Under the pieces are notes generated by a model, which saw only the letters and a list, made by a program, of their open reading frames with translations, made no database searches and had not been told where the DNA came from. The position numbers were made by a program, and so were the translations under genes. Below, piece after piece: positions 1 through 64,000 of a stretch of DNA of 64,000 nt. This stretch comes from an uncultured Sterolibacterium sp. GTDB lineage: Bacteria; Pseudomonadota; Gammaproteobacteria; Burkholderiales; Rhodocyclaceae. The stretch lies in contig CAIVDC010000070.1 of assembly GCA_903904605.1 (NCBI GenBank), positions 29,714 to 93,713 on the forward strand. Direction: 5' to 3'. Numbering within the stretch: position 1 is the first letter of the stretch; the number at the start of each line of letters is the position of its first letter.

Positions 1-961
1 GCTCCAGGGTGCCCGCAAAGCTGGCCGCCATTTGACTCAGGGGCAGGCGCGCGCCATCCCAGGTGCCGGGCAGATCGTTGCGGACCAGGAGGCTGCCTTC
101 CAGGCGCCCCTTGCCCTGCCCGGCCACGGCAACATCGGCGCTGAAATCGGCATGGGGCAAGCCCTTGGCGAACAGCGCGGGGTCCAGCTTGTCCGCCTTG
201 ATCCGGGCTTCGAGCAGCGGATTTTGCTCGAAGGGCGCGAGCCGGGCCGCAAGCGTTGCCTGCCCGCCCAAGCCATGGGCCTTGGCGCTCAAGAGGAGTT
301 GCGCCAGGTTTCCCGACGCCGTCACGGCCAGGCGATAGGGCAGGCCTTCGCTCTGCCGCAGGGTGGCATGGGCCGATAGCGGGAAGGGCCGCGTATCGCC
401 CAGCACCATGTCGGCCCGGGCGCTCGCCCACGCGCTGGTCATGCTGCGCAGAGTCAGCGCGTAGCTGTCGGCTCGCTTCTCGATGCCCAGATCGATGTCG
501 CTGAAAACGTCCGCCCTGCCGCCAGCATCGAGCACGACACGCCCGACCGTCACGGTCGGCAGCGAAAAGGTGAAGGGCAAGGCCAGGGTCTCCGGCAAGC
601 GGGCAGGTTCCGCCGCGGGTTTGCCGACAATGATCCGCAGTTCCTGCAGGGACAGGCGCTCGACCCGGAGGTCCCGCCCGAGCAGGGACAGGGGTGCCCA
701 CTCCAGGCTCGCCTGCTTCAACTCGAAGCGCTGCCCCTCCGTTTGAAAACTGGCTGCGCCGATCTTCAGCGTGCCGTACAGGGAACCCTGCACGTCGCTG
801 AGCGTAAGCCGGCCTTCGCTCAGCCGTTCCGCCTGCCGGGCGGCCCAGCGCAAGGCCGGTTCCGTCCCCAACAGCCAGAGCAGGGCGCCGACCAGGACAG
901 CCAGGGCGAACAGGATGCGCAGCAGATGGGAGCCGGACTTCTTGAGGCGCCTGGAGGCCAT
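1..961 (-). CDS. tamB: TamB-like translocation/assembly protein, N-terminal part (truncated by window edge)
   Basis: Reverse-strand open frame from ATG at 961 (MASRRLKKSGSHLLRILFALAVLVGALLWLLG...) running off the window; N-terminal TM anchor, AsmA/TamB-like sequence; ATGA overlap with the tamA stop. Confidence 0.8.
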   Translation of the reverse strand, partial: MASRRLKKSGSHLLRILFALAVLVGALLWLLGTEPALRWAARQAERLSEGRLTLSDVQGSLYGTLKIGAASFQTEGQRFELKQASLEWAPLSLLGRDLRVERLSLQELRIIVGKPAAEPARLPETLALPFTFSLPTVTVGRVVLDAGGRADVFSDIDLGIEKRADSYALTLRSMTSAWASARADMVLGDTRPFPLSAHATLRQSEGLPYRLAVTASGNLAQLLLSAKAHGLGGQATLAARLAPFEQNPLLEARIKADKLDPALFAKGLPHADFSADVAVAGQGKGRLEGSLLVRNDLPGTWDGARLPLSQMAASFAGTLE

Positions 962-2736
962 CAGAAGGCGAAGCCGACCGAGAAGTGCAGGCGCAGTTTC
1001 CGCGTTGCCTGGCCATAGGCGACGTCCAGGGCCAGGGGGCCGACCGGACTCTTCCAGCGCGCGCCCAAGCCGTAGCCATAGACGGGATTGAGCGCAGCGG
1101 GGGAATCCGCGGCATTGCCGGCATCGACGAACACAGCCGAGCCCCACTGGGCCGACAGCCAATGAACGTATTCAGCGCTGGCAACGGCCAGATAGCGGCC
1201 GCCCACGATCGCACCGGCTTGGGTCAGGCCGAGGCTCTGGTAAGCGTAGCCGCGCACCGTCTGATCGCCGCCGGTGCGAAACAGGAAGTCGGCGGGAATG
1301 CCGTTGCGGCTGACGGCGGCGACCGCCCCCAGTTCGCCGCGCAAGATCAGCTGGCCGCGCCGGCCCAGGGGGTGGAAATACACGGCCCGGCCGTAGCCGC
1401 GGAGGAAGTTCTGATCCGACAGGACGGCGCGCGCAGCCACGTTCGCCTGGAGGTTCACGAGATAGCCCAGGCTCGGATCGAGCAGACGGTCGACCTTGCG
1501 CAGGGTCCAGGAATAGGACGGGCTCAGCGCCGCCGCCCGGGTACCGGGTATTCCGCCGACATCCTGGCTTTCCGTCAGGTAAGTCAGGCCATAGCTGGTC
1601 TCGGTCTTGCCGCTGACGAAGCTGCGCTTCGGCCCCATGGCCAGCTTCCGGGTCACCGTGCCGGCGATGTCGGTGCGCTCGACCTGGGCATTGAGGCTGT
1701 CGCGGTAGCCCTTCCCGTCCGCCGGGAACTGCAGGTCGCCGCTCAGCGACTGGCTCGCCCGGTCGAGCTTGAGCGCCCCGCCCAGGCGCCAGGCGCGATC
1801 GAGAAAGTCGATATCGTGATAATCGATCTGGCCCCGCGCGCCCGTGTCGGTGCTGGCGCCAATACCGAAACCCAGTTTCCGCGAAGGATTTTCCGTTACC
1901 GTGACCTGCACCGGCACGCCGAGCGGATCTGCCGATTCCGTGTCGATGCCGACCGCGGCGGCGGCAAAGTAGGGACTGTCCTGCAGCCTCGACTGCAACT
2001 CCAGCAGCCGTGTTTGGGAATAGGGCTCACCCGGCACGACGGGGCTGAGGCCCAGCACGATGCTGGCCGGGTAACGGCGCAGCCCCCGGATCTCCAGGGC
2101 ACCGAAGGTGAAGGCGGCACCGCTGTCCACGTCGAGCTGCAGTTCTGCTCGCCGGGCCTCCGGATCGACCGTGGCACGGCTGTCGGCGATGGCGGCCCTG
2201 GGATAGCCGTTCAGCAGCAGGGCTTTCAGAGCGTCGCGCTTGGCCGACTCCCAATCCTCCTGACGGAATACGGCGCCGGGACGCAGACTCCATGCCGAGC
2301 GCATTTCTTCGAGACGCGTCCGGTTCTTCGCCGAGCCGTCGGCGAAAGCGCCGCTGACCCGCAGTTCGAAGCCGCCGACCCGCACCGGCTCGCCCGGTTC
2401 GACTGACAGCCTGACCAGCCACGCGCCGCCGGTCTTCTGCGTTGCCGCGGTGATCGTGGGCGAGTAATAGCCATCGATCGCGAGGAACTCCCGGATCTGT
2501 CCCGGCGCCAGACGGACCAGCCGCTGCAGCTGGGCTTCATCCATCCGTTCGCTCGTGCGCCAGCGGTAGAGGTCGAGATGATCTTCCAGCAGCTTGCGCT
2601 GCGCCTCCGGCACGCGCAGCTCGACCCGGTAGTCGAGACCTGCCGGATCGCCGACGGCGATCGCGGCCGTCGGCAACACCAGGAAGGCCAGAGCCGATGC
2701 GCACAGCAGCGCGGAGAATGCGCCCCTCATCCCCAT
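961..2736 (-). CDS. tamA: TamA-like outer membrane protein (Omp85/BamA superfamily, POTRA + barrel)
   Basis: 591 aa with signal peptide, POTRA-like repeats, C-terminal barrel ending LRLHFSVGFAF; adjacent to tamB. Confidence 0.88.
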   Translation of the reverse strand: MGMRGAFSALLCASALAFLVLPTAAIAVGDPAGLDYRVELRVPEAQRKLLEDHLDLYRWRTSERMDEAQLQRLVRLAPGQIREFLAIDGYYSPTITAATQKTGGAWLVRLSVEPGEPVRVGGFELRVSGAFADGSAKNRTRLEEMRSAWSLRPGAVFRQEDWESAKRDALKALLLNGYPRAAIADSRATVDPEARRAELQLDVDSGAAFTFGALEIRGLRRYPASIVLGLSPVVPGEPYSQTRLLELQSRLQDSPYFAAAAVGIDTESADPLGVPVQVTVTENPSRKLGFGIGASTDTGARGQIDYHDIDFLDRAWRLGGALKLDRASQSLSGDLQFPADGKGYRDSLNAQVERTDIAGTVTRKLAMGPKRSFVSGKTETSYGLTYLTESQDVGGIPGTRAAALSPSYSWTLRKVDRLLDPSLGYLVNLQANVAARAVLSDQNFLRGYGRAVYFHPLGRRGQLILRGELGAVAAVSRNGIPADFLFRTGGDQTVRGYAYQSLGLTQAGAIVGGRYLAVASAEYVHWLSAQWGSAVFVDAGNAADSPAALNPVYGYGLGARWKSPVGPLALDVAYGQATRKLRLHFSVGFAF

Positions 2737-2820
2737 GCGATCATCATGCCTCGTCCCCGTGCGCGCACCTACCTCGGCACCGCCGCCGGGACAGAAATGC
2801 CTGCCCCGGCCGAAAGGGCG

Positions 2821-3426
2821 TCAGCGGAATATCGCCTCTCCCACCCCCTGCAGCGGTCCGAGCGGGTTGTGGCTCTCCTCGTGCTCGTGGATCGCCGGCT
2901 GCCCGCCAGTCAGCTTGTAGACGACCGAGCCGTCGACGAGCAGCACCACGGCATTGAAACGCCAGCCGACGATGTCGGTCTTGCGCCTGAAGTTGAACAG
3001 GTCGGCCCAGAAATTGCCGTATCGGTTGCGCCTGAGCACGCGGTGGTTGACCTCGTAGCCCTGGCAATGGATCGACGCCCGCAGGCAATCCTGCACGCCG
3101 GCATCGAGCGAGGTCTTGTCGATCGACGGGCTCGGAATGAAGCGTCTGATCACGTCCGAATAGGTCAGAATGGTGACATTCGGATTGACGGCCGGATCGA
3201 GGTTCAGACTCTTCAAATCCGCGGCGGTCGTCTTGCCGATGATGATCTTGTCGAAGGCCTGCTGCGCTTCCTCATAACTCTTCCAGGGGCTGTCGGTGAG
3301 CGCCTCGGAGCGAGGCAGGAGCGAGCTGCATCCGGCGCCCGCCGCGCCGATCACCAAAGCCAGGAGGAGTCGCCGCACGATCGCCTGTGCCATACCGGCA
3401 TCACGAAACCTTCTTGTTCCCAGCAT
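2821..3426 (-). CDS. Putative lipoprotein
   Basis: ORF with N-terminal hydrophobic stretch and lipobox-like AAGAGC; start among several candidates uncertain. Confidence 0.7.
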   Translation of the reverse strand: MLGTRRFRDAGMAQAIVRRLLLALVIGAAGAGCSSLLPRSEALTDSPWKSYEEAQQAFDKIIIGKTTAADLKSLNLDPAVNPNVTILTYSDVIRRFIPSPSIDKTSLDAGVQDCLRASIHCQGYEVNHRVLRRNRYGNFWADLFNFRRKTDIVGWRFNAVVLLVDGSVVYKLTGGQPAIHEHEESHNPLGPLQGVGEAIFR

Positions 3427-3708
3427 GTTCACTTCACCTCAGGCGAGAACCCGGACCGACAATGTCGGCGGCATGTTCCGATGGGACTCAAGACTACAGC
3501 GATCATCCCGGAGAGTCAATTTGCCGGTGCGACAAGACATCGAACGGAGCCGCCTCGTCCGGCGTCCCGTTCGCAATCAGTCCCTGGCGCAACTGTTTGC
3601 CATGCCGACGCCAACTCGCCGCGGGCGAGTGTAGAATGGGATTCGCTCCGTCGCATCATCCAGCCTTTTCGGCATTGCCCTTCATGCCGCATCTACAGGA
3701 GATTGGCC

Positions 3709-4215
3709 ATGGAAAACAACGACAGTGATAAGGACAAACTGGCACATCAGTACGATCTGCTCGCGAGCAAGTTCAAAGAAGTCTATCTGGCGGGCAAGGA
3801 ACGCGGGCGCGAGTCGATGTCCATCGCGCTGGAAAAGGCCCACGAGCATTTGACCACGCTCGGGGAATTCAGCGCGGAACAGGGCGAAGAATTGAAGCAA
3901 TACCTCGTGCGCGACCTAGATCAGACCATAGCCGATGCCCAACAGTTGGGCGAGCAGGCCAAGGAGCGGCTGCACCCGGCCCGATTGGGCGCAGGCGCGC
4001 TCTCCTCCCTCGCGACCGTGCTGGAATTGACCGGCAACGCCCTGCGTTCCCTGGGCGAAAGAACCAAGGAAGCGCTGACCTACAAGACCGGTGAAATGAC
4101 ATCGGCCGGCACCTTGACCTGCCAGTCGTGCGGCCAGAAAGTCCAGCTCAAGAATACGGGACATGTCCCGCCCTGCCCAAAATGCAATGGTACGCGCTTC
4201 GACAAGGGCTATTGA
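3709..4215 (+). CDS. Zinc-ribbon-containing protein (DUF1451-like)
   Basis: MENNDSDKDKLAHQYDLLASKFKEVY...; helical N-terminus and C-terminal CxxC...CxxC (CQSCGQ...CPKCNG). Confidence 0.75.
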   Translation: MENNDSDKDKLAHQYDLLASKFKEVYLAGKERGRESMSIALEKAHEHLTTLGEFSAEQGEELKQYLVRDLDQTIADAQQLGEQAKERLHPARLGAGALSSLATVLELTGNALRSLGERTKEALTYKTGEMTSAGTLTCQSCGQKVQLKNTGHVPPCPKCNGTRFDKGY

Positions 4216-4455
4216 CTACCTGCATCGCTTGTTCGGCAGGCGGAGGCAACAGCCACTGCCCGGACAGCAGAAATTCCAGCAGTTCGAAGTCCAGTCGACG
4301 GAGTCGTCCGTGTGAGCAGTTGCGCTTGCGTGCGTCCTGATGCCGGCCGCGATTCCTTGCTGCCGATCCTCGCTCGCCCGCGGCTGAATTGCTGGTCGCG
4401 ATGATCCGCCTGGGCGGCGCCAGAAATCGTGGGCCAGGCCGAGACCTCGTCACGT

Positions 4456-5520
4456 CTAGGAACGCGCGCCGCCGACCGGCGGCTCCCGCCTGGCGATGCC
4501 GCGCAGGAGCCGGCCCAGCAGATCGGCCCCGGTGATGATGCGCTTCTGCTCTGCCCAGACCAGGATCAGATCGTGGTCGATGACGTCGTCCTCGGGGTGC
4601 TGCGGACTCACTCGCATGCGCGAGATCACGTCGCCCAGTCGTGTCCGCGGGTCGGTGACGGTAATGGGCCTGTGCCAGTAGCCCTCCGGACTGACCGCGA
4701 CCGAGTCGAAGAGCATGTCGCGCAGGAAATGATGAGCGTCCAGCACCAATTGCGGCTGACCGGATGGATCGACGAAGATCACCCATTTCTTCCCGGAGGC
4801 GTCCACTCGGCGCAGAAAATCGTCGCGCGGCGAGCGCTCGAAAGCCGGGAAAACGGGCCGCCCCTTGGCGAAGGGAAGGCTGATGATACTGCGCGGGTCC
4901 AGCAATTCGCCCTCGTCGAGCACCATGATGTCGTCCAGGTCGAGGAAGTTCAGGACGCCCGCGCCCTCCACCGTTCCGACCTCGCCCCCGGCGGCTTCGG
5001 CATGCTTGGTGATCAATGCCCTGAAATCCCGCTCCCGGAAAAGGACGATGGCCTCCGGCCCAAGCCACCAGTCGAGCAGAATCGCAGTGGGCCATGCTAC
5101 CGGGGCAAGCACGATGCGGTAAGCCGCGAGCAAAGGCGCGCATGACGCCACCATGCGCAGCGCGTGGCGCGAAAAATACGCCTGAGGAATGATCTCGCCG
5201 AAGAAGGTAATGACCACCGTAGAGAAGACGAAGGCGGCCACCCCCAACAGAACGGAATTGGACAACAGCGTGAGCAGCACGTTGGCGGCGACGTTGCCCC
5301 AGAGAATTGTCGCCAGGGTGAAATTCGATTCCCGGCGCAAGCCGAGCACCTTCAGGGCATCACGGCTTCCGCCCGCCGCCTCCACTTCCAGGCGCAGGCG
5401 GCTGACGCTGAAGATCGCCAGGTTCAAGCCCGAGAACATGGCCGCCTGGCCCATGCAGAGCGCGATACCCAGCCAGGTGGCCAAGCCCGCGCCGCTGAAG
5501 AAGTCGCGCGCCAGGTCCAT
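4456..5520 (-). CDS. DUF21/CNNM-domain (CorC/HlyC-like) membrane protein
   Basis: 354 aa; GEIIPQAYFSRHAL motif of DUF21 proteins, CBS-like C-terminal region. Confidence 0.75.
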   Translation of the reverse strand: MDLARDFFSGAGLATWLGIALCMGQAAMFSGLNLAIFSVSRLRLEVEAAGGSRDALKVLGLRRESNFTLATILWGNVAANVLLTLLSNSVLLGVAAFVFSTVVITFFGEIIPQAYFSRHALRMVASCAPLLAAYRIVLAPVAWPTAILLDWWLGPEAIVLFRERDFRALITKHAEAAGGEVGTVEGAGVLNFLDLDDIMVLDEGELLDPRSIISLPFAKGRPVFPAFERSPRDDFLRRVDASGKKWVIFVDPSGQPQLVLDAHHFLRDMLFDSVAVSPEGYWHRPITVTDPRTRLGDVISRMRVSPQHPEDDVIDHDLILVWAEQKRIITGADLLGRLLRGIARREPPVGGARS

Positions 5521-5780
5521 TCAAACCGCTCCTTCGCCTGCTGCCGTGCACGCCCGGGCGACCACGACAGGCCTCCCTGTTTGTGACATGGCGATAATTC
5601 TCCGCCTTGCCGTCGGCGCAAGCAACACATGCTGCGATGGAGTAAGCTTTGAACGACGTCGCGGATCAAGCGGGCATCATCCAGACACGCTCCTGGCCCG
5701 GCGCCCGGGCACGGCGGCCTGGGTGACGCAGCATCTATCCTGACACATAACCGAGGTTTCCCGGACTCCTGCACGCAACC

Positions 5781-7022
5781 ATGGCCGTTCATGACTTCTT
5801 CCTGCATCTGCTGGTCATTCTGGTGACCGCGCGGGTGTTCGCCGAACTGGCGACCCGTCTCGGCTCGCCATCGGTGATCGGCGAACTGCTCGCCGGCGTG
5901 GTGCTGGGTCCCAGCCTGCTCGGATGGCTTGAGCCGGTGCAAGCCATCCGCCTGCTGGCGGAAATCGGCATCATCCTGCTTTTGTTCGAAGTCGGCCTGG
6001 AAACCGACTTGGTGCGACTGGCGCGCACCGGCGTCAAGTCGGCACTGCTGGCATCGGGCGGATTCGTCTTTCCGTTCCTACTCGGTTACGGCGTCGCGGT
6101 CTACCTGTTTGATCTGCCGATGCTGGTATCGCTGTTCATCGGGGGTACGCTGACGGCCACCAGCATCGGCATCACGGTGCGCGTGCTCGCCGATCTGGGC
6201 CGTCAACGCGAGCGCGAGGGGCAGATCGTGCTCGGTGCGGCGGTACTGGACGATGTCCTCGGCGTCGTGCTGCTCGCTCTGCTCTATGAGTTCTCGACCG
6301 GCGGCGGAATCAATTTCGGCAACGCCGGCAAGGTGACGCTGTTCATCGCGGCCTTCTTCGTGCTGGCGCCGATAGCGGCCAAGCTGATGTCGCTGATCAT
6401 TCAACACTTCGACAAGGCCAGCGAGATTCCGGGCATGATCCCGACCATGATCGTCGCCTTGGTGCTGTTCTTCGCCTGGCTCGCCCATGCCCTGGGTGCG
6501 CCGGAATTGCTGGGCGGATTTGCGGCCGGCCTGGCGCTGTCGCGCCGCTTCTTCCTGCCCCTGGGTGCGGCCATGCACGGCAATGCCGATTTCGCTCACC
6601 GCGTCGAGCAGCAGATGAAACCCATCGTTCACCTGTTTACGCCGATATTCTTCGTGATGGTGGGCCTGTCGATGAATCTGCGCGCCATCGCCTGGAGCAG
6701 CCCATTCATCTGGGCCTTCTCGGGAACGCTGCTGGCTGCCGCCGTGGCCGGGAAGATGGCCGGCGCGCTGCTGGTGCGCGAACCCGGGCCGGTGCGCGCG
6801 GCGCTCGGTCTGGCCATGGTGCCGCGCGGCGAAGTGGGTCTGATCTTCGCCGAACTGGGGCGCAGCACCGGCATTCTCGATGCCACCGTCTACGCCGGCA
6901 TGGTCATCGTCATCGCCCTGACCACGCTGGCGCCGCCATTCGCGCTCAAATGGTTCTACCGGCGATATGGCAGCCGCATCGCAGTCTACAGCCTGCAGCA
7001 GGAAGGCGGGATCGGACGCTGA
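5781..7022 (+). CDS. CPA2-type cation:proton antiporter membrane domain
   Basis: 413 aa multi-TM, VIGELLAGVVLGPSLLG and Na_H_Exchanger-type motifs; no obvious RCK/KTN domain. Confidence 0.85.
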   Translation: MAVHDFFLHLLVILVTARVFAELATRLGSPSVIGELLAGVVLGPSLLGWLEPVQAIRLLAEIGIILLLFEVGLETDLVRLARTGVKSALLASGGFVFPFLLGYGVAVYLFDLPMLVSLFIGGTLTATSIGITVRVLADLGRQREREGQIVLGAAVLDDVLGVVLLALLYEFSTGGGINFGNAGKVTLFIAAFFVLAPIAAKLMSLIIQHFDKASEIPGMIPTMIVALVLFFAWLAHALGAPELLGGFAAGLALSRRFFLPLGAAMHGNADFAHRVEQQMKPIVHLFTPIFFVMVGLSMNLRAIAWSSPFIWAFSGTLLAAAVAGKMAGALLVREPGPVRAALGLAMVPRGEVGLIFAELGRSTGILDATVYAGMVIVIALTTLAPPFALKWFYRRYGSRIAVYSLQQEGGIGR

Positions 7023-7070
7023 GCTTCACCCGGCGGGCGCCAGCGCGATTGCCGGCTCGGCATGGCCGTG

Positions 7071-8285
7071 CTAAAGGCCAGCGGTATCTTCCCCGTCGGT
7101 CTCGCGCGCCAGGCGGAATGCGTAGCTGGCGATGGGCGGGCCGAAGGTTTCAAATATCGTCACGGCACCCAGGACGATTGCGGCGATGGTCGAGGCATGC
7201 TGCGGAAACAGTTCGCCCGAGGTCTGGACCAGTCCGATCGCCAGTCCGGCCATCGGGATCAGGAGCAGGCCGCTGGCAATACCGGCGCGCGCCGGTTTCC
7301 CGAGCAGTGCCGAGGTGGCCGCGACACCGGCCGTCTTTGCCAGGGTCCGCGCAAGCACCAGCGCAAACACCGCGGGCGCGAACTCTATCAGCTCATGCAA
7401 ATGAAGTCCTGCGCCGGCAAATACGAACAGAATGATGAAGAAGAGTTCGAACGCGGGACCGAAGGCAAGATCGGACACGACCGCTTCCTGCTCCATGCTC
7501 TTGACCAGAAAACCGACGGCCAGCGGGACGAACAGCATGGACAGCTTCAGCTCATTGGCCAGGCCGATCGCCACCATGATCGCACCGATCACCAGCGCCA
7601 GTTTGTATTGAGGGGCCCGCTGCGTTCTCAGGGCGGCTTCGTGCAGGGCGAACGCAATGACCAGTCCCAACAGCAGCGAGCCGACAAAGCGGAACAAGGG
7701 CTGGAAGATCATGGTCGTCCAATCCGCGCCCGTCGAGTAGTGCAAGGCCGGCAGGGTGGCGGAGAACGCGACGAAGGAGATGAGGTTGTTGAGGGCGATC
7801 AAGGTCTCGCTGGCTTCGGTCACCCTGCCCCGGGCGCCGACTTCGTGCGCCACGTGGAGCAGCACCGCCGGCGAAGACGAGATGGCGATGGCGGCAACCA
7901 GCGCTGCGATGACGAAAGGAATGCCGAACAGGTGCAATACGTAGGAAACCAGGCCGAAGGTCGCCGCGCTCTCGATCAGCGAGGTGAATAACAGGCCCGG
8001 GGAGTGCCAGAAATGCCTGACGTCCAGCGACAGGCCGAGGCGGTAGAGAATCAGCGCCAGGGCGATGTCGATGAGGACGCGCGACCCGGCCATCGTTTCC
8101 TGGCTGAGCAGTCCGAGTCCGCTGGGACCGCAGAGGAAACCGACCACCATGAACCCGGTGATGCTCGGCAGCCAGGACAGGCGATGCGCGACGTAGCCGC
8201 CCACGGAACCGATGATCAGCATCAAGCCGAAGACGATCAGCGGCGTCAGCGTGATGGCTATCGGCCAGGCCGGCAGATAGCTCAT
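7071..8285 (-). CDS. CPA2-type cation:proton antiporter membrane domain
   Basis: 404 aa multi-TM; ITGFMVVGFLCGPSGLGLL, SSSPAVLLHVAHEVGARGRVTE; no soluble C-terminal RCK domain. Confidence 0.83.
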   Translation of the reverse strand: MSYLPAWPIAITLTPLIVFGLMLIIGSVGGYVAHRLSWLPSITGFMVVGFLCGPSGLGLLSQETMAGSRVLIDIALALILYRLGLSLDVRHFWHSPGLLFTSLIESAATFGLVSYVLHLFGIPFVIAALVAAIAISSSPAVLLHVAHEVGARGRVTEASETLIALNNLISFVAFSATLPALHYSTGADWTTMIFQPLFRFVGSLLLGLVIAFALHEAALRTQRAPQYKLALVIGAIMVAIGLANELKLSMLFVPLAVGFLVKSMEQEAVVSDLAFGPAFELFFIILFVFAGAGLHLHELIEFAPAVFALVLARTLAKTAGVAATSALLGKPARAGIASGLLLIPMAGLAIGLVQTSGELFPQHASTIAAIVLGAVTIFETFGPPIASYAFRLARETDGEDTAGL

Positions 8286-8332
8286 CGAAACGCGCTCACG
8301 GGATTACTCCGGCGACGAAGGCCAAACATCGA

Positions 8333-9109
8333 TCACGGGCGCGCGGTCGTGAGGAAGGCCTCAAGCAGCGGCGCGCAGTCGAGAAGTTCGCCTTCCGCCT
8401 GCTGGTGGAACTCCGGATGCCACTGCACGCCGTAGACGAAACTGCGGCCCTTCCAGCGTATCGCCTCGACTTCGCCGTCCTCGGAGGTGGCCTCCACCAG
8501 CACGTCCCGGCCCAGGCGGTTGACGCCCTGGTGGTGTATGGAGACGACGCGTCCGCCGGCGACTCCCTGGAACCATCGGCAGAGCTGGCTCCCCTCGGCG
8601 AAAGTCACGCTATGGAAATTCCTGTCGTAGGCCTCGCTCTCGTGGGCGACCGAACCCGGCCGAAGGCTCGGCAGGTCCTGATGCAAGGACCCGCCCAGGG
8701 CGACATTGATCAGCTGCATGCCGCGGCAGATCCCGAGCACGGGCTTGCCGGCTTCCATGAACTCATGCAGGAGTTCCAATTCGTAGGCATCGCGCACCGG
8801 GTCTCCCGCCCATTCGGGCCGCAAGGGTTCTTCGCCGTAGGCGCGCGGGCTGACGTCGGTGCCGCCCTGCAGAATCAGGCCGTCGAGATATTCCGCGTAA
8901 TCGCGCAGGCGGATGTTGCTGCGTATCAGCATGCCGTCCTGGACCACCGACGGCACCATCAGCACGATCACATCCCGGGCCATGACCCACTGCGCGATGG
9001 ATTGCTCCAGTACCTGCAGGGTCTTGGTCTGGAGACCGTGGCTGCCCAGCGCCGGATGGGCTATCCGCGCCGAGAGGCCGATGCGGATGGGGCGGCGTCG
9101 TCCTATCAT
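8333..9109 (-). CDS. Class I glutamine-amidotransferase-like gamma-glutamyl hydrolase (PuuD-like, peptidase C26)
   Basis: [26 protein letters not shown] nucleophile-elbow motif and VQWHPEF motif. Confidence 0.88.
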
Positions 9110-10236
9110 GGCGTGCTTCCCTTTCGAAAAATTCTCACCGCCGCTTCGACCATGCCCTCCACGCCGCCCTCGTCGGCGAATTGCCGGCGCAGCAGGCTGG
9201 CGTCATTGCCGGAGTAGGCAATTTCGCGCTGCAGTTCGTCAAGTGCGCCCTGGCTGCCGAGAGCGGCCGCATGCGGCGTAAGGCGGCGCAGGGTGGCGAG
9301 GATGTCCTCGCGCAGCGAAATGCTCTCGTTGTTCTTGGGATGAACCAGAACACCGTCGAGACCGAAGCGGCAGGCCTGGAAACGGTTGTAATTGTAGACG
9401 AGATAATCGTCTTCGGCCGGTGCAGCCTCGCTGCGTTCGAGCAGCATCCGGCACAGCGCCTGCAGATAGGCGGCCAGTGCCGCAGCCCGTTCGACCGTGA
9501 GCGGCGTGTCGCAGACGCGCAACTCGATGGTACCGTATTCGGGCTTGGGGCGGATGTCCCAATAGAAGTCCTTCATGCTCCTGACCACACCGGTCTTCTC
9601 CATCTTGGCGAAGTAGCCCTGCTCGAAATCCGACCACTTGAGCAGGAAAGGCGCACGGCCGCTCATGGGAAAGGCGAACACGGAATTCAGGCGGGCCGAG
9701 TCGAACAAGGTGTCGGCTCCCTGGGAGAACGGGGAGGAAGCCGACAAGGCTATGAAATGAGGCAGGTAGGGATTCAAGGCATGGAGCAGGTAGAGGCCCT
9801 CGTCGGCGCTGGCGCAGCCAATGTGCACGTGCTGGCCGAAGACCGTGAATTGCTTGGCGAGATAGCCGTACAGTTCGGACAGATGCTGGAAGCGCGGATT
9901 GGCGAAGATGCGCCGGTCGAACCAGTGCTGGAACGGATGGGTACCGCCGCCGCACAGGGCAAGGTTGAGGCGGTCGCCGGCGGCGACCAGGGTGTCGCGG
10001 ATGAGGCGCAGCTGCGCCAGCAACTGGTCGTGGCGGGTATGCACGTCGGTGGCTATTTCGATCATGCTCTCGGTCATTTCGGGCTTCACGTCGCCGGGAA
10101 ATTTCCTGCGTTCCAGGAGGTGAAGCAGGTCGCCCGCCGAGGCCGACAGATCGAAGTCGGTCGGATTGACGAGCTGCAGTTCAAGCTCGACGCCCATGGT
10201 CAGGGCTTCGCCGGCCTTGAAGGGGACCAGTGCCAT
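9106..10236 (-). CDS. YbdK-like carboxylate-amine ligase (glutamate-cysteine ligase family 2)
   Basis: [25 protein letters not shown]...[14 protein letters not shown]...QHVHIG...; 4-nt overlap with downstream hydrolase. Confidence 0.85.
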
Positions 10237-10238
10237 GG

Positions 10239-11429
10239 TCAACCTCCCTCCTTGTGGTGCGCTTCGCCGGCCCAGATCAAGGCGCGTTGCGTCACGATCG
10301 GGCCCACCACCTCGAGCAGCAGGGCGATCGCGGCGACGCCGGCGACCTCGTCGAGCGCGTCGAGATTGAGGTGACGGGTCTGTTCCAGCAGCAGGACGAC
10401 AAACACCGAATTCGGCGTCATCGCCAGTCCCGTCAGAACCCCCTTGCGCCAGGTGATTCCACTCACGCGGGCGAACAGGGTCGTGGCCGCCGTCTTCACC
10501 AGCAGGCGCAGTGCGACCACGGCCAGCGCCAGCCCGATGCCGGACAGCACCTGCCGCCATTCGAGCGAGGCGGCAACGAAGACGAACAGCAGCACCGTCA
10601 GGAGGTCGCCGAGCGCGCCGAAGTTGCGCTGTGCCTGCGACAGGATCACCCGCCGGTGCCGGGCGACCAGGCCGAACACCAGCGCGGCCAGGAGCGGCGA
10701 GAACTTGAAGGCATGGGTCAGCGCCGTCAGCAGCAGGGTCGCCACGGCGAAGGCGACGGTGGCATTCCGGTCGATGCTGCCGATACTCCGCAGCAGTCCC
10801 GGCAGGGCAACGCCGAACAGGGCACCGATGCCGGCCGATACCGCGACCACGACGAGGCTGTTCCAGACAACATGGAAGATACTGCCGGCGCTGTTCAGTA
10901 TCGAATAGCCGATCACCGCCTTGAACACCACGACGGCGAGCACGCAGTTGAACGCCGACAGGTGCAGCAGCCGCTCGGTGACCTGGCCGGAACTCCTGAG
11001 TTCGTTCGCCACCCTGAGCACGGCCGCCGGGGACGTGGACATCGCCAGCGCCGCCAGCAGCAGCGAAGGCACGAGAGGCACGGCAAACGCCCGGGCCAGC
11101 ATGAACACGGCGGCGAAAGTACCGGCCGCCTCTACCGCGCTGGTCACGCCCAGCCACGGATTGGCGCGCAGCCAGCGCAGGTTGATGCGATAGCCCAGTT
11201 CGAACAGGATCAGCGCAAAAGCGAAGTCGGCCAGGAGCGCGACCGGACCGCCCGAAGGGTCGGAAAGGAATCCGCCCTGGTGCGCGGCCATCAGGAAACC
11301 GGCGACACCGTAGCTGCTGATGCGCGGCAGGGACAGCCAGCGGTGCCCTGCCTCGCCGGCCATCCAGGCGATGGCGATCGCAGCCGGCCAGGCGATGCCG
11401 CTCAATGTCGTCAGTAGCGTTTCCAGCAT
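10239..11429 (-). CDS. CPA2-type cation:proton antiporter membrane domain
   Basis: 396 aa multi-[24 protein letters not shown]; stop is 2 nt from the ligase start. Confidence 0.82.
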
Positions 11430-11530
11430 CAGGCGTCCTTAGGCAAGCGGGGTGATTGCCGTCCGCGCTTACGCGGCGGCAAGCCTTTGGTGTGCTAGAT
11501 TGTACAGGCTACCGTCTTGGCCGATCGACC

Positions 11531-12142
11531 ATGTCCGCACCCTCACTGATAGCCTGTCGCGAATGCGACCTGCTGCACCGCCAGGCGCCGCTGCCGCCCG
11601 GCGGCGAGGCGCGCTGCACGCGCTGCGGAGCTCGCCTTTACCGCTGGACGCGCCCCGATGCCAACGATCGGACGCTGGCGCTGGCGCTCACCGCCTGCAT
11701 CCTCTTCATCGTCGCCAACGCCTTTCCGATCCTCGGCCTGGAAGTCCAGGGGGTCAGCGACAGCACGACGCTGCTCCATGCGGTGCAGTCGCTCTGGAAC
11801 GACGGCGCCTATGCGGTGGCGGCGCTGGTCTTCTTCACCACCGTCTTCGTGCCGGCAGCCGAACTCCTCGGCATGGTCTGGGTGCTGCTCGCCCTGCGCC
11901 TCGACGCGCGCGGCCAGGCCACGGTGCCGATGCTGCATTTCATCGAGAGCGTGAAGCCCTGGGGCATGGTCGAAGTGTTCGTGCTCGGCGTGCTGGTGTC
12001 GCTGGTCAAGCTCACGCACGTCGCGACGGTCGAGCCCGGCGTGGCGCTGTTTTCCTTCGCCGCGCTGATGGCGCTGATCGCCGCGACGGCCGCGGAATTC
12101 GACGCCGACGCCGCCTGGGCGCAGCTGGAGGCCGGGCGGTGA
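11531..12142 (+). CDS. pqiA: Paraquat-inducible protein A-like membrane protein (first half/paralogue)
   Basis: Zinc-ribbon-like CxxC...CxxC N-terminus and PqiA TM pattern (FIVANAFPILGLEVQG). Confidence 0.82.
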   Translation: MSAPSLIACRECDLLHRQAPLPPGGEARCTRCGARLYRWTRPDANDRTLALALTACILFIVANAFPILGLEVQGVSDSTTLLHAVQSLWNDGAYAVAALVFFTTVFVPAAELLGMVWVLLALRLDARGQATVPMLHFIESVKPWGMVEVFVLGVLVSLVKLTHVATVEPGVALFSFAALMALIAATAAEFDADAAWAQLEAGR

Positions 12143-12777
12143 GGCCGGCGCCGAGCGCATCCCGGACCGCGGCCCGTCAGGGCCTGCTCGCCTGCGAGGT
12201 ATGCGCGCTGGTCAGCCGCGCACCGCCGCCCGGTTGCGATGCCCGCTGCCCGCGCTGCGCGGCGGCGCTCCATAGCCGGAAACCGGCGAGCCTGGCACGG
12301 ACCTGGGCCTTCCTCATCGCGGCGATGCTGCTCTACGTGCCGGCCAATATCCTGCCCATCATGGATACCAGCTCGCTCTTCGGCACGGAGCGCAACACCA
12401 TCCTCTCCGGCATCGCCTTTCTGTGGACCTCGGGCTCCTGGGTACTTGCGGCGCTGGTGTTCTTCGCCAGCATCGTGGTGCCGCTGGCCAAGATGCTGGC
12501 GCTGACGCTCCTGGCCACCTCGGTGCAGATGCGCACCGCCTGGCAGCCGCGCACGCGCACGCGGCTGTACCGCGTGATAGAGTTCTCCGGGCGCTGGTCG
12601 ATGCTCGACATCTATGTCGTGACGATGCTGGTGGCCCTGGTCCAGATCAACACGCTCGCTTCGATACACGCCGGGCCGGGGGCGGCAGCCTTCGGCGCGG
12701 TGGTCGTGCTCACCATGTTCGCCGCCGCGAGCTTCGATCCGCGCCTGATCTGGGACACCCAAGGAGAACAAGCATAA
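12139..12777 (+). CDS. pqiA: Paraquat-inducible protein A-like membrane protein (second half/paralogue)
   Basis: GTG start with GTGA overlap to preceding gene; CEVCALVSR...CDARCPRC; YVPANILPIMDTSSLFG. Confidence 0.82.
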   Translation: MRPAPSASRTAARQGLLACEVCALVSRAPPPGCDARCPRCAAALHSRKPASLARTWAFLIAAMLLYVPANILPIMDTSSLFGTERNTILSGIAFLWTSGSWVLAALVFFASIVVPLAKMLALTLLATSVQMRTAWQPRTRTRLYRVIEFSGRWSMLDIYVVTMLVALVQINTLASIHAGPGAAAFGAVVVLTMFAAASFDPRLIWDTQGEQA

Positions 12778-14420
12778 CGCAGACGCCGCAGCTGCCGGAT
12801 CCGCTGGACATCCCCGAGGCGCGCGTGACGCCGCACCGGCGCTGGTCGCTGCAGCTGGTCTGGCTGATCCCGATCGTCGCCGCGCTGATCGGCGGCTGGC
12901 TCGCAGTCAAGGCCGTGATCGAGCGCGGCCCGACGATCAGCATCAGTTTCAGCACCGCGGAAGGACTGGAACCGGAGAAGACGCGCGTCAAGTACCGCAG
13001 CGTGGACATCGGCCACGTCACCGCCGTCGCGTTTTCCGAGGACCGAAAGCGGATCGTCGCGACGGTGGCCCTCTCCAAGCAGGCCGATCCCTTGCTCGTC
13101 GCCGACACGCGTTTCTGGGTGGTGCGTCCGCGCGTCACCGGCACGCAGATCTCGGGCCTGGGCACGCTGCTCTCCGGCGCCTACATCGGCATGGACGCGG
13201 GTACATCGAGCGAGCCGCGGAGCGAGTTCGTCGGCCTGGATGTGCCGCCCATCGTCACCGGCGATCTTCCCGGCCGCCAATTCCTGCTCCACGCCAGCGA
13301 TCTCGGCTCGCTGGATATCGGCTCGCCGGTGTACTTTCGCCGCGTCGAGGTCGGCTCCATCGTCGCCGACGAACTCGACAAGGACGGTGCGGGAGTCATG
13401 CTGCACGTGTTCATTCATGCGCCCTACGACCGTTATGTCAAGGCCGACACGCGTTTCTGGAACGCCAGCGGCTTCGACGTCGCGCTTGATGCCAATGGCA
13501 TTCGCGTGAACACCGAGTCGATTGCCTCGCTGCTGCTCGGCGGCGTCGCCTTCCAGGCCCCTCCCGAGTCCGCCCAGGCGCCGCCGGCGCAGGAGAATGC
13601 CCGCTTTCCGCTCTACCCGGACCGCGGCAAGGCGATGCGCCTGCCCGATACCGCCGAGGAGACCTACCAAGTGGTGTTCGACGAGTCGGTGCGCGGCCTC
13701 TCGATCGGCGCGCCGGTGGACTTCCGCGGCGTGCTGGTGGGCGAAGTCACCGCCATCGATGTCGACTTCGATCCGAAGAACGCCACGATCCGCATTCCGG
13801 TCGAAGTCCGGCTCTACCCCGACCGGCTGCGCGGCAGGGGCAAGCCGGGCGCCGTGCCGCCCGGTGCGCTCATCGACCGACTGGTCCGTCGCGGTCTGCG
13901 TGCCCAGCTGAAGAGCGGCAGCCTGATCACCGGCCAACTTTTCGTCGCGCTCGATTTCTTTCCCGGGGAAGCGCAGGCGACGGTGCTGAGGCGCAACGGC
14001 CGCGCCGAGATTCCCACCGTGGCGAGCAGCCTCCAGGAACTGCAGACGACGCTGCTGCGCTTCGCCCGCAAGCTGGACAGGCTGCCGCTGGAGGCCACGG
14101 TCGGCGACGCACGCAAGACGCTGAAGGCGCTCGAAAGCACGCTTGCCGCAAGCGAGCATGCCGTGAAAATGATCGACAGCGATCTCGCGCCGCAAGCGGC
14201 GCGCACGCTGGCGGACCTCGGCCGCACCTTGTCGGGCGTGGACAAGACGCTCGCCGGCCTCGACGCCTTGCTCGCCAAGGATGCGCCCGTGCAGCGCGAC
14301 TTGCACGACACGCTGCGCGAGGTCGCGCGCGCGGCCGAGGCGCTGCGCAATCTCGCCGATTACCTCGGGCGCAACCCGGGTGCGATCCTGCGCGGCGGCA
14401 CCGGGGAACAGCCGCCGTGA
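12774..14420 (+). CDS. pqiB: PqiB/MCE-domain (MlaD-like) intermembrane transport protein
   Basis: Repeated MCE domains (ISISFSTAEGLEPEKTRVKYRSVDIGHVTAV...); start uncertain: ATA at 12774 with AAGGAG 7 nt upstream, or GTG at 12825. Confidence 0.85.
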   Translation: MTQTPQLPDPLDIPEARVTPHRRWSLQLVWLIPIVAALIGGWLAVKAVIERGPTISISFSTAEGLEPEKTRVKYRSVDIGHVTAVAFSEDRKRIVATVALSKQADPLLVADTRFWVVRPRVTGTQISGLGTLLSGAYIGMDAGTSSEPRSEFVGLDVPPIVTGDLPGRQFLLHASDLGSLDIGSPVYFRRVEVGSIVADELDKDGAGVMLHVFIHAPYDRYVKADTRFWNASGFDVALDANGIRVNTESIASLLLGGVAFQAPPESAQAPPAQENARFPLYPDRGKAMRLPDTAEETYQVVFDESVRGLSIGAPVDFRGVLVGEVTAIDVDFDPKNATIRIPVEVRLYPDRLRGRGKPGAVPPGALIDRLVRRGLRAQLKSGSLITGQLFVALDFFPGEAQATVLRRNGRAEIPTVASSLQELQTTLLRFARKLDRLPLEATVGDARKTLKALESTLAASEHAVKMIDSDLAPQAARTLADLGRTLSGVDKTLAGLDALLAKDAPVQRDLHDTLREVARAAEALRNLADYLGRNPGAILRGGTGEQPP

Positions 14421-15010
14421 GACGCCGCGGCCTGCTGCTGGCGGCGTCCTTGCTCCTGGCCGCCTGCGCGACGCCGGTCGCGACGCGCTACTTCACGCTG
14501 CAAGGCGAACCGCCGACGGCCGTGCCCGCGGGAGCCGCAGCACCCGCCTACCATGTCGCGATCGGCCCGGCCACCGTGCCGGAGGCATTGGACCGGCAGC
14601 AGCTCGTGCTCCGCGTCGGGCCGCATCGCGACGTGATTTCCGACGCCGACCGCTGGTCCGCACCCTTGAAACGCGAGATTCCGCGCGTCATCGCCGAGCA
14701 GGTGGCACAAGATCTGCCCGCGGCGGGCGTCGCCGTTGACTCGGAGTACGGCGGGCAGGACGCGGACTACCGGGTATCGATCGACGTGCTGCGTCTCGAG
14801 GCGGTGCCCGGCGGTTCGGTCACGTTCGAAGCGGCGTGGAGTGTGCGCAGCGGCAGCGGCGTTCGCCTGCACGAAGCGCGTTCCCTGTTCGTCGAGACGG
14901 TGCAGGCCCCGGGAGTGGCTCCGCTCGTCGCGGCCCAGGCAAAAGCCGTGGCCGCCCTGGGGCACGAAATCGCCGGGGCGCTGGCGGGCCTCAGGCGGGG
15001 CAAACGATAG
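14417..15010 (+). CDS. pqiC: PqiC/DUF330-type ABC transport auxiliary lipoprotein
   Basis: Signal peptide with lipobox LLLAAC; RYFTLQ and VGPHRDVISDADRWSAPLKREIPRVIAEQVAQDL; overlaps pqiB. Confidence 0.8.
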   Translation: MRRRGLLLAASLLLAACATPVATRYFTLQGEPPTAVPAGAAAPAYHVAIGPATVPEALDRQQLVLRVGPHRDVISDADRWSAPLKREIPRVIAEQVAQDLPAAGVAVDSEYGGQDADYRVSIDVLRLEAVPGGSVTFEAAWSVRSGSGVRLHEARSLFVETVQAPGVAPLVAAQAKAVAALGHEIAGALAGLRRGKR

Positions 15011-15043
15011 GCGCCCGGCCGCTCGGCGCAACCCCCCTGACCT

Positions 15044-16987
15044 TCAGATTCCGACCTGCAAACCCACCGTCATGGTCTGGGCGGCGGGCAGATGGTAGGT
15101 GGCCGTCGCGTCCTGGGTATTGCGTGCCAGGAACGCAAAGAGCTTGTCGCGCCAGATGGCCATGCCCTGGAGCTTGCGCCCGGCCAGTAGGTCGACCTGG
15201 CCGATCATGTAGTGGACCTCGTCCATCTCCAGGTGCAAACCGAACCGGGCACAGGCACTCAACTCGGAAGGAATGTTGGGCGTCTGCATGAATCCATAGC
15301 GCAGCACGATGCGATGAAACCCCGCGTCGAGCTGGGTGAATTCGATGCGCTCGTCGCCCCGGGTGGTGGCGATCGGTTCAATCACCACCGTCACCAGGAT
15401 CACCTGCTCATAAAGCACGCCGGTGTGCCGCAACAGCTTCTGCAGCGAGGGCGGCGTCTGCTCCAGGCGGCCCGTAAAAAATACCGCGGTGCCCGGAATA
15501 CGGGGGATCTGCTCGCCCGTCACGCTCCCGATGAAGGTTTCCAGATTCGGCGTGCTGCTGGCAATTTGTTCCGCCAATATGGCCGCACCGCGGCGCCAGG
15601 TGGTCATGACCGTGAATAACACCGCGCCGATCAGCACCGGCAGCCAGCCGCCGTCGGGTATCTTGAACATGTTGGCGCCTAGGAAGCCCAGATCGATGGC
15701 CAGGAACGCGACCAGGAAGACCAGTGCCGCGGGCAGCCTCCAGCCGCCGCGCTCGCGGGCGACGTTGAAGGCCAGCACCGTCGTGATCGCCATGGTCGAG
15801 TTGACCGCGACACCGTAGGCTGCTGCCAGGTTGCCTGAGGAACGGAAGGCGAGCACCAGGCCGATGGCGGCGACCATCAGGATCCAGTTCACGGCGGGCA
15901 TGTAGATCTGTCCGCGCGCGTCGGCGGAAGTCTGCGCCACCGTGAGCCGCGGCAGGCGGCCCAACTGCATCGCCTGGCGGGTCATCGAGAAGGCGCCGGT
16001 AATGACCGCCTGCGAGGCGATGCAGGTCGCCGCCGTGGCCAGCAGGATCAGAGGGTAGAGTCCCCAGGACGGCGCAAGCTGAAAGAAAGGATGGATGCTC
16101 TTGCCCGGGTCGGCCAGGAGCAGCGCGCCGTGCCCGAAGTAGTTGATGAGCAAGGCGGGCAGGACGAAGGCAAACCAGACCTGGCGTATCGGCTTGCGGC
16201 CGAAATGGCCGAGGTCCGCATACAGCGCCTCGCCGCCCGTGGTGACGAGGAACACGGCATAAAGCACGAAATAGCCGGTCATGCCGTTGTCCGCGAAAAA
16301 CCTCACCGCGTACCAGGGGTTGACGGCGAGCAGCACTTGCGGCGCCTGGAGAATGCCGCGCATGCCCAGGAGCGCGAGCACGGCGAACCAGATCAGGGTC
16401 AGCGGGCCGAAGGCTGCGCCGAGTATGGCCGTGCCATGGCGCTGCACGCCGAACAGCAGCATCAGGATGATCACCGTGATCGGAATCACATAGTCGTGCA
16501 GGGCCGGCGCAGCGAGTTGCAGGCCCTCTACCGCGCTCAGCACCGAGATCGCCGGCGTGATCATCGCCCCGCCGAACAGCATCGAGGCGCCGAGGACACC
16601 CAGCAGGATCAGGGCTCGTCGGCTCCAGTTCTTCTGGTTTCGTTCCGGCCGGAGCAGGGCCAGCAAGGCGAAGGTGCCACCTTCGCCGCGATTGTCGGCG
16701 CGCAGCACATAGACCATGTACTTCATTGAGATGACCAGGATCAGCGTCCAGAAGATCAGCGAGAGTATGCCCAGGACGTTGCCGGCCGTGACCGGGAGGG
16801 GATTCTTGCCGGCGAAGCATTCGCGCAAGGCGTAAATCGGGCTGGTGCCGATGTCCCCGTAGACCACCCCGAGCACGGCGATGGCAAGGACCGCGAACGA
16901 CTGGCTGTGGGCCGTGGCCGCCGGTGCGCGCTCCAGCGCCTCCCTTTGGGCATTGCGGCCTGCCGCCCTCGTTGACCCTGCTGACAT
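15044..16987 (-). CDS. kup: Kup family potassium uptake protein
   Basis: LAIAVLGVVYGDIGTSPIYALRECF, KYMVYVLRADNRGEGGTFALLAL; start MSAGSTRAAG. Confidence 0.93.
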   Translation of the reverse strand: MSAGSTRAAGRNAQREALERAPAATAHSQSFAVLAIAVLGVVYGDIGTSPIYALRECFAGKNPLPVTAGNVLGILSLIFWTLILVISMKYMVYVLRADNRGEGGTFALLALLRPERNQKNWSRRALILLGVLGASMLFGGAMITPAISVLSAVEGLQLAAPALHDYVIPITVIILMLLFGVQRHGTAILGAAFGPLTLIWFAVLALLGMRGILQAPQVLLAVNPWYAVRFFADNGMTGYFVLYAVFLVTTGGEALYADLGHFGRKPIRQVWFAFVLPALLINYFGHGALLLADPGKSIHPFFQLAPSWGLYPLILLATAATCIASQAVITGAFSMTRQAMQLGRLPRLTVAQTSADARGQIYMPAVNWILMVAAIGLVLAFRSSGNLAAAYGVAVNSTMAITTVLAFNVARERGGWRLPAALVFLVAFLAIDLGFLGANMFKIPDGGWLPVLIGAVLFTVMTTWRRGAAILAEQIASSTPNLETFIGSVTGEQIPRIPGTAVFFTGRLEQTPPSLQKLLRHTGVLYEQVILVTVVIEPIATTRGDERIEFTQLDAGFHRIVLRYGFMQTPNIPSELSACARFGLHLEMDEVHYMIGQVDLLAGRKLQGMAIWRDKLFAFLARNTQDATATYHLPAAQTMTVGLQVGI

Positions 16988-17081
16988 GCTGACCTCCGGT
17001 TGAACGCCGCCATTGTACTGCGCAATGAAAAAGGCTCCGCGGACCGGCCGCACGCCGGTCGCAGCGGGGCACGACGCCGTA

Positions 17082-17110
17082 TCGACGGCGACTGGCCCTT
17101 GTCTTATAAT
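17082..17110 (+). promoter_or_regulatory. Putative sigma70-type promoter
   Basis: TCGACG -17 nt- TATAAT, 84 nt upstream of the MscS-family ATG. Confidence 0.4.
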
Positions 17111-17194
17111 CCGCTGCCCGCGCCGGCGCCGCCGGACCGGACTCAATGCCTGTCCAACGGGATTGCCGGTCAACCTTCTGGAATTCTGCAAATC

Positions 17195-18922
17195 ATGACC
17201 CGCAAAGCCTACCCGATGCGCAGCTGGACCATGCTGATTCTGTGCTGCGCTTTCGCAGCCTGCGGGGCGTTGGCGCAGTCGCCCGCCGCAGGCGTGCAGG
17301 CGCCGGCCGCGGCGCAGCAGAATAGCTCGGCCGAGCCGACCCGGGCCCCCGTGGTCTTGAAGGGCAAGACGCTTTTTTACGTGAAGGAACGGGTATATTC
17401 GTTTTCTCCGGAAGAACGGGCGCAGGCCATCTCCGAAAGAATCCGGCGGCTCTATGAAGACTCCAGGATTTCCATCGACGCCATTCACATCGAGGAGCAG
17501 GAAACGGCCAGCGACATCGTGACCGGCGATTTCACGATCATGGCCGTGACCGATAAGGACGCGCTGGCCGCCGGGCGCACCCGTCAGGAACTGGCCGAAG
17601 AGTACGCACAGTTGATCCGGACCGTCGCCAAGGAACTGGAGCACGACTACAGCCTGCGCTCCATCGTTCTCGGCGCCGTCTGGACCTTGCTCGCCACCGT
17701 GGCGCTGTTGCTGACGTTCAAATTGATCAGCCTGTTCTTCGCCAGGATCTATCGCAAACTGGACGGGTGGCAGGGCACGCGCATCCGCCCCTTGCGCATC
17801 AAGGAGCTCGAACTGCTCTCGGCCGAACGGATCACGGGGGCCCTGATTGCGCTGGCCAAGGCGGCGCGCATCGGCATGGCCCTGGTGTTGCTGTATATCT
17901 ATCTGCCCCTGGTCTTCAGCTTCTTTCCGTGGACGCGCGGCTGGACCGTCGTTCTGTTCGAGTACGTGATGCGTCCGCTCCGTCTCGTCTGGGACGCCGT
18001 CACGACCTACCTGCCCAACCTCTTCTTCATCGCCGTCATTGCGGCGGTGGCCTTCTACGCGATCAAGCTGATGAAATTCATATTCACCGAAATCGGCAGG
18101 GAAACGATCGAACTGCCCGGCTTTTACCCGGACTGGGCCGAGCCCACCTACAAGATATCGCGGTTTCTCCTGATCGCCTTCACCGCGGTCGTCATCTTCC
18201 CCTACCTGCCGGGCTCCCACTCGCCGGCGTTCCAGGGCATCTCCATTTTCCTCGGCGTGCTCTTCTCGCTGGGCTCGACCTCGGCCGTGGCCAACATGGT
18301 CGGCGGAATAGTCCTGACCTATACGCGCGCCTTTCAGATCGGCGACCGCGTTCAGATCGGCGACCGCGTTCAGATCGGCGACGCGATCGGCGACGTAACG
18401 GAAAAGACGCTGCTGGTGACGCGGGTGCGGACCATCAAAAACGTGGATATCTCCATTCCCAACGCCATGGTGCTGAGCAGCCACATCATCAACTTCAGCT
18501 CTTCGGCGCAGGAGCACGGCTTGATCCTCCATACTGCCGTGACCATCGGGTACGACGCGCCGTGGCGGCAGGTGCACGAATTGCTGAGGGCGGCTGCCGA
18601 TGCAACGTCCGACATTCTGAAGGAACCCAAGCCCTTCGTGCTGCAGACGAGCCTGGACGACTTCTACGTCAGCTACCAGTTGAATGCCTATACCGACCGG
18701 CCGGCCGTCATGGCAGGCACTTATTCGGAACTGCACCAGAACATTCAGGACAGGTTCAACGAGTCGGGCGTCGAGATCCTGTCGCCGCATTACGGCGCGA
18801 TGCGCGACGGCAACCGCACCGCCATCCCGGACGACTACCTGCCCAAAGGCTACGAAACGCCCGCCTTCCGCATCTGGCCGCTGCAGGACCTCTTCTGGGG
18901 CAAGGGCGGGAAATCGGCGTAG
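17195..18922 (+). CDS. MscS-family mechanosensitive channel with N-terminal secreted domain
   Basis: Signal peptide, TM helices, MscS core (FQGISIFLGVLFSLGSTSAVANMVGGIVLTYTRAFQIGDRVQIG). Confidence 0.85.
   Translation: MTRKAYPMRSWTMLILCCAFAACGALAQSPAAGVQAPAAAQQNSSAEPTRAPVVLKGKTLFYVKERVYSFSPEERAQAISERIRRLYEDSRISIDAIHIEEQETASDIVTGDFTIMAVTDKDALAAGRTRQELAEEYAQLIRTVAKELEHDYSLRSIVLGAVWTLLATVALLLTFKLISLFFARIYRKLDGWQGTRIRPLRIKELELLSAERITGALIALAKAARIGMALVLLYIYLPLVFSFFPWTRGWTVVLFEYVMRPLRLVWDAVTTYLPNLFFIAVIAAVAFYAIKLMKFIFTEIGRETIELPGFYPDWAEPTYKISRFLLIAFTAVVIFPYLPGSHSPAFQGISIFLGVLFSLGSTSAVANMVGGIVLTYTRAFQIGDRVQIGDRVQIGDAIGDVTEKTLLVTRVRTIKNVDISIPNAMVLSSHIINFSSSAQEHGLILHTAVTIGYDAPWRQVHELLRAAADATSDILKEPKPFVLQTSLDDFYVSYQLNAYTDRPAVMAGTYSELHQNIQDRFNESGVEILSPHYGAMRDGNRTAIPDDYLPKGYETPAFRIWPLQDLFWGKGGKSA
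18335..18382 (+). repeat. In-frame 18-bp tandem repeat inside MscS coding sequence
   Basis: cagatcggcgaccgcgtt occurs twice exactly (18335-18352, 18353-18370), then partial third unit cagatcggcgac. Confidence 0.95.
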
Positions 18923-18945
18923 CGGGCATCACCAGGCGGAGCAAG

Positions 18946-19878
18946 ATGGAAGAACTGATTCATAAGTGGCTGTACGACCCGACCACGGGAAGATTGGTTT
19001 CGGCAATCATCGGGATCGTGGTCGTCTATGTCATCATCCATGTACTGCAGCGCTCGATAGCCAGGCGCATCCATGATTCCGCCACGCGCTACCGCGCCCG
19101 CAAGTTCGTCGCCTTTCTCGGCTATGCGGCGGCACTCCTGCTGGTGGCCGGGATCTTCAGCGACCGCTTCGGCCAGCTGACGGTCGCCTTCGGCGTGGCC
19201 GGTGCTGGGATTGCCTTTGCGCTGCAGGAGGTCATCGCCAGCATCGCCGGCTGGGTCGCGCTTTCCTTCGGCAGCTTCTACAGGCCGGGAGACCGCGTGC
19301 AACTGGGCGGCATCCGCGGCGACGTCATCGACATCGGGGTCTTGCGCACCACCCTGATGGAGTGCGGGCAATGGGTCAACAGCGACCTCTATAACGGGCG
19401 CATCGTTCGCATCGCCAACAGTTACGTGCTGAAAGAGCCAGTGTTCAATTACTCCGCCGACTTTCCCTTCCTCTGGGACGAAATCACTCTACCCGTGCGC
19501 TACGGCTCCGAATGGGAATACACCCGGGAGGTTCTCGGCCGGGTGGTGAACGAAGTCTGCGGTGACCATGCCATCCGTTCGCTGGAAGCCTGGAAGCAAG
19601 CCGTGCGCAAGTATCAACTCGAGGACGTCCCGATCGAGCCGATGATCACGCTGGCGGCGACCGACAACTGGATCGAGTTCACCCTGCGCTATATCGTGGA
19701 CTATCGCAAGCGCCGCTTCGTCAAGGACCGCCTCTTTACCAGAATACTCGAAGAGGTCGACCGCTCCGGCAACCGCATCCGGCTGGCCTCGGCCACTTTC
19801 GAATTGACCAACCTGCCCCGCTTCGACGTGCAGTTCGACCATGGCAAGGGCAGGATCGACTCGTCCTTCATGCCCTGA
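18946..19878 (+). CDS. MscS-family mechanosensitive ion channel
   Basis: AFGVAGAGIAFALQEVIASIAGWVALSFGSFYRPGDRVQLGGIRGDVIDIGVLRTTL. Confidence 0.87.
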   Translation: MEELIHKWLYDPTTGRLVSAIIGIVVVYVIIHVLQRSIARRIHDSATRYRARKFVAFLGYAAALLLVAGIFSDRFGQLTVAFGVAGAGIAFALQEVIASIAGWVALSFGSFYRPGDRVQLGGIRGDVIDIGVLRTTLMECGQWVNSDLYNGRIVRIANSYVLKEPVFNYSADFPFLWDEITLPVRYGSEWEYTREVLGRVVNEVCGDHAIRSLEAWKQAVRKYQLEDVPIEPMITLAATDNWIEFTLRYIVDYRKRRFVKDRLFTRILEEVDRSGNRIRLASATFELTNLPRFDVQFDHGKGRIDSSFMP

Positions 19879-20156
19879 TGCCGTGTGCGGCCCGCAAGGG
19901 CGTGGCGTCGCGCCGGGCAGGAACGATCAACGGCCGGCGCGACTCTTTGTGCGCCGCTCCGGTTGCGCTACCGTTGGTCTTCCTGATGCGTCCGGGGCCG
20001 CGGCGATGAACGCCCGCAGGCGGGTTACCCGCGCTGCCGAAAACCCCGCCGAGCCCTCTCCCGAAAGTTATAATGCGCAGCCAGCAGCCGGAATGCTGCG
20101 GACCTTGCCGTCGTCCGGCAAGTGCGGGAGACAGGGCGAATCAGCGGGGGAGAACC

Positions 20157-23100
20157 ATGCCGAAGCAAACCAGGATCGTTACCCGGATCATGTTCGGCTT
20201 TGCACTGATCCTGGCGCTCGCCCTGCTCCTCGGCGCGCTGGCCGCCAATAGCGTCACACAGTTGAGCCGGACGGTCGCCGACGTCTTCAGCCATCCGTTC
20301 ACCGTCACCCGAAGCATCCTGGAAGTGCGCGCCGACGTCCTCGCCGGGCAGCAGGTCATGGCCGCCCTGGTCGGCGGCGCCACGCCCGACGAGTTCGACA
20401 TGCTGCAGCGGCGGCTGCAGCAGCAGACGGCGGCCATCGAGGCCGACCTGGCGCTGGTGCACGAGCGTTTCCTGGGGGACAAGAACGAGGTCGACGACAT
20501 CGACCGGGCGTTTGGCGCCTGGCGTTCGGCGCGCGACCAGACCATCGCCCTGGTACGCGCCGGCCACGGCAGGGAGGCGCAGGCGCAGGACGCCGGGCGC
20601 AACGCCTTGCTGGTGGAGCAGTTGCTGACCGAGATCGCACAGGTCTCCGACTACGCCGCCAAGCGAGCCGCCCGCTTCGGAGACGAGGCCGCGGCGCAGG
20701 GCAGCGAAGCCCACCGGAATATCCTCTGGGCGCTGGCGCTGATGCTCGTCACCGGCCTCGTCGTCGGCCTGGTGGTGACGCGCAGCATCCGCCGCTCCCT
20801 GCGTCAGGCCTTGCATACCGTAAGAAGCCTGATCCAAGGCAGCAGCGAGAAGTTGCGCGTCGCCGAGGCCGTCAGTGCGGGCGACCTGAGCCAGGAGGTG
20901 ATCGTCGCCGATGCGCTCGAGGCGGACGTCGACAGTTTGCCGGACGACGAGATGGGCATCCTCATCCGCACGGCGGTGCAGCTCTCCGAAGTGCAGCGCA
21001 GCCTCGACGCGGCGCTGCGCAAAATGCTCCAGTCCCTGCGCGATGCGCGCGACAGCGAACAGAGCCGCGACTGGCTGAAGAACTGCCGCAACGATCTCAA
21101 CGCCATCCTGCGCGAACAGCAGGCCAGCTTCGCCATGGCGGAGCGCGCCCTGGCCTACGTGGTCGAGGCGCTGCACGGCGGAGTCGGCGCCATCTACCTG
21201 TTCGACGAGCGCGAGGTGAAGCTGAAGCTGGCGGCAAGCTACGGCCTCGCGGGCGGCGCCAGGCCCGGCGACGTCATCGCTCTCGGTGACGGCCTGATCG
21301 GGCAGGCGGCGCGGCAGCAGAAGCTGCTCAGCCTCTCCGAGGTCCCGCCCGGACACCTGTCCATCGCCACCGCTCTCGGGACGTCGCCGCCCAAGGTGCT
21401 GCTGGGCATACCGATGCTGCGCGGCAACCGCCTGGTCGGGGTCATGGAGGTCGGCCTGCTGCGCGAGCTGGACAAACTGGAGACCCGCTTCGTCGAGGCT
21501 GCGCGCGAGAACATCGCCATCGGCCTGGACGCCAACGCCGCCCACGAACGCATGGCCGACCTGCTCGAGGAGACACAGCAACAGGCCGAGGAACTGCGCG
21601 TCCAGCAGGAGGAATTGCAGCAGAGCAACGAGGAACTCGAGGAGCGGGCGCAGCTGCTCGAACAGCAGCGGGAAAGAATCCGCATCAAGAGCCAGCAGGC
21701 GGAAGCGGCCGGCGACGAATTGCGGCGCACGGTGGAGGAACTGCAGCGGACGTCCACCTACAAGTCGGAGTTTCTCGCCAACATGTCGCACGAGTTGCGC
21801 ACGCCGTTGAACAGCCTGATGATACTTTCCAGCCTGCTCGAACAGAACAAGGAAGGCAATCTCACTGCCAAGCAGGTCGATTTCGCCGCCACCATCCACG
21901 GCGCCGGGCGCGATCTGCTCGACCTGATCAACGACATACTCGACATGGCCCGGGTCGAGTCCGGCCATCTGCTGTTGGACGTCACGGAAGTGCCCTTGCG
22001 CGACCTCGGCGATTCCCTGCAGTCGCTGTTTCAGCCGATGGCCGAAAAAGGAGAGATAGGCTTCCGCGTCGCGATCGACCGGTCTGCCCCGCCCCTGCTC
22101 CGAGCCGACCTGCAGCGCCTGCATCAGATCCTCAAGAACCTGCTGGCCAACGCCTTCAAGTTTACCAGCGAGGGCGAAGTCAGCCTGACGATGGCCGTCG
22201 CCGGCGCCGACAATCCGCTGTCGATGCCGGCGCTGGCCTTCGCGGTGGCCGACAGCGGCATCGGCATTGCCGCCGACAAGCTGTCTTTGATCTTCCAGGC
22301 TTTCCACCAGGCCGACGGTTCGATCAGCCGCAAGTACGGCGGTACCGGCCTCGGCCTGTCCATTTCGCTGGAACTCGCGCACAAGATGGGCGGCGACATC
22401 GTCGTGACCAGCGAGGAAGGCCACGGCAGCCAGTTCACCCTCTACCTCCCGCTGGCGCAGTTGCCGCCAGCCGCACCGCCGCAGGCGCAAGAAGCACGGG
22501 CCGCGCCGGCCGTGGCCGCGGCGCACAAGGCGGCCGAGGGTAGCGAAACGGCCCCTGCGCTGCCGGACGATCGCCGGAGTCCGCACCACGGCGACAGATC
22601 CATCCTGATCATCGAGGATGACCTGAACTTCGCCAAGATACTCGCCGACATGGTGCAGGAACGCGGCTTCGAGGCGCTCGCGGCCGCCGACGGCGAGAGC
22701 GGCATCGCCCTGGCCGGGCGCTACCTGCCCAGCGCCATCCTCCTCGACGTGATGTTGCCGCACATCGACGGCTGGGGCGTGATGCGCAGCCTCAAGGACA
22801 ACCCGCAGACCCGCCACATCCCGGTGCACTTCATCACCTGCCTGGAGGAGCGGCAGCGGGCGATGGCCATGGGCGCCATCGGCTACCTCACCAAGCCGGC
22901 CAGCATGGAGCAGTTGGGCGAGGCGTTCCAGGCGATCGAGGGCGCCATCGCCAAGTCGGTGAAGCGGCTGCTCATCGTCGAGGACAACGACGAAGAAGCG
23001 AAGAGCATGATCGCCCTGCTCGAGGAGAGCGACGTGGATATCGCCGTCGCGGCGAGCGGCTTCGATGCCCTGGCGCTCCTGCAGAGCGAGTCCTACGACT

Positions 23101-23774
23101 GCATGGTGCTCGACCTGGGCCTGGCCGACATGTCCGGCTTCGAGCTGCTCGAGCGCATCCAGGCGATGGCGGCGGCGCGCCGCGTGCCGGTGATCATCCA
23201 TTCCGGCCGCGAACTCTCGCACGAGGACGAGCGCCGCCTGCGCCACTTCGCCGAGAGCATCATCATCAAGGGGGCGAGGAGCCCGGAGAGGCTGCTGAAC
23301 GAGGTGACGCTGTTCCTGCACCTGGTGGAGAGCAAGCTGCACCCCAACAAGCAGCGCATGATCCGCACCGCGCTCGACAAGGAGGCCATGCTCGAAGGGC
23401 GCAAGGTGCTCCTGGTCGACGACGACATGCGCAACATCTTCTCCTTGTCCAGCGCCCTGTCCGAAAAAGACATGAGCGTGGTCGAAGCGGAGAACGGCAG
23501 GGAGGCATTGTTGCGTCTGGAGGAACATCCCGACATCAGCCTGGTGCTGATGGACATCATGATGCCGGAGATGGACGGCTACGCCGCCATGCGCGAAATC
23601 CGCAAAAACCCGCGCTGGGCAGGTCTGCCCATCATTGCCATGACCGCCAAGGCCTTGCGCGGGGACCACGAGAAATGCATCGCCGCCGGCGCCAGCGATT
23701 ACATCGCCAAGCCGATCGATGTCAACCGCCTGCTGTCCCTGATCCGCGTCTGGGTGTTCCAGGGAACGGATTGA
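20157..23774 (+). CDS. Hybrid sensor histidine kinase (N-terminal TM sensor, HAMP-like, GAF, HisKA, HATPase, three REC domains)
   Basis: FLANMSHELRTPLNSLMILSSLLEQN H-box; KYGGTGLGLSISLELAHKMGG; three receiver-like segments (IIEDDLNF..LLDVMLPH; IVEDNDEEA..VLDLGLAD; LVDDDMRNI..LMDIMMPEMDGY). Confidence 0.92.
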   Translation: MPKQTRIVTRIMFGFALILALALLLGALAANSVTQLSRTVADVFSHPFTVTRSILEVRADVLAGQQVMAALVGGATPDEFDMLQRRLQQQTAAIEADLALVHERFLGDKNEVDDIDRAFGAWRSARDQTIALVRAGHGREAQAQDAGRNALLVEQLLTEIAQVSDYAAKRAARFGDEAAAQGSEAHRNILWALALMLVTGLVVGLVVTRSIRRSLRQALHTVRSLIQGSSEKLRVAEAVSAGDLSQEVIVADALEADVDSLPDDEMGILIRTAVQLSEVQRSLDAALRKMLQSLRDARDSEQSRDWLKNCRNDLNAILREQQASFAMAERALAYVVEALHGGVGAIYLFDEREVKLKLAASYGLAGGARPGDVIALGDGLIGQAARQQKLLSLSEVPPGHLSIATALGTSPPKVLLGIPMLRGNRLVGVMEVGLLRELDKLETRFVEAARENIAIGLDANAAHERMADLLEETQQQAEELRVQQEELQQSNEELEERAQLLEQQRERIRIKSQQAEAAGDELRRTVEELQRTSTYKSEFLANMSHELRTPLNSLMILSSLLEQNKEGNLTAKQVDFAATIHGAGRDLLDLINDILDMARVESGHLLLDVTEVPLRDLGDSLQSLFQPMAEKGEIGFRVAIDRSAPPLLRADLQRLHQILKNLLANAFKFTSEGEVSLTMAVAGADNPLSMPALAFAVADSGIGIAADKLSLIFQAFHQADGSISRKYGGTGLGLSISLELAHKMGGDIVVTSEEGHGSQFTLYLPLAQLPPAAPPQAQEARAAPAVAAAHKAAEGSETAPALPDDRRSPHHGDRSILIIEDDLNFAKILADMVQERGFEALAAADGESGIALAGRYLPSAILLDVMLPHIDGWGVMRSLKDNPQTRHIPVHFITCLEERQRAMAMGAIGYLTKPASMEQLGEAFQAIEGAIAKSVKRLLIVEDNDEEAKSMIALLEESDVDIAVAASGFDALALLQSESYDCMVLDLGLADMSGFELLERIQAMAAARRVPVIIHSGRELSHEDERRLRHFAESIIIKGARSPERLLNEVTLFLHLVESKLHPNKQRMIRTALDKEAMLEGRKVLLVDDDMRNIFSLSSALSEKDMSVVEAENGREALLRLEEHPDISLVLMDIMMPEMDGYAAMREIRKNPRWAGLPIIAMTAKALRGDHEKCIAAGASDYIAKPIDVNRLLSLIRVWVFQGTD

Positions 23775-23777
23775 GCC

Positions 23778-24611
23778 ATGGACGACGAGAGCGACAGGGT
23801 GGAAGACGTCGAGGCCCGGCTCCTGCTGGAAGGCATAGAGCAGGTCTATGGCTACGACTTCCGCGACTACGCCGACGCCTCGATCCGGCGCCGCCTGGCG
23901 CACTGGCTGGCCGAATCGCCGTTCGATACCCTGTCGCAGGCGCAATCCTCCCTGCTGCGCGACTCGAAAATATTTCTTTCCCTGCTCTCCGGCCTGACGG
24001 TCAACGTCACCGAGATGTTTCGCGATCCGCCTTTCTTCAAGGCCCTGCGCGAGCAGGTGGTTCCCTTCCTCAAGACCTATCCCTTCGTCAAGATCTGGCA
24101 TGCCGGCTGCGCCACCGGCGAGGAAGCCTACTCGATGGCCATCCTGTTGAACGAGGAGGGCATGGCGGGCCGCTACCGGATGTACGCCACGGACATCGAC
24201 GAGGCGGTGTTGGCCACGGCGGCCGAGGGGGTGGTGCCGCTCGCCGAGATGCAGAAGTTCACCCGCAACTACCAGAACAGCGGCGGCACCGCCTCCTTCG
24301 CCGACTATTACACGGCGCGCTACGGCCGCGCCCTGCTCGCCGCCGACCTGAAGAAGTCCATCGTCTTCGCGCCGCACAACCTGACGGCCGACGGCGAATT
24401 CGGCGAGATGAACCTGGTCCTGTGCCGCAATGTCATGATCTATTTCAAGCCGTCCCTGAAGGAGCGCTGCCTGAAGCTGTTCGATGCGAGCCTGGTGCCC
24501 GGCGGGTTTCTCTGCCTCGGCATGAAGGAGAGCCTGGAGCGCAGGGCGATCGGGGCGAGTTACCAGGAACTGCTGCCGACGCTGCGGATCTACAGGAAGC
24601 GCTATGCTTGA
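23778..24611 (+). CDS. cheR: CheR-type protein-glutamate methyltransferase
   Basis: KIWHAGCATGEEAYSMAILL SAM motif; NLVLCRNVMIYFKPSLKERCLKLF. Confidence 0.92.
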   Translation: MDDESDRVEDVEARLLLEGIEQVYGYDFRDYADASIRRRLAHWLAESPFDTLSQAQSSLLRDSKIFLSLLSGLTVNVTEMFRDPPFFKALREQVVPFLKTYPFVKIWHAGCATGEEAYSMAILLNEEGMAGRYRMYATDIDEAVLATAAEGVVPLAEMQKFTRNYQNSGGTASFADYYTARYGRALLAADLKKSIVFAPHNLTADGEFGEMNLVLCRNVMIYFKPSLKERCLKLFDASLVPGGFLCLGMKESLERRAIGASYQELLPTLRIYRKRYA

Positions 24612-25209
24612 GCGCAAGTTTCGGCTGGTGGTGATCGGCGTCTCCAGCGGCGGCGTACAGGCCCTGAAGCGGTTGCTCGGCGCCCTGCCGGCGGACTTTC
24701 CGCTGCCGCTCGCCATCGTCCAGCACATCAGCCCCGACGCCGGCGACGGCATGGCGCGTCTGCTCGAAGAGTTCTGCGCCATCCGCGTCAAGGAAGCCGA
24801 CGAGCAGGAGCGCATCGTCGCCGGCACCGCGTATCTGGCGCCGCCCAACTACCACCTGCAAGTCGAGCGCGGCGGGCTGCTCTCCCTGGCCGCCGACGGC
24901 TACGTCAGCTACGCGCGCCCTTCCGTGGACGTGCTCTTCGAGTCGGCGGCCGCGGCCTTCGGGCGGACGCTCATCGGCGTCGTGCTCACCGGCGCCAATG
25001 CCGACGGCGCTCGCGGTCTCAAGAAGATCAAGGATGCGGGCGGTCTGGCCATCGTCCAGGATCCGGCCGACGCCTTCGCCCGGGAGATGCCCGCGGCGGC
25101 GCTGGCGGCGACCGGGCCCGACTATCTGCTGCCCCTGGCGGATATCGCCGTCACCTTGCTGCGCCTGGCGGCCGCCGCTCAACCAGGAAAGAAGGTGGCC
25201 GATGTCTGA
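24604..25209 (+). CDS. cheB: CheB-type methylesterase catalytic domain (no receiver domain)
   Basis: VIGVSSGGVQALKRLLGALPADFPLPLAIVQHISP; VVLTGANADGARGLKKIKDAGG; 8-nt overlap with cheR. Confidence 0.9.
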   Translation: MLERKFRLVVIGVSSGGVQALKRLLGALPADFPLPLAIVQHISPDAGDGMARLLEEFCAIRVKEADEQERIVAGTAYLAPPNYHLQVERGGLLSLAADGYVSYARPSVDVLFESAAAAFGRTLIGVVLTGANADGARGLKKIKDAGGLAIVQDPADAFAREMPAAALAATGPDYLLPLADIAVTLLRLAAAAQPGKKVADV

Positions 25210-28200
25210 AGCCGTCGCGCTGCTCCTGGTCGATGACAGGCCGGAGAACCTGACCGCGCTGGAAGCGGTGCTCGGCGACGACGGGCTGGAACTCATCACG
25301 GCGTCCTCCGGCAACGACGCCCTGCGCTGGATATTGAAGCGCGATTTCGCCTTGGTGCTGCTCGACGTGCAGATGCCCGACATGGACGGCTTCGAGACGG
25401 CGGAGCTGATGCGCGCCAACCCGAAGACCCGGCACCTGCCGATCATTTTCGTCACCGCCGGCATGAAGGAACTGAAGCTGCAGTTCCAGGGTTACGAACT
25501 CGGGGCCGTGGACTATCTGATCAAGCCTTTCGAACCGCTGGTGCTGAAAAGCAAGGTCCGCGTGTTTTGCGAACTGTACCGGCAGCGGCGGGAATTGGAG
25601 AAGAACCGCGGGGAGCTGGAAAGCCGCATCAAGGAAAGGGTGGCGGAACTCGCGGCGAGCGAGGAGCGCTTCCGCCAATTGGCCACCCACGCGCCGGTCG
25701 GCATCATTCAGGTCGACAGCCTGGGCGAATGTCTCTATGCCAATCGCAGTTGGTGCGAGATGGCCGGGATGGACGAAGCCCTGGCCGCGGGCCAGGGCTG
25801 GACCCGGACGCTTCATCCCGACGATCGCCCGCGGGTCGACGCCGCCTGGCGATCGTTCCTCGCCACCGCCCAGGAGTGGTCGCTCGACTATCGTTACCTG
25901 CACCCGGACGGCGTCTTGCGCTGGGTACACGCCAGCGCCGTGGCGCTGCGCGAAGCCGGCGGCGCCATCAGCGGCTACCTGGGCAGCACGGTGGATATCA
26001 GCCTGCGCATGGCGGCCGAGGAGCGGGAGCGGATACGCAGCCGGGTCATGGCCATGCTCAGCGGCGGGGCGCCGCTGGCGGAGATACTCGAGGTGATCGC
26101 CCTCGGCGTGGAGCGACAGTCGGCCGGCACGGTCGGTTCCATCCTGCTGGTAGATGCGAGCCAGGATCGCCTGGTGCACGGCGCCGCGTCCAGCCCGCAC
26201 CATATCGCCCCGGGCACGGTGGCCATCGCCGAGATCGCTGCTGCCCGCACCGCCTGTGCCCAGGCGGCGAGGAGCGGCGAACGCAGCGTCTCGAGCGACG
26301 GCCACGGCAGCGCCTTCTGCGGCAGTTGTCCGGCGCAACAGGCCGCCGGCGGACAGCTGGTCTGCTGGTCGGAACCGATACGGGACACCCATGGCGAAGT
26401 GCTCGGCGTCTTCGCCTTCCACCGGCACCAGCCGGCGACGGCGAACGACCGGCGGAAAGACACGAGCTACGACCTGGAACTGATCATCGAGGTGACGCAA
26501 CTGGCCTGCTTGGTCATCGAGCGCAAGCGCGCCGACAACGAGTTGCAGATCTCCGCCTCGGTGCATCAGGCGATCGGCGAGGCGATCATCGTCACCGACG
26601 CCGACAACCTGATCATCGCCATCAATCCGGCCTTCACCAGGATGACCGGTTACACCTCCCTGGAGGCCATCGGCAAGAACCCGCGACTGTTGAAGAGCGG
26701 CCGCCAGGCGCCCCCCTTCTACGAGGAGATGTGGAGTTCGATCGTGGCCAGCGGACGCTGGCAGGGGGAAATCTGGAATCGTCGCAAGAACGGCGAGGAA
26801 TATCCCGAGTGGCTGTCGATCAACACCATCCACGACAGCGCCGGCCGCGTCTTGCGGCGCATCGCCCTGTTCTCCGACATCACCGAGCAGAAGCGCGCCG
26901 AGGAGACCATCTGGCGCCAGGCCAACTACGATGCGCTCACCGACCTGCCCAATCGCCGTCTGTTCCAGGACCGCCTGCACCAGGAAATCATGAAGGCGCA
27001 GCGGGCCGGACTCTATCTCGCGGTCCTTTTCGTCGATCTCGATCGCTTCAAGGAGGTCAATGACACGCTGGGCCACCAGGCCGGCGACCGGCTGCTGGTC
27101 GATGCGGCACGGCGCATCGGCGAGTGCGTGCGGACAACCGACACGGTGGCGCGGCTGGGAGGCGACGAGTTCACCATCATCATGTCCGAGCTGGTCGATG
27201 CCGATCGTGTCGGAGAGGTGGCGCAGGACATGCTCGCGGCATTGGCCGCGCCCTTCGACCTCCAGGGCGAAATCGCCTACATTTCGGCCAGCATCGGCAT
27301 CACCATCTATCCCGTTGACGCCACCGACATGGAGTCCCTGCTGAAGAACGCCGATCAGGCCATGTACGCCGCCAAGGAGCACGGGCGCAACTGCTTCAGC
27401 TATTTCACCGGCTCGATGCAGGAGACGGCACAGCGGCGCCTGCAGCTCTCCAACGACTTGCACGGGGCGCTGGCGGCCGATCAGTTGGAAGTCTATTTCC
27501 AGCCCATCATCAACCTGGCGAGCGGCGATATCGCCAAGGCCGAGGCGCTGCTGCGCTGGAACCATCCGCTCTTCGGCATGATCGGCCCGGGCCAGTTCAT
27601 CGCCCTGGCCGAGGATACCGGCCTGATCGGCGAACTGGGCGACTGGGTGTTCCGCCAGTCGGCGCAGATGGTCAAGCGCTGGCATGCGGCCAGCGGCATC
27701 GCCGGCTCGGCCAAGGGGCTGATCCAGGTCAGCGTGAACAAGTCGCCCCGCCAGTTCTTCGGCGGCAACACGCAGGTGACCTGGCTCGCCTACCTGAAGG
27801 AACTGGACGTGCCGGCCGACTGCATCAACATCGAGATCACCGAAGGATTGCTGCTCGACGACAGGCACGACGTCGCCCACAAGCTGCTGGTGTTTCGCGA
27901 TGCCGGCGTGCAGCTGTCGCTCGATGACTTCGGCACCGGCTATTCGGCGATGTCCTACCTGAAGAAGTTCCAGATCGATTTCCTGAAGATAGACCAATCC
28001 TTCATCCGCGACCTGGCGAGCGACCCCGGCGACAAGGCGATCGCCGAGGCCATCATCGTCATGGCCCACAAGCTGGGCATCAAGGTCATCGCCGAAGGTG
28101 TCGAGACAGAGCAGCAGCGCCAGTTGCTGATCAATGCCGGCTGCGACTACGGCCAGGGTTTCCTGTTCTCGAAGCCCTGTCCCGCCGACGAGTTCGTGGC

Positions 28201-28240
28201 TCAGTGGTGCACGCCGGTGCGGCGACCTGCCCAGCCATAA
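25202..28240 (+). CDS. REC-PAS-GAF-PAS-GGDEF-EAL c-di-GMP signalling protein
   Basis: LLDVQMPDMDGFETAELM receiver; ARLGGDEFTII; EALLRWNHPLFG...ITEGLLLDD...LDDFGTGYSAMSYLKKFQIDFLKIDQSFI; overlaps cheB. Confidence 0.93.
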   Translation: MSEAVALLLVDDRPENLTALEAVLGDDGLELITASSGNDALRWILKRDFALVLLDVQMPDMDGFETAELMRANPKTRHLPIIFVTAGMKELKLQFQGYELGAVDYLIKPFEPLVLKSKVRVFCELYRQRRELEKNRGELESRIKERVAELAASEERFRQLATHAPVGIIQVDSLGECLYANRSWCEMAGMDEALAAGQGWTRTLHPDDRPRVDAAWRSFLATAQEWSLDYRYLHPDGVLRWVHASAVALREAGGAISGYLGSTVDISLRMAAEERERIRSRVMAMLSGGAPLAEILEVIALGVERQSAGTVGSILLVDASQDRLVHGAASSPHHIAPGTVAIAEIAAARTACAQAARSGERSVSSDGHGSAFCGSCPAQQAAGGQLVCWSEPIRDTHGEVLGVFAFHRHQPATANDRRKDTSYDLELIIEVTQLACLVIERKRADNELQISASVHQAIGEAIIVTDADNLIIAINPAFTRMTGYTSLEAIGKNPRLLKSGRQAPPFYEEMWSSIVASGRWQGEIWNRRKNGEEYPEWLSINTIHDSAGRVLRRIALFSDITEQKRAEETIWRQANYDALTDLPNRRLFQDRLHQEIMKAQRAGLYLAVLFVDLDRFKEVNDTLGHQAGDRLLVDAARRIGECVRTTDTVARLGGDEFTIIMSELVDADRVGEVAQDMLAALAAPFDLQGEIAYISASIGITIYPVDATDMESLLKNADQAMYAAKEHGRNCFSYFTGSMQETAQRRLQLSNDLHGALAADQLEVYFQPIINLASGDIAKAEALLRWNHPLFGMIGPGQFIALAEDTGLIGELGDWVFRQSAQMVKRWHAASGIAGSAKGLIQVSVNKSPRQFFGGNTQVTWLAYLKELDVPADCINIEITEGLLLDDRHDVAHKLLVFRDAGVQLSLDDFGTGYSAMSYLKKFQIDFLKIDQSFIRDLASDPGDKAIAEAIIVMAHKLGIKVIAEGVETEQQRQLLINAGCDYGQGFLFSKPCPADEFVAQWCTPVRRPAQP

Positions 28241-28313
28241 ACGGCGGCCGCCTAGGGCTCTAGTCGTCGCCAGGCCGCGAGTATGCCTTCATCATGAACA
28301 GGGCCTCCCGGGT

Positions 28314-28342
28314 TTGGCACAGCGCCATGATCGTGCTACTCT
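28314..28342 (+). promoter_or_regulatory. Putative sigma70-type promoter for the glgB/glgE/treS operon
   Basis: TTGGCA -17 nt- TACTCT in the intergenic region upstream of glgB. Confidence 0.4.
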
Positions 28343-28534
28343 AAATAAGCAGTCAATCTTCGCGACGCTGCGGGCCCGCTGGCCGGGCCCGCTGCCGAAC
28401 CCGGCCAGGCGCAAGCTTCAAGGTGTTCTTCGCCCACTGCGCCGTGCACATGGCCCAGGCCCCGGCTTCACAGCGTCTCGCTCGAATGCGTTCGTGCCCC
28501 CTCGCCGCGAACGTCAACCGGAGGGAGGAATATC

Positions 28535-30433
28535 TTGCTCACCGACCAAGACATCTATCTGTTCAAGGAAGGCTCCCACGCGCGGCTGTACGAGAAGTTC
28601 GGCTGCCAGCTGACCGAGCACGACGGCATCAGCGGCGCGCACTTCGCCGTCTGGGCTCCGAACGCCCGGCGCGTTGCGGCGATGGGCGACTGGAACGGCT
28701 GGAATCCGGATGCGCACCCGCTCGCCCTGCGCGAGGATGGCTCGGGAATCTGGGAAGGCTTCGTGCCGGGCGTCGCGCATGGGCAAGCCTACAAATACCA
28801 CATCGAATCCCGCGTCGCCGGCTACCGGGTGGACAAGGCCGATCCCTTCGCCTTCTTCGCCGAAGCGCCGCCGCGCACCGGTTCGCGCGCCTGGAAACTG
28901 GACTATGCCTGGAACGACGGTGCATGGATGGCGTCGCGCCAGGCGGCCAATGCGCTCGATGCGCCGATGGCCATCTACGAAGTGCACCTGGGCTCCTGGC
29001 GCCGCGTACCCGAGGACGACAACCGCTCGATGGGCTATCGCGAGATCGCGCAACCGCTGGCCGAGTACGTGCGCGAGATGGGCTTTACTCACGTCGAACT
29101 GATGCCGATCACCGAGCATCCCTTCTACGGTTCCTGGGGCTACCAGACCACCGGCTACTTCGCACCGACGGCGCGCTACGGGCCACCCGAGGACTTCATG
29201 TTTCTCGTCGACACCCTGCACCAGCAAGGCATCGGCGTCATCCTCGACTGGGTGCCCTCGCATTTTCCCGGCGACGAACATGGCCTGGTGTATTTCGACG
29301 GCACCAGCCTTTATGAGCATGCCGACCCGAAGCAGGGCTTCCACCCGGAATGGACCAGCCAGATCTTCAACTACGGCCGCAACGAAGTGCGCGGCTTCCT
29401 GGTCTCCAGCGCCCTGTACTGGCTGGACCGCTACCATGTGGACGGTTTACGGGTGGACGGCGTCGCCTCGATGCTCTATCTCGACTACGGCCGCAAGGAA
29501 GGCGAATGGGTGCCCAACCGCTACGGCGGCCGCGAGAACATCGAGGCGGTGGAGTTCCTGCGCCTCCTGAACCAGGCGGTGTATCGCGACCACCCCGACG
29601 TGCAGACCATGGCCGAGGAGTCGACCTCCTGGCCGATGGTGTCGCGCCCGGTACATCTGGGCGGCCTGGGCTTCGGGCTGAAATGGAACATGGGCTGGAT
29701 GCACGACACCCTGAAATACATGAGCCAGGATCCCATTCATCGCAAGTACCATCACGACAAGCTGACCTTCTCGATCTGGTACGCCTTCTTCGAGAACTTC
29801 GTGCTGCCACTGTCGCACGACGAAGTGGTGCACGGCAAGGGCGCGCTGATCGGCAAGATGCCGGGCGACTCCTGGCACCAGTTTGCCAATATGCGCCTGC
29901 TCTTCGGCTACATGTGGGCGCACCCGGGCAAGAAGCTCCTGTTCATGGGCGGCGAATTCGGCCAGCGCCGCGAATGGGCGCACGAGGAAAGCCTGGAGTG
30001 GCACGTCCTGCAATATCCCGAGCACGAAGGCCTGCGCCGCTGGGTGGCCGACTTGAACCGGCTCTACCGCGCCGAGCCTGCGCTCCACCAGATAGACTTC
30101 GAGCAGTCCGGCTTCCAGTGGGTGGACTGCAACGACAGCGTGCAGAGCGTGCTCTCCTTCCTGCGGCGGCCGAAGGGCGGCGGCGCAGCGGTGCTGGTGG
30201 TCTGCAACTTCACCCCAGTGCCGCGCATGAACTATATCGTCGGGGTGCCGGGCGGCGGCTACTGGACGGAAATCGCCAACAGCGATGCGACGCTCTACGG
30301 CGGCAGCGGCATGGGCAATCTCGGCGGCCTCGAGGCGTCGCCGGTGGCGGCGCACGGGCAGTTCCACTCGCTCGCCGTCACCTTGCCGCCGCTGGCCGTG
30401 CTGATGTTCAGGAGCGAGGCCGGCCATGGCTGA
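28535..30433 (+). CDS. glgB: 1,4-alpha-glucan branching enzyme
   Basis: TTG start after [68 protein letters not shown]. Confidence 0.95.
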
Positions 30434-32447
30434 GACGATCAGGACGGATGACGGCCGGCTGCGCGCGGTGATCGAGAATCTGTCGCCGTCGGTAGACGGC
30501 GGGCGCTTTGCCGCCAAGCGCATCGTCGGCGACACGGTGGTGGTCGAGGCCGACTGTTTCACCGATGGCCACGACATGCTCGCCTGCCTGCTGCTATGGC
30601 GGCGCGATGAGACAGGTGAGGAAGAGGCGTGGCACGAAACGCCGATGCGGGCGCTGGCCAACGACCGCTGGCGCGGCAGCTTCGTCGCCGAGGCGGTCGG
30701 CCGCTACCGCTACACTGTTTGCGCCTGGGTGGATCACTTCCTCTCCTGGCGCCACGATTTCGCCCGGCGCGTCGAGCTCGCGGATCTCCTCATCGCCGCG
30801 CAGGTCGGCGCCGCACTGATCGAGGCTGCGGCGCTGCGTGCGGCCGGCAGGGACCGCACGCGCCTCAAGGACTGGGCAACGGAGTTGCGCGCGCATTCCG
30901 GCAAGCCCACCGATGTGAAGCAGCTGAAGGCGCTGGGCCTGGACGAGGAACTCGCCGCCCGTGCCAATCGCTACCCGGACCGCCGTTTCGCCACGACCCA
31001 CCCCGTCCTCCATCCCCTGACCGTGGACCGCAAACGCGCACGCTTCTCCGCCTGGTACGAAATGTTCCCGCGCTCGGCATCGGATGAGCCGGGGCGGCAC
31101 GGCACTTTGCCGGACTGCGAGGCTCGCCTGCCGGCGATCGCGAAAATGGGCTTCGACGTGCTCTACCTGCCGCCCATCCATCCGATCGGCGGCGTGAACC
31201 GCAAGGGCCCGAACAACGCGATCAGCGCCGGCCCCGGCGATGTCGGCAGCCCCTGGGCGATCGGCTCGTGCGAGGGCGGGCACAAGACCCTGCATCCGGA
31301 GCTGGGGACAATGGACGACTTCCGCCGCCTTGTCGCGAGCGCCGGCAAGCTTGACATCGAGCTCGCGCTGGACATCGCCTTCCAGTGCGCGCCCGACCAC
31401 CCCTACGTCGCGGCGCATCCGCAATGGTTCCGGTGGCGGCCCGACGGCGCCGTGCAGTACGCCGAGAATCCGCCCAAGAAATACCAGGACATTTTCCCCT
31501 TCGAATTCGAGTCCGACGACTGGCAGGGGCTATGGCAGGAACTCGCCGACGTGATCCGCTTCTGGGCGCGCGAGGGGGTGCGGATTTTCCGCGTGGATAA
31601 TCCACACACCAAGCCATTCCCGTTCTGGGAATGGGCGATCGCCGAGATCAAGCGCGAGTACCCGGAAACGATCTTCCTCGCCGAAGCCTTCACCCGGCCC
31701 AAGGTCATGCACCGGCTGGCCAAGCTCGGCTTTTCCCAGTCGTATACCTACTTCACCTGGCGCAACACCAAGCACGAACTCGTCGAATACGTCACCGAGC
31801 TGACAAAGGGTCCGGGGCGCGATTACTTCCGCCCCAACCTCTGGCCGAACACCCCGGACATCCTCAGCGAATACCTGCAGTTCGGCGGACGCCCCGCCTT
31901 CATCGTGCGCCTGGTGCTGGCGGCGACCCTGGCGGCGAACTACGGCATCTACGGGCCGGCCTTCGAACTTGTCGAGGCGAGTCCGCGCGAGCCCGGCGCC
32001 GAGGATTACCGGGACAGCGAGAAGTACCAGCTGCGCCACTGGGATCTCGCTGCGCCGCAGAGCCTGGCCGACCTGATCGCGCGGCTGAACCGCGCCCGCC
32101 GCGACAACCCCGCGCTGCAGTCCGACGGCTCGCTGCAGTTCTTCGCGGTCGATAACGACAATCTGCTGTGCTACGCCAAGTCGGCCCCGGACTTCGACAA
32201 CCTGGTCGTCACGGTGGTCAATCTCGATCCGCATCACGTCCAGTCGGGCTGGGTCGATCTCGATCTTGCCGCCTTGGGCATCGCTGCCGACTCGCCCTAC
32301 CAGATGCACGACCTGCTCAGCGGCGCTCGCTTCCTCTGGAACGGCCCGCGCAACTTCGTCCAGATCGACCCGCAGCGCGCGCCCGCGCACGTCTTCGCGC
32401 TGCGCCGCAAGGTGCGCAGCGAACATAATTTCGACTACTTCCTGTGA
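30426..32447 (+). CDS. glgE: Alpha-1,4-glucan:maltose-1-phosphate maltosyltransferase
   Basis: GlgE-type N-domain plus GH13: [52 protein letters not shown]. Confidence 0.93.
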
Positions 32448-35400
32448 ACATGGACAAGCCGGACAACTCCCCCGCCGTCGCAGCCCCTGACTCCCTGGAC
32501 GAGGCGCTGTGGTACAAGGACGCCGTGGTCTACCAGCTGCACGTCAAGGCCTTCTTCGATTCGAACGGCGACGGCATGGGCGATTTCCCCGGACTGATCG
32601 AAAAGCTCGATTACGTCCGCGACCTGGGCGTCAATACGATCTGGCTGCTGCCTTTCTATCCATCGCCGATGAAGGACGACGGCTACGACGTCGCCGACTA
32701 CAACAACGTCCATCCGCAATACGGCACGCGCAACGACCTGCGCACCTTGATGCGCGAGGCGCACCGGCGCGGCCTGCGGGTGATCACCGAACTGGTCGTG
32801 AACCACACCTCGGACCAGCATCCCTGGTTCCAGGCCGCGCGCCGCGCGCCGCCGGGCTCCTCGAAGCGCGACTTCTACGTCTGGAGCGACAGCGACGAGA
32901 AGTACGGCCAGACGCGCATCATCTTCACCGACACCGAGACCTCCAACTGGACCTGGGACCCGGTCGCCAAGGCCTACTACTGGCACCGTTTCTTCAGCCA
33001 CCAGCCGGACCTCAATTTCGACAACCCGAAGGTGCTGAAGGCGATCTTCCGCGTCATGCGCTTCTGGTTCGACATCGGAGTGGACGGCTTCCGCCTCGAC
33101 GCCATCCCTTACCTGTGCGAGCGCGAAGGCACCAGCAACGAGAACCTGCCCGAGACGCACGACGTCATCCGGCAGATCCGCGCCCAGGTCGACCTGCATT
33201 ACAAGAACCGCCTGCTGCTCGCCGAAGCCAACCAGTGGCCGGAGGACGTGCGCGAATACTTCGGCGAGGGCGACGAATGCCACATGGCTTACCACTTCCC
33301 GCTGATGCCAAGGATCTACATGGCGATCGCGCAGGAGGACCGCCATCCCGTGGTCGAGATCATGCAGCAGACGCCGGAGATCCCGGAGAATTGCCAGTGG
33401 GCGATCTTCCTGCGCAACCATGACGAGCTGACGCTGGAAATGGTGACCAGCAAGGAGCGCGACTACATGTACCGGATGTATGCCGCCGATCCGCGCGCCC
33501 GCATCAATCTGGGCATCCGCCGCCGGCTCGCGCCGCTGATGGAAAACGACCGCGAGCGCATCAAGCTGATGAACAGCCTGCTGTTGTCGATGCCGGGCTC
33601 GCCCATCATCTACTACGGCGACGAAATCGGCATGGGCGACAACATCTTCCTGGGCGACCGCAACGGCGTGCGCACGCCGATGCAATGGAGCCCCGACCGC
33701 AATGCCGGTTTCTCCCACGCCGACCCGCAGCGCCTCTACCTGCCGCCGATCATGGACCCGGTCTACGGCTACGAGGCGGTGAACGTCGAGGCGCAGACGC
33801 GCGAGCCCTCCTCGCTGCTCAACTGGATGCGGCGCATGTTGACGGTGCGCAGCGGCAGCAAGGCGTTCGGGCGCGGGCGGCTGTCCTTTCTCAGTCCGGG
33901 CAACCGCAAGATCCTGGCCTACCTGCGCGAGTACGGCGACGAGACGATACTGTGCGTCGCCAACCTCGGCCGCTCGGCGCAGCCGGTCGAACTGGACCTC
34001 GCGGCCTATCGCGACCGGGTGCCGCTGGAAATGATGGGCCACACCGCTTTCCCGCCGATCGGCGAACTGCCCTACCTGCTCACCCTGCCGGCCTGCGGCT
34101 TCTACTGGTTCAGGCTCGCGACCGACATCGCAGTGCCGCACTGGCACGAACAGAGACTGCCGCTGGAAGAGCGGCCGGTGCTGGTGCTGTTCGACGGCTG
34201 GACCAGTTTCTTCCGCGACCGCGTCGTGCCCTGGCGCATCCGCATGGCCGAGAAGCTGCGCCTCCAGTTCGAGACCGAAGTGCTGCCGCGCCACATCGCC
34301 ACGCAGCGCTGGTACGCGGCCAAGGGCGCGGCGATCGGGCGCGCCGCCTTCAGCGACTGGGTGCTCTGGAAACCGGAGCGCACGACGTGGCTGATCGCGC
34401 TGCTCGCCGTCGAGGCGGCCGCGGGGACTGCCACCTACTTCCTGCCGATGGCGCTGGCCTGGGAGGACAATGACGAGGAGCAACTGCGCAGCCTGGCCGC
34501 CGCGACCGTGGCACGGGTGCGGCAACAGTCCCAGGTCGGCGTGCTCGCCGACGCTTTCGCCGACGAAGCCTTCGCCCGCGCGCTGGTGGCGGCGATCGCC
34601 GCCGGCAGCGAAACGCCCTGCGCGCAGGGCCGGCTCCGCTTCAGCGCGACCGAGGCCTTTGCGAGCCTTGCCGGAGACGCCAGCGACAAGCTGCCGATCG
34701 GCCGTCCGAAGTTCCAGGGCAGCAACACCGTGGTCACCCTCGGCGAACGTCTGTTCCTCAAGGGCTACCGGCACCTTCGGGCCGGCGTGAACCCCGAGTT
34801 CGAGGTCGGCCGCTTCCTCACCGAGGTCGCGCACTTCGCCAACTGCGTGCCGGTCGCCGGCGCCGTCGAATACCTCGCCGCCGACGGCACGCCGACCTGC
34901 CTGGCGCTGCTGCAGGGCTATGTCGCCAATCAGGGCGACGGCTGGTCCACCACGCAGGACTATCTCGAACGCACTTTCGAGGGCGATCTGCTCGCCTCGA
35001 CCGAGCCGCCCGCGGACATGCATGGCGCCTACCTGTCGCTGGTGCACACCCTGGGCGTGCGGACCGCCGAACTGCACAAGGCGCTCGCACTCGTCACCGG
35101 CGACCGCGCCTTCGATCCCGAGCCGATGGAACCCGGCGATGTCGAAGGCTGGCGGAAGAATGTGGAGGACGATGCAGTAGCCACGCTGACACTGCTGGAG
35201 CAGCATCTGGCCGGGCTCCCCGAGCCGGCGCGGGGCAACGCGCAGCGGCTGCTCGCCGGGCGCGAACAACTCGCGGCGCGCATTGCGGCCTGCGCCGTGA
35301 CCGCGGGCTCAGGCCGGAAGATCCGCTACCACGGCGACTACCACCTCGGCCAGGTGCTGGTGGCGAGCAACGATTTCGTCATCATCGATTTCGAGGGCGA

Positions 35401-35779
35401 GCCGGCGCGGTCGCTGGCCGAGCGCCGCGTCAAGCACTCGCCGCTGCGCGACGTCGCCGGAATGCTGCGTTCCTTTTCTTACGCGCGATCGGCCGCCCTG
35501 CATCGCGACACCTACAGCGACGCCGACCGGGCCAGGCTGGCGCCGCTCGCCCGGGACTGGGAGCGCCAGACGCGCGCGACCTTCCTCCGCGCCTACGACG
35601 AGACCACGCAAGGCTGCGGCCTGTATGGCGCCTTCGGCGAAATGCAGGGCCTGATAAGCCTGTTCGAACTGGAGAAAGCGCTCTACGAACTGCGCTACGA
35701 AGTCGGCAACCGTCCCGCCTGGATCAACGTGCCGCTGTCCGGCGTGTTGGCGTTGTGCGCTTTGCAGCCGGATCGCTGA
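32444..35779 (+). CDS. treS: Trehalose synthase fused to maltokinase (TreS-Pep2/Mak)
   Basis: N-half GH13 TreS ([31 protein letters not shown]); C-half kinase-like ([53 protein letters not shown]). Confidence 0.93.
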
Positions 35780-35803
35780 TGGAACACTCAAGAGGAGACT
35801 GAG

Positions 35804-36487
35804 ATGGAAAAAGTCGACATCATGCTCGAACCGGTGCGGGCCTTTCTGGTCCAGATCGGCGGCTTCCTGCCGAAGCTGGCCCTGGCGATCGTGGTGCTGA
35901 TCATCGGCTGGCTGCTCGCCAAGGTGGCGATGTTCGCGACCGTCAAGGGCCTGCGTGCGATCAACTTCAACGTCTTGACCGAGCGTGCCGGCCTGGACGG
36001 CTTCCTGCACCAGGGCGGCCTGGAGTCGGACACCACGGCCATCCTGGGACTGCTCATCTACTGGCTGGTGATCCTGGCGGCGCTGATCATCGGCTTCAAC
36101 AGTCTGGGCCTCACCTATATCACCGGTCTCCTGGGCGAGGTCGTGCTGTTCGTGCCCAAGGTCATCGTGGCCCTCCTGATCCTCACCTTCGGCGCCTATT
36201 TCGCGCGCTTCGTCGGCAACACGGTAATCGCCTACTGCCGCAACATCGACATCCAGGACGCCGACATGCTGGGCAAGCTGGCGCAGTATGCCATCATGAC
36301 TTTCGTCGTGCTGATCGCGCTCGACCAGGTCAATGTCGGCGGCGACATCGTCCGGGAGAGTTTCCTGATCATCCTGGCCGGTATCGTGTTCGCCCTGGCG
36401 CTCGCCTTCGGGCTCGGCGGCAAGGATGCGGCGGCGGAACTGATCGATCGCTGGTGGCCGGGAAGAGGAAAGAAGGACGATAGCTGA
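35804..36487 (+). CDS. TM-helix-repeat MscS-like membrane protein lacking recognisable beta domain
   Basis: Mostly hydrophobic 227 aa; IIGWLLAKVAMFATVKGL and AFGLGGKDAAAELIDRWW motifs of conserved TM helix proteins. Confidence 0.75.
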   Translation: MEKVDIMLEPVRAFLVQIGGFLPKLALAIVVLIIGWLLAKVAMFATVKGLRAINFNVLTERAGLDGFLHQGGLESDTTAILGLLIYWLVILAALIIGFNSLGLTYITGLLGEVVLFVPKVIVALLILTFGAYFARFVGNTVIAYCRNIDIQDADMLGKLAQYAIMTFVVLIALDQVNVGGDIVRESFLIILAGIVFALALAFGLGGKDAAAELIDRWWPGRGKKDDS

Positions 36488-36529
36488 GCCGAAGCACCGA
36501 CCAGAAGAACGGAACTCAAGGGAGCAGCA

Positions 36530-37762
36530 ATGGCCAAGGAAAGAATACTCGCGATGGTCCTCGCCGGCGGAGCAGGCACGAGGCTCACGCCGCTCACGTC
36601 GGAACGCTCCAAACCCGCAGTGCCGTTCGGCGGCCGCTACCGGATCGTGGATTTCGCGCTTTCGAACCTGGTGAATTCGGAAATCTATTCGATCTACATC
36701 CTGGTGCAATACCGCTCGCAGTCCCTGATCGAGCACATCCGCAACGCCTGGGTACTCGCGCCCATCATCTCCGATCATTTCGTCACGGTGGTGCCGCCGC
36801 AGATGCACGAGGCCCAGGAAGGATTCGCCGGCACGGCCGATGCGGTGTACCAGAACCTGAACCTGATCCGCCACGAGAATCCGACCCTGGTGGTGGTGTT
36901 CGGCGCCGACCACATCTATCGCATGGACGTCGGCCAGATGATCGCCTTTCACCGCAGCCGCAACGCCGACGTCACCGTCGCCGCGCTGCCGGTGCCGCGA
37001 GCCGAAGCCCGGGCATTCGGCGTCATCGGCGTGGACGGCGAAGGCCGGGTGCTGGAGTTCCAGGAAAAGCCCGACCAGCCGAAAGCGCTGCCCGCGGACC
37101 CGGAGCGCGCCTATGCTTCGATGGGCAATTATGTCTTCAATGCCGACGTGCTGATCAAGGCATTACAGGAAGCCAACCTGCGCGGCGAGCACGACTTCGG
37201 GCGCCACGTCCTGCCCCGCCTGGTCGACACGCACCGGCTCTATGCCTACGACTTTTCCGCCAACAAGGTGCCGGGCATACAAGCGTACGAGGAGCAAGGC
37301 TACTGGCGCGACGTCGGCACGCTCGACGCCTACTACGCCGCGGCCATGGATACGCTGGGCCTGCAGCCGAAGTTCGACCTGTTCAATCCCCGCTGGCCGA
37401 TCCGCTCGACCGGCTACCAGGGGCCGACCGCCCGCATCGGCGTCGCGCGCATAGAGAGGAGCGACATCGCCGCAGGGGGCGTGATCAGGGACGCGACCAT
37501 CCGCAATTCGGTGATCCGCCGCGAGGTGACGATAGAGGAGGACGTGGTCGTCGAGGACTGCGTGATCATGGACTTCTGCGTGCTGAAGAAGGGCGCGCGG
37601 CTGCGCCGGACGATCGTCGACCGCTACAATGTCATCGAAGCCGGGGCGCGGATCGGCTACGACCTCGAGGCCGACAGGCGCCGCTACACGGTGAGCGAAT
37701 CGGGGATCGTCGTGGTGCCGCTCGCCGGGCCCAACACACGGTCGGAGCGCTACGCCGAATGA
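36530..37762 (+). CDS. glgC: Glucose-1-phosphate adenylyltransferase
   Basis: MVLAGGAGTRLTPLTSERSKPAVPFGGRYRIVDFALSNLVNS; WRDVGTLDAYYAA. Confidence 0.95.
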   Translation: MAKERILAMVLAGGAGTRLTPLTSERSKPAVPFGGRYRIVDFALSNLVNSEIYSIYILVQYRSQSLIEHIRNAWVLAPIISDHFVTVVPPQMHEAQEGFAGTADAVYQNLNLIRHENPTLVVVFGADHIYRMDVGQMIAFHRSRNADVTVAALPVPRAEARAFGVIGVDGEGRVLEFQEKPDQPKALPADPERAYASMGNYVFNADVLIKALQEANLRGEHDFGRHVLPRLVDTHRLYAYDFSANKVPGIQAYEEQGYWRDVGTLDAYYAAAMDTLGLQPKFDLFNPRWPIRSTGYQGPTARIGVARIERSDIAAGGVIRDATIRNSVIRREVTIEEDVVVEDCVIMDFCVLKKGARLRRTIVDRYNVIEAGARIGYDLEADRRRYTVSESGIVVVPLAGPNTRSERYAE

Positions 37763-37823
37763 GATCGATCGCCTGCACGGCGGCGCCACCCGCCATAGTG
37801 CATTTCCCCGGAAGACCTGATTG

Positions 37824-39965
37824 ATGAATCCGATCACCGCAGTCTGGCCCGGCCAGCCCAATCCCCGCGGGGCAACCTGGGACGGCGAGGGCGTCAACTT
37901 CGCGCTGTTTTCAGAAAACGCGCACAAGGTCGAACTGTGCCTCTTCGACGACGAAGGCCGGCGCGAGATACAGCGCATCGAGTTGCGCGAACAGACCGAC
38001 CTGGTCTGGCATTGCTATCTGCCCGAGGCGCGCCCGGGCCTGCTCTACGGCTATCGCGTGCACGGCCCGTACAAGCCCGAGGACGGGCACCGCTTCAACC
38101 CCAACAAGCTGCTGCTCGATCCCTATGCCAAGAACATCGCCGGCCAGGTGCGCTGGAGCGACGCGCTGTTCGGCTACACCGTCGGCAACAAACGCGAAGA
38201 CCTGTCGCTGGACCGCCGCGACAGCGCGCGCGGCATGCCCAAGTGCAAGGTGATCGATCCGGCCTTCACCTGGGGCGAGGACCGACGCCCGAAAGTGGCC
38301 TGGAACGACATGATCATCTACGAAGCGCACGTGCGCGGCTTCACCATGAGCCACCCGGAAGTCCCGCCGGCGATGCGCGGCACCTACGCGGGCCTGTCCA
38401 GCGCCCCGGCGATCGAGTACCTGAAGCGCCTGGGCGTCACCACAGTCGAACTGATGCCGGTGCATTCCTTCGTCGACGACCGCACGCTGGTCGAGCGCGG
38501 CCTGACCAACTACTGGGGCTACAACACCATCGGCTATTTTGCGCCCGAGGCGCGATACTCCGCCTCGGGCAAGGTGGCGGAGTTCAAGACCATGGTCAAG
38601 ACGCTGCACTCCGCCGGCCTCGAAGTCATACTCGACGTGGTCTACAACCATACCGCGGAAGGCAGCCAGCTGGGGCCGACGCTGTCCTTTCGCGGCGTGG
38701 ACAACGCCTCCTACTACCGCCTGACGCCGGAGAACAAGCGTTTCTACGCCGATTACACCGGCTGCGGCAACACTCTCAACATGGTTCATCCTCGCGTGCT
38801 GCAGCTGATGATGGACTCCCTGCGCTACTGGGTCGGCGAAATGCATGTCGACGGTTTCCGCTTCGACCTCGCTTCGGCGCTCGCCCGCGAACTGCATGCA
38901 GTGGACCGCCTCGGCGCATTTTTCGACATCCTGCGCCAGGATCCCATGCTGAGCGAAGTGAAGCTGATCGCCGAACCCTGGGATCTGGGCGAGGGCGGCT
39001 ACCAGGTAGGCAACTTCCCGACCGGCTGGTCGGAGTGGAACGACAAGTACCGCGACACCATGCGCGCCTACTGGAAGGGCGACGGCGGCCTGATCGGCGA
39101 ATTCGCCCAGCGCCTGACCGGCTCGAGCGACCTCTATGGGCACAGCGGCCGTCGCCCGCACGCCAGCATCAACTACGTCTGCGCCCACGACGGCTTCACG
39201 CTGGCCGACCTCGTTTCCTACAACGACAAGCACAACGAGGCCAACCAGGAGCACAACCGCGACGGCCACGACCACAACCTGTCGTGGAACTGCGGCGTCG
39301 AAGGCCCCAGCGACGACCCCGCGGTGCGCGCCTTGCGCGCCCGCCAGCAGCGCAACTTGATCGCAACGGTGCTGCTCTCGCAAGGGGTGCCGATGCTGCT
39401 CGCCGGAGACGAAGTCGGCCGCAGCCAGCAGGGCAACAACAACGCCTACTGCCAGGACGGCTTCTGGCTGGACTGGACCCGGGACGAGGAAAGGCGGAAG
39501 CTGCTGGCATTCACGCAGCGGGTCATCGCCATGCGCCGCGACCACCCGGTGTTCCGGCGCAGGCTCTTCTACAAGGGCCATGCCGAAAGCGGCCCGGGCG
39601 TCAAGGACATCGCCTGGCTGCGTCCGGAAGGCGGGGAAATGACCGACGACGAATGGAACAAGCACTATGCCCGCTGCCTCGGGGTGTACCTGGCGGGCCA
39701 GGCGCTGACCGAGACCGATCTGCGCGGCCGCCCGGTGCGCGACCTGAACTTCCTGCTGCTGTTCAACGCCCACCACGGACCAGTCCCCTTCAGGCTGCCC
39801 GATTGCGCCGGCGGCGACTGGCGCACCTTGATCGATACCGCCTTCGAGGACGGGCTGGAGATCGACGGCAGCTTCGCCGGCGGCGCCGACTACGAGCTTC
39901 AGGGACGCTCCCTGGTGCTGCTCAGGCAGGTGGACAGGACGCCCCGGGAGAATGGGGCGGAATGA
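37824..39965 (+). CDS. glgX: Glycogen debranching enzyme (isoamylase type)
   Basis: GATWDGEGVNFALFSENAHKVELCLFD; GTYAGLSSAPAIEYLKRLGVTTVELMPVHSF; NYWGYNTIGYFAPEARY. Confidence 0.94.
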   Translation: MNPITAVWPGQPNPRGATWDGEGVNFALFSENAHKVELCLFDDEGRREIQRIELREQTDLVWHCYLPEARPGLLYGYRVHGPYKPEDGHRFNPNKLLLDPYAKNIAGQVRWSDALFGYTVGNKREDLSLDRRDSARGMPKCKVIDPAFTWGEDRRPKVAWNDMIIYEAHVRGFTMSHPEVPPAMRGTYAGLSSAPAIEYLKRLGVTTVELMPVHSFVDDRTLVERGLTNYWGYNTIGYFAPEARYSASGKVAEFKTMVKTLHSAGLEVILDVVYNHTAEGSQLGPTLSFRGVDNASYYRLTPENKRFYADYTGCGNTLNMVHPRVLQLMMDSLRYWVGEMHVDGFRFDLASALARELHAVDRLGAFFDILRQDPMLSEVKLIAEPWDLGEGGYQVGNFPTGWSEWNDKYRDTMRAYWKGDGGLIGEFAQRLTGSSDLYGHSGRRPHASINYVCAHDGFTLADLVSYNDKHNEANQEHNRDGHDHNLSWNCGVEGPSDDPAVRALRARQQRNLIATVLLSQGVPMLLAGDEVGRSQQGNNNAYCQDGFWLDWTRDEERRKLLAFTQRVIAMRRDHPVFRRRLFYKGHAESGPGVKDIAWLRPEGGEMTDDEWNKHYARCLGVYLAGQALTETDLRGRPVRDLNFLLLFNAHHGPVPFRLPDCAGGDWRTLIDTAFEDGLEIDGSFAGGADYELQGRSLVLLRQVDRTPRENGAE

Positions 39966-41770
39966 AACATCGCCACGCCATGCCCTTCGGCGCGGAATTG
40001 CTGGTGGACGGCGCGACGCGCTTCCGCCTCTGGGCGCCCGGCGTGCGCCAAGTGATGCTCGAGACGGCCGTCGGGGAGGTCCGTTCCGACAGGGCGATGA
40101 CCGACGGGGGCGAGGGCTGGTTCGAGGCCGTCCTGGACGATGCGCCTGCGGGAACACGTTACGGCTATCGCACCGGCGATCTTCTCTTTCCCGACCCGGC
40201 CGCGCGCTGCAACCCGCAGGATGTGCATGGCCCGAGCATGGTGGTCGATCCGCTCGCCTTCGACTGGCAGGACGGCGGCTGGCTCGGCCGGGACTGGGAA
40301 GAAGCGGTGATCTACGAACTGCACATCGGCACCTTCACGCCCGAAGGGACCTTCGCGGCGGCGATCGGCCGGCTCGACTACCTCGCCGATCTCGGCGTCA
40401 GCGCGCTGGAAATCATGCCCGTCGCGGACTTTCCCGGGCGGCGCAACTGGGGCTACGACGGCGTCCTGCCCTTCGCGCCGGACGCCTCTTACGGACCCCC
40501 CGAGGATCTCAAGCGCCTGATCGAAGCCGCCCACCGGCGCGGCCTGATGGTCCTGCTCGACGTCGTCTACAACCATTTCGGGCCGGAAGGCAACTACCTC
40601 CACGCCTACGCGCCGCAGTTCTTCAATCCCCGCCACCACACCCCCTGGGGGGCGGCGATCAATTTCGACGGCGAGGGAAGTCGCACGGTGCGCGACTTCT
40701 TCATCCACAACGCGCTTTACTGGGTGGAGGAGTACCGCTGCGACGGGCTGCGCCTGGATGCGGTGCATGCCATCGCCGACGATTCCGAGCCCGATATCGT
40801 GACCGAGATCGCGCGCGCGCTGCGGCAAGGGCCGGGGCGCACACGGCAAATCCATCTGATCCTCGAGAACGACCGCAATGAGGTGCGCTACCTCGCGCGC
40901 GACGCCGCGAGCGCGCAATGGAACGACGACATCCACCATGCCTGCCACATCCTGACCACGGGGGAGGCGGACGGCTACTACGAGGACTATGCCCAGCGGC
41001 CGCTCTGGTACCTCGGGCGCAGCCTCGCCCAGGGCTTCGCCTACCAGGGCGAGGCATCGGTGCATCGCGGCGGCGCCCCGCGCGGCGAGCCCAGCGCGCA
41101 TCTTCCGGCGACAGCTTTCGTCTCCTTCTTGCAGACCCACGACCAGGTCGGCAACCGGGCGCTGGGCGAGCGCCTGTGCGCCCTCGCAAAGCCGCAGGCG
41201 CTGCGCGCGGCGGCGGCCTGCCTGCTGCTCGCGCCCGCGCCGCCGCTCCTGTTCATGGGCGAGGAATTCGCGGCGAGCACCCCCTTTCTCTTCTTCTGCG
41301 ATTTCGGGCCGGAACTCGCCGCCGCCGTCACGAACGGACGGCGCCAGGAGTTTTCCCGCTTCGCGCGCTTTCGCGATGGCGCCGCGCAGGCGGCCATTCC
41401 CGACCCGAACGACCCGGCGACCTTCGCCGCGTCCAAGCTGCGCTGGGACGAGACCGGCCGTCCGCCCCACAGCGATTGGCTGGCCTTCTACCGCGAACTG
41501 CTCGCCTTGCGCCGCAGGACCATCGTGCCGCGTCTGGCCGGCATGCGCCCGGGCGGCGATTTCCGGATCGAGGATGGCGTGCTGCATGTGGGCTGGACCC
41601 TGGGCGACGGCTCGCGACTGAATCTCGCCGCGAATTTCTCGGCAAGCGCCAGCGCCTTCATCACCCTGCCGCCCGGCGAGATGCTGTACGCGAGTTCGCG
41701 CATCGCCCGGCGAATCGGGCCATGCGCGCTGCCGGCCTGGACAGCGGCCTATTTTCTGGAGGCGAGATGA
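39962..41770 (+). CDS. treZ: Maltooligosyltrehalose trehalohydrolase
   Basis: FGAELLVDGATRFRLWAPGVRQVML; RRNWGYDGVLPFAPDASYGPPEDLKRLI; ATG overlaps glgX stop. Confidence 0.93.
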   Translation: MKHRHAMPFGAELLVDGATRFRLWAPGVRQVMLETAVGEVRSDRAMTDGGEGWFEAVLDDAPAGTRYGYRTGDLLFPDPAARCNPQDVHGPSMVVDPLAFDWQDGGWLGRDWEEAVIYELHIGTFTPEGTFAAAIGRLDYLADLGVSALEIMPVADFPGRRNWGYDGVLPFAPDASYGPPEDLKRLIEAAHRRGLMVLLDVVYNHFGPEGNYLHAYAPQFFNPRHHTPWGAAINFDGEGSRTVRDFFIHNALYWVEEYRCDGLRLDAVHAIADDSEPDIVTEIARALRQGPGRTRQIHLILENDRNEVRYLARDAASAQWNDDIHHACHILTTGEADGYYEDYAQRPLWYLGRSLAQGFAYQGEASVHRGGAPRGEPSAHLPATAFVSFLQTHDQVGNRALGERLCALAKPQALRAAAACLLLAPAPPLLFMGEEFAASTPFLFFCDFGPELAAAVTNGRRQEFSRFARFRDGAAQAAIPDPNDPATFAASKLRWDETGRPPHSDWLAFYRELLALRRRTIVPRLAGMRPGGDFRIEDGVLHVGWTLGDGSRLNLAANFSASASAFITLPPGEMLYASSRIARRIGPCALPAWTAAYFLEAR

Positions 41771-41882
41771 CGACCTTCCCCCCGGCCCCCTTCCCGAGGC
41801 AGGGGGTGATGGATGTTCAGCCGCTGTCGCGGCTTCCAAGCCATGACTTGCCGCCTTCTCGGGGCGGCCCTTCGGAGGCGGC

Positions 41883-41886
<4 letters not shown>
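41767..41886 (+). CDS. Possible 39-aa bridging ORF between treZ and malQ-treY
   Basis: ATG at 41767 in an ATGA overlap with the treZ stop; TGA at 41884-41886 in an ATGA overlap with the malQ-treY start. Confidence 0.3.
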
Positions 41887-47040
<5,154 letters not shown>

Positions 47041-47060
<20 letters not shown>

Positions 47061-47970
47061 CATCGACTCCTTCAATGTCGCCCAGGGGGACCATGCCCTG
47101 ATCACCCTGCTGCGGATCGTGCTGATCGCCGTGGCGGCGTGGATTGCGCTCGGCGTGATGCAGCGCCTGATACGTCTGTTCCGCGAGCGGATCACGCGCG
47201 GCATGGACGATTCAGAGCAGGTGAAGCGGGCCGCGACGCTCGGCCGGGTGTTCCGCTACATCGCCTCGGTGCTGGTTCTAGTGGTTGCGACCACCCTGAT
47301 CCTGAGCGAACTGGGCATCGCCGTCGCGCCGATACTCGGCGCCGCCGGCGTCGTCGGCCTGGCCGTGGGTTTCGGCGCGCAGAGCCTGGTCAAGGATTTT
47401 TTCACGGGCTTTTTCATCCTGCTCGAGAACCAGATGCGCCAGGGCGACGTCGTCGAGATCGCCGGCAAGGCCGGCCTGGTCGAGGAAGTCACGCTGCGCT
47501 ACGTGAGGCTGCGCGATTATGACGGCAACGTCCATTACATCTCCAACGGCCTGATCACCACGGTCACCAACATGAGCCGCGGCTTCGCCCAGGCGGTCAT
47601 GGACGTCGGCGTCGCCTACCGCGAGGATACCGACGAGGCGGTCGGCGTGATGCGCGAGATCGGCGCGGGAATGCGCGCCGATCCGGTTTTCGGCGCCAAG
47701 ATTCTCGACGAACTGGAGGTCGCCGGCGTGGACAAGTGGGCCGACTCGGCGGTGATCTTGCGTTGCCGCTTCAAGGTGCTGCCGCTCGAGCAGTGGAGCG
47801 TGCGCCGCGAATTCCTGCGCCGCCTCAAGAAGGCTTTCGATGCGCGCGGCATCGAGATCCCCTTCCCGCACCTCACCGTCTATGCCGGCGTGGCCAAGGA
47901 CAGCACGGCCCCGCCCTTCCGGGTGCACGGTCCGGATGCTGGCACCGGAAAGAATGCCGAGCAGGCATGA
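47041..47970 (+). CDS. MscS-family mechanosensitive ion channel
   Basis: GTG start after AGGAG; ILGAAGVVGLAVGFGAQSLVKDFFTGFFILLENQMRQGDVVEIAGKAGLVEEVTLRYVRLRD; overlaps the malQ-treY 3' end. Confidence 0.87.
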
Positions 47971-49178
47971 GGAGAGTGCCGCCGCTCCCGGTTGAAGGCG
48001 GCGCCCTCGTCGAAGCCTGCCGGCAGAAATCGATCGAATTGTTGAAGCGCAACCTGTCGCCTGCCGGCATCCTCGCCGCGACGCCCGGCGCGCGCGCCCA
48101 GTCGCGCGGCTATGCGGCGATCTTCGGGCGCGACGCCGCGGTCTGCGCGATCGGCATGGCACTTTCGGGCGACGCCCATCTGACGCGGGAGGCGGCCACC
48201 GGCTTGCTGACGCTGGCCCGGCACCAGGCGGCGAACGGCCAGATTGCGAAATTCGTCGACGTGGCGGGGCAGGAGGCCGACTTCTGGTATCTGGGCTGCA
48301 TCGATGCGACCCTGTGGTGGCTGATCGCGCTCGCCTTTCTCGACCGCCGAGACCCCGCCGGCGGACTCAGGGAAAAGCTCGCCCCCGAAGTTGCGAAGGC
48401 TCTCCAGTGGCTGGCCGCGCAGGAGCATCAGCGCTTCTTCCTGCTGCAGCAGAACGAGGCCAGCGACTGGGCCGACATCATGCCGCGCTCGGGCTTCGTG
48501 CTCTACAGCAACGCCTTGTGGTACTGCGTCAAGCGCCACTATGGCCTGCCTCAAGCGGACGAGACGCGGGCGAATTTCAACCAGCTGTTCCACCCCTTCA
48601 GCGCCGATCTGGCCGAATATCGCCGGGCGCGACTCCTGGCGCACTACGTCAAGCGCCGTGCGAAAAACCGCGATCTCTATCTTTCCTTCGTGAACTTTTC
48701 CTTTTTTGGCGACGAAGGCGATGTCTTCGGCAATCTCCTCGCCCTGCTCTGCGGGCTGGCCGACGGCGAGGCGGAACGGCGCACCTTGCGCGCCCTGGAC
48801 CGCGCGGGCGTAGCCTCGCCCTGGCCGGTGCGCGTGGTTTGCCAGCCGATCGCGATGGACGACCCGCTGTGGCGGGCGTACATGTCGCGGCACCGGCAGA
48901 ACCTGGAGTGGCAATACCACAACGGCGGCATCTGGCCCTTCGTCGGCGGCTTCTGGGTCGCCGCCCTGGCCCAGGCCGGCGAACGCGATCGGGCCAATGC
49001 CGAACTCGCGAATCTCGCGGCCGTCAATGCGCAAGACGGCTGGGCCTTCAACGAGTGGCTGCACGGCTGCACCCTGGCGCCGGGCGGGATGCGCGGACAG
49101 TCCTGGAATGCCGCGTCCTTTCTCATGGCCTGCGACGCCGTGCGCGCCGGGGGCCGCGCCTGCGCCCTCAAGCCGTGA
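47967..49178 (+). CDS. (alpha/alpha)6-type glycosidase, glycogen-debranching/GH100-like
   Basis: 404 aa; AQSRGYAAIFGRDAAVCAIGMAL, EADFWYLGCIDATLWWLIAL, WQYHNGGIWPFVGGFWVAAL; ATGA overlap with MscS gene. Confidence 0.72.
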   Translation: MRRVPPLPVEGGALVEACRQKSIELLKRNLSPAGILAATPGARAQSRGYAAIFGRDAAVCAIGMALSGDAHLTREAATGLLTLARHQAANGQIAKFVDVAGQEADFWYLGCIDATLWWLIALAFLDRRDPAGGLREKLAPEVAKALQWLAAQEHQRFFLLQQNEASDWADIMPRSGFVLYSNALWYCVKRHYGLPQADETRANFNQLFHPFSADLAEYRRARLLAHYVKRRAKNRDLYLSFVNFSFFGDEGDVFGNLLALLCGLADGEAERRTLRALDRAGVASPWPVRVVCQPIAMDDPLWRAYMSRHRQNLEWQYHNGGIWPFVGGFWVAALAQAGERDRANAELANLAAVNAQDGWAFNEWLHGCTLAPGGMRGQSWNAASFLMACDAVRAGGRACALKP

Positions 49179-49902
49179 TCAGCGCCTCCGCCAGCCAGCG
49201 CCTGACCGCAGCCACATCGGGCAGACGGTAGCGAGCACAGCTGCCGCCCTTGCCCACCTTGATCGAAATCCCGTCCAGCCGGTTGACTGCGGCAAAGCCG
49301 TGCTCGTCGTTGCGATCGTCGCCGATGAATACCGGGCGCCGCCCCATGAAGGGCGCCTCGTCGAGATAGGCGGACACCGCCGAGCCCTTGTCGATGCCGG
49401 CCGGTTTGATCTCCGCGACGCGCTTGCCGCGTTGCACTTCGAGGCCGCTTCCTGCCGTGCTGGCCAGGCCTTTCATCAGCCGATGGGCGTAGGAGGCCAG
49501 GCGGGGCGCCAGGCGATAGTGCAGCGCCAGGGTCAGCCCCTTGTCTTCCAGCAGGAGGCCGGGATGGCGCGCCAGGACCGGCGCCAGCGCCGCCTTGATG
49601 GCGGACTTGGCGGCCGGCAGCGCGGCATGCGCCGACAGGCGGCCGCGCGCATCGCGCCGCTCCAGCCCGTGCTGCCCGGCGATGGGCAGGCGTAGCGTGC
49701 CGAGGTAGCGCTCCAGGTCGCCGATCGCGCGGCCGCTGACCAGCGCCAGGGCGCCGCCGCAGGCGCCATGGAGGCGCGCGATCAGCTCGAGCAGCGCGGC
49801 ATCGACCTGCGCCGCGTCCGGCGTCTCGGCGATGTCGATCAGGGTGCCGTCGACATCGAGGAAATAGGCCCAGGCTGCGCTCGGCGAAGGCGGGCGCCGC
49901 AT
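49168..49902 (-). CDS. otsB: Trehalose-6-phosphate phosphatase
   Basis: HAD motif FLDVDGTLIDIAETPDAAQ; IGDDRNDEHGFAAVN; adjacent to otsA. Confidence 0.93.
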   Translation of the reverse strand: MRRPPSPSAAWAYFLDVDGTLIDIAETPDAAQVDAALLELIARLHGACGGALALVSGRAIGDLERYLGTLRLPIAGQHGLERRDARGRLSAHAALPAAKSAIKAALAPVLARHPGLLLEDKGLTLALHYRLAPRLASYAHRLMKGLASTAGSGLEVQRGKRVAEIKPAGIDKGSAVSAYLDEAPFMGRRPVFIGDDRNDEHGFAAVNRLDGISIKVGKGGSCARYRLPDVAAVRRWLAEALITA

Positions 49903-49904
49903 CG

Positions 49905-52136
49905 TCACGACTCGCCGCGGCCGGTCTTGTCGATCAGTCGGCTGCGGCGCCTCATCGCCGCCGCATCGAGGAGCATGCGACCGGCCCAGCGGAAGACATT
50001 GAATTCGGCCACCAGCCCGCGCATCAGGCGCATCCGGTCGCGGCTCTCGGTGACCGGCATGGTCAGGGCCAGATGCAGGGCGGCGGCGCACTGGTCGGCG
50101 TCGTAGGGATTGACGATCAGGGCCTCCGGCAGTTCCCGGGCGGCGCCGGTGAACTGCGAGAGTATCAGCACGCCGCGCTCGTCGTCGCGGGCTGCGACGA
50201 ATTCCTTGGCGACCAGGTTCATGCCGTCGTGCAGGCTGCTGACGAAACACAGATCGGCGGCGCGGAAATACGCATAGACCTCGCGCGGCTCGTGGTGCTC
50301 GATCCTGAGCACGATGGGCGGCGGCCCCTGATGCCTGAAACGGCTGTTGATGTGCGCGGCCAGGGCCCGCACCTGCGCCTCGTGATGCTCGTATTCGTCG
50401 ATGCCCGATCTCGTCGGCGCGGCGATCTGAACGAAGCTGAAGCGCCCGACCCACTCGGGATTCAGTTCCAGCAGGCGCTCGATGGCACGGAAGCGTTCCA
50501 GGATGCCCTTGGTGTAGTCGAGCCGGTCGACGCCGATGCCGAGCATGTGTTCCGGCGGCAGGTCGTTCATCCGGCGGATGTCGCTGCGGCAGTCCGGCAC
50601 GGACTTCTCCAGCATTTCCGCATCGGGCGGCCAGGCGACGGAAATCGGGTAGCGGCGCACGGCGGTGGGCTTGCCGCCGAAGGACACGGTGAAGGATTCG
50701 CGATCGACCCGCGCCTCGAGAAAGCGATCCACGGTGTCGACGAAATTGTTGCAGTGGAACTGGGTATGGAAGCCGAGAATGCTGCTGCCCAGGAGCCCCG
50801 CGAGCAACTCGTCGCGCCAGGGGCAGATGGCGAAGGACTCCGGGTTGGGCCAGGGGATGTGCCAGAAGGCGATGATCGTGGCATCCGGCAATTGCTCGCG
50901 GAGCATCGCTGGCAACAGGGCGAGATGGTAGTCCTGGACCAGGACGATGGGATCGCGAGTCTTGGCCTCGCTCGCCACCGCCTGCGCGAACTTGCGGTTG
51001 ACCGCGACGTACTGCGCCCAGTCGGCCGAGCGGAAGATCGGCCGGACATGGGCGATATGGCACAGCGGCCAGAGCCCTTCGTTGGAGAAGCCGTAGTAGT
51101 AGCCCGCCTCCTCCTCCGTAGTCAGCCATACGCGGCGGATCTGGTAGGCGGGCTTGTCCGGCGGCACGGCGACGCGGTCGTTCTGGTCCGCCGCCTCCCG
51201 GTCGGCCGAGCCGCTGCCGTGGGCGATCCAGGTGCCCGAGCAGGCGCGCATGATCGGCTCGAGCGCCGTGACCAGGCCGCTGGCCGGCCGCGTCACCTCG
51301 ATGCGTTCGCCGCGGCGCTGGTGAATGTAGGGCTCACGGTTGGACACCACGATGACATCCTCGCCGCGCAGTTCGCCATGCAGGATCGCGCGCAGGGACT
51401 CCGGCGACCAGGTCACCTGGCTCTCGTCGCGCGCGCGCGTCTCGGCCTCCAGTTCGCTGATCAAGCGCTGCAGGTCGCGGGCGATGGGCTTGAACTCGGG
51501 CAGACTGGGCGGCGCACTCGGCCCGGGCTGGCGCAGCAGCCCTTCGCCGCGCAGCAGGGCGCGCATGCCGGCCATCCAGCCGCGCCAAGAGAGTTGGGCA
51601 ATGACCACCGTGACCAGCGAGACCACGGCCGCCAGGCCCATGAACAGGTAGAAGACGTAGCGCTTGGTCTCCTCGCTGCGGCGGGTGACGAAACTCATGT
51701 CGTGCACCAGCACCAGGCGGCCGTCCGGCGCCGCCTCGCTGGCCATCGGCTGCACCGTCACATGCAAGGGCCCCTTGGCGCTGGGCAGCAAGTGATCGTG
51801 GGCGCCGTCCCAGCGGCCGAGATCGTCGCAGCGGATCTCGTTGGGCAGCGAGCGGCTGGCCACCGCCGTGGCCGTCGGCGAAGCGCAGTAGCCTACGGCG
51901 AAGAGCCGCTCGTCGCGGGTGATGCGGTTGAAGAATTCCCTGATCTGGACCTTCTTGCCGGCCGCCAGCTGCTCCTGCAACGGTTCCTGGATGGCACTGG
52001 CGAGCAGCGAGGAACGGGTGTCGAGGTCATGCACGAACCAGCTCAGCGTCAATTGGTCGACCAAGGGCGCGATGGCATAGGCGATGCCGGCCAGAACAAT
52101 CATCAATGGCAGGACGAAGCGTAAAGACAACCTCAT
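49905..52136 (-). CDS. otsA: Trehalose-6-phosphate synthase (GT20) with N-terminal two-TM extracytoplasmic module
   Basis: TM1 ([19 protein letters not shown]), ~140-aa extracytoplasmic part, TM2 ([23 protein letters not shown]), linker, then GT20 ([66 protein letters not shown]). Confidence 0.92.
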
Positions 52137-52452
52137 GCGCTTACTCTTTCGGGCAATTTGACGTCAAAATACGTGACGCTTCAAAATACTGCGGGAGATT
52201 ACAAGACACCTGCATTCTACTCTTCTACGCTTTTCCCCCGGATTCGCACCATGGTTCCGGCGCATGAATCCGCGGACACTTCCCGCCGCTGCCGGAGAAA
52301 CGCCCGACATCACGCGTTCAGGGGAAAGTATTCCGAAGCCGCCCTGGCTTCGTCTGCCGGTATTATCATTACCGATACCGATGCACACCGTCCCGGCACA
52401 TCATGAATCATGGCCCTCGGGATGTTCCACCACATTTGCGAGAGCAATCAAA

Positions 52453-52866
52453 ATGACACGAAAGCTATTGACCGCCCTTTGGTTTCTTCTGGCACTGTCC
52501 ATCCCGACCTACACGCTTGCCGAATCCAGCTCCGCCGAAACCCTCGTGGCCAAGCTTCAGGAGGTCAGGAAGCTGGTAAGAGCCGGTGCCAACTACGATG
52601 AATACAAGAAGCAGGTCGCGGAAATAACGACGGATCTTGCACGTTGGGAAAGCGATCCGGATACCCAGCAAGGCAGCGTCATGACAAAACTGCTCAGGGG
52701 AGATTCGGTCATTCGGCATGCGGCGCAGTCCTACATTGCCGCATTGAATGTCTGGCAAGGCAACGATGATTCAGAGGCGAAATTGTATTGGACATCCGCG
52801 GATGCAGACCTGGTTGATTTCGATGCAAATTACCGGAACAGGGCGAAGAGCAATGGCAGCCAATGA
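52453..52866 (+). CDS. Small secreted/periplasmic protein of unknown function
   Basis: Signal peptide MTRKLLTALWFLLALSIPTYTLA followed by 114 aa helical sequence. Confidence 0.65.
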   Translation: MTRKLLTALWFLLALSIPTYTLAESSSAETLVAKLQEVRKLVRAGANYDEYKKQVAEITTDLARWESDPDTQQGSVMTKLLRGDSVIRHAAQSYIAALNVWQGNDDSEAKLYWTSADADLVDFDANYRNRAKSNGSQ

Positions 52867-53024
52867 AGCTTGCCGGAGCTGTCGAGCCGCGCCGATGCCC
52901 GCGTTCATGCCGCCATGAAGGACAAGGGCGATACCGCTGCGCTCGTGCTGCGGCAAGCTGGTCGAAAACCGGGACGCAGCTGGCCGGACAGCATCGATCC
53001 GGCCCAGGCGTTGACCGCCCCCGA

Positions 53025-54356
53025 CTACACTGGAGCGACGGGCGTCGAGGGCGTATGGGGACTCGGGTGTTCGGGCAGGGGCTTGAAATCTGCGGCCAGT
53101 TGCTGATACAACTCCGGCCCCAGACGCGAACTGACGGCCTTGGCGATCATCGCGACCGCCATGAGACTGATGACCATGCCATGGCCGTCGATCATTTCCA
53201 TCACGATGATCGCTGACGTGATGGGCGACTGGGTCACCGCGGCGAGAAAGCCGGCCATGCACAAGGCGATGAAGGGAACGTGGTTGGCCCCGATGCCCAT
53301 GAGATTCGCTGCATTGGAGCCCAATGCAGCCCCCACCGCCAGGGCCGGCGCAAAAATGCCGCCGGGTATGCCCGAGTAGTAGGTGATGACGGTGGCCAGG
53401 AAGCGCGTGATGGGAGCGTGCCAGGGCAGGGTCAAGTGACCCGCTACGACCTGGGCGGTAATCCCGTATCCGCTGCCGTAGGACACCCCCCCGCCCGCCC
53501 AGCCGATGGATGCGATGGCAAGGCCGCAGGCCCCCGCGAAATACACCGGATGAGCAGCCCGCCAGCGCCACAGCGCCAGGTGCCGGCTTTTTTGGGGCCA
53601 TAGCAGCAAGCGGCTGAATATGCCGCCCATAAGCCCGCAGACGATGCCGCCCAGGATGACCGGCACGATAATCTCATGACCGACTTCCCCGACCTTGAGG
53701 TGACCGAAATAGTTGTAGTTCCCCAGCAGTGCCGTCGACACGAGACCCGCCAGAATGATGGTGCTCACCAGAATGCCGCTGGTGCGGGCCTCCAGCCGGC
53801 GCCCGAGTTCTTCCACCGCGAAGACGATCCCGGCCAGCGGCGTATTGAACGCTGCTGCGATGCCCATTGCACCGCCCGCCAGAATCAGATCGGGAGCACG
53901 TATCGCCCTGGCATGGGGGAGAAAGCGGTGGGCGAAATGCAGGATCGAAGCAGACACCTGAACTGACGGACCTTCCCTGCCCGCGGAGAATCCGCCCATC
54001 AGGGCAAATCCGCCGAAAAATATCTTTCCGACGGCGATGCGCAGCGATACCAGGGAGTCCACCGGCTTGCCGCGCACCGCAAGCCGTCTGGCCGCAATGA
54101 TCTGCGGAATTCCGCTGCCCTGGATGCCCGGGAAATGCCGCTGCGTCGCCCATACGACGATCATGCCGATCACCGGCGCCAACAGGAACGGCAGCCATGG
54201 ACGCCCGGTCGTGACGGAAAAAAAAACGGCCAGGGCACGATCGGCAAGTTTAGCGAAGCCAACGACAATGAGACCGGCGCTGCCAGCCGCCACCCAGAGC
54301 GTCAAGCGCACCCGCCAGCGCATGGCGCCGAGTCGACCGCGCAGAGGATTGATCAT
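53025..54356 (-). CDS. ClC-family chloride channel/transporter
   Basis: GSGIPQIIAA, GGFSAGREGPSVQVSASI, YSGIPGGIFAPALAVGAALG. Confidence 0.93.
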   Translation of the reverse strand: MINPLRGRLGAMRWRVRLTLWVAAGSAGLIVVGFAKLADRALAVFFSVTTGRPWLPFLLAPVIGMIVVWATQRHFPGIQGSGIPQIIAARRLAVRGKPVDSLVSLRIAVGKIFFGGFALMGGFSAGREGPSVQVSASILHFAHRFLPHARAIRAPDLILAGGAMGIAAAFNTPLAGIVFAVEELGRRLEARTSGILVSTIILAGLVSTALLGNYNYFGHLKVGEVGHEIIVPVILGGIVCGLMGGIFSRLLLWPQKSRHLALWRWRAAHPVYFAGACGLAIASIGWAGGGVSYGSGYGITAQVVAGHLTLPWHAPITRFLATVITYYSGIPGGIFAPALAVGAALGSNAANLMGIGANHVPFIALCMAGFLAAVTQSPITSAIIVMEMIDGHGMVISLMAVAMIAKAVSSRLGPELYQQLAADFKPLPEHPSPHTPSTPVAPV

Positions 54357-54414
54357 GCCGCCACCCCCATCTCCGACATGGGTCCGAAAATTTCCGAACA
54401 AGCGGAATTTGTAT

Positions 54415-54439
54415 AAAAAAAGAGGGGCATAAGCCCCTC
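54415..54439 (-). terminator. Rho-independent terminator downstream of the Pal-like gene
   Basis: On the minus strand GAGGGGC-TTAT-GCCCCTC followed by T7; perfect 7-bp stem. Confidence 0.88.
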
Positions 54440-54487
54440 CAAACTCGATAAAGGGAAAACAACTACATGCTACTTTGCGCCATCACG

Positions 54488-55003
54488 CTACTTTGAAACA
54501 ACATCGACTCGGCGGTTTTCCGCCCAGCATTTTTCCTCGTGGCAAGTCGCACGAGGTTTTTCCTTGCCGTAGCTGATGGCCTCCAGACGGGCCTCAGGAA
54601 TACCCAGCATTTTCAGCGTGCTCTTTACCGCCTCGGCCCGCTTCTGCCCCAAGGCCAGGTTGTACTCCGTGCTGCCGCGTTCGTCGGCATTGCCCGCCAG
54701 GGTAACCGCCAGATTCGGCAAGGACATCATCAGATTGTAGTCCTGTCTGATGATGTCCTGATAGCGGGGCTTGATTGAAAAATTATCGTAGTCGAAATAG
54801 ACGCTTTTGCTCGCGAGCTCCTTTGTCACGCGGGCAATCTTCTGTTCAGCGGTTTCGACCGGAAGGGAAGATACGGCCGTCGGCTTTGCAGCCGGAGGCC
54901 TGGCAATCGGCGCGGACGCCGGAGCATCCATCGAAGTCTTCGTCGGCGTCGATGAACAAGCCGAAAGCAGAACGCAGGCTGCAACCACAAGAACACGACG
55001 CAT
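54488..55003 (-). CDS. Peptidoglycan-associated (OmpA/Pal-like) lipoprotein
   Basis: Lipobox LLSAC; SVYFDYDNFSIKPRYQDIIRQ...LAGNADERGSTEYNLALGQKRAEAVKSTL; AGGAG upstream of ATG 55003. Confidence 0.88.
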   Translation of the reverse strand: MRRVLVVAACVLLSACSSTPTKTSMDAPASAPIARPPAAKPTAVSSLPVETAEQKIARVTKELASKSVYFDYDNFSIKPRYQDIIRQDYNLMMSLPNLAVTLAGNADERGSTEYNLALGQKRAEAVKSTLKMLGIPEARLEAISYGKEKPRATCHEEKCWAENRRVDVVSK

Positions 55004-55126
55004 CCAAAATCTCCTAATCAAGCAATTGTGCATTCATGGGAATATAATTTATAGCAATTGTTCATGTAAAGCAAGCGCGTCTCCCTCATGTTCGCCATAT
55101 AACTCAAGAAATACCGGAAGGAAATT

Positions 55127-55762
55127 TTGAACGACCCATCCAACGTCCCGCGTTGCGGTGATCTCCCACAAGTTTTGGCCATCCTGTCGGCGCAGGATTC
55201 GCCGCGGCTTACTGCGCTTTGCCTCGGCGCCTGCCTGTTGCTGTCCGCTTGCGCCACGCCGTCGCCGCGTGAAGACCATGTTGAAGTAAAGGGCATGACC
55301 ACCGCCCCTCTCCAAGTTCCACTGGCGAAAACGCCCGAAGTCCGCTTTGCCCCGCCCGGGTTGAAGACCTCCAAGACCCTCGTTCCTCCTGTGCCTCATG
55401 AAACGGAGCCCGAGGACCCGAAGCCCGACCCGGCTAACAACGTGTTCTTTTCGTTTGCTTCCGCCGAAATTTCCGTTCAGGCACGGGCCACGCTCCAGAG
55501 CGTGGCGGCGACGCTGAACGAACATCGCCGGGAGACGGTCATCCTGGTGGGAGGCACGGACGACTTGGGGAGCAGGGAGCTTTGCGTCGCAATTTCCTCC
55601 AAGCGAACCGATGCGGTGGAGGCGGAGTTGCTCAAGCTGGGTGTTCGCCCCAGCCAGATTCGCAAACGTCCCAGAGGCTGCGAAGCAGTCTCGCGGCAAA
55701 GCTGCCGCTCGGAGACCTGCCGGCATAGGCGGCAGCGCGTCGAAATCCGATTCGCCAAATAG
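55127..55762 (+). CDS. OmpA-family lipoprotein
   Basis: TTG start after AAGGA; lipobox LLLSAC; NVFFSFASAEISVQARATLQSVAATL. Confidence 0.75.
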   Translation: MNDPSNVPRCGDLPQVLAILSAQDSPRLTALCLGACLLLSACATPSPREDHVEVKGMTTAPLQVPLAKTPEVRFAPPGLKTSKTLVPPVPHETEPEDPKPDPANNVFFSFASAEISVQARATLQSVAATLNEHRRETVILVGGTDDLGSRELCVAISSKRTDAVEAELLKLGVRPSQIRKRPRGCEAVSRQSCRSETCRHRRQRVEIRFAK

Positions 55763-55785
55763 ACCGTGGCCGACCCCCGGCCGCT

Positions 55786-56607
55786 TCACCTTGCCGCCGA
55801 GCGGCGCACCACCTCGTTGTGGATGGCGCGCAGCACCTCCTTGGCCCGCGCTTCATTTGCGCCGCCCATTCTGATCATCAGCTTCTGTCCGGCGGATCGG
55901 CCCTCGAGGTCGGCATCGGCGAACAGATACAGCACTTTCGGCTGTACCAGTCCGACCGGCGCGGCAACCCTGGGTGCATCCAGCAGATCATCCAGGGCCT
56001 GGATAAGACGGTCGTTGAAGACTCCCCTGGGATAGCCCAACTCCCGGTAGGCTTGCTGAAACAAGGGGTAGAAATGGACGTAAAGATCGACGAGGCCCGG
56101 CACGTCGACTGTCTGCATGAGGTCGATATAGCGCCCATAGCGCGCAGAATTGGCCGGGTCGATGGTCAACCCGGGGCCGCCGGCATTTACAGAGAAGGCC
56201 CCGCTCACGGGCTTGATCGGCATCACCCGTACCGGCCCTTTCCTTAGGAGATTGTCGATCGTCGCCACGAAGCGGCGGATCATTTTCTCCGGGTAGAAAT
56301 ATGCCGGCAGGGCTGTTCCGCCCAGGATCTTGCTCAGGCCGTTGCCCACCGCCTCGTCGCTCGCATCGAGCGCAGGAAGCGGCTTTTGCGCCGGCGTTGA
56401 AGGGGATTCGATGGCATAGCGCACGCCCGGCGTCGTGGCCGGGGCGGGCCGTGGCGCCGGGCTCTGCGTCTGCGCCATGAGCGGCCGAACCGGGGTCGCC
56501 GACCCCTTGGCCGCGTGCCATGCTTCTATTGCCGTCCCGGCGGCAATAGCGCCGACGACAACGACCATAACGATTGCGGTCCTGCGCGACATCTTGCTCA
56601 AATCCAT
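55786..56607 (-). CDS. DUF3014 domain protein, single-TM anchored
   Basis: MDLSKMSRRTAIVMVVVVGAIAAG...; LPAYFYPEKMIRRFVATIDNLLRKGPVRVMPIKPVSGAF. Confidence 0.78.
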   Translation of the reverse strand: MDLSKMSRRTAIVMVVVVGAIAAGTAIEAWHAAKGSATPVRPLMAQTQSPAPRPAPATTPGVRYAIESPSTPAQKPLPALDASDEAVGNGLSKILGGTALPAYFYPEKMIRRFVATIDNLLRKGPVRVMPIKPVSGAFSVNAGGPGLTIDPANSARYGRYIDLMQTVDVPGLVDLYVHFYPLFQQAYRELGYPRGVFNDRLIQALDDLLDAPRVAAPVGLVQPKVLYLFADADLEGRSAGQKLMIRMGGANEARAKEVLRAIHNEVVRRSAAR

Positions 56608-56673
56608 TCCCCCGGCGGGTACCGCAAAGGCGGCGTGACAGTTGCGGCGACATTCCGATTGCGCCTCACTATA

Positions 56674-56687
56674 CATTTGTACAAATG
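56674..56687. promoter_or_regulatory. 14-bp perfect palindrome upstream of the DUF3014 gene (candidate operator)
   Basis: CATTTGTACAAATG. Confidence 0.4.
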
Positions 56688-56755
56688 GTATGGCAATTGC
56701 CGAGTCAGCGGGCCGTCATACCCTGCACGCAATCCAGGCCAGGAGATCGCCGAGG

Positions 56756-56785
56756 AAAAAAAAACCGCCGGGGAAGGCCCGGCGG
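56756..56785 (-). terminator. Rho-independent terminator downstream of actP
   Basis: On the minus strand CCGCCGGG-CCTTC-CCCGGCGG followed by T9; perfect 8-bp stem. Confidence 0.88.
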
Positions 56786-56813
56786 CCGTTCTGAATCAAG
56801 AAGATCTATGGCC

Positions 56814-58514
56814 TCAGTGGGTCGCGGCCATCTCTGCGCCCAGACCTGTTTCGGAACGGATCTTCTGGGCGTCGAATGCGGCTCTCTCCTTCTTCGCGCC
56901 TTCGCTGTTGTCGGTCACCGAGGCCAGGAACGAGACGATCAGCACCGCAGGCAGCACGACGAAAGTCGGGAAGTCGTAGGGGAAGAGGGCCGGGCCCATA
57001 TTAAGTATCTTGGTCCATACGGTCGGGCCGATGATCAGCAGACCGATCGAACCGAAGATGCCGACATAGCCGCCGAGGACCGCCCCGCGCGTCGTCAGGC
57101 CGCGCCAGAACACGGACATGACCAGGATGGGGAAGTTCGCGCAGGCGGCGATCGAGAAGGTGAGCGCCACGATGTAGGCGACATTCTGCTTCTCGAAGGC
57201 GATGCCGAGGATCACGGCGAGGATGCCAAGACCGATCACGCACAGCTTCGATACCCATACTTCCTGCTTTTCCGTGGCCTTGCCCTTCATGATCACGCTC
57301 GCATAGATGTCATGCGACAGGGCCGAAGCACCGGCCAGCGTCAGCCCGGAGACCACCGCGAGGATGGTGGCAAAGGCGACCGCGGCGATGAAGCCGAGGA
57401 AAAAATCCCCGCCGAGGGCGTGCGAGAGATAGACCGCCGGCATGCTGCCGCCGCCTTTCAGGTTGAGGATGTTCTTGGTGACGTCGATCACATATTGCGG
57501 ATTGTTGGCGACCAGCACGATGGCGCCGAAACCGATGATGAAAGTCAGGATATAGAAGTAGCCGATGAAGCAGGTGCCGTAGAGCACCGACTTGCGGGCC
57601 GCCTTGGCATTGGTGACGGTGAAGAAGCGCATCAGGATGTGCGGCAGGCCGGCGGTGCCGAACATCAGCGTCAGGCCGAGGGAAATCGACTCGATCGGAT
57701 TGGCCTTTGCGCCGATGGGCACGACGGACTTCATGATCTCCATGTGCTTGGGATGCAGGGCGACCGCGTCGGAGAACAGCTTGACGAAACTGAAGTCCTC
57801 GTGGGCCATCACGCCGATCGCCATCGCGGTTGCTCCGCCGAGCAGCAAGGCAGCCTTGATGATCTGCACCCAGGTCGTGGCCTTCATGCCGCCGAAGGTG
57901 ACATAGATGATGATCAGCGCGCCGACGATGACGATCGACTCGCGGTAGGAAATCTGCGGCACCAGAGTATGCAGCAACTGTCCGGCGCCGACCGCCTGAC
58001 CGATCAGATACCAGAGCACGACGATCAGCGAACCGATGGCCGCCATGGTGCGGACCGGCCCCTGCTGGAGGCGGAACGAGGCGACGTCGGCATAGGTGTA
58101 CTTGCCGAGGTTGCGCAGGCGTTCCGCGATCAGGAACAGGATGATCGGCCAGCCGACCAGCCAGCCGACCGAGAAGATCAGTCCGTAGAAGCCGTTGAAA
58201 TAGACCAGCGCGGCAATGCCGAGGAAGGACGCTGCCGACATGTAGTCGCCGGCGATCGCCATCCCGTTCTGGAGGCCGGTGATCCCGCGTCCGGCGGCAT
58301 AGAAGTCGGTCGCCGTCTTGGTCCGGGTCGCCGCCCAGTAGGTGATGCCCAGGGTGATGGCGACGAAGATGACGAACATCACGATGGCGTGCCAGTTGAG
58401 CGGCACCTCAGCCGGGGCACCGGGGATCACGATGTCGGCGGCACGGGACATGTTGGCGGCAAGCAGTGCAGCCGAAGCCGCCATCGCCAGGAGAGCTGTC
58501 TTTAGTGTTCTCAT
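56814..58514 (-). CDS. actP: Cation/acetate symporter (sodium:solute symporter family)
   Basis: [72 protein letters not shown]. Confidence 0.94.
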
Positions 58515-58843
58515 TTGCTGGCCTCGCGAATGATTTCTTGAGTGAGCGGATCGAAAATCTCGTTTGCCCTATAGACGTAAATCCCGGTGAGCAGACAGGA
58601 CGCCACGATCACGCCAACGCCGATCAGCATTCCGACCGGGATCACTCCCCCGGCCGATATCGGCGAAGTGAGGATGTCGGGGGTGAACGCGATCATGAGG
58701 ATGAAGCCGAAATAGAGCACGCACACGATCGCCGACAAGGTCCAGGCCAGCGAGTCCCGTCTCGAGATCAGTTCGTGGTATTTCGGGTTGTTCTGTATCT
58801 TGCTAGCGATGAGTTCAGACACGGCGCCCTCCTCTTTGGACAT
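58511..58843 (-). CDS. DUF485 membrane protein (actP partner)
   Basis: [53 protein letters not shown]; overlaps actP start. Confidence 0.87.
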
Positions 58844-59269
58844 ATTTGCTGCGACTGAGTGGATCGGCTCCGATCGCCGACGGGTAGATGCATCCAACGT
58901 CCATTAGTGTCTCCTCCGGTAATTGACGCTTTATTGAAACTGTCCAACAACATTGCGAAAAGCCTGCAAAGGCAATGTCGGCAATCAGACGACGCACATC
59001 CGGGCGGGGTTGCAGGCGCTTGCGGCAGCGAATCGGCTTGCTCTGCCTGAACGACGGAGCAGTATCGGAGTCGGCTTTGCCATGACTATGCAGCAGCCGG
59101 GATTGGCAGCGATCTGCCAGCCGATATCCTCCACCATCGCCCCCCTGTTACGCGTTGTGACAAACGCTTGTTATATATCTTCCGACGATCTGCATTTACG
59201 ACAATATATCAGAATACTTACTGCACTCTTACGGTCTTTCCGGCTCCCGGCACCGCACGATCAGGTCTG

Positions 59270-59791
59270 TCAAATATCGGCAAGCAGGGTCATCTTGCCT
59301 CTCGCGTCACGAACCTTCATGTTGCGCGCGACGCAGGACAAGAGCGCATTCAAATGGGTCAAATCGGCTGAAGACAGATGGCTCAGCGCATCCGGCAGCA
59401 CACCCTGAAGGGGTTTCGGTGCGCCCTTGATCAAGCGAAGCCCGCCCGGCTGGGGAAACAAATGCACGATGCGCTGGTCCTCCTCGCTCCGCTCGCGGCG
59501 CAGGAATCCCTGCTTGACCAGCTTGTCGACGAGATTGCTGGCCGTGGATTGGTGGATCGCCAGCGCTTTGGCGAGTTCGGAGACTTTCAGTCCCGGCTTT
59601 TCGACGGCCGCGGCCAAGGCCCAGAGCTGGGCGCCATTGACGCCGGTCTGCTGTTCGACCCAATGGAAATGCTTCTTGACCGACTTGAAGATGAGCCGGA
59701 AATGCTGCAATGCCTCCATCGTCGGATGAGCAGCCTGCCTTCGTTTTGGCGTATCGGATTTGGCGGCGCGCTTGCGGGGTGTGGAAACCAT
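59270..59791 (-). CDS. MarR-family transcriptional regulator
   Basis: Winged-helix pattern LKVSELAKALAIHQSTASNLVDKLVKQGFLRRERSEEDQRIVHLFP. Confidence 0.87.
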   Translation of the reverse strand: MVSTPRKRAAKSDTPKRRQAAHPTMEALQHFRLIFKSVKKHFHWVEQQTGVNGAQLWALAAAVEKPGLKVSELAKALAIHQSTASNLVDKLVKQGFLRRERSEEDQRIVHLFPQPGGLRLIKGAPKPLQGVLPDALSHLSSADLTHLNALLSCVARNMKVRDARGKMTLLADI

Positions 59792-59942
59792 GAGTTTATG
59801 ATAAGGGATTTATTGTTTCAGTTGGCAATCTGGTGGAGCCATGAACGCTTGTCCGCAGTCGATGCAGCCACGTGGAGAATTCGACAGGCTGCTAGAATGC
59901 TCGGACTCGGCTTGGCCGTCAACCCGTTCAGCAAGGACTTGC

Positions 59943-61607
<1,665 letters not shown>

Positions 61608-61617
61608 CCCGCCAGTC

Positions 61618-62433
61618 ATGCACGAGCTAAGGCCCGGCCAGTCGATCGAACTGCTCAAGGAACTGCACATCCTCACCCGCGAGGGGAAGATGAATCAGGA
61701 CAGCCGGCGCAAGCTGAAGCAGGTCTACCACCTGGCCCAGCTGATCGAGCCCCTCCTCAAGGAAATCGCCCATCCGGACATTCACCTGGTCGATCACGGC
61801 GCCGGAAAGTCATATCTCGGCTTCATTCTTTACGATCTCTTCTTCAAGGCGCGAAACGACGCGGCGCATATCTACGGCATCGAGTCGCGCGCGGAACTGG
61901 TCGAGAAATCCCGCGCCCTGGCCGCCCGGCTGGACTTTCCGGGCATGAGTTTCCTGAATCTTTCAGTGGCGCAGTCCGCCGCCTCGGCGCTGCTGCCGGA
62001 CCGGGTAGACCTGGTCACGGCCTTGCACGCCTGCGATACGGCGACCGACGATGCCATCCGCTTCGCCCTGGAGAAGCGCTCGCCCTTCATCGTGCTGGTG
62101 CCCTGCTGCCAGGCCGAGGTGGCGAGCCTGCTCAACCGCAACAAGGCGCGCTCGCCATCCGGCAGCGCCCTCTCGGAATTGTGGCGTCATCCGCTGCACA
62201 CCAGGGAGTTCGGCAGCCACGTCACCAATGTGCTGCGCTGCCTGCAACTCGAAGCGCACGGCTATCAGGTCAGCGTCACCGAACTCGTGGGCTGGCAGCA
62301 CTCGATGAAGAACGAACTGATCATCGCCCGCCAAAAGAATCTCCATGGCGGGCGCTCCGGCGAACGGCTGAACGGACTGCTGGAAATGATCGGCCTCAGC
62401 GAACTTGGTCGACGATTCTATTGCCCGCCCTGA
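61618..62433 (+). CDS. SAM-dependent methyltransferase
   Basis: IHLVDHGAGKSYLGFILYDLFF motif-I-like; DLVTALHACDTATDDAI; FIVLVPCCQAEVA. Confidence 0.8.
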   Translation: MHELRPGQSIELLKELHILTREGKMNQDSRRKLKQVYHLAQLIEPLLKEIAHPDIHLVDHGAGKSYLGFILYDLFFKARNDAAHIYGIESRAELVEKSRALAARLDFPGMSFLNLSVAQSAASALLPDRVDLVTALHACDTATDDAIRFALEKRSPFIVLVPCCQAEVASLLNRNKARSPSGSALSELWRHPLHTREFGSHVTNVLRCLQLEAHGYQVSVTELVGWQHSMKNELIIARQKNLHGGRSGERLNGLLEMIGLSELGRRFYCPP

Positions 62434-62528
62434 TGCATCCTCGGCGCTTCTTGCCACCGCGGCGAACCATCGACGTTGAAGCGAGTACCGGATCGCAGCC
62501 ACCATTTTGAAATCTCGGGAGATAACTC

Positions 62529-63104
62529 ATGCCGACAGACCTGGAAGACCGGCTCAACATCGCAGACCTGATGACCGCCTGGATGCACCGGGATCTGGCT
62601 CAGTGGGACAGTCTGCGCGGGCTTTTTCACCCGGACGGCATCATCGAGGTCACCTGGTTCGAAGGGCAATTCAGCCAGTTCGTCGATGCGTCCATGCGCA
62701 TGGGCACTTCCGATCTGAGGACCAAACACCTCATCGGCGCACCTGTGGTCATTTTTCAGGGCAACAAGGCCCTGGTCGAAACCAACGCCATCATCGTCGG
62801 GGAAAACGTCCGCCTGGGCCTGGGCTGCCATGCGCACAATCGTTTCTATGATCTGGTCGAAAAACGCGATGGCGTATGGAAGATTCTGAAGCGTCAGAGC
62901 ATATACGACATGGCATCGTTCGCCTTTTCCAGAGGCGTGTTCGAGCTCGATGCCGACCTCCTCCAGCGCTACCCGCGAGAATACGCACCGCTTGCTTATC
63001 TGCTTGAAGGCTGCGGGTTTCCTGTCCGCCGGGTGTTTGCCACCAAGGGCAGCGATCTGGAAAGGTCCATGAAGGCCGCCGGACAGGACTGGCTGGCGCG
63101 CTGA
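62529..63104 (+). CDS. NTF2/SnoaL-like domain protein
   Basis: DRLNIADLMTAWMHRDLAQWDSLRGLFHPDGIIEVTWFEGQF...; typical SnoaL-like cone-fold N-terminus. Confidence 0.7.
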   Translation: MPTDLEDRLNIADLMTAWMHRDLAQWDSLRGLFHPDGIIEVTWFEGQFSQFVDASMRMGTSDLRTKHLIGAPVVIFQGNKALVETNAIIVGENVRLGLGCHAHNRFYDLVEKRDGVWKILKRQSIYDMASFAFSRGVFELDADLLQRYPREYAPLAYLLEGCGFPVRRVFATKGSDLERSMKAAGQDWLAR

Positions 63105-63374
63105 TCGCAAGCCCGCTGACGCCGGCGTCCGAAGCATGGGCACACGCTAGGGCTGCATCGATTTTCTTCAGGGTGTAAATGGCCCCCTTGCCATTCTTAA
63201 AGCACTGATCATCCCGGCAGCCGGGTGCAGGAGCCGTCCGCCCAGGCGCGCCATCTGTCCGCGGAAAGCTGCGGCATGTTGTCGAGCCCAACGCCCCCCC
63301 CCAAATGACCCTGATAGCATATCCACGGATGTGACATGATCATAAACAAGCTGTTTGGTAGGATGAGGTAACAA

Positions 63375-63497
63375 ATGGGAGCGTCGAAATTTTTTCGTCC
63401 CGAAGTTATGGAAGCCCGCACCGGCCAATGGGCGGCCAAATGGAGCGTCGTGACCTACCTGGCGGTCCCGGCACAATCGTGCGGAAAGTGCCGGTAG
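63375..63497 (+). pseudogene. Possible truncated N-terminus of an HlyD-type secretion adaptor
   Basis: 40-aa ORF MGASKFFRPEVMEARTGQWAAKWSVVTYLAVPAQSCGKCR; FFRPEVMEARTGQW resembles the N-terminal tail of HlyD-family adaptors, then ends. Confidence 0.35.
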
Positions 63498-63628
63498 CGA
63501 GTACGAATTAAATCAACAACTTGCAGACGCTTAATGCTATAAGTTATTGATGAATAAACGTATTTCGATTTCCAGCAATTCCTCGAAATTTTTCGGGCAC
63601 CCGGATTTCATTTCTCTGTGACGCCATC

Positions 63629-63680
63629 TTGACGCCATGCATTTTCAAGGCTAGCCTATCGATTACCACAATTGTAGTAA
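63629..63680 (+). promoter_or_regulatory. Putative promoter plus operator for the ParD-like gene
   Basis: TTGACG -17 nt- TAGCCT (63629-63657), then near-perfect 18-bp palindrome TTACCACAATTGTAGTAA (63663-63680, one mismatched pair). Confidence 0.45.
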
Positions 63681-63691
63681 AGGAATCCAGA

Positions 63692-63907
63692 ATGTCCGCC
63701 TCCATCTCTATCCGAATTGGCCAAGCGCTCTACGATCAAGCGAAGGCCGATGCTGCTGCCGAGCACAGAACCATCGCTGGCCAGGTCGAATTCTGGGCCA
63801 AAGTCGGTCGAGCGGCGCTAGACAATCCAGACTTGCCGGTGAGCTTTGTTGCCGAGGCTCTGGCATCCATGGCAGAACCTCGTGTTAACGGCGGTCAGTA
63901 TCATTAG
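63692..63907 (+). CDS. ParD-like type II toxin-antitoxin antitoxin
   Basis: MSASISIRIGQALYDQAKADAAAEHRTIAGQVEFWAKVGRAALDNPDLPVSFVAEAL; ribbon-helix-helix-like ParD-like antitoxin sequence. Confidence 0.75.
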   Translation: MSASISIRIGQALYDQAKADAAAEHRTIAGQVEFWAKVGRAALDNPDLPVSFVAEALASMAEPRVNGGQYH

Positions 63908-64000
63908 AAATCCGGCGTCGATGAATTTTCAGCGTAGCGAGCAGCGCAAGCCGGACGTGATTTTGGGTTTCGAATTTCAGGCATAAATATGCTGGTTTTA

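Follow-up and report, generated by a model that had tools for sequence, protein, structure and literature searches.

Can a trehalose-6-phosphate (T6P) synthase be regulated from the far side of the membrane by a domain of its own? The control of trehalose synthesis is usually ascribed to transcription, to the supply of substrate or to allosteric effectors that are soluble, and the question is raised here by a gene of an uncultured Sterolibacterium sp. that joins a GT20 glycosyltransferase domain to a membrane module. The gene lies in the window, as we call the whole stretch of 64,000 nt that was analysed (CAIVDC010000070.1, positions 29,714-93,713 of the forward strand; assembly GCA_903904605.1). 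Our answer, which taken as a whole we regard as reasonably probable, is that it encodes a conserved membrane-bound T6P synthase whose CACHE/PDC-like outer domain regulates GT20 across the membrane.

The gene, its neighbours and its relatives

The reading frame starts with an ATG, and its product is ordered as a first transmembrane helix (TM1), an outer domain, a second transmembrane helix (TM2), a helical linker and a complete GT20 domain (Table 1), the last of these matched by Pfam PF00982 with an E value of 2.2e-116 (389.9 bits against a gathering cut-off of 32.5). A first-pass annotation had described such a sensor-kinase-like arrangement ahead of GT20, and hydropathy, Pfam and AlphaFold bear out this membrane-anchored layout; the periplasmic part, put there at about 140 residues, is slightly shorter here (~133). 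We infer that residues 26-158 lie outside the inner membrane and GT20 in the cytoplasm, positive-inside counting being weakly informative for the topology of this protein.

Table 1. Positions in the window of the GT20 gene, its parts and its neighbours
Feature	Position	Strand	Basis
Membrane-anchored GT20 (T6P synthase-like) gene, 743 aa	49905..52136	-	ORF, Pfam GT20, homologues
GAAAGAG, ribosome-binding-site-like, 7 nt before the GT20-gene ATG	52144..52150	-	sequence
TM1, about residues 7-25, consensus rlslRF..PL	52062..52118	-	hydropathy and alignment
Extracytoplasmic CACHE/PDC-like domain, residues 26-158	51663..52061	-	AlphaFold, Foldseek, conservation
Cys84 codon	51885..51887	-	
Cys103 codon	51828..51830	-	
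TM2, about residues 159-182	51591..51662	-	hydropathy; continuous AlphaFold helix
Predicted cytoplasmic linker, residues 183-258 (~75): end of the TM2 helix, flexible break, two helices	51363..51590	-	
GT20 catalytic domain, residues 260-722	49971..51359	-	Pfam; E. coli OtsA alignment; fold match to OtsA structures
His306 codon, Trp-to-His change near the active site	51219-51221	-	alignment
otsB, T6P phosphatase, 244 aa	49168..49902	-	TIGR00685
GH100/GDE_C-like glycoside hydrolase gene, convergent with otsB	47967-49178	+	
MscS-type mechanosensitive channel gene, convergent neighbour	47056..47970	+	Pfam
MalQ-TreY fusion gene, alternative glycogen-to-trehalose route	41883..47060	+	NF011077, 2330 bits (cut-off 2148)

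This ORF is no chance reading frame, because its start and the order of its two transmembrane helices recur in more than 100 homologues and 17 of its N-terminal columns are invariant. The search for fusions of transmembrane segments with GT20 that the first-pass annotation had proposed thus returned relatives from several phyla with the same start and domain order, and a start region of the form M-rLSLRF-lPL is common to them. An internal start leaving a soluble GT20 protein, the outcome that the same annotation had named as fatal to its reading, is rejected, as is a pseudogene, by the conserved start and N-terminus and by purifying selection (dN/dS below 0.35, zero stops seen).

The protein type is widespread and unevenly distributed. 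A scan of genome contigs gave at least 599 stretches encoding it; the best 80 of these belong to Betaproteobacteria, Nitrospira, Geobacter, Smithella, other delta-type lineages, Bdellovibrionota, Gemmatimonadota and others, and nearly all of the 80 align from residue 1-3. In the bacterial family of the window it occurs in 36 of 151 genomes, and for 33 of the 36 the alignment begins no later than residue 9. No match came from three genomes of the window's own genus (G006, G071 and G119), so the gene is patchy even between close relatives. Two irregular copies were seen. One (L149, G1060:C53) has apparently lost TM2 and the first part of the linker by an in-frame deletion, with a second copy on another contig of the same genome, and reflects either degeneration or an assembly artefact; the other (L142, G116:C1:284500-287500) is a third copy split over two frames in a genome with two intact ones, and is likely a pseudogene.

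Phylogenetic analysis of 52 GT20 domains grouped every membrane-anchored member in a single clade (100/99), separate from soluble OtsA and from glucosylglycerol-phosphate synthase. Closest to this clade are soluble enzymes of haloarchaea, with a Deinococcus enzyme one step further out. These nearest soluble T6P synthases share the motifs GTWIA and FWHIPWP with the window protein and are 39-43% identical to it. GT20 proteins of about 34% identity from the same bacterial family were considered as a second OtsA type and rejected: the three that were read are HAD-GT20 fusions, and the single one scanned proved to be a glucosylglycerol-phosphate synthase, which passes TIGR02398 (742 bits, against 291 for the window protein). 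These fusions also have a GT20 domain and serve osmolyte synthesis, but are soluble. The membrane type (36 genomes) and the HAD type (18 genomes, a count for which three proteins were read and one scanned) occur together in none of the 151 family genomes (P 0.005 under independence, ignoring kinship), as if the two osmolyte routes replaced each other.

The otsB gene starts 2 bp past the stop codon of the GT20 gene in an operon-like linkage and scores 153.2 bits on TIGR00685 (cut-off 68.05); a genome-wide search found no other PF02358 match. A T6P phosphatase gene lies downstream on the same strand within 2.5 kb in 72 of 77 related loci. The window gene is likewise the sole GT20 match in its genome, which is 87% complete. 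A glycogen/trehalose cluster (GlgC, GlgX and the MalQ-TreY fusion; 36530-47060) adjoins otsAB, so the genome holds two potential trehalose routes. Where the window has the GH100/GDE_C-like gene convergent with otsB (Table 1), 49 of 80 related loci have next to otsAB a gene that we take to be GH15-like.

Fold and constraint of the outer domain

An AlphaFold model of residues 1-262, built with 76 sequences, has a mean pLDDT of 83.8, with outer-domain blocks at about 87-96. The predicted order is a long helix leading on from TM1, a helix at 62-75, a strand at 78-84, a helix at 103-109, three strands and a helix at 148-195 that crosses TM2. Foldseek searches of the PDB with the outer domain returned mostly sensor domains: a WalK-YycH model at E 8.6e-6, the solved KinD, WalK and CitA domains with probabilities of 0.99-1.00 but E values of 0.01-0.06, and, lower down, DctB, DcuS and chemoreceptors. 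Similarity to the solved domains is distant (E about 0.01-0.1, TM about 0.35-0.6). The predicted long N-terminal helix, sheet with its helix and C-terminal helix running into TM2 follow the CACHE/PDC fold, and with the histidine-kinase sensors of this type (WalK, KinD, CitA, DctB, DcuS) the protein shares both fold order and TM-domain-TM layout; their output, however, is a kinase, and here it is a biosynthetic glycosyltransferase.

There is no sequence match to those sensors at Pfam cut-offs. The listed Pfam Cache families gave zero matches among the 76 members, CHASE4 appeared weakly in 10 of them (best E 0.0016), and comparison of the N-terminus with Pfam, PHROG and PDB sequences gave no credible named relative. 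Adeno_E3B and GrlR were set aside as relatives of the N-terminus, being below cut-offs and resembling hydrophobic-segment noise. The predicted outer domain is therefore CACHE/PDC-like by fold, with no family membership by sequence. Of the CACHE- or HAMP-like structure that the first-pass annotation had asked about for residues 1-260, the CACHE part is supported by the model and its Foldseek matches, and the HAMP part is not: PF00672 matched neither the window protein nor any of the 76 members after TM2. The linker with charged helices that it had described was recovered as predicted helices at 213-238 and 245-255; ahead of them the helix is interrupted with low confidence around 202-205, or over 186-212 when the full-length protein is modelled. 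Because the linker is poorly predicted in that full-length model, the coupling path is not visible.

The 17 invariant columns of the 76-sequence alignment include W33, D37, R77, C84, C103, D146 and R153. Comparison of the window gene with eight close relatives gave a dN/dS of 0.06-0.33 for the outer domain and of 0.08-0.16 for GT20; purifying selection thus acts on the outer domain, though it evolves faster than the enzyme. Among 399 phylum and 350 order genomes the N-terminal module was seen solely in frames long enough for GT20, and no module with another output was found there beyond two marginal matches (E 0.008).

The main rival explanation is that the module is an anchor or scaffold that keeps T6P production on the inner membrane, close to OtsB, a transporter or envelope machinery, with no gating. 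The faster evolution of the outer domain would suit it, as would the failure to recognise a ligand motif or a HAMP domain, and so would the Aminobacter homologues, which keep one transmembrane helix, the linker and GT20; because these members do without the outer domain, the enzyme does not need it in every part of the clade. A folded, sensor-like domain of about 130 residues with seven such invariant positions would nevertheless be superfluous for anchoring, and the TM-domain-TM order persists even in a divergent subgroup (hhalign probability 97, E 5e-11). We consider anchoring without regulation unlikely, while regarding it as the most serious competitor. The first-pass annotation had also named a dispensable and unstructured periplasmic part as a refutation of its reading; this is not borne out, the part being predicted to be folded and its sequence being conserved under selection.

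A different reading of the same domain is that C84 and C103 let it respond to the redox state of the envelope or dock a partner protein; oxidation in the periplasm or stress on the envelope would then tune the enzyme, in place of osmolarity or a small ligand. Both cysteines are invariant in the 76 members; in the model one closes a strand and the other opens a helix, and Cys103 is a possible disulfide partner of Cys84. A plain structural disulfide would explain the invariant pair equally well, however, and the divergent subgroup lacks both residues; we think this reading improbable. Regulation by a sensor-like outer domain, whatever its cue, is the interpretation that we carry forward.

The GT20 domain and its product

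E. coli OtsA and the GT20 domain share 32% identity, and the fold of the latter matches T6P synthase structures, among them Mycobacterium thermoresistibile OtsA with a TM score of 0.90. The donor- and glucose-6-phosphate-binding residues of OtsA have been listed (PMC1769515; see also PMC5527307), and in our GT20 alignment the equivalents of E. coli Arg9, Gly22, Tyr76, Trp85, Asp130, His154, Arg262, Arg300, Asp361 and Glu369 are invariant. Trp40 of the PMC1769515 list could not be placed, E. coli having Trp39 and Trp42 when Met is counted; Trp39 is kept as W303, and Trp42 is replaced by His306 in all membrane-anchored members examined, whereas the soluble enzymes, those of haloarchaea and Deinococcus included, retain Trp. 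This replacement is a possible shift in substrate preference. Soluble OtsA (E. coli; M. thermoresistibile, PDB 5jij and 5jio) has the GT-B fold of GT20, the catalytic residues and the otsB linkage in common with the window protein, and differs from it in having neither membrane segments nor an outer domain. The residue alignment and TIGR00685 support a fused GT20 with an intact active site beside otsB.

Related proteins are named in the databases simply as trehalose-6-phosphate synthase. The window protein scores below the cut-offs of both the OtsA equivalog TIGR02400 (401.7 against 564.85 bits) and the glucosylglycerol-phosphate synthase model TIGR02398 (290.7 against 569 bits), and because of this T6P as the product is something we infer, from the conserved residues and the otsB linkage. 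That GT20 makes another phosphorylated glucoside, or no product at all, would accord with the low OtsA score and with a His306 fixed throughout the membrane clade examined, but is very improbable given that the catalytic and glucose-6-phosphate-phosphate-binding residues are kept, a curated T6P phosphatase gene adjoins, the glucosylglycerol-phosphate model fails too and T6P synthases fit best among solved structures.

Proposed mechanism and its meaning

The protein would act as a single membrane chain whose cytoplasmic GT20 domain makes T6P from a nucleotide-glucose and glucose-6-phosphate, to be dephosphorylated by the OtsB encoded next door. TM1 and TM2 would hold the CACHE/PDC-like domain outside the inner membrane, and its exit helix would continue through TM2 into the linker ahead of the N-terminal lobe of GT20. 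A ligand or a change of state in the outer domain would then most likely shift the exit helix and so alter the activity or the assembly of GT20, by analogy with sensor kinases and membrane diguanylate cyclases.

The outer domain would thus regulate the enzyme, and gating of GT20 by an external cue appears likely. The stronger proposal, that T6P synthesis is gated directly, through the membrane and without passing by way of transcription, by a ligand from outside or by the state of the envelope, making this a widespread one-component receptor with a biosynthetic output, is one that we put forward tentatively and hold to stop somewhat short of probable. That the cue is osmotic is a guess, suggested by the role that trehalose plays in general and by the nearby MscS gene, and by nothing else; of 80 related loci, only 4 have an MscS gene near the membrane GT20 gene. 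Our searches of the open-access literature turned up no account of a T6P synthase that carries a sensor-like domain.

If the sensor role is true, these proteins would link outside conditions directly to the synthesis of a stress sugar, in a clade that spans several phyla. Receptor-enzyme fusions would then extend from signalling outputs to primary metabolism, and what the receptor controls would be the flux through a central biosynthetic enzyme, in place of a second messenger or a phosphorelay.
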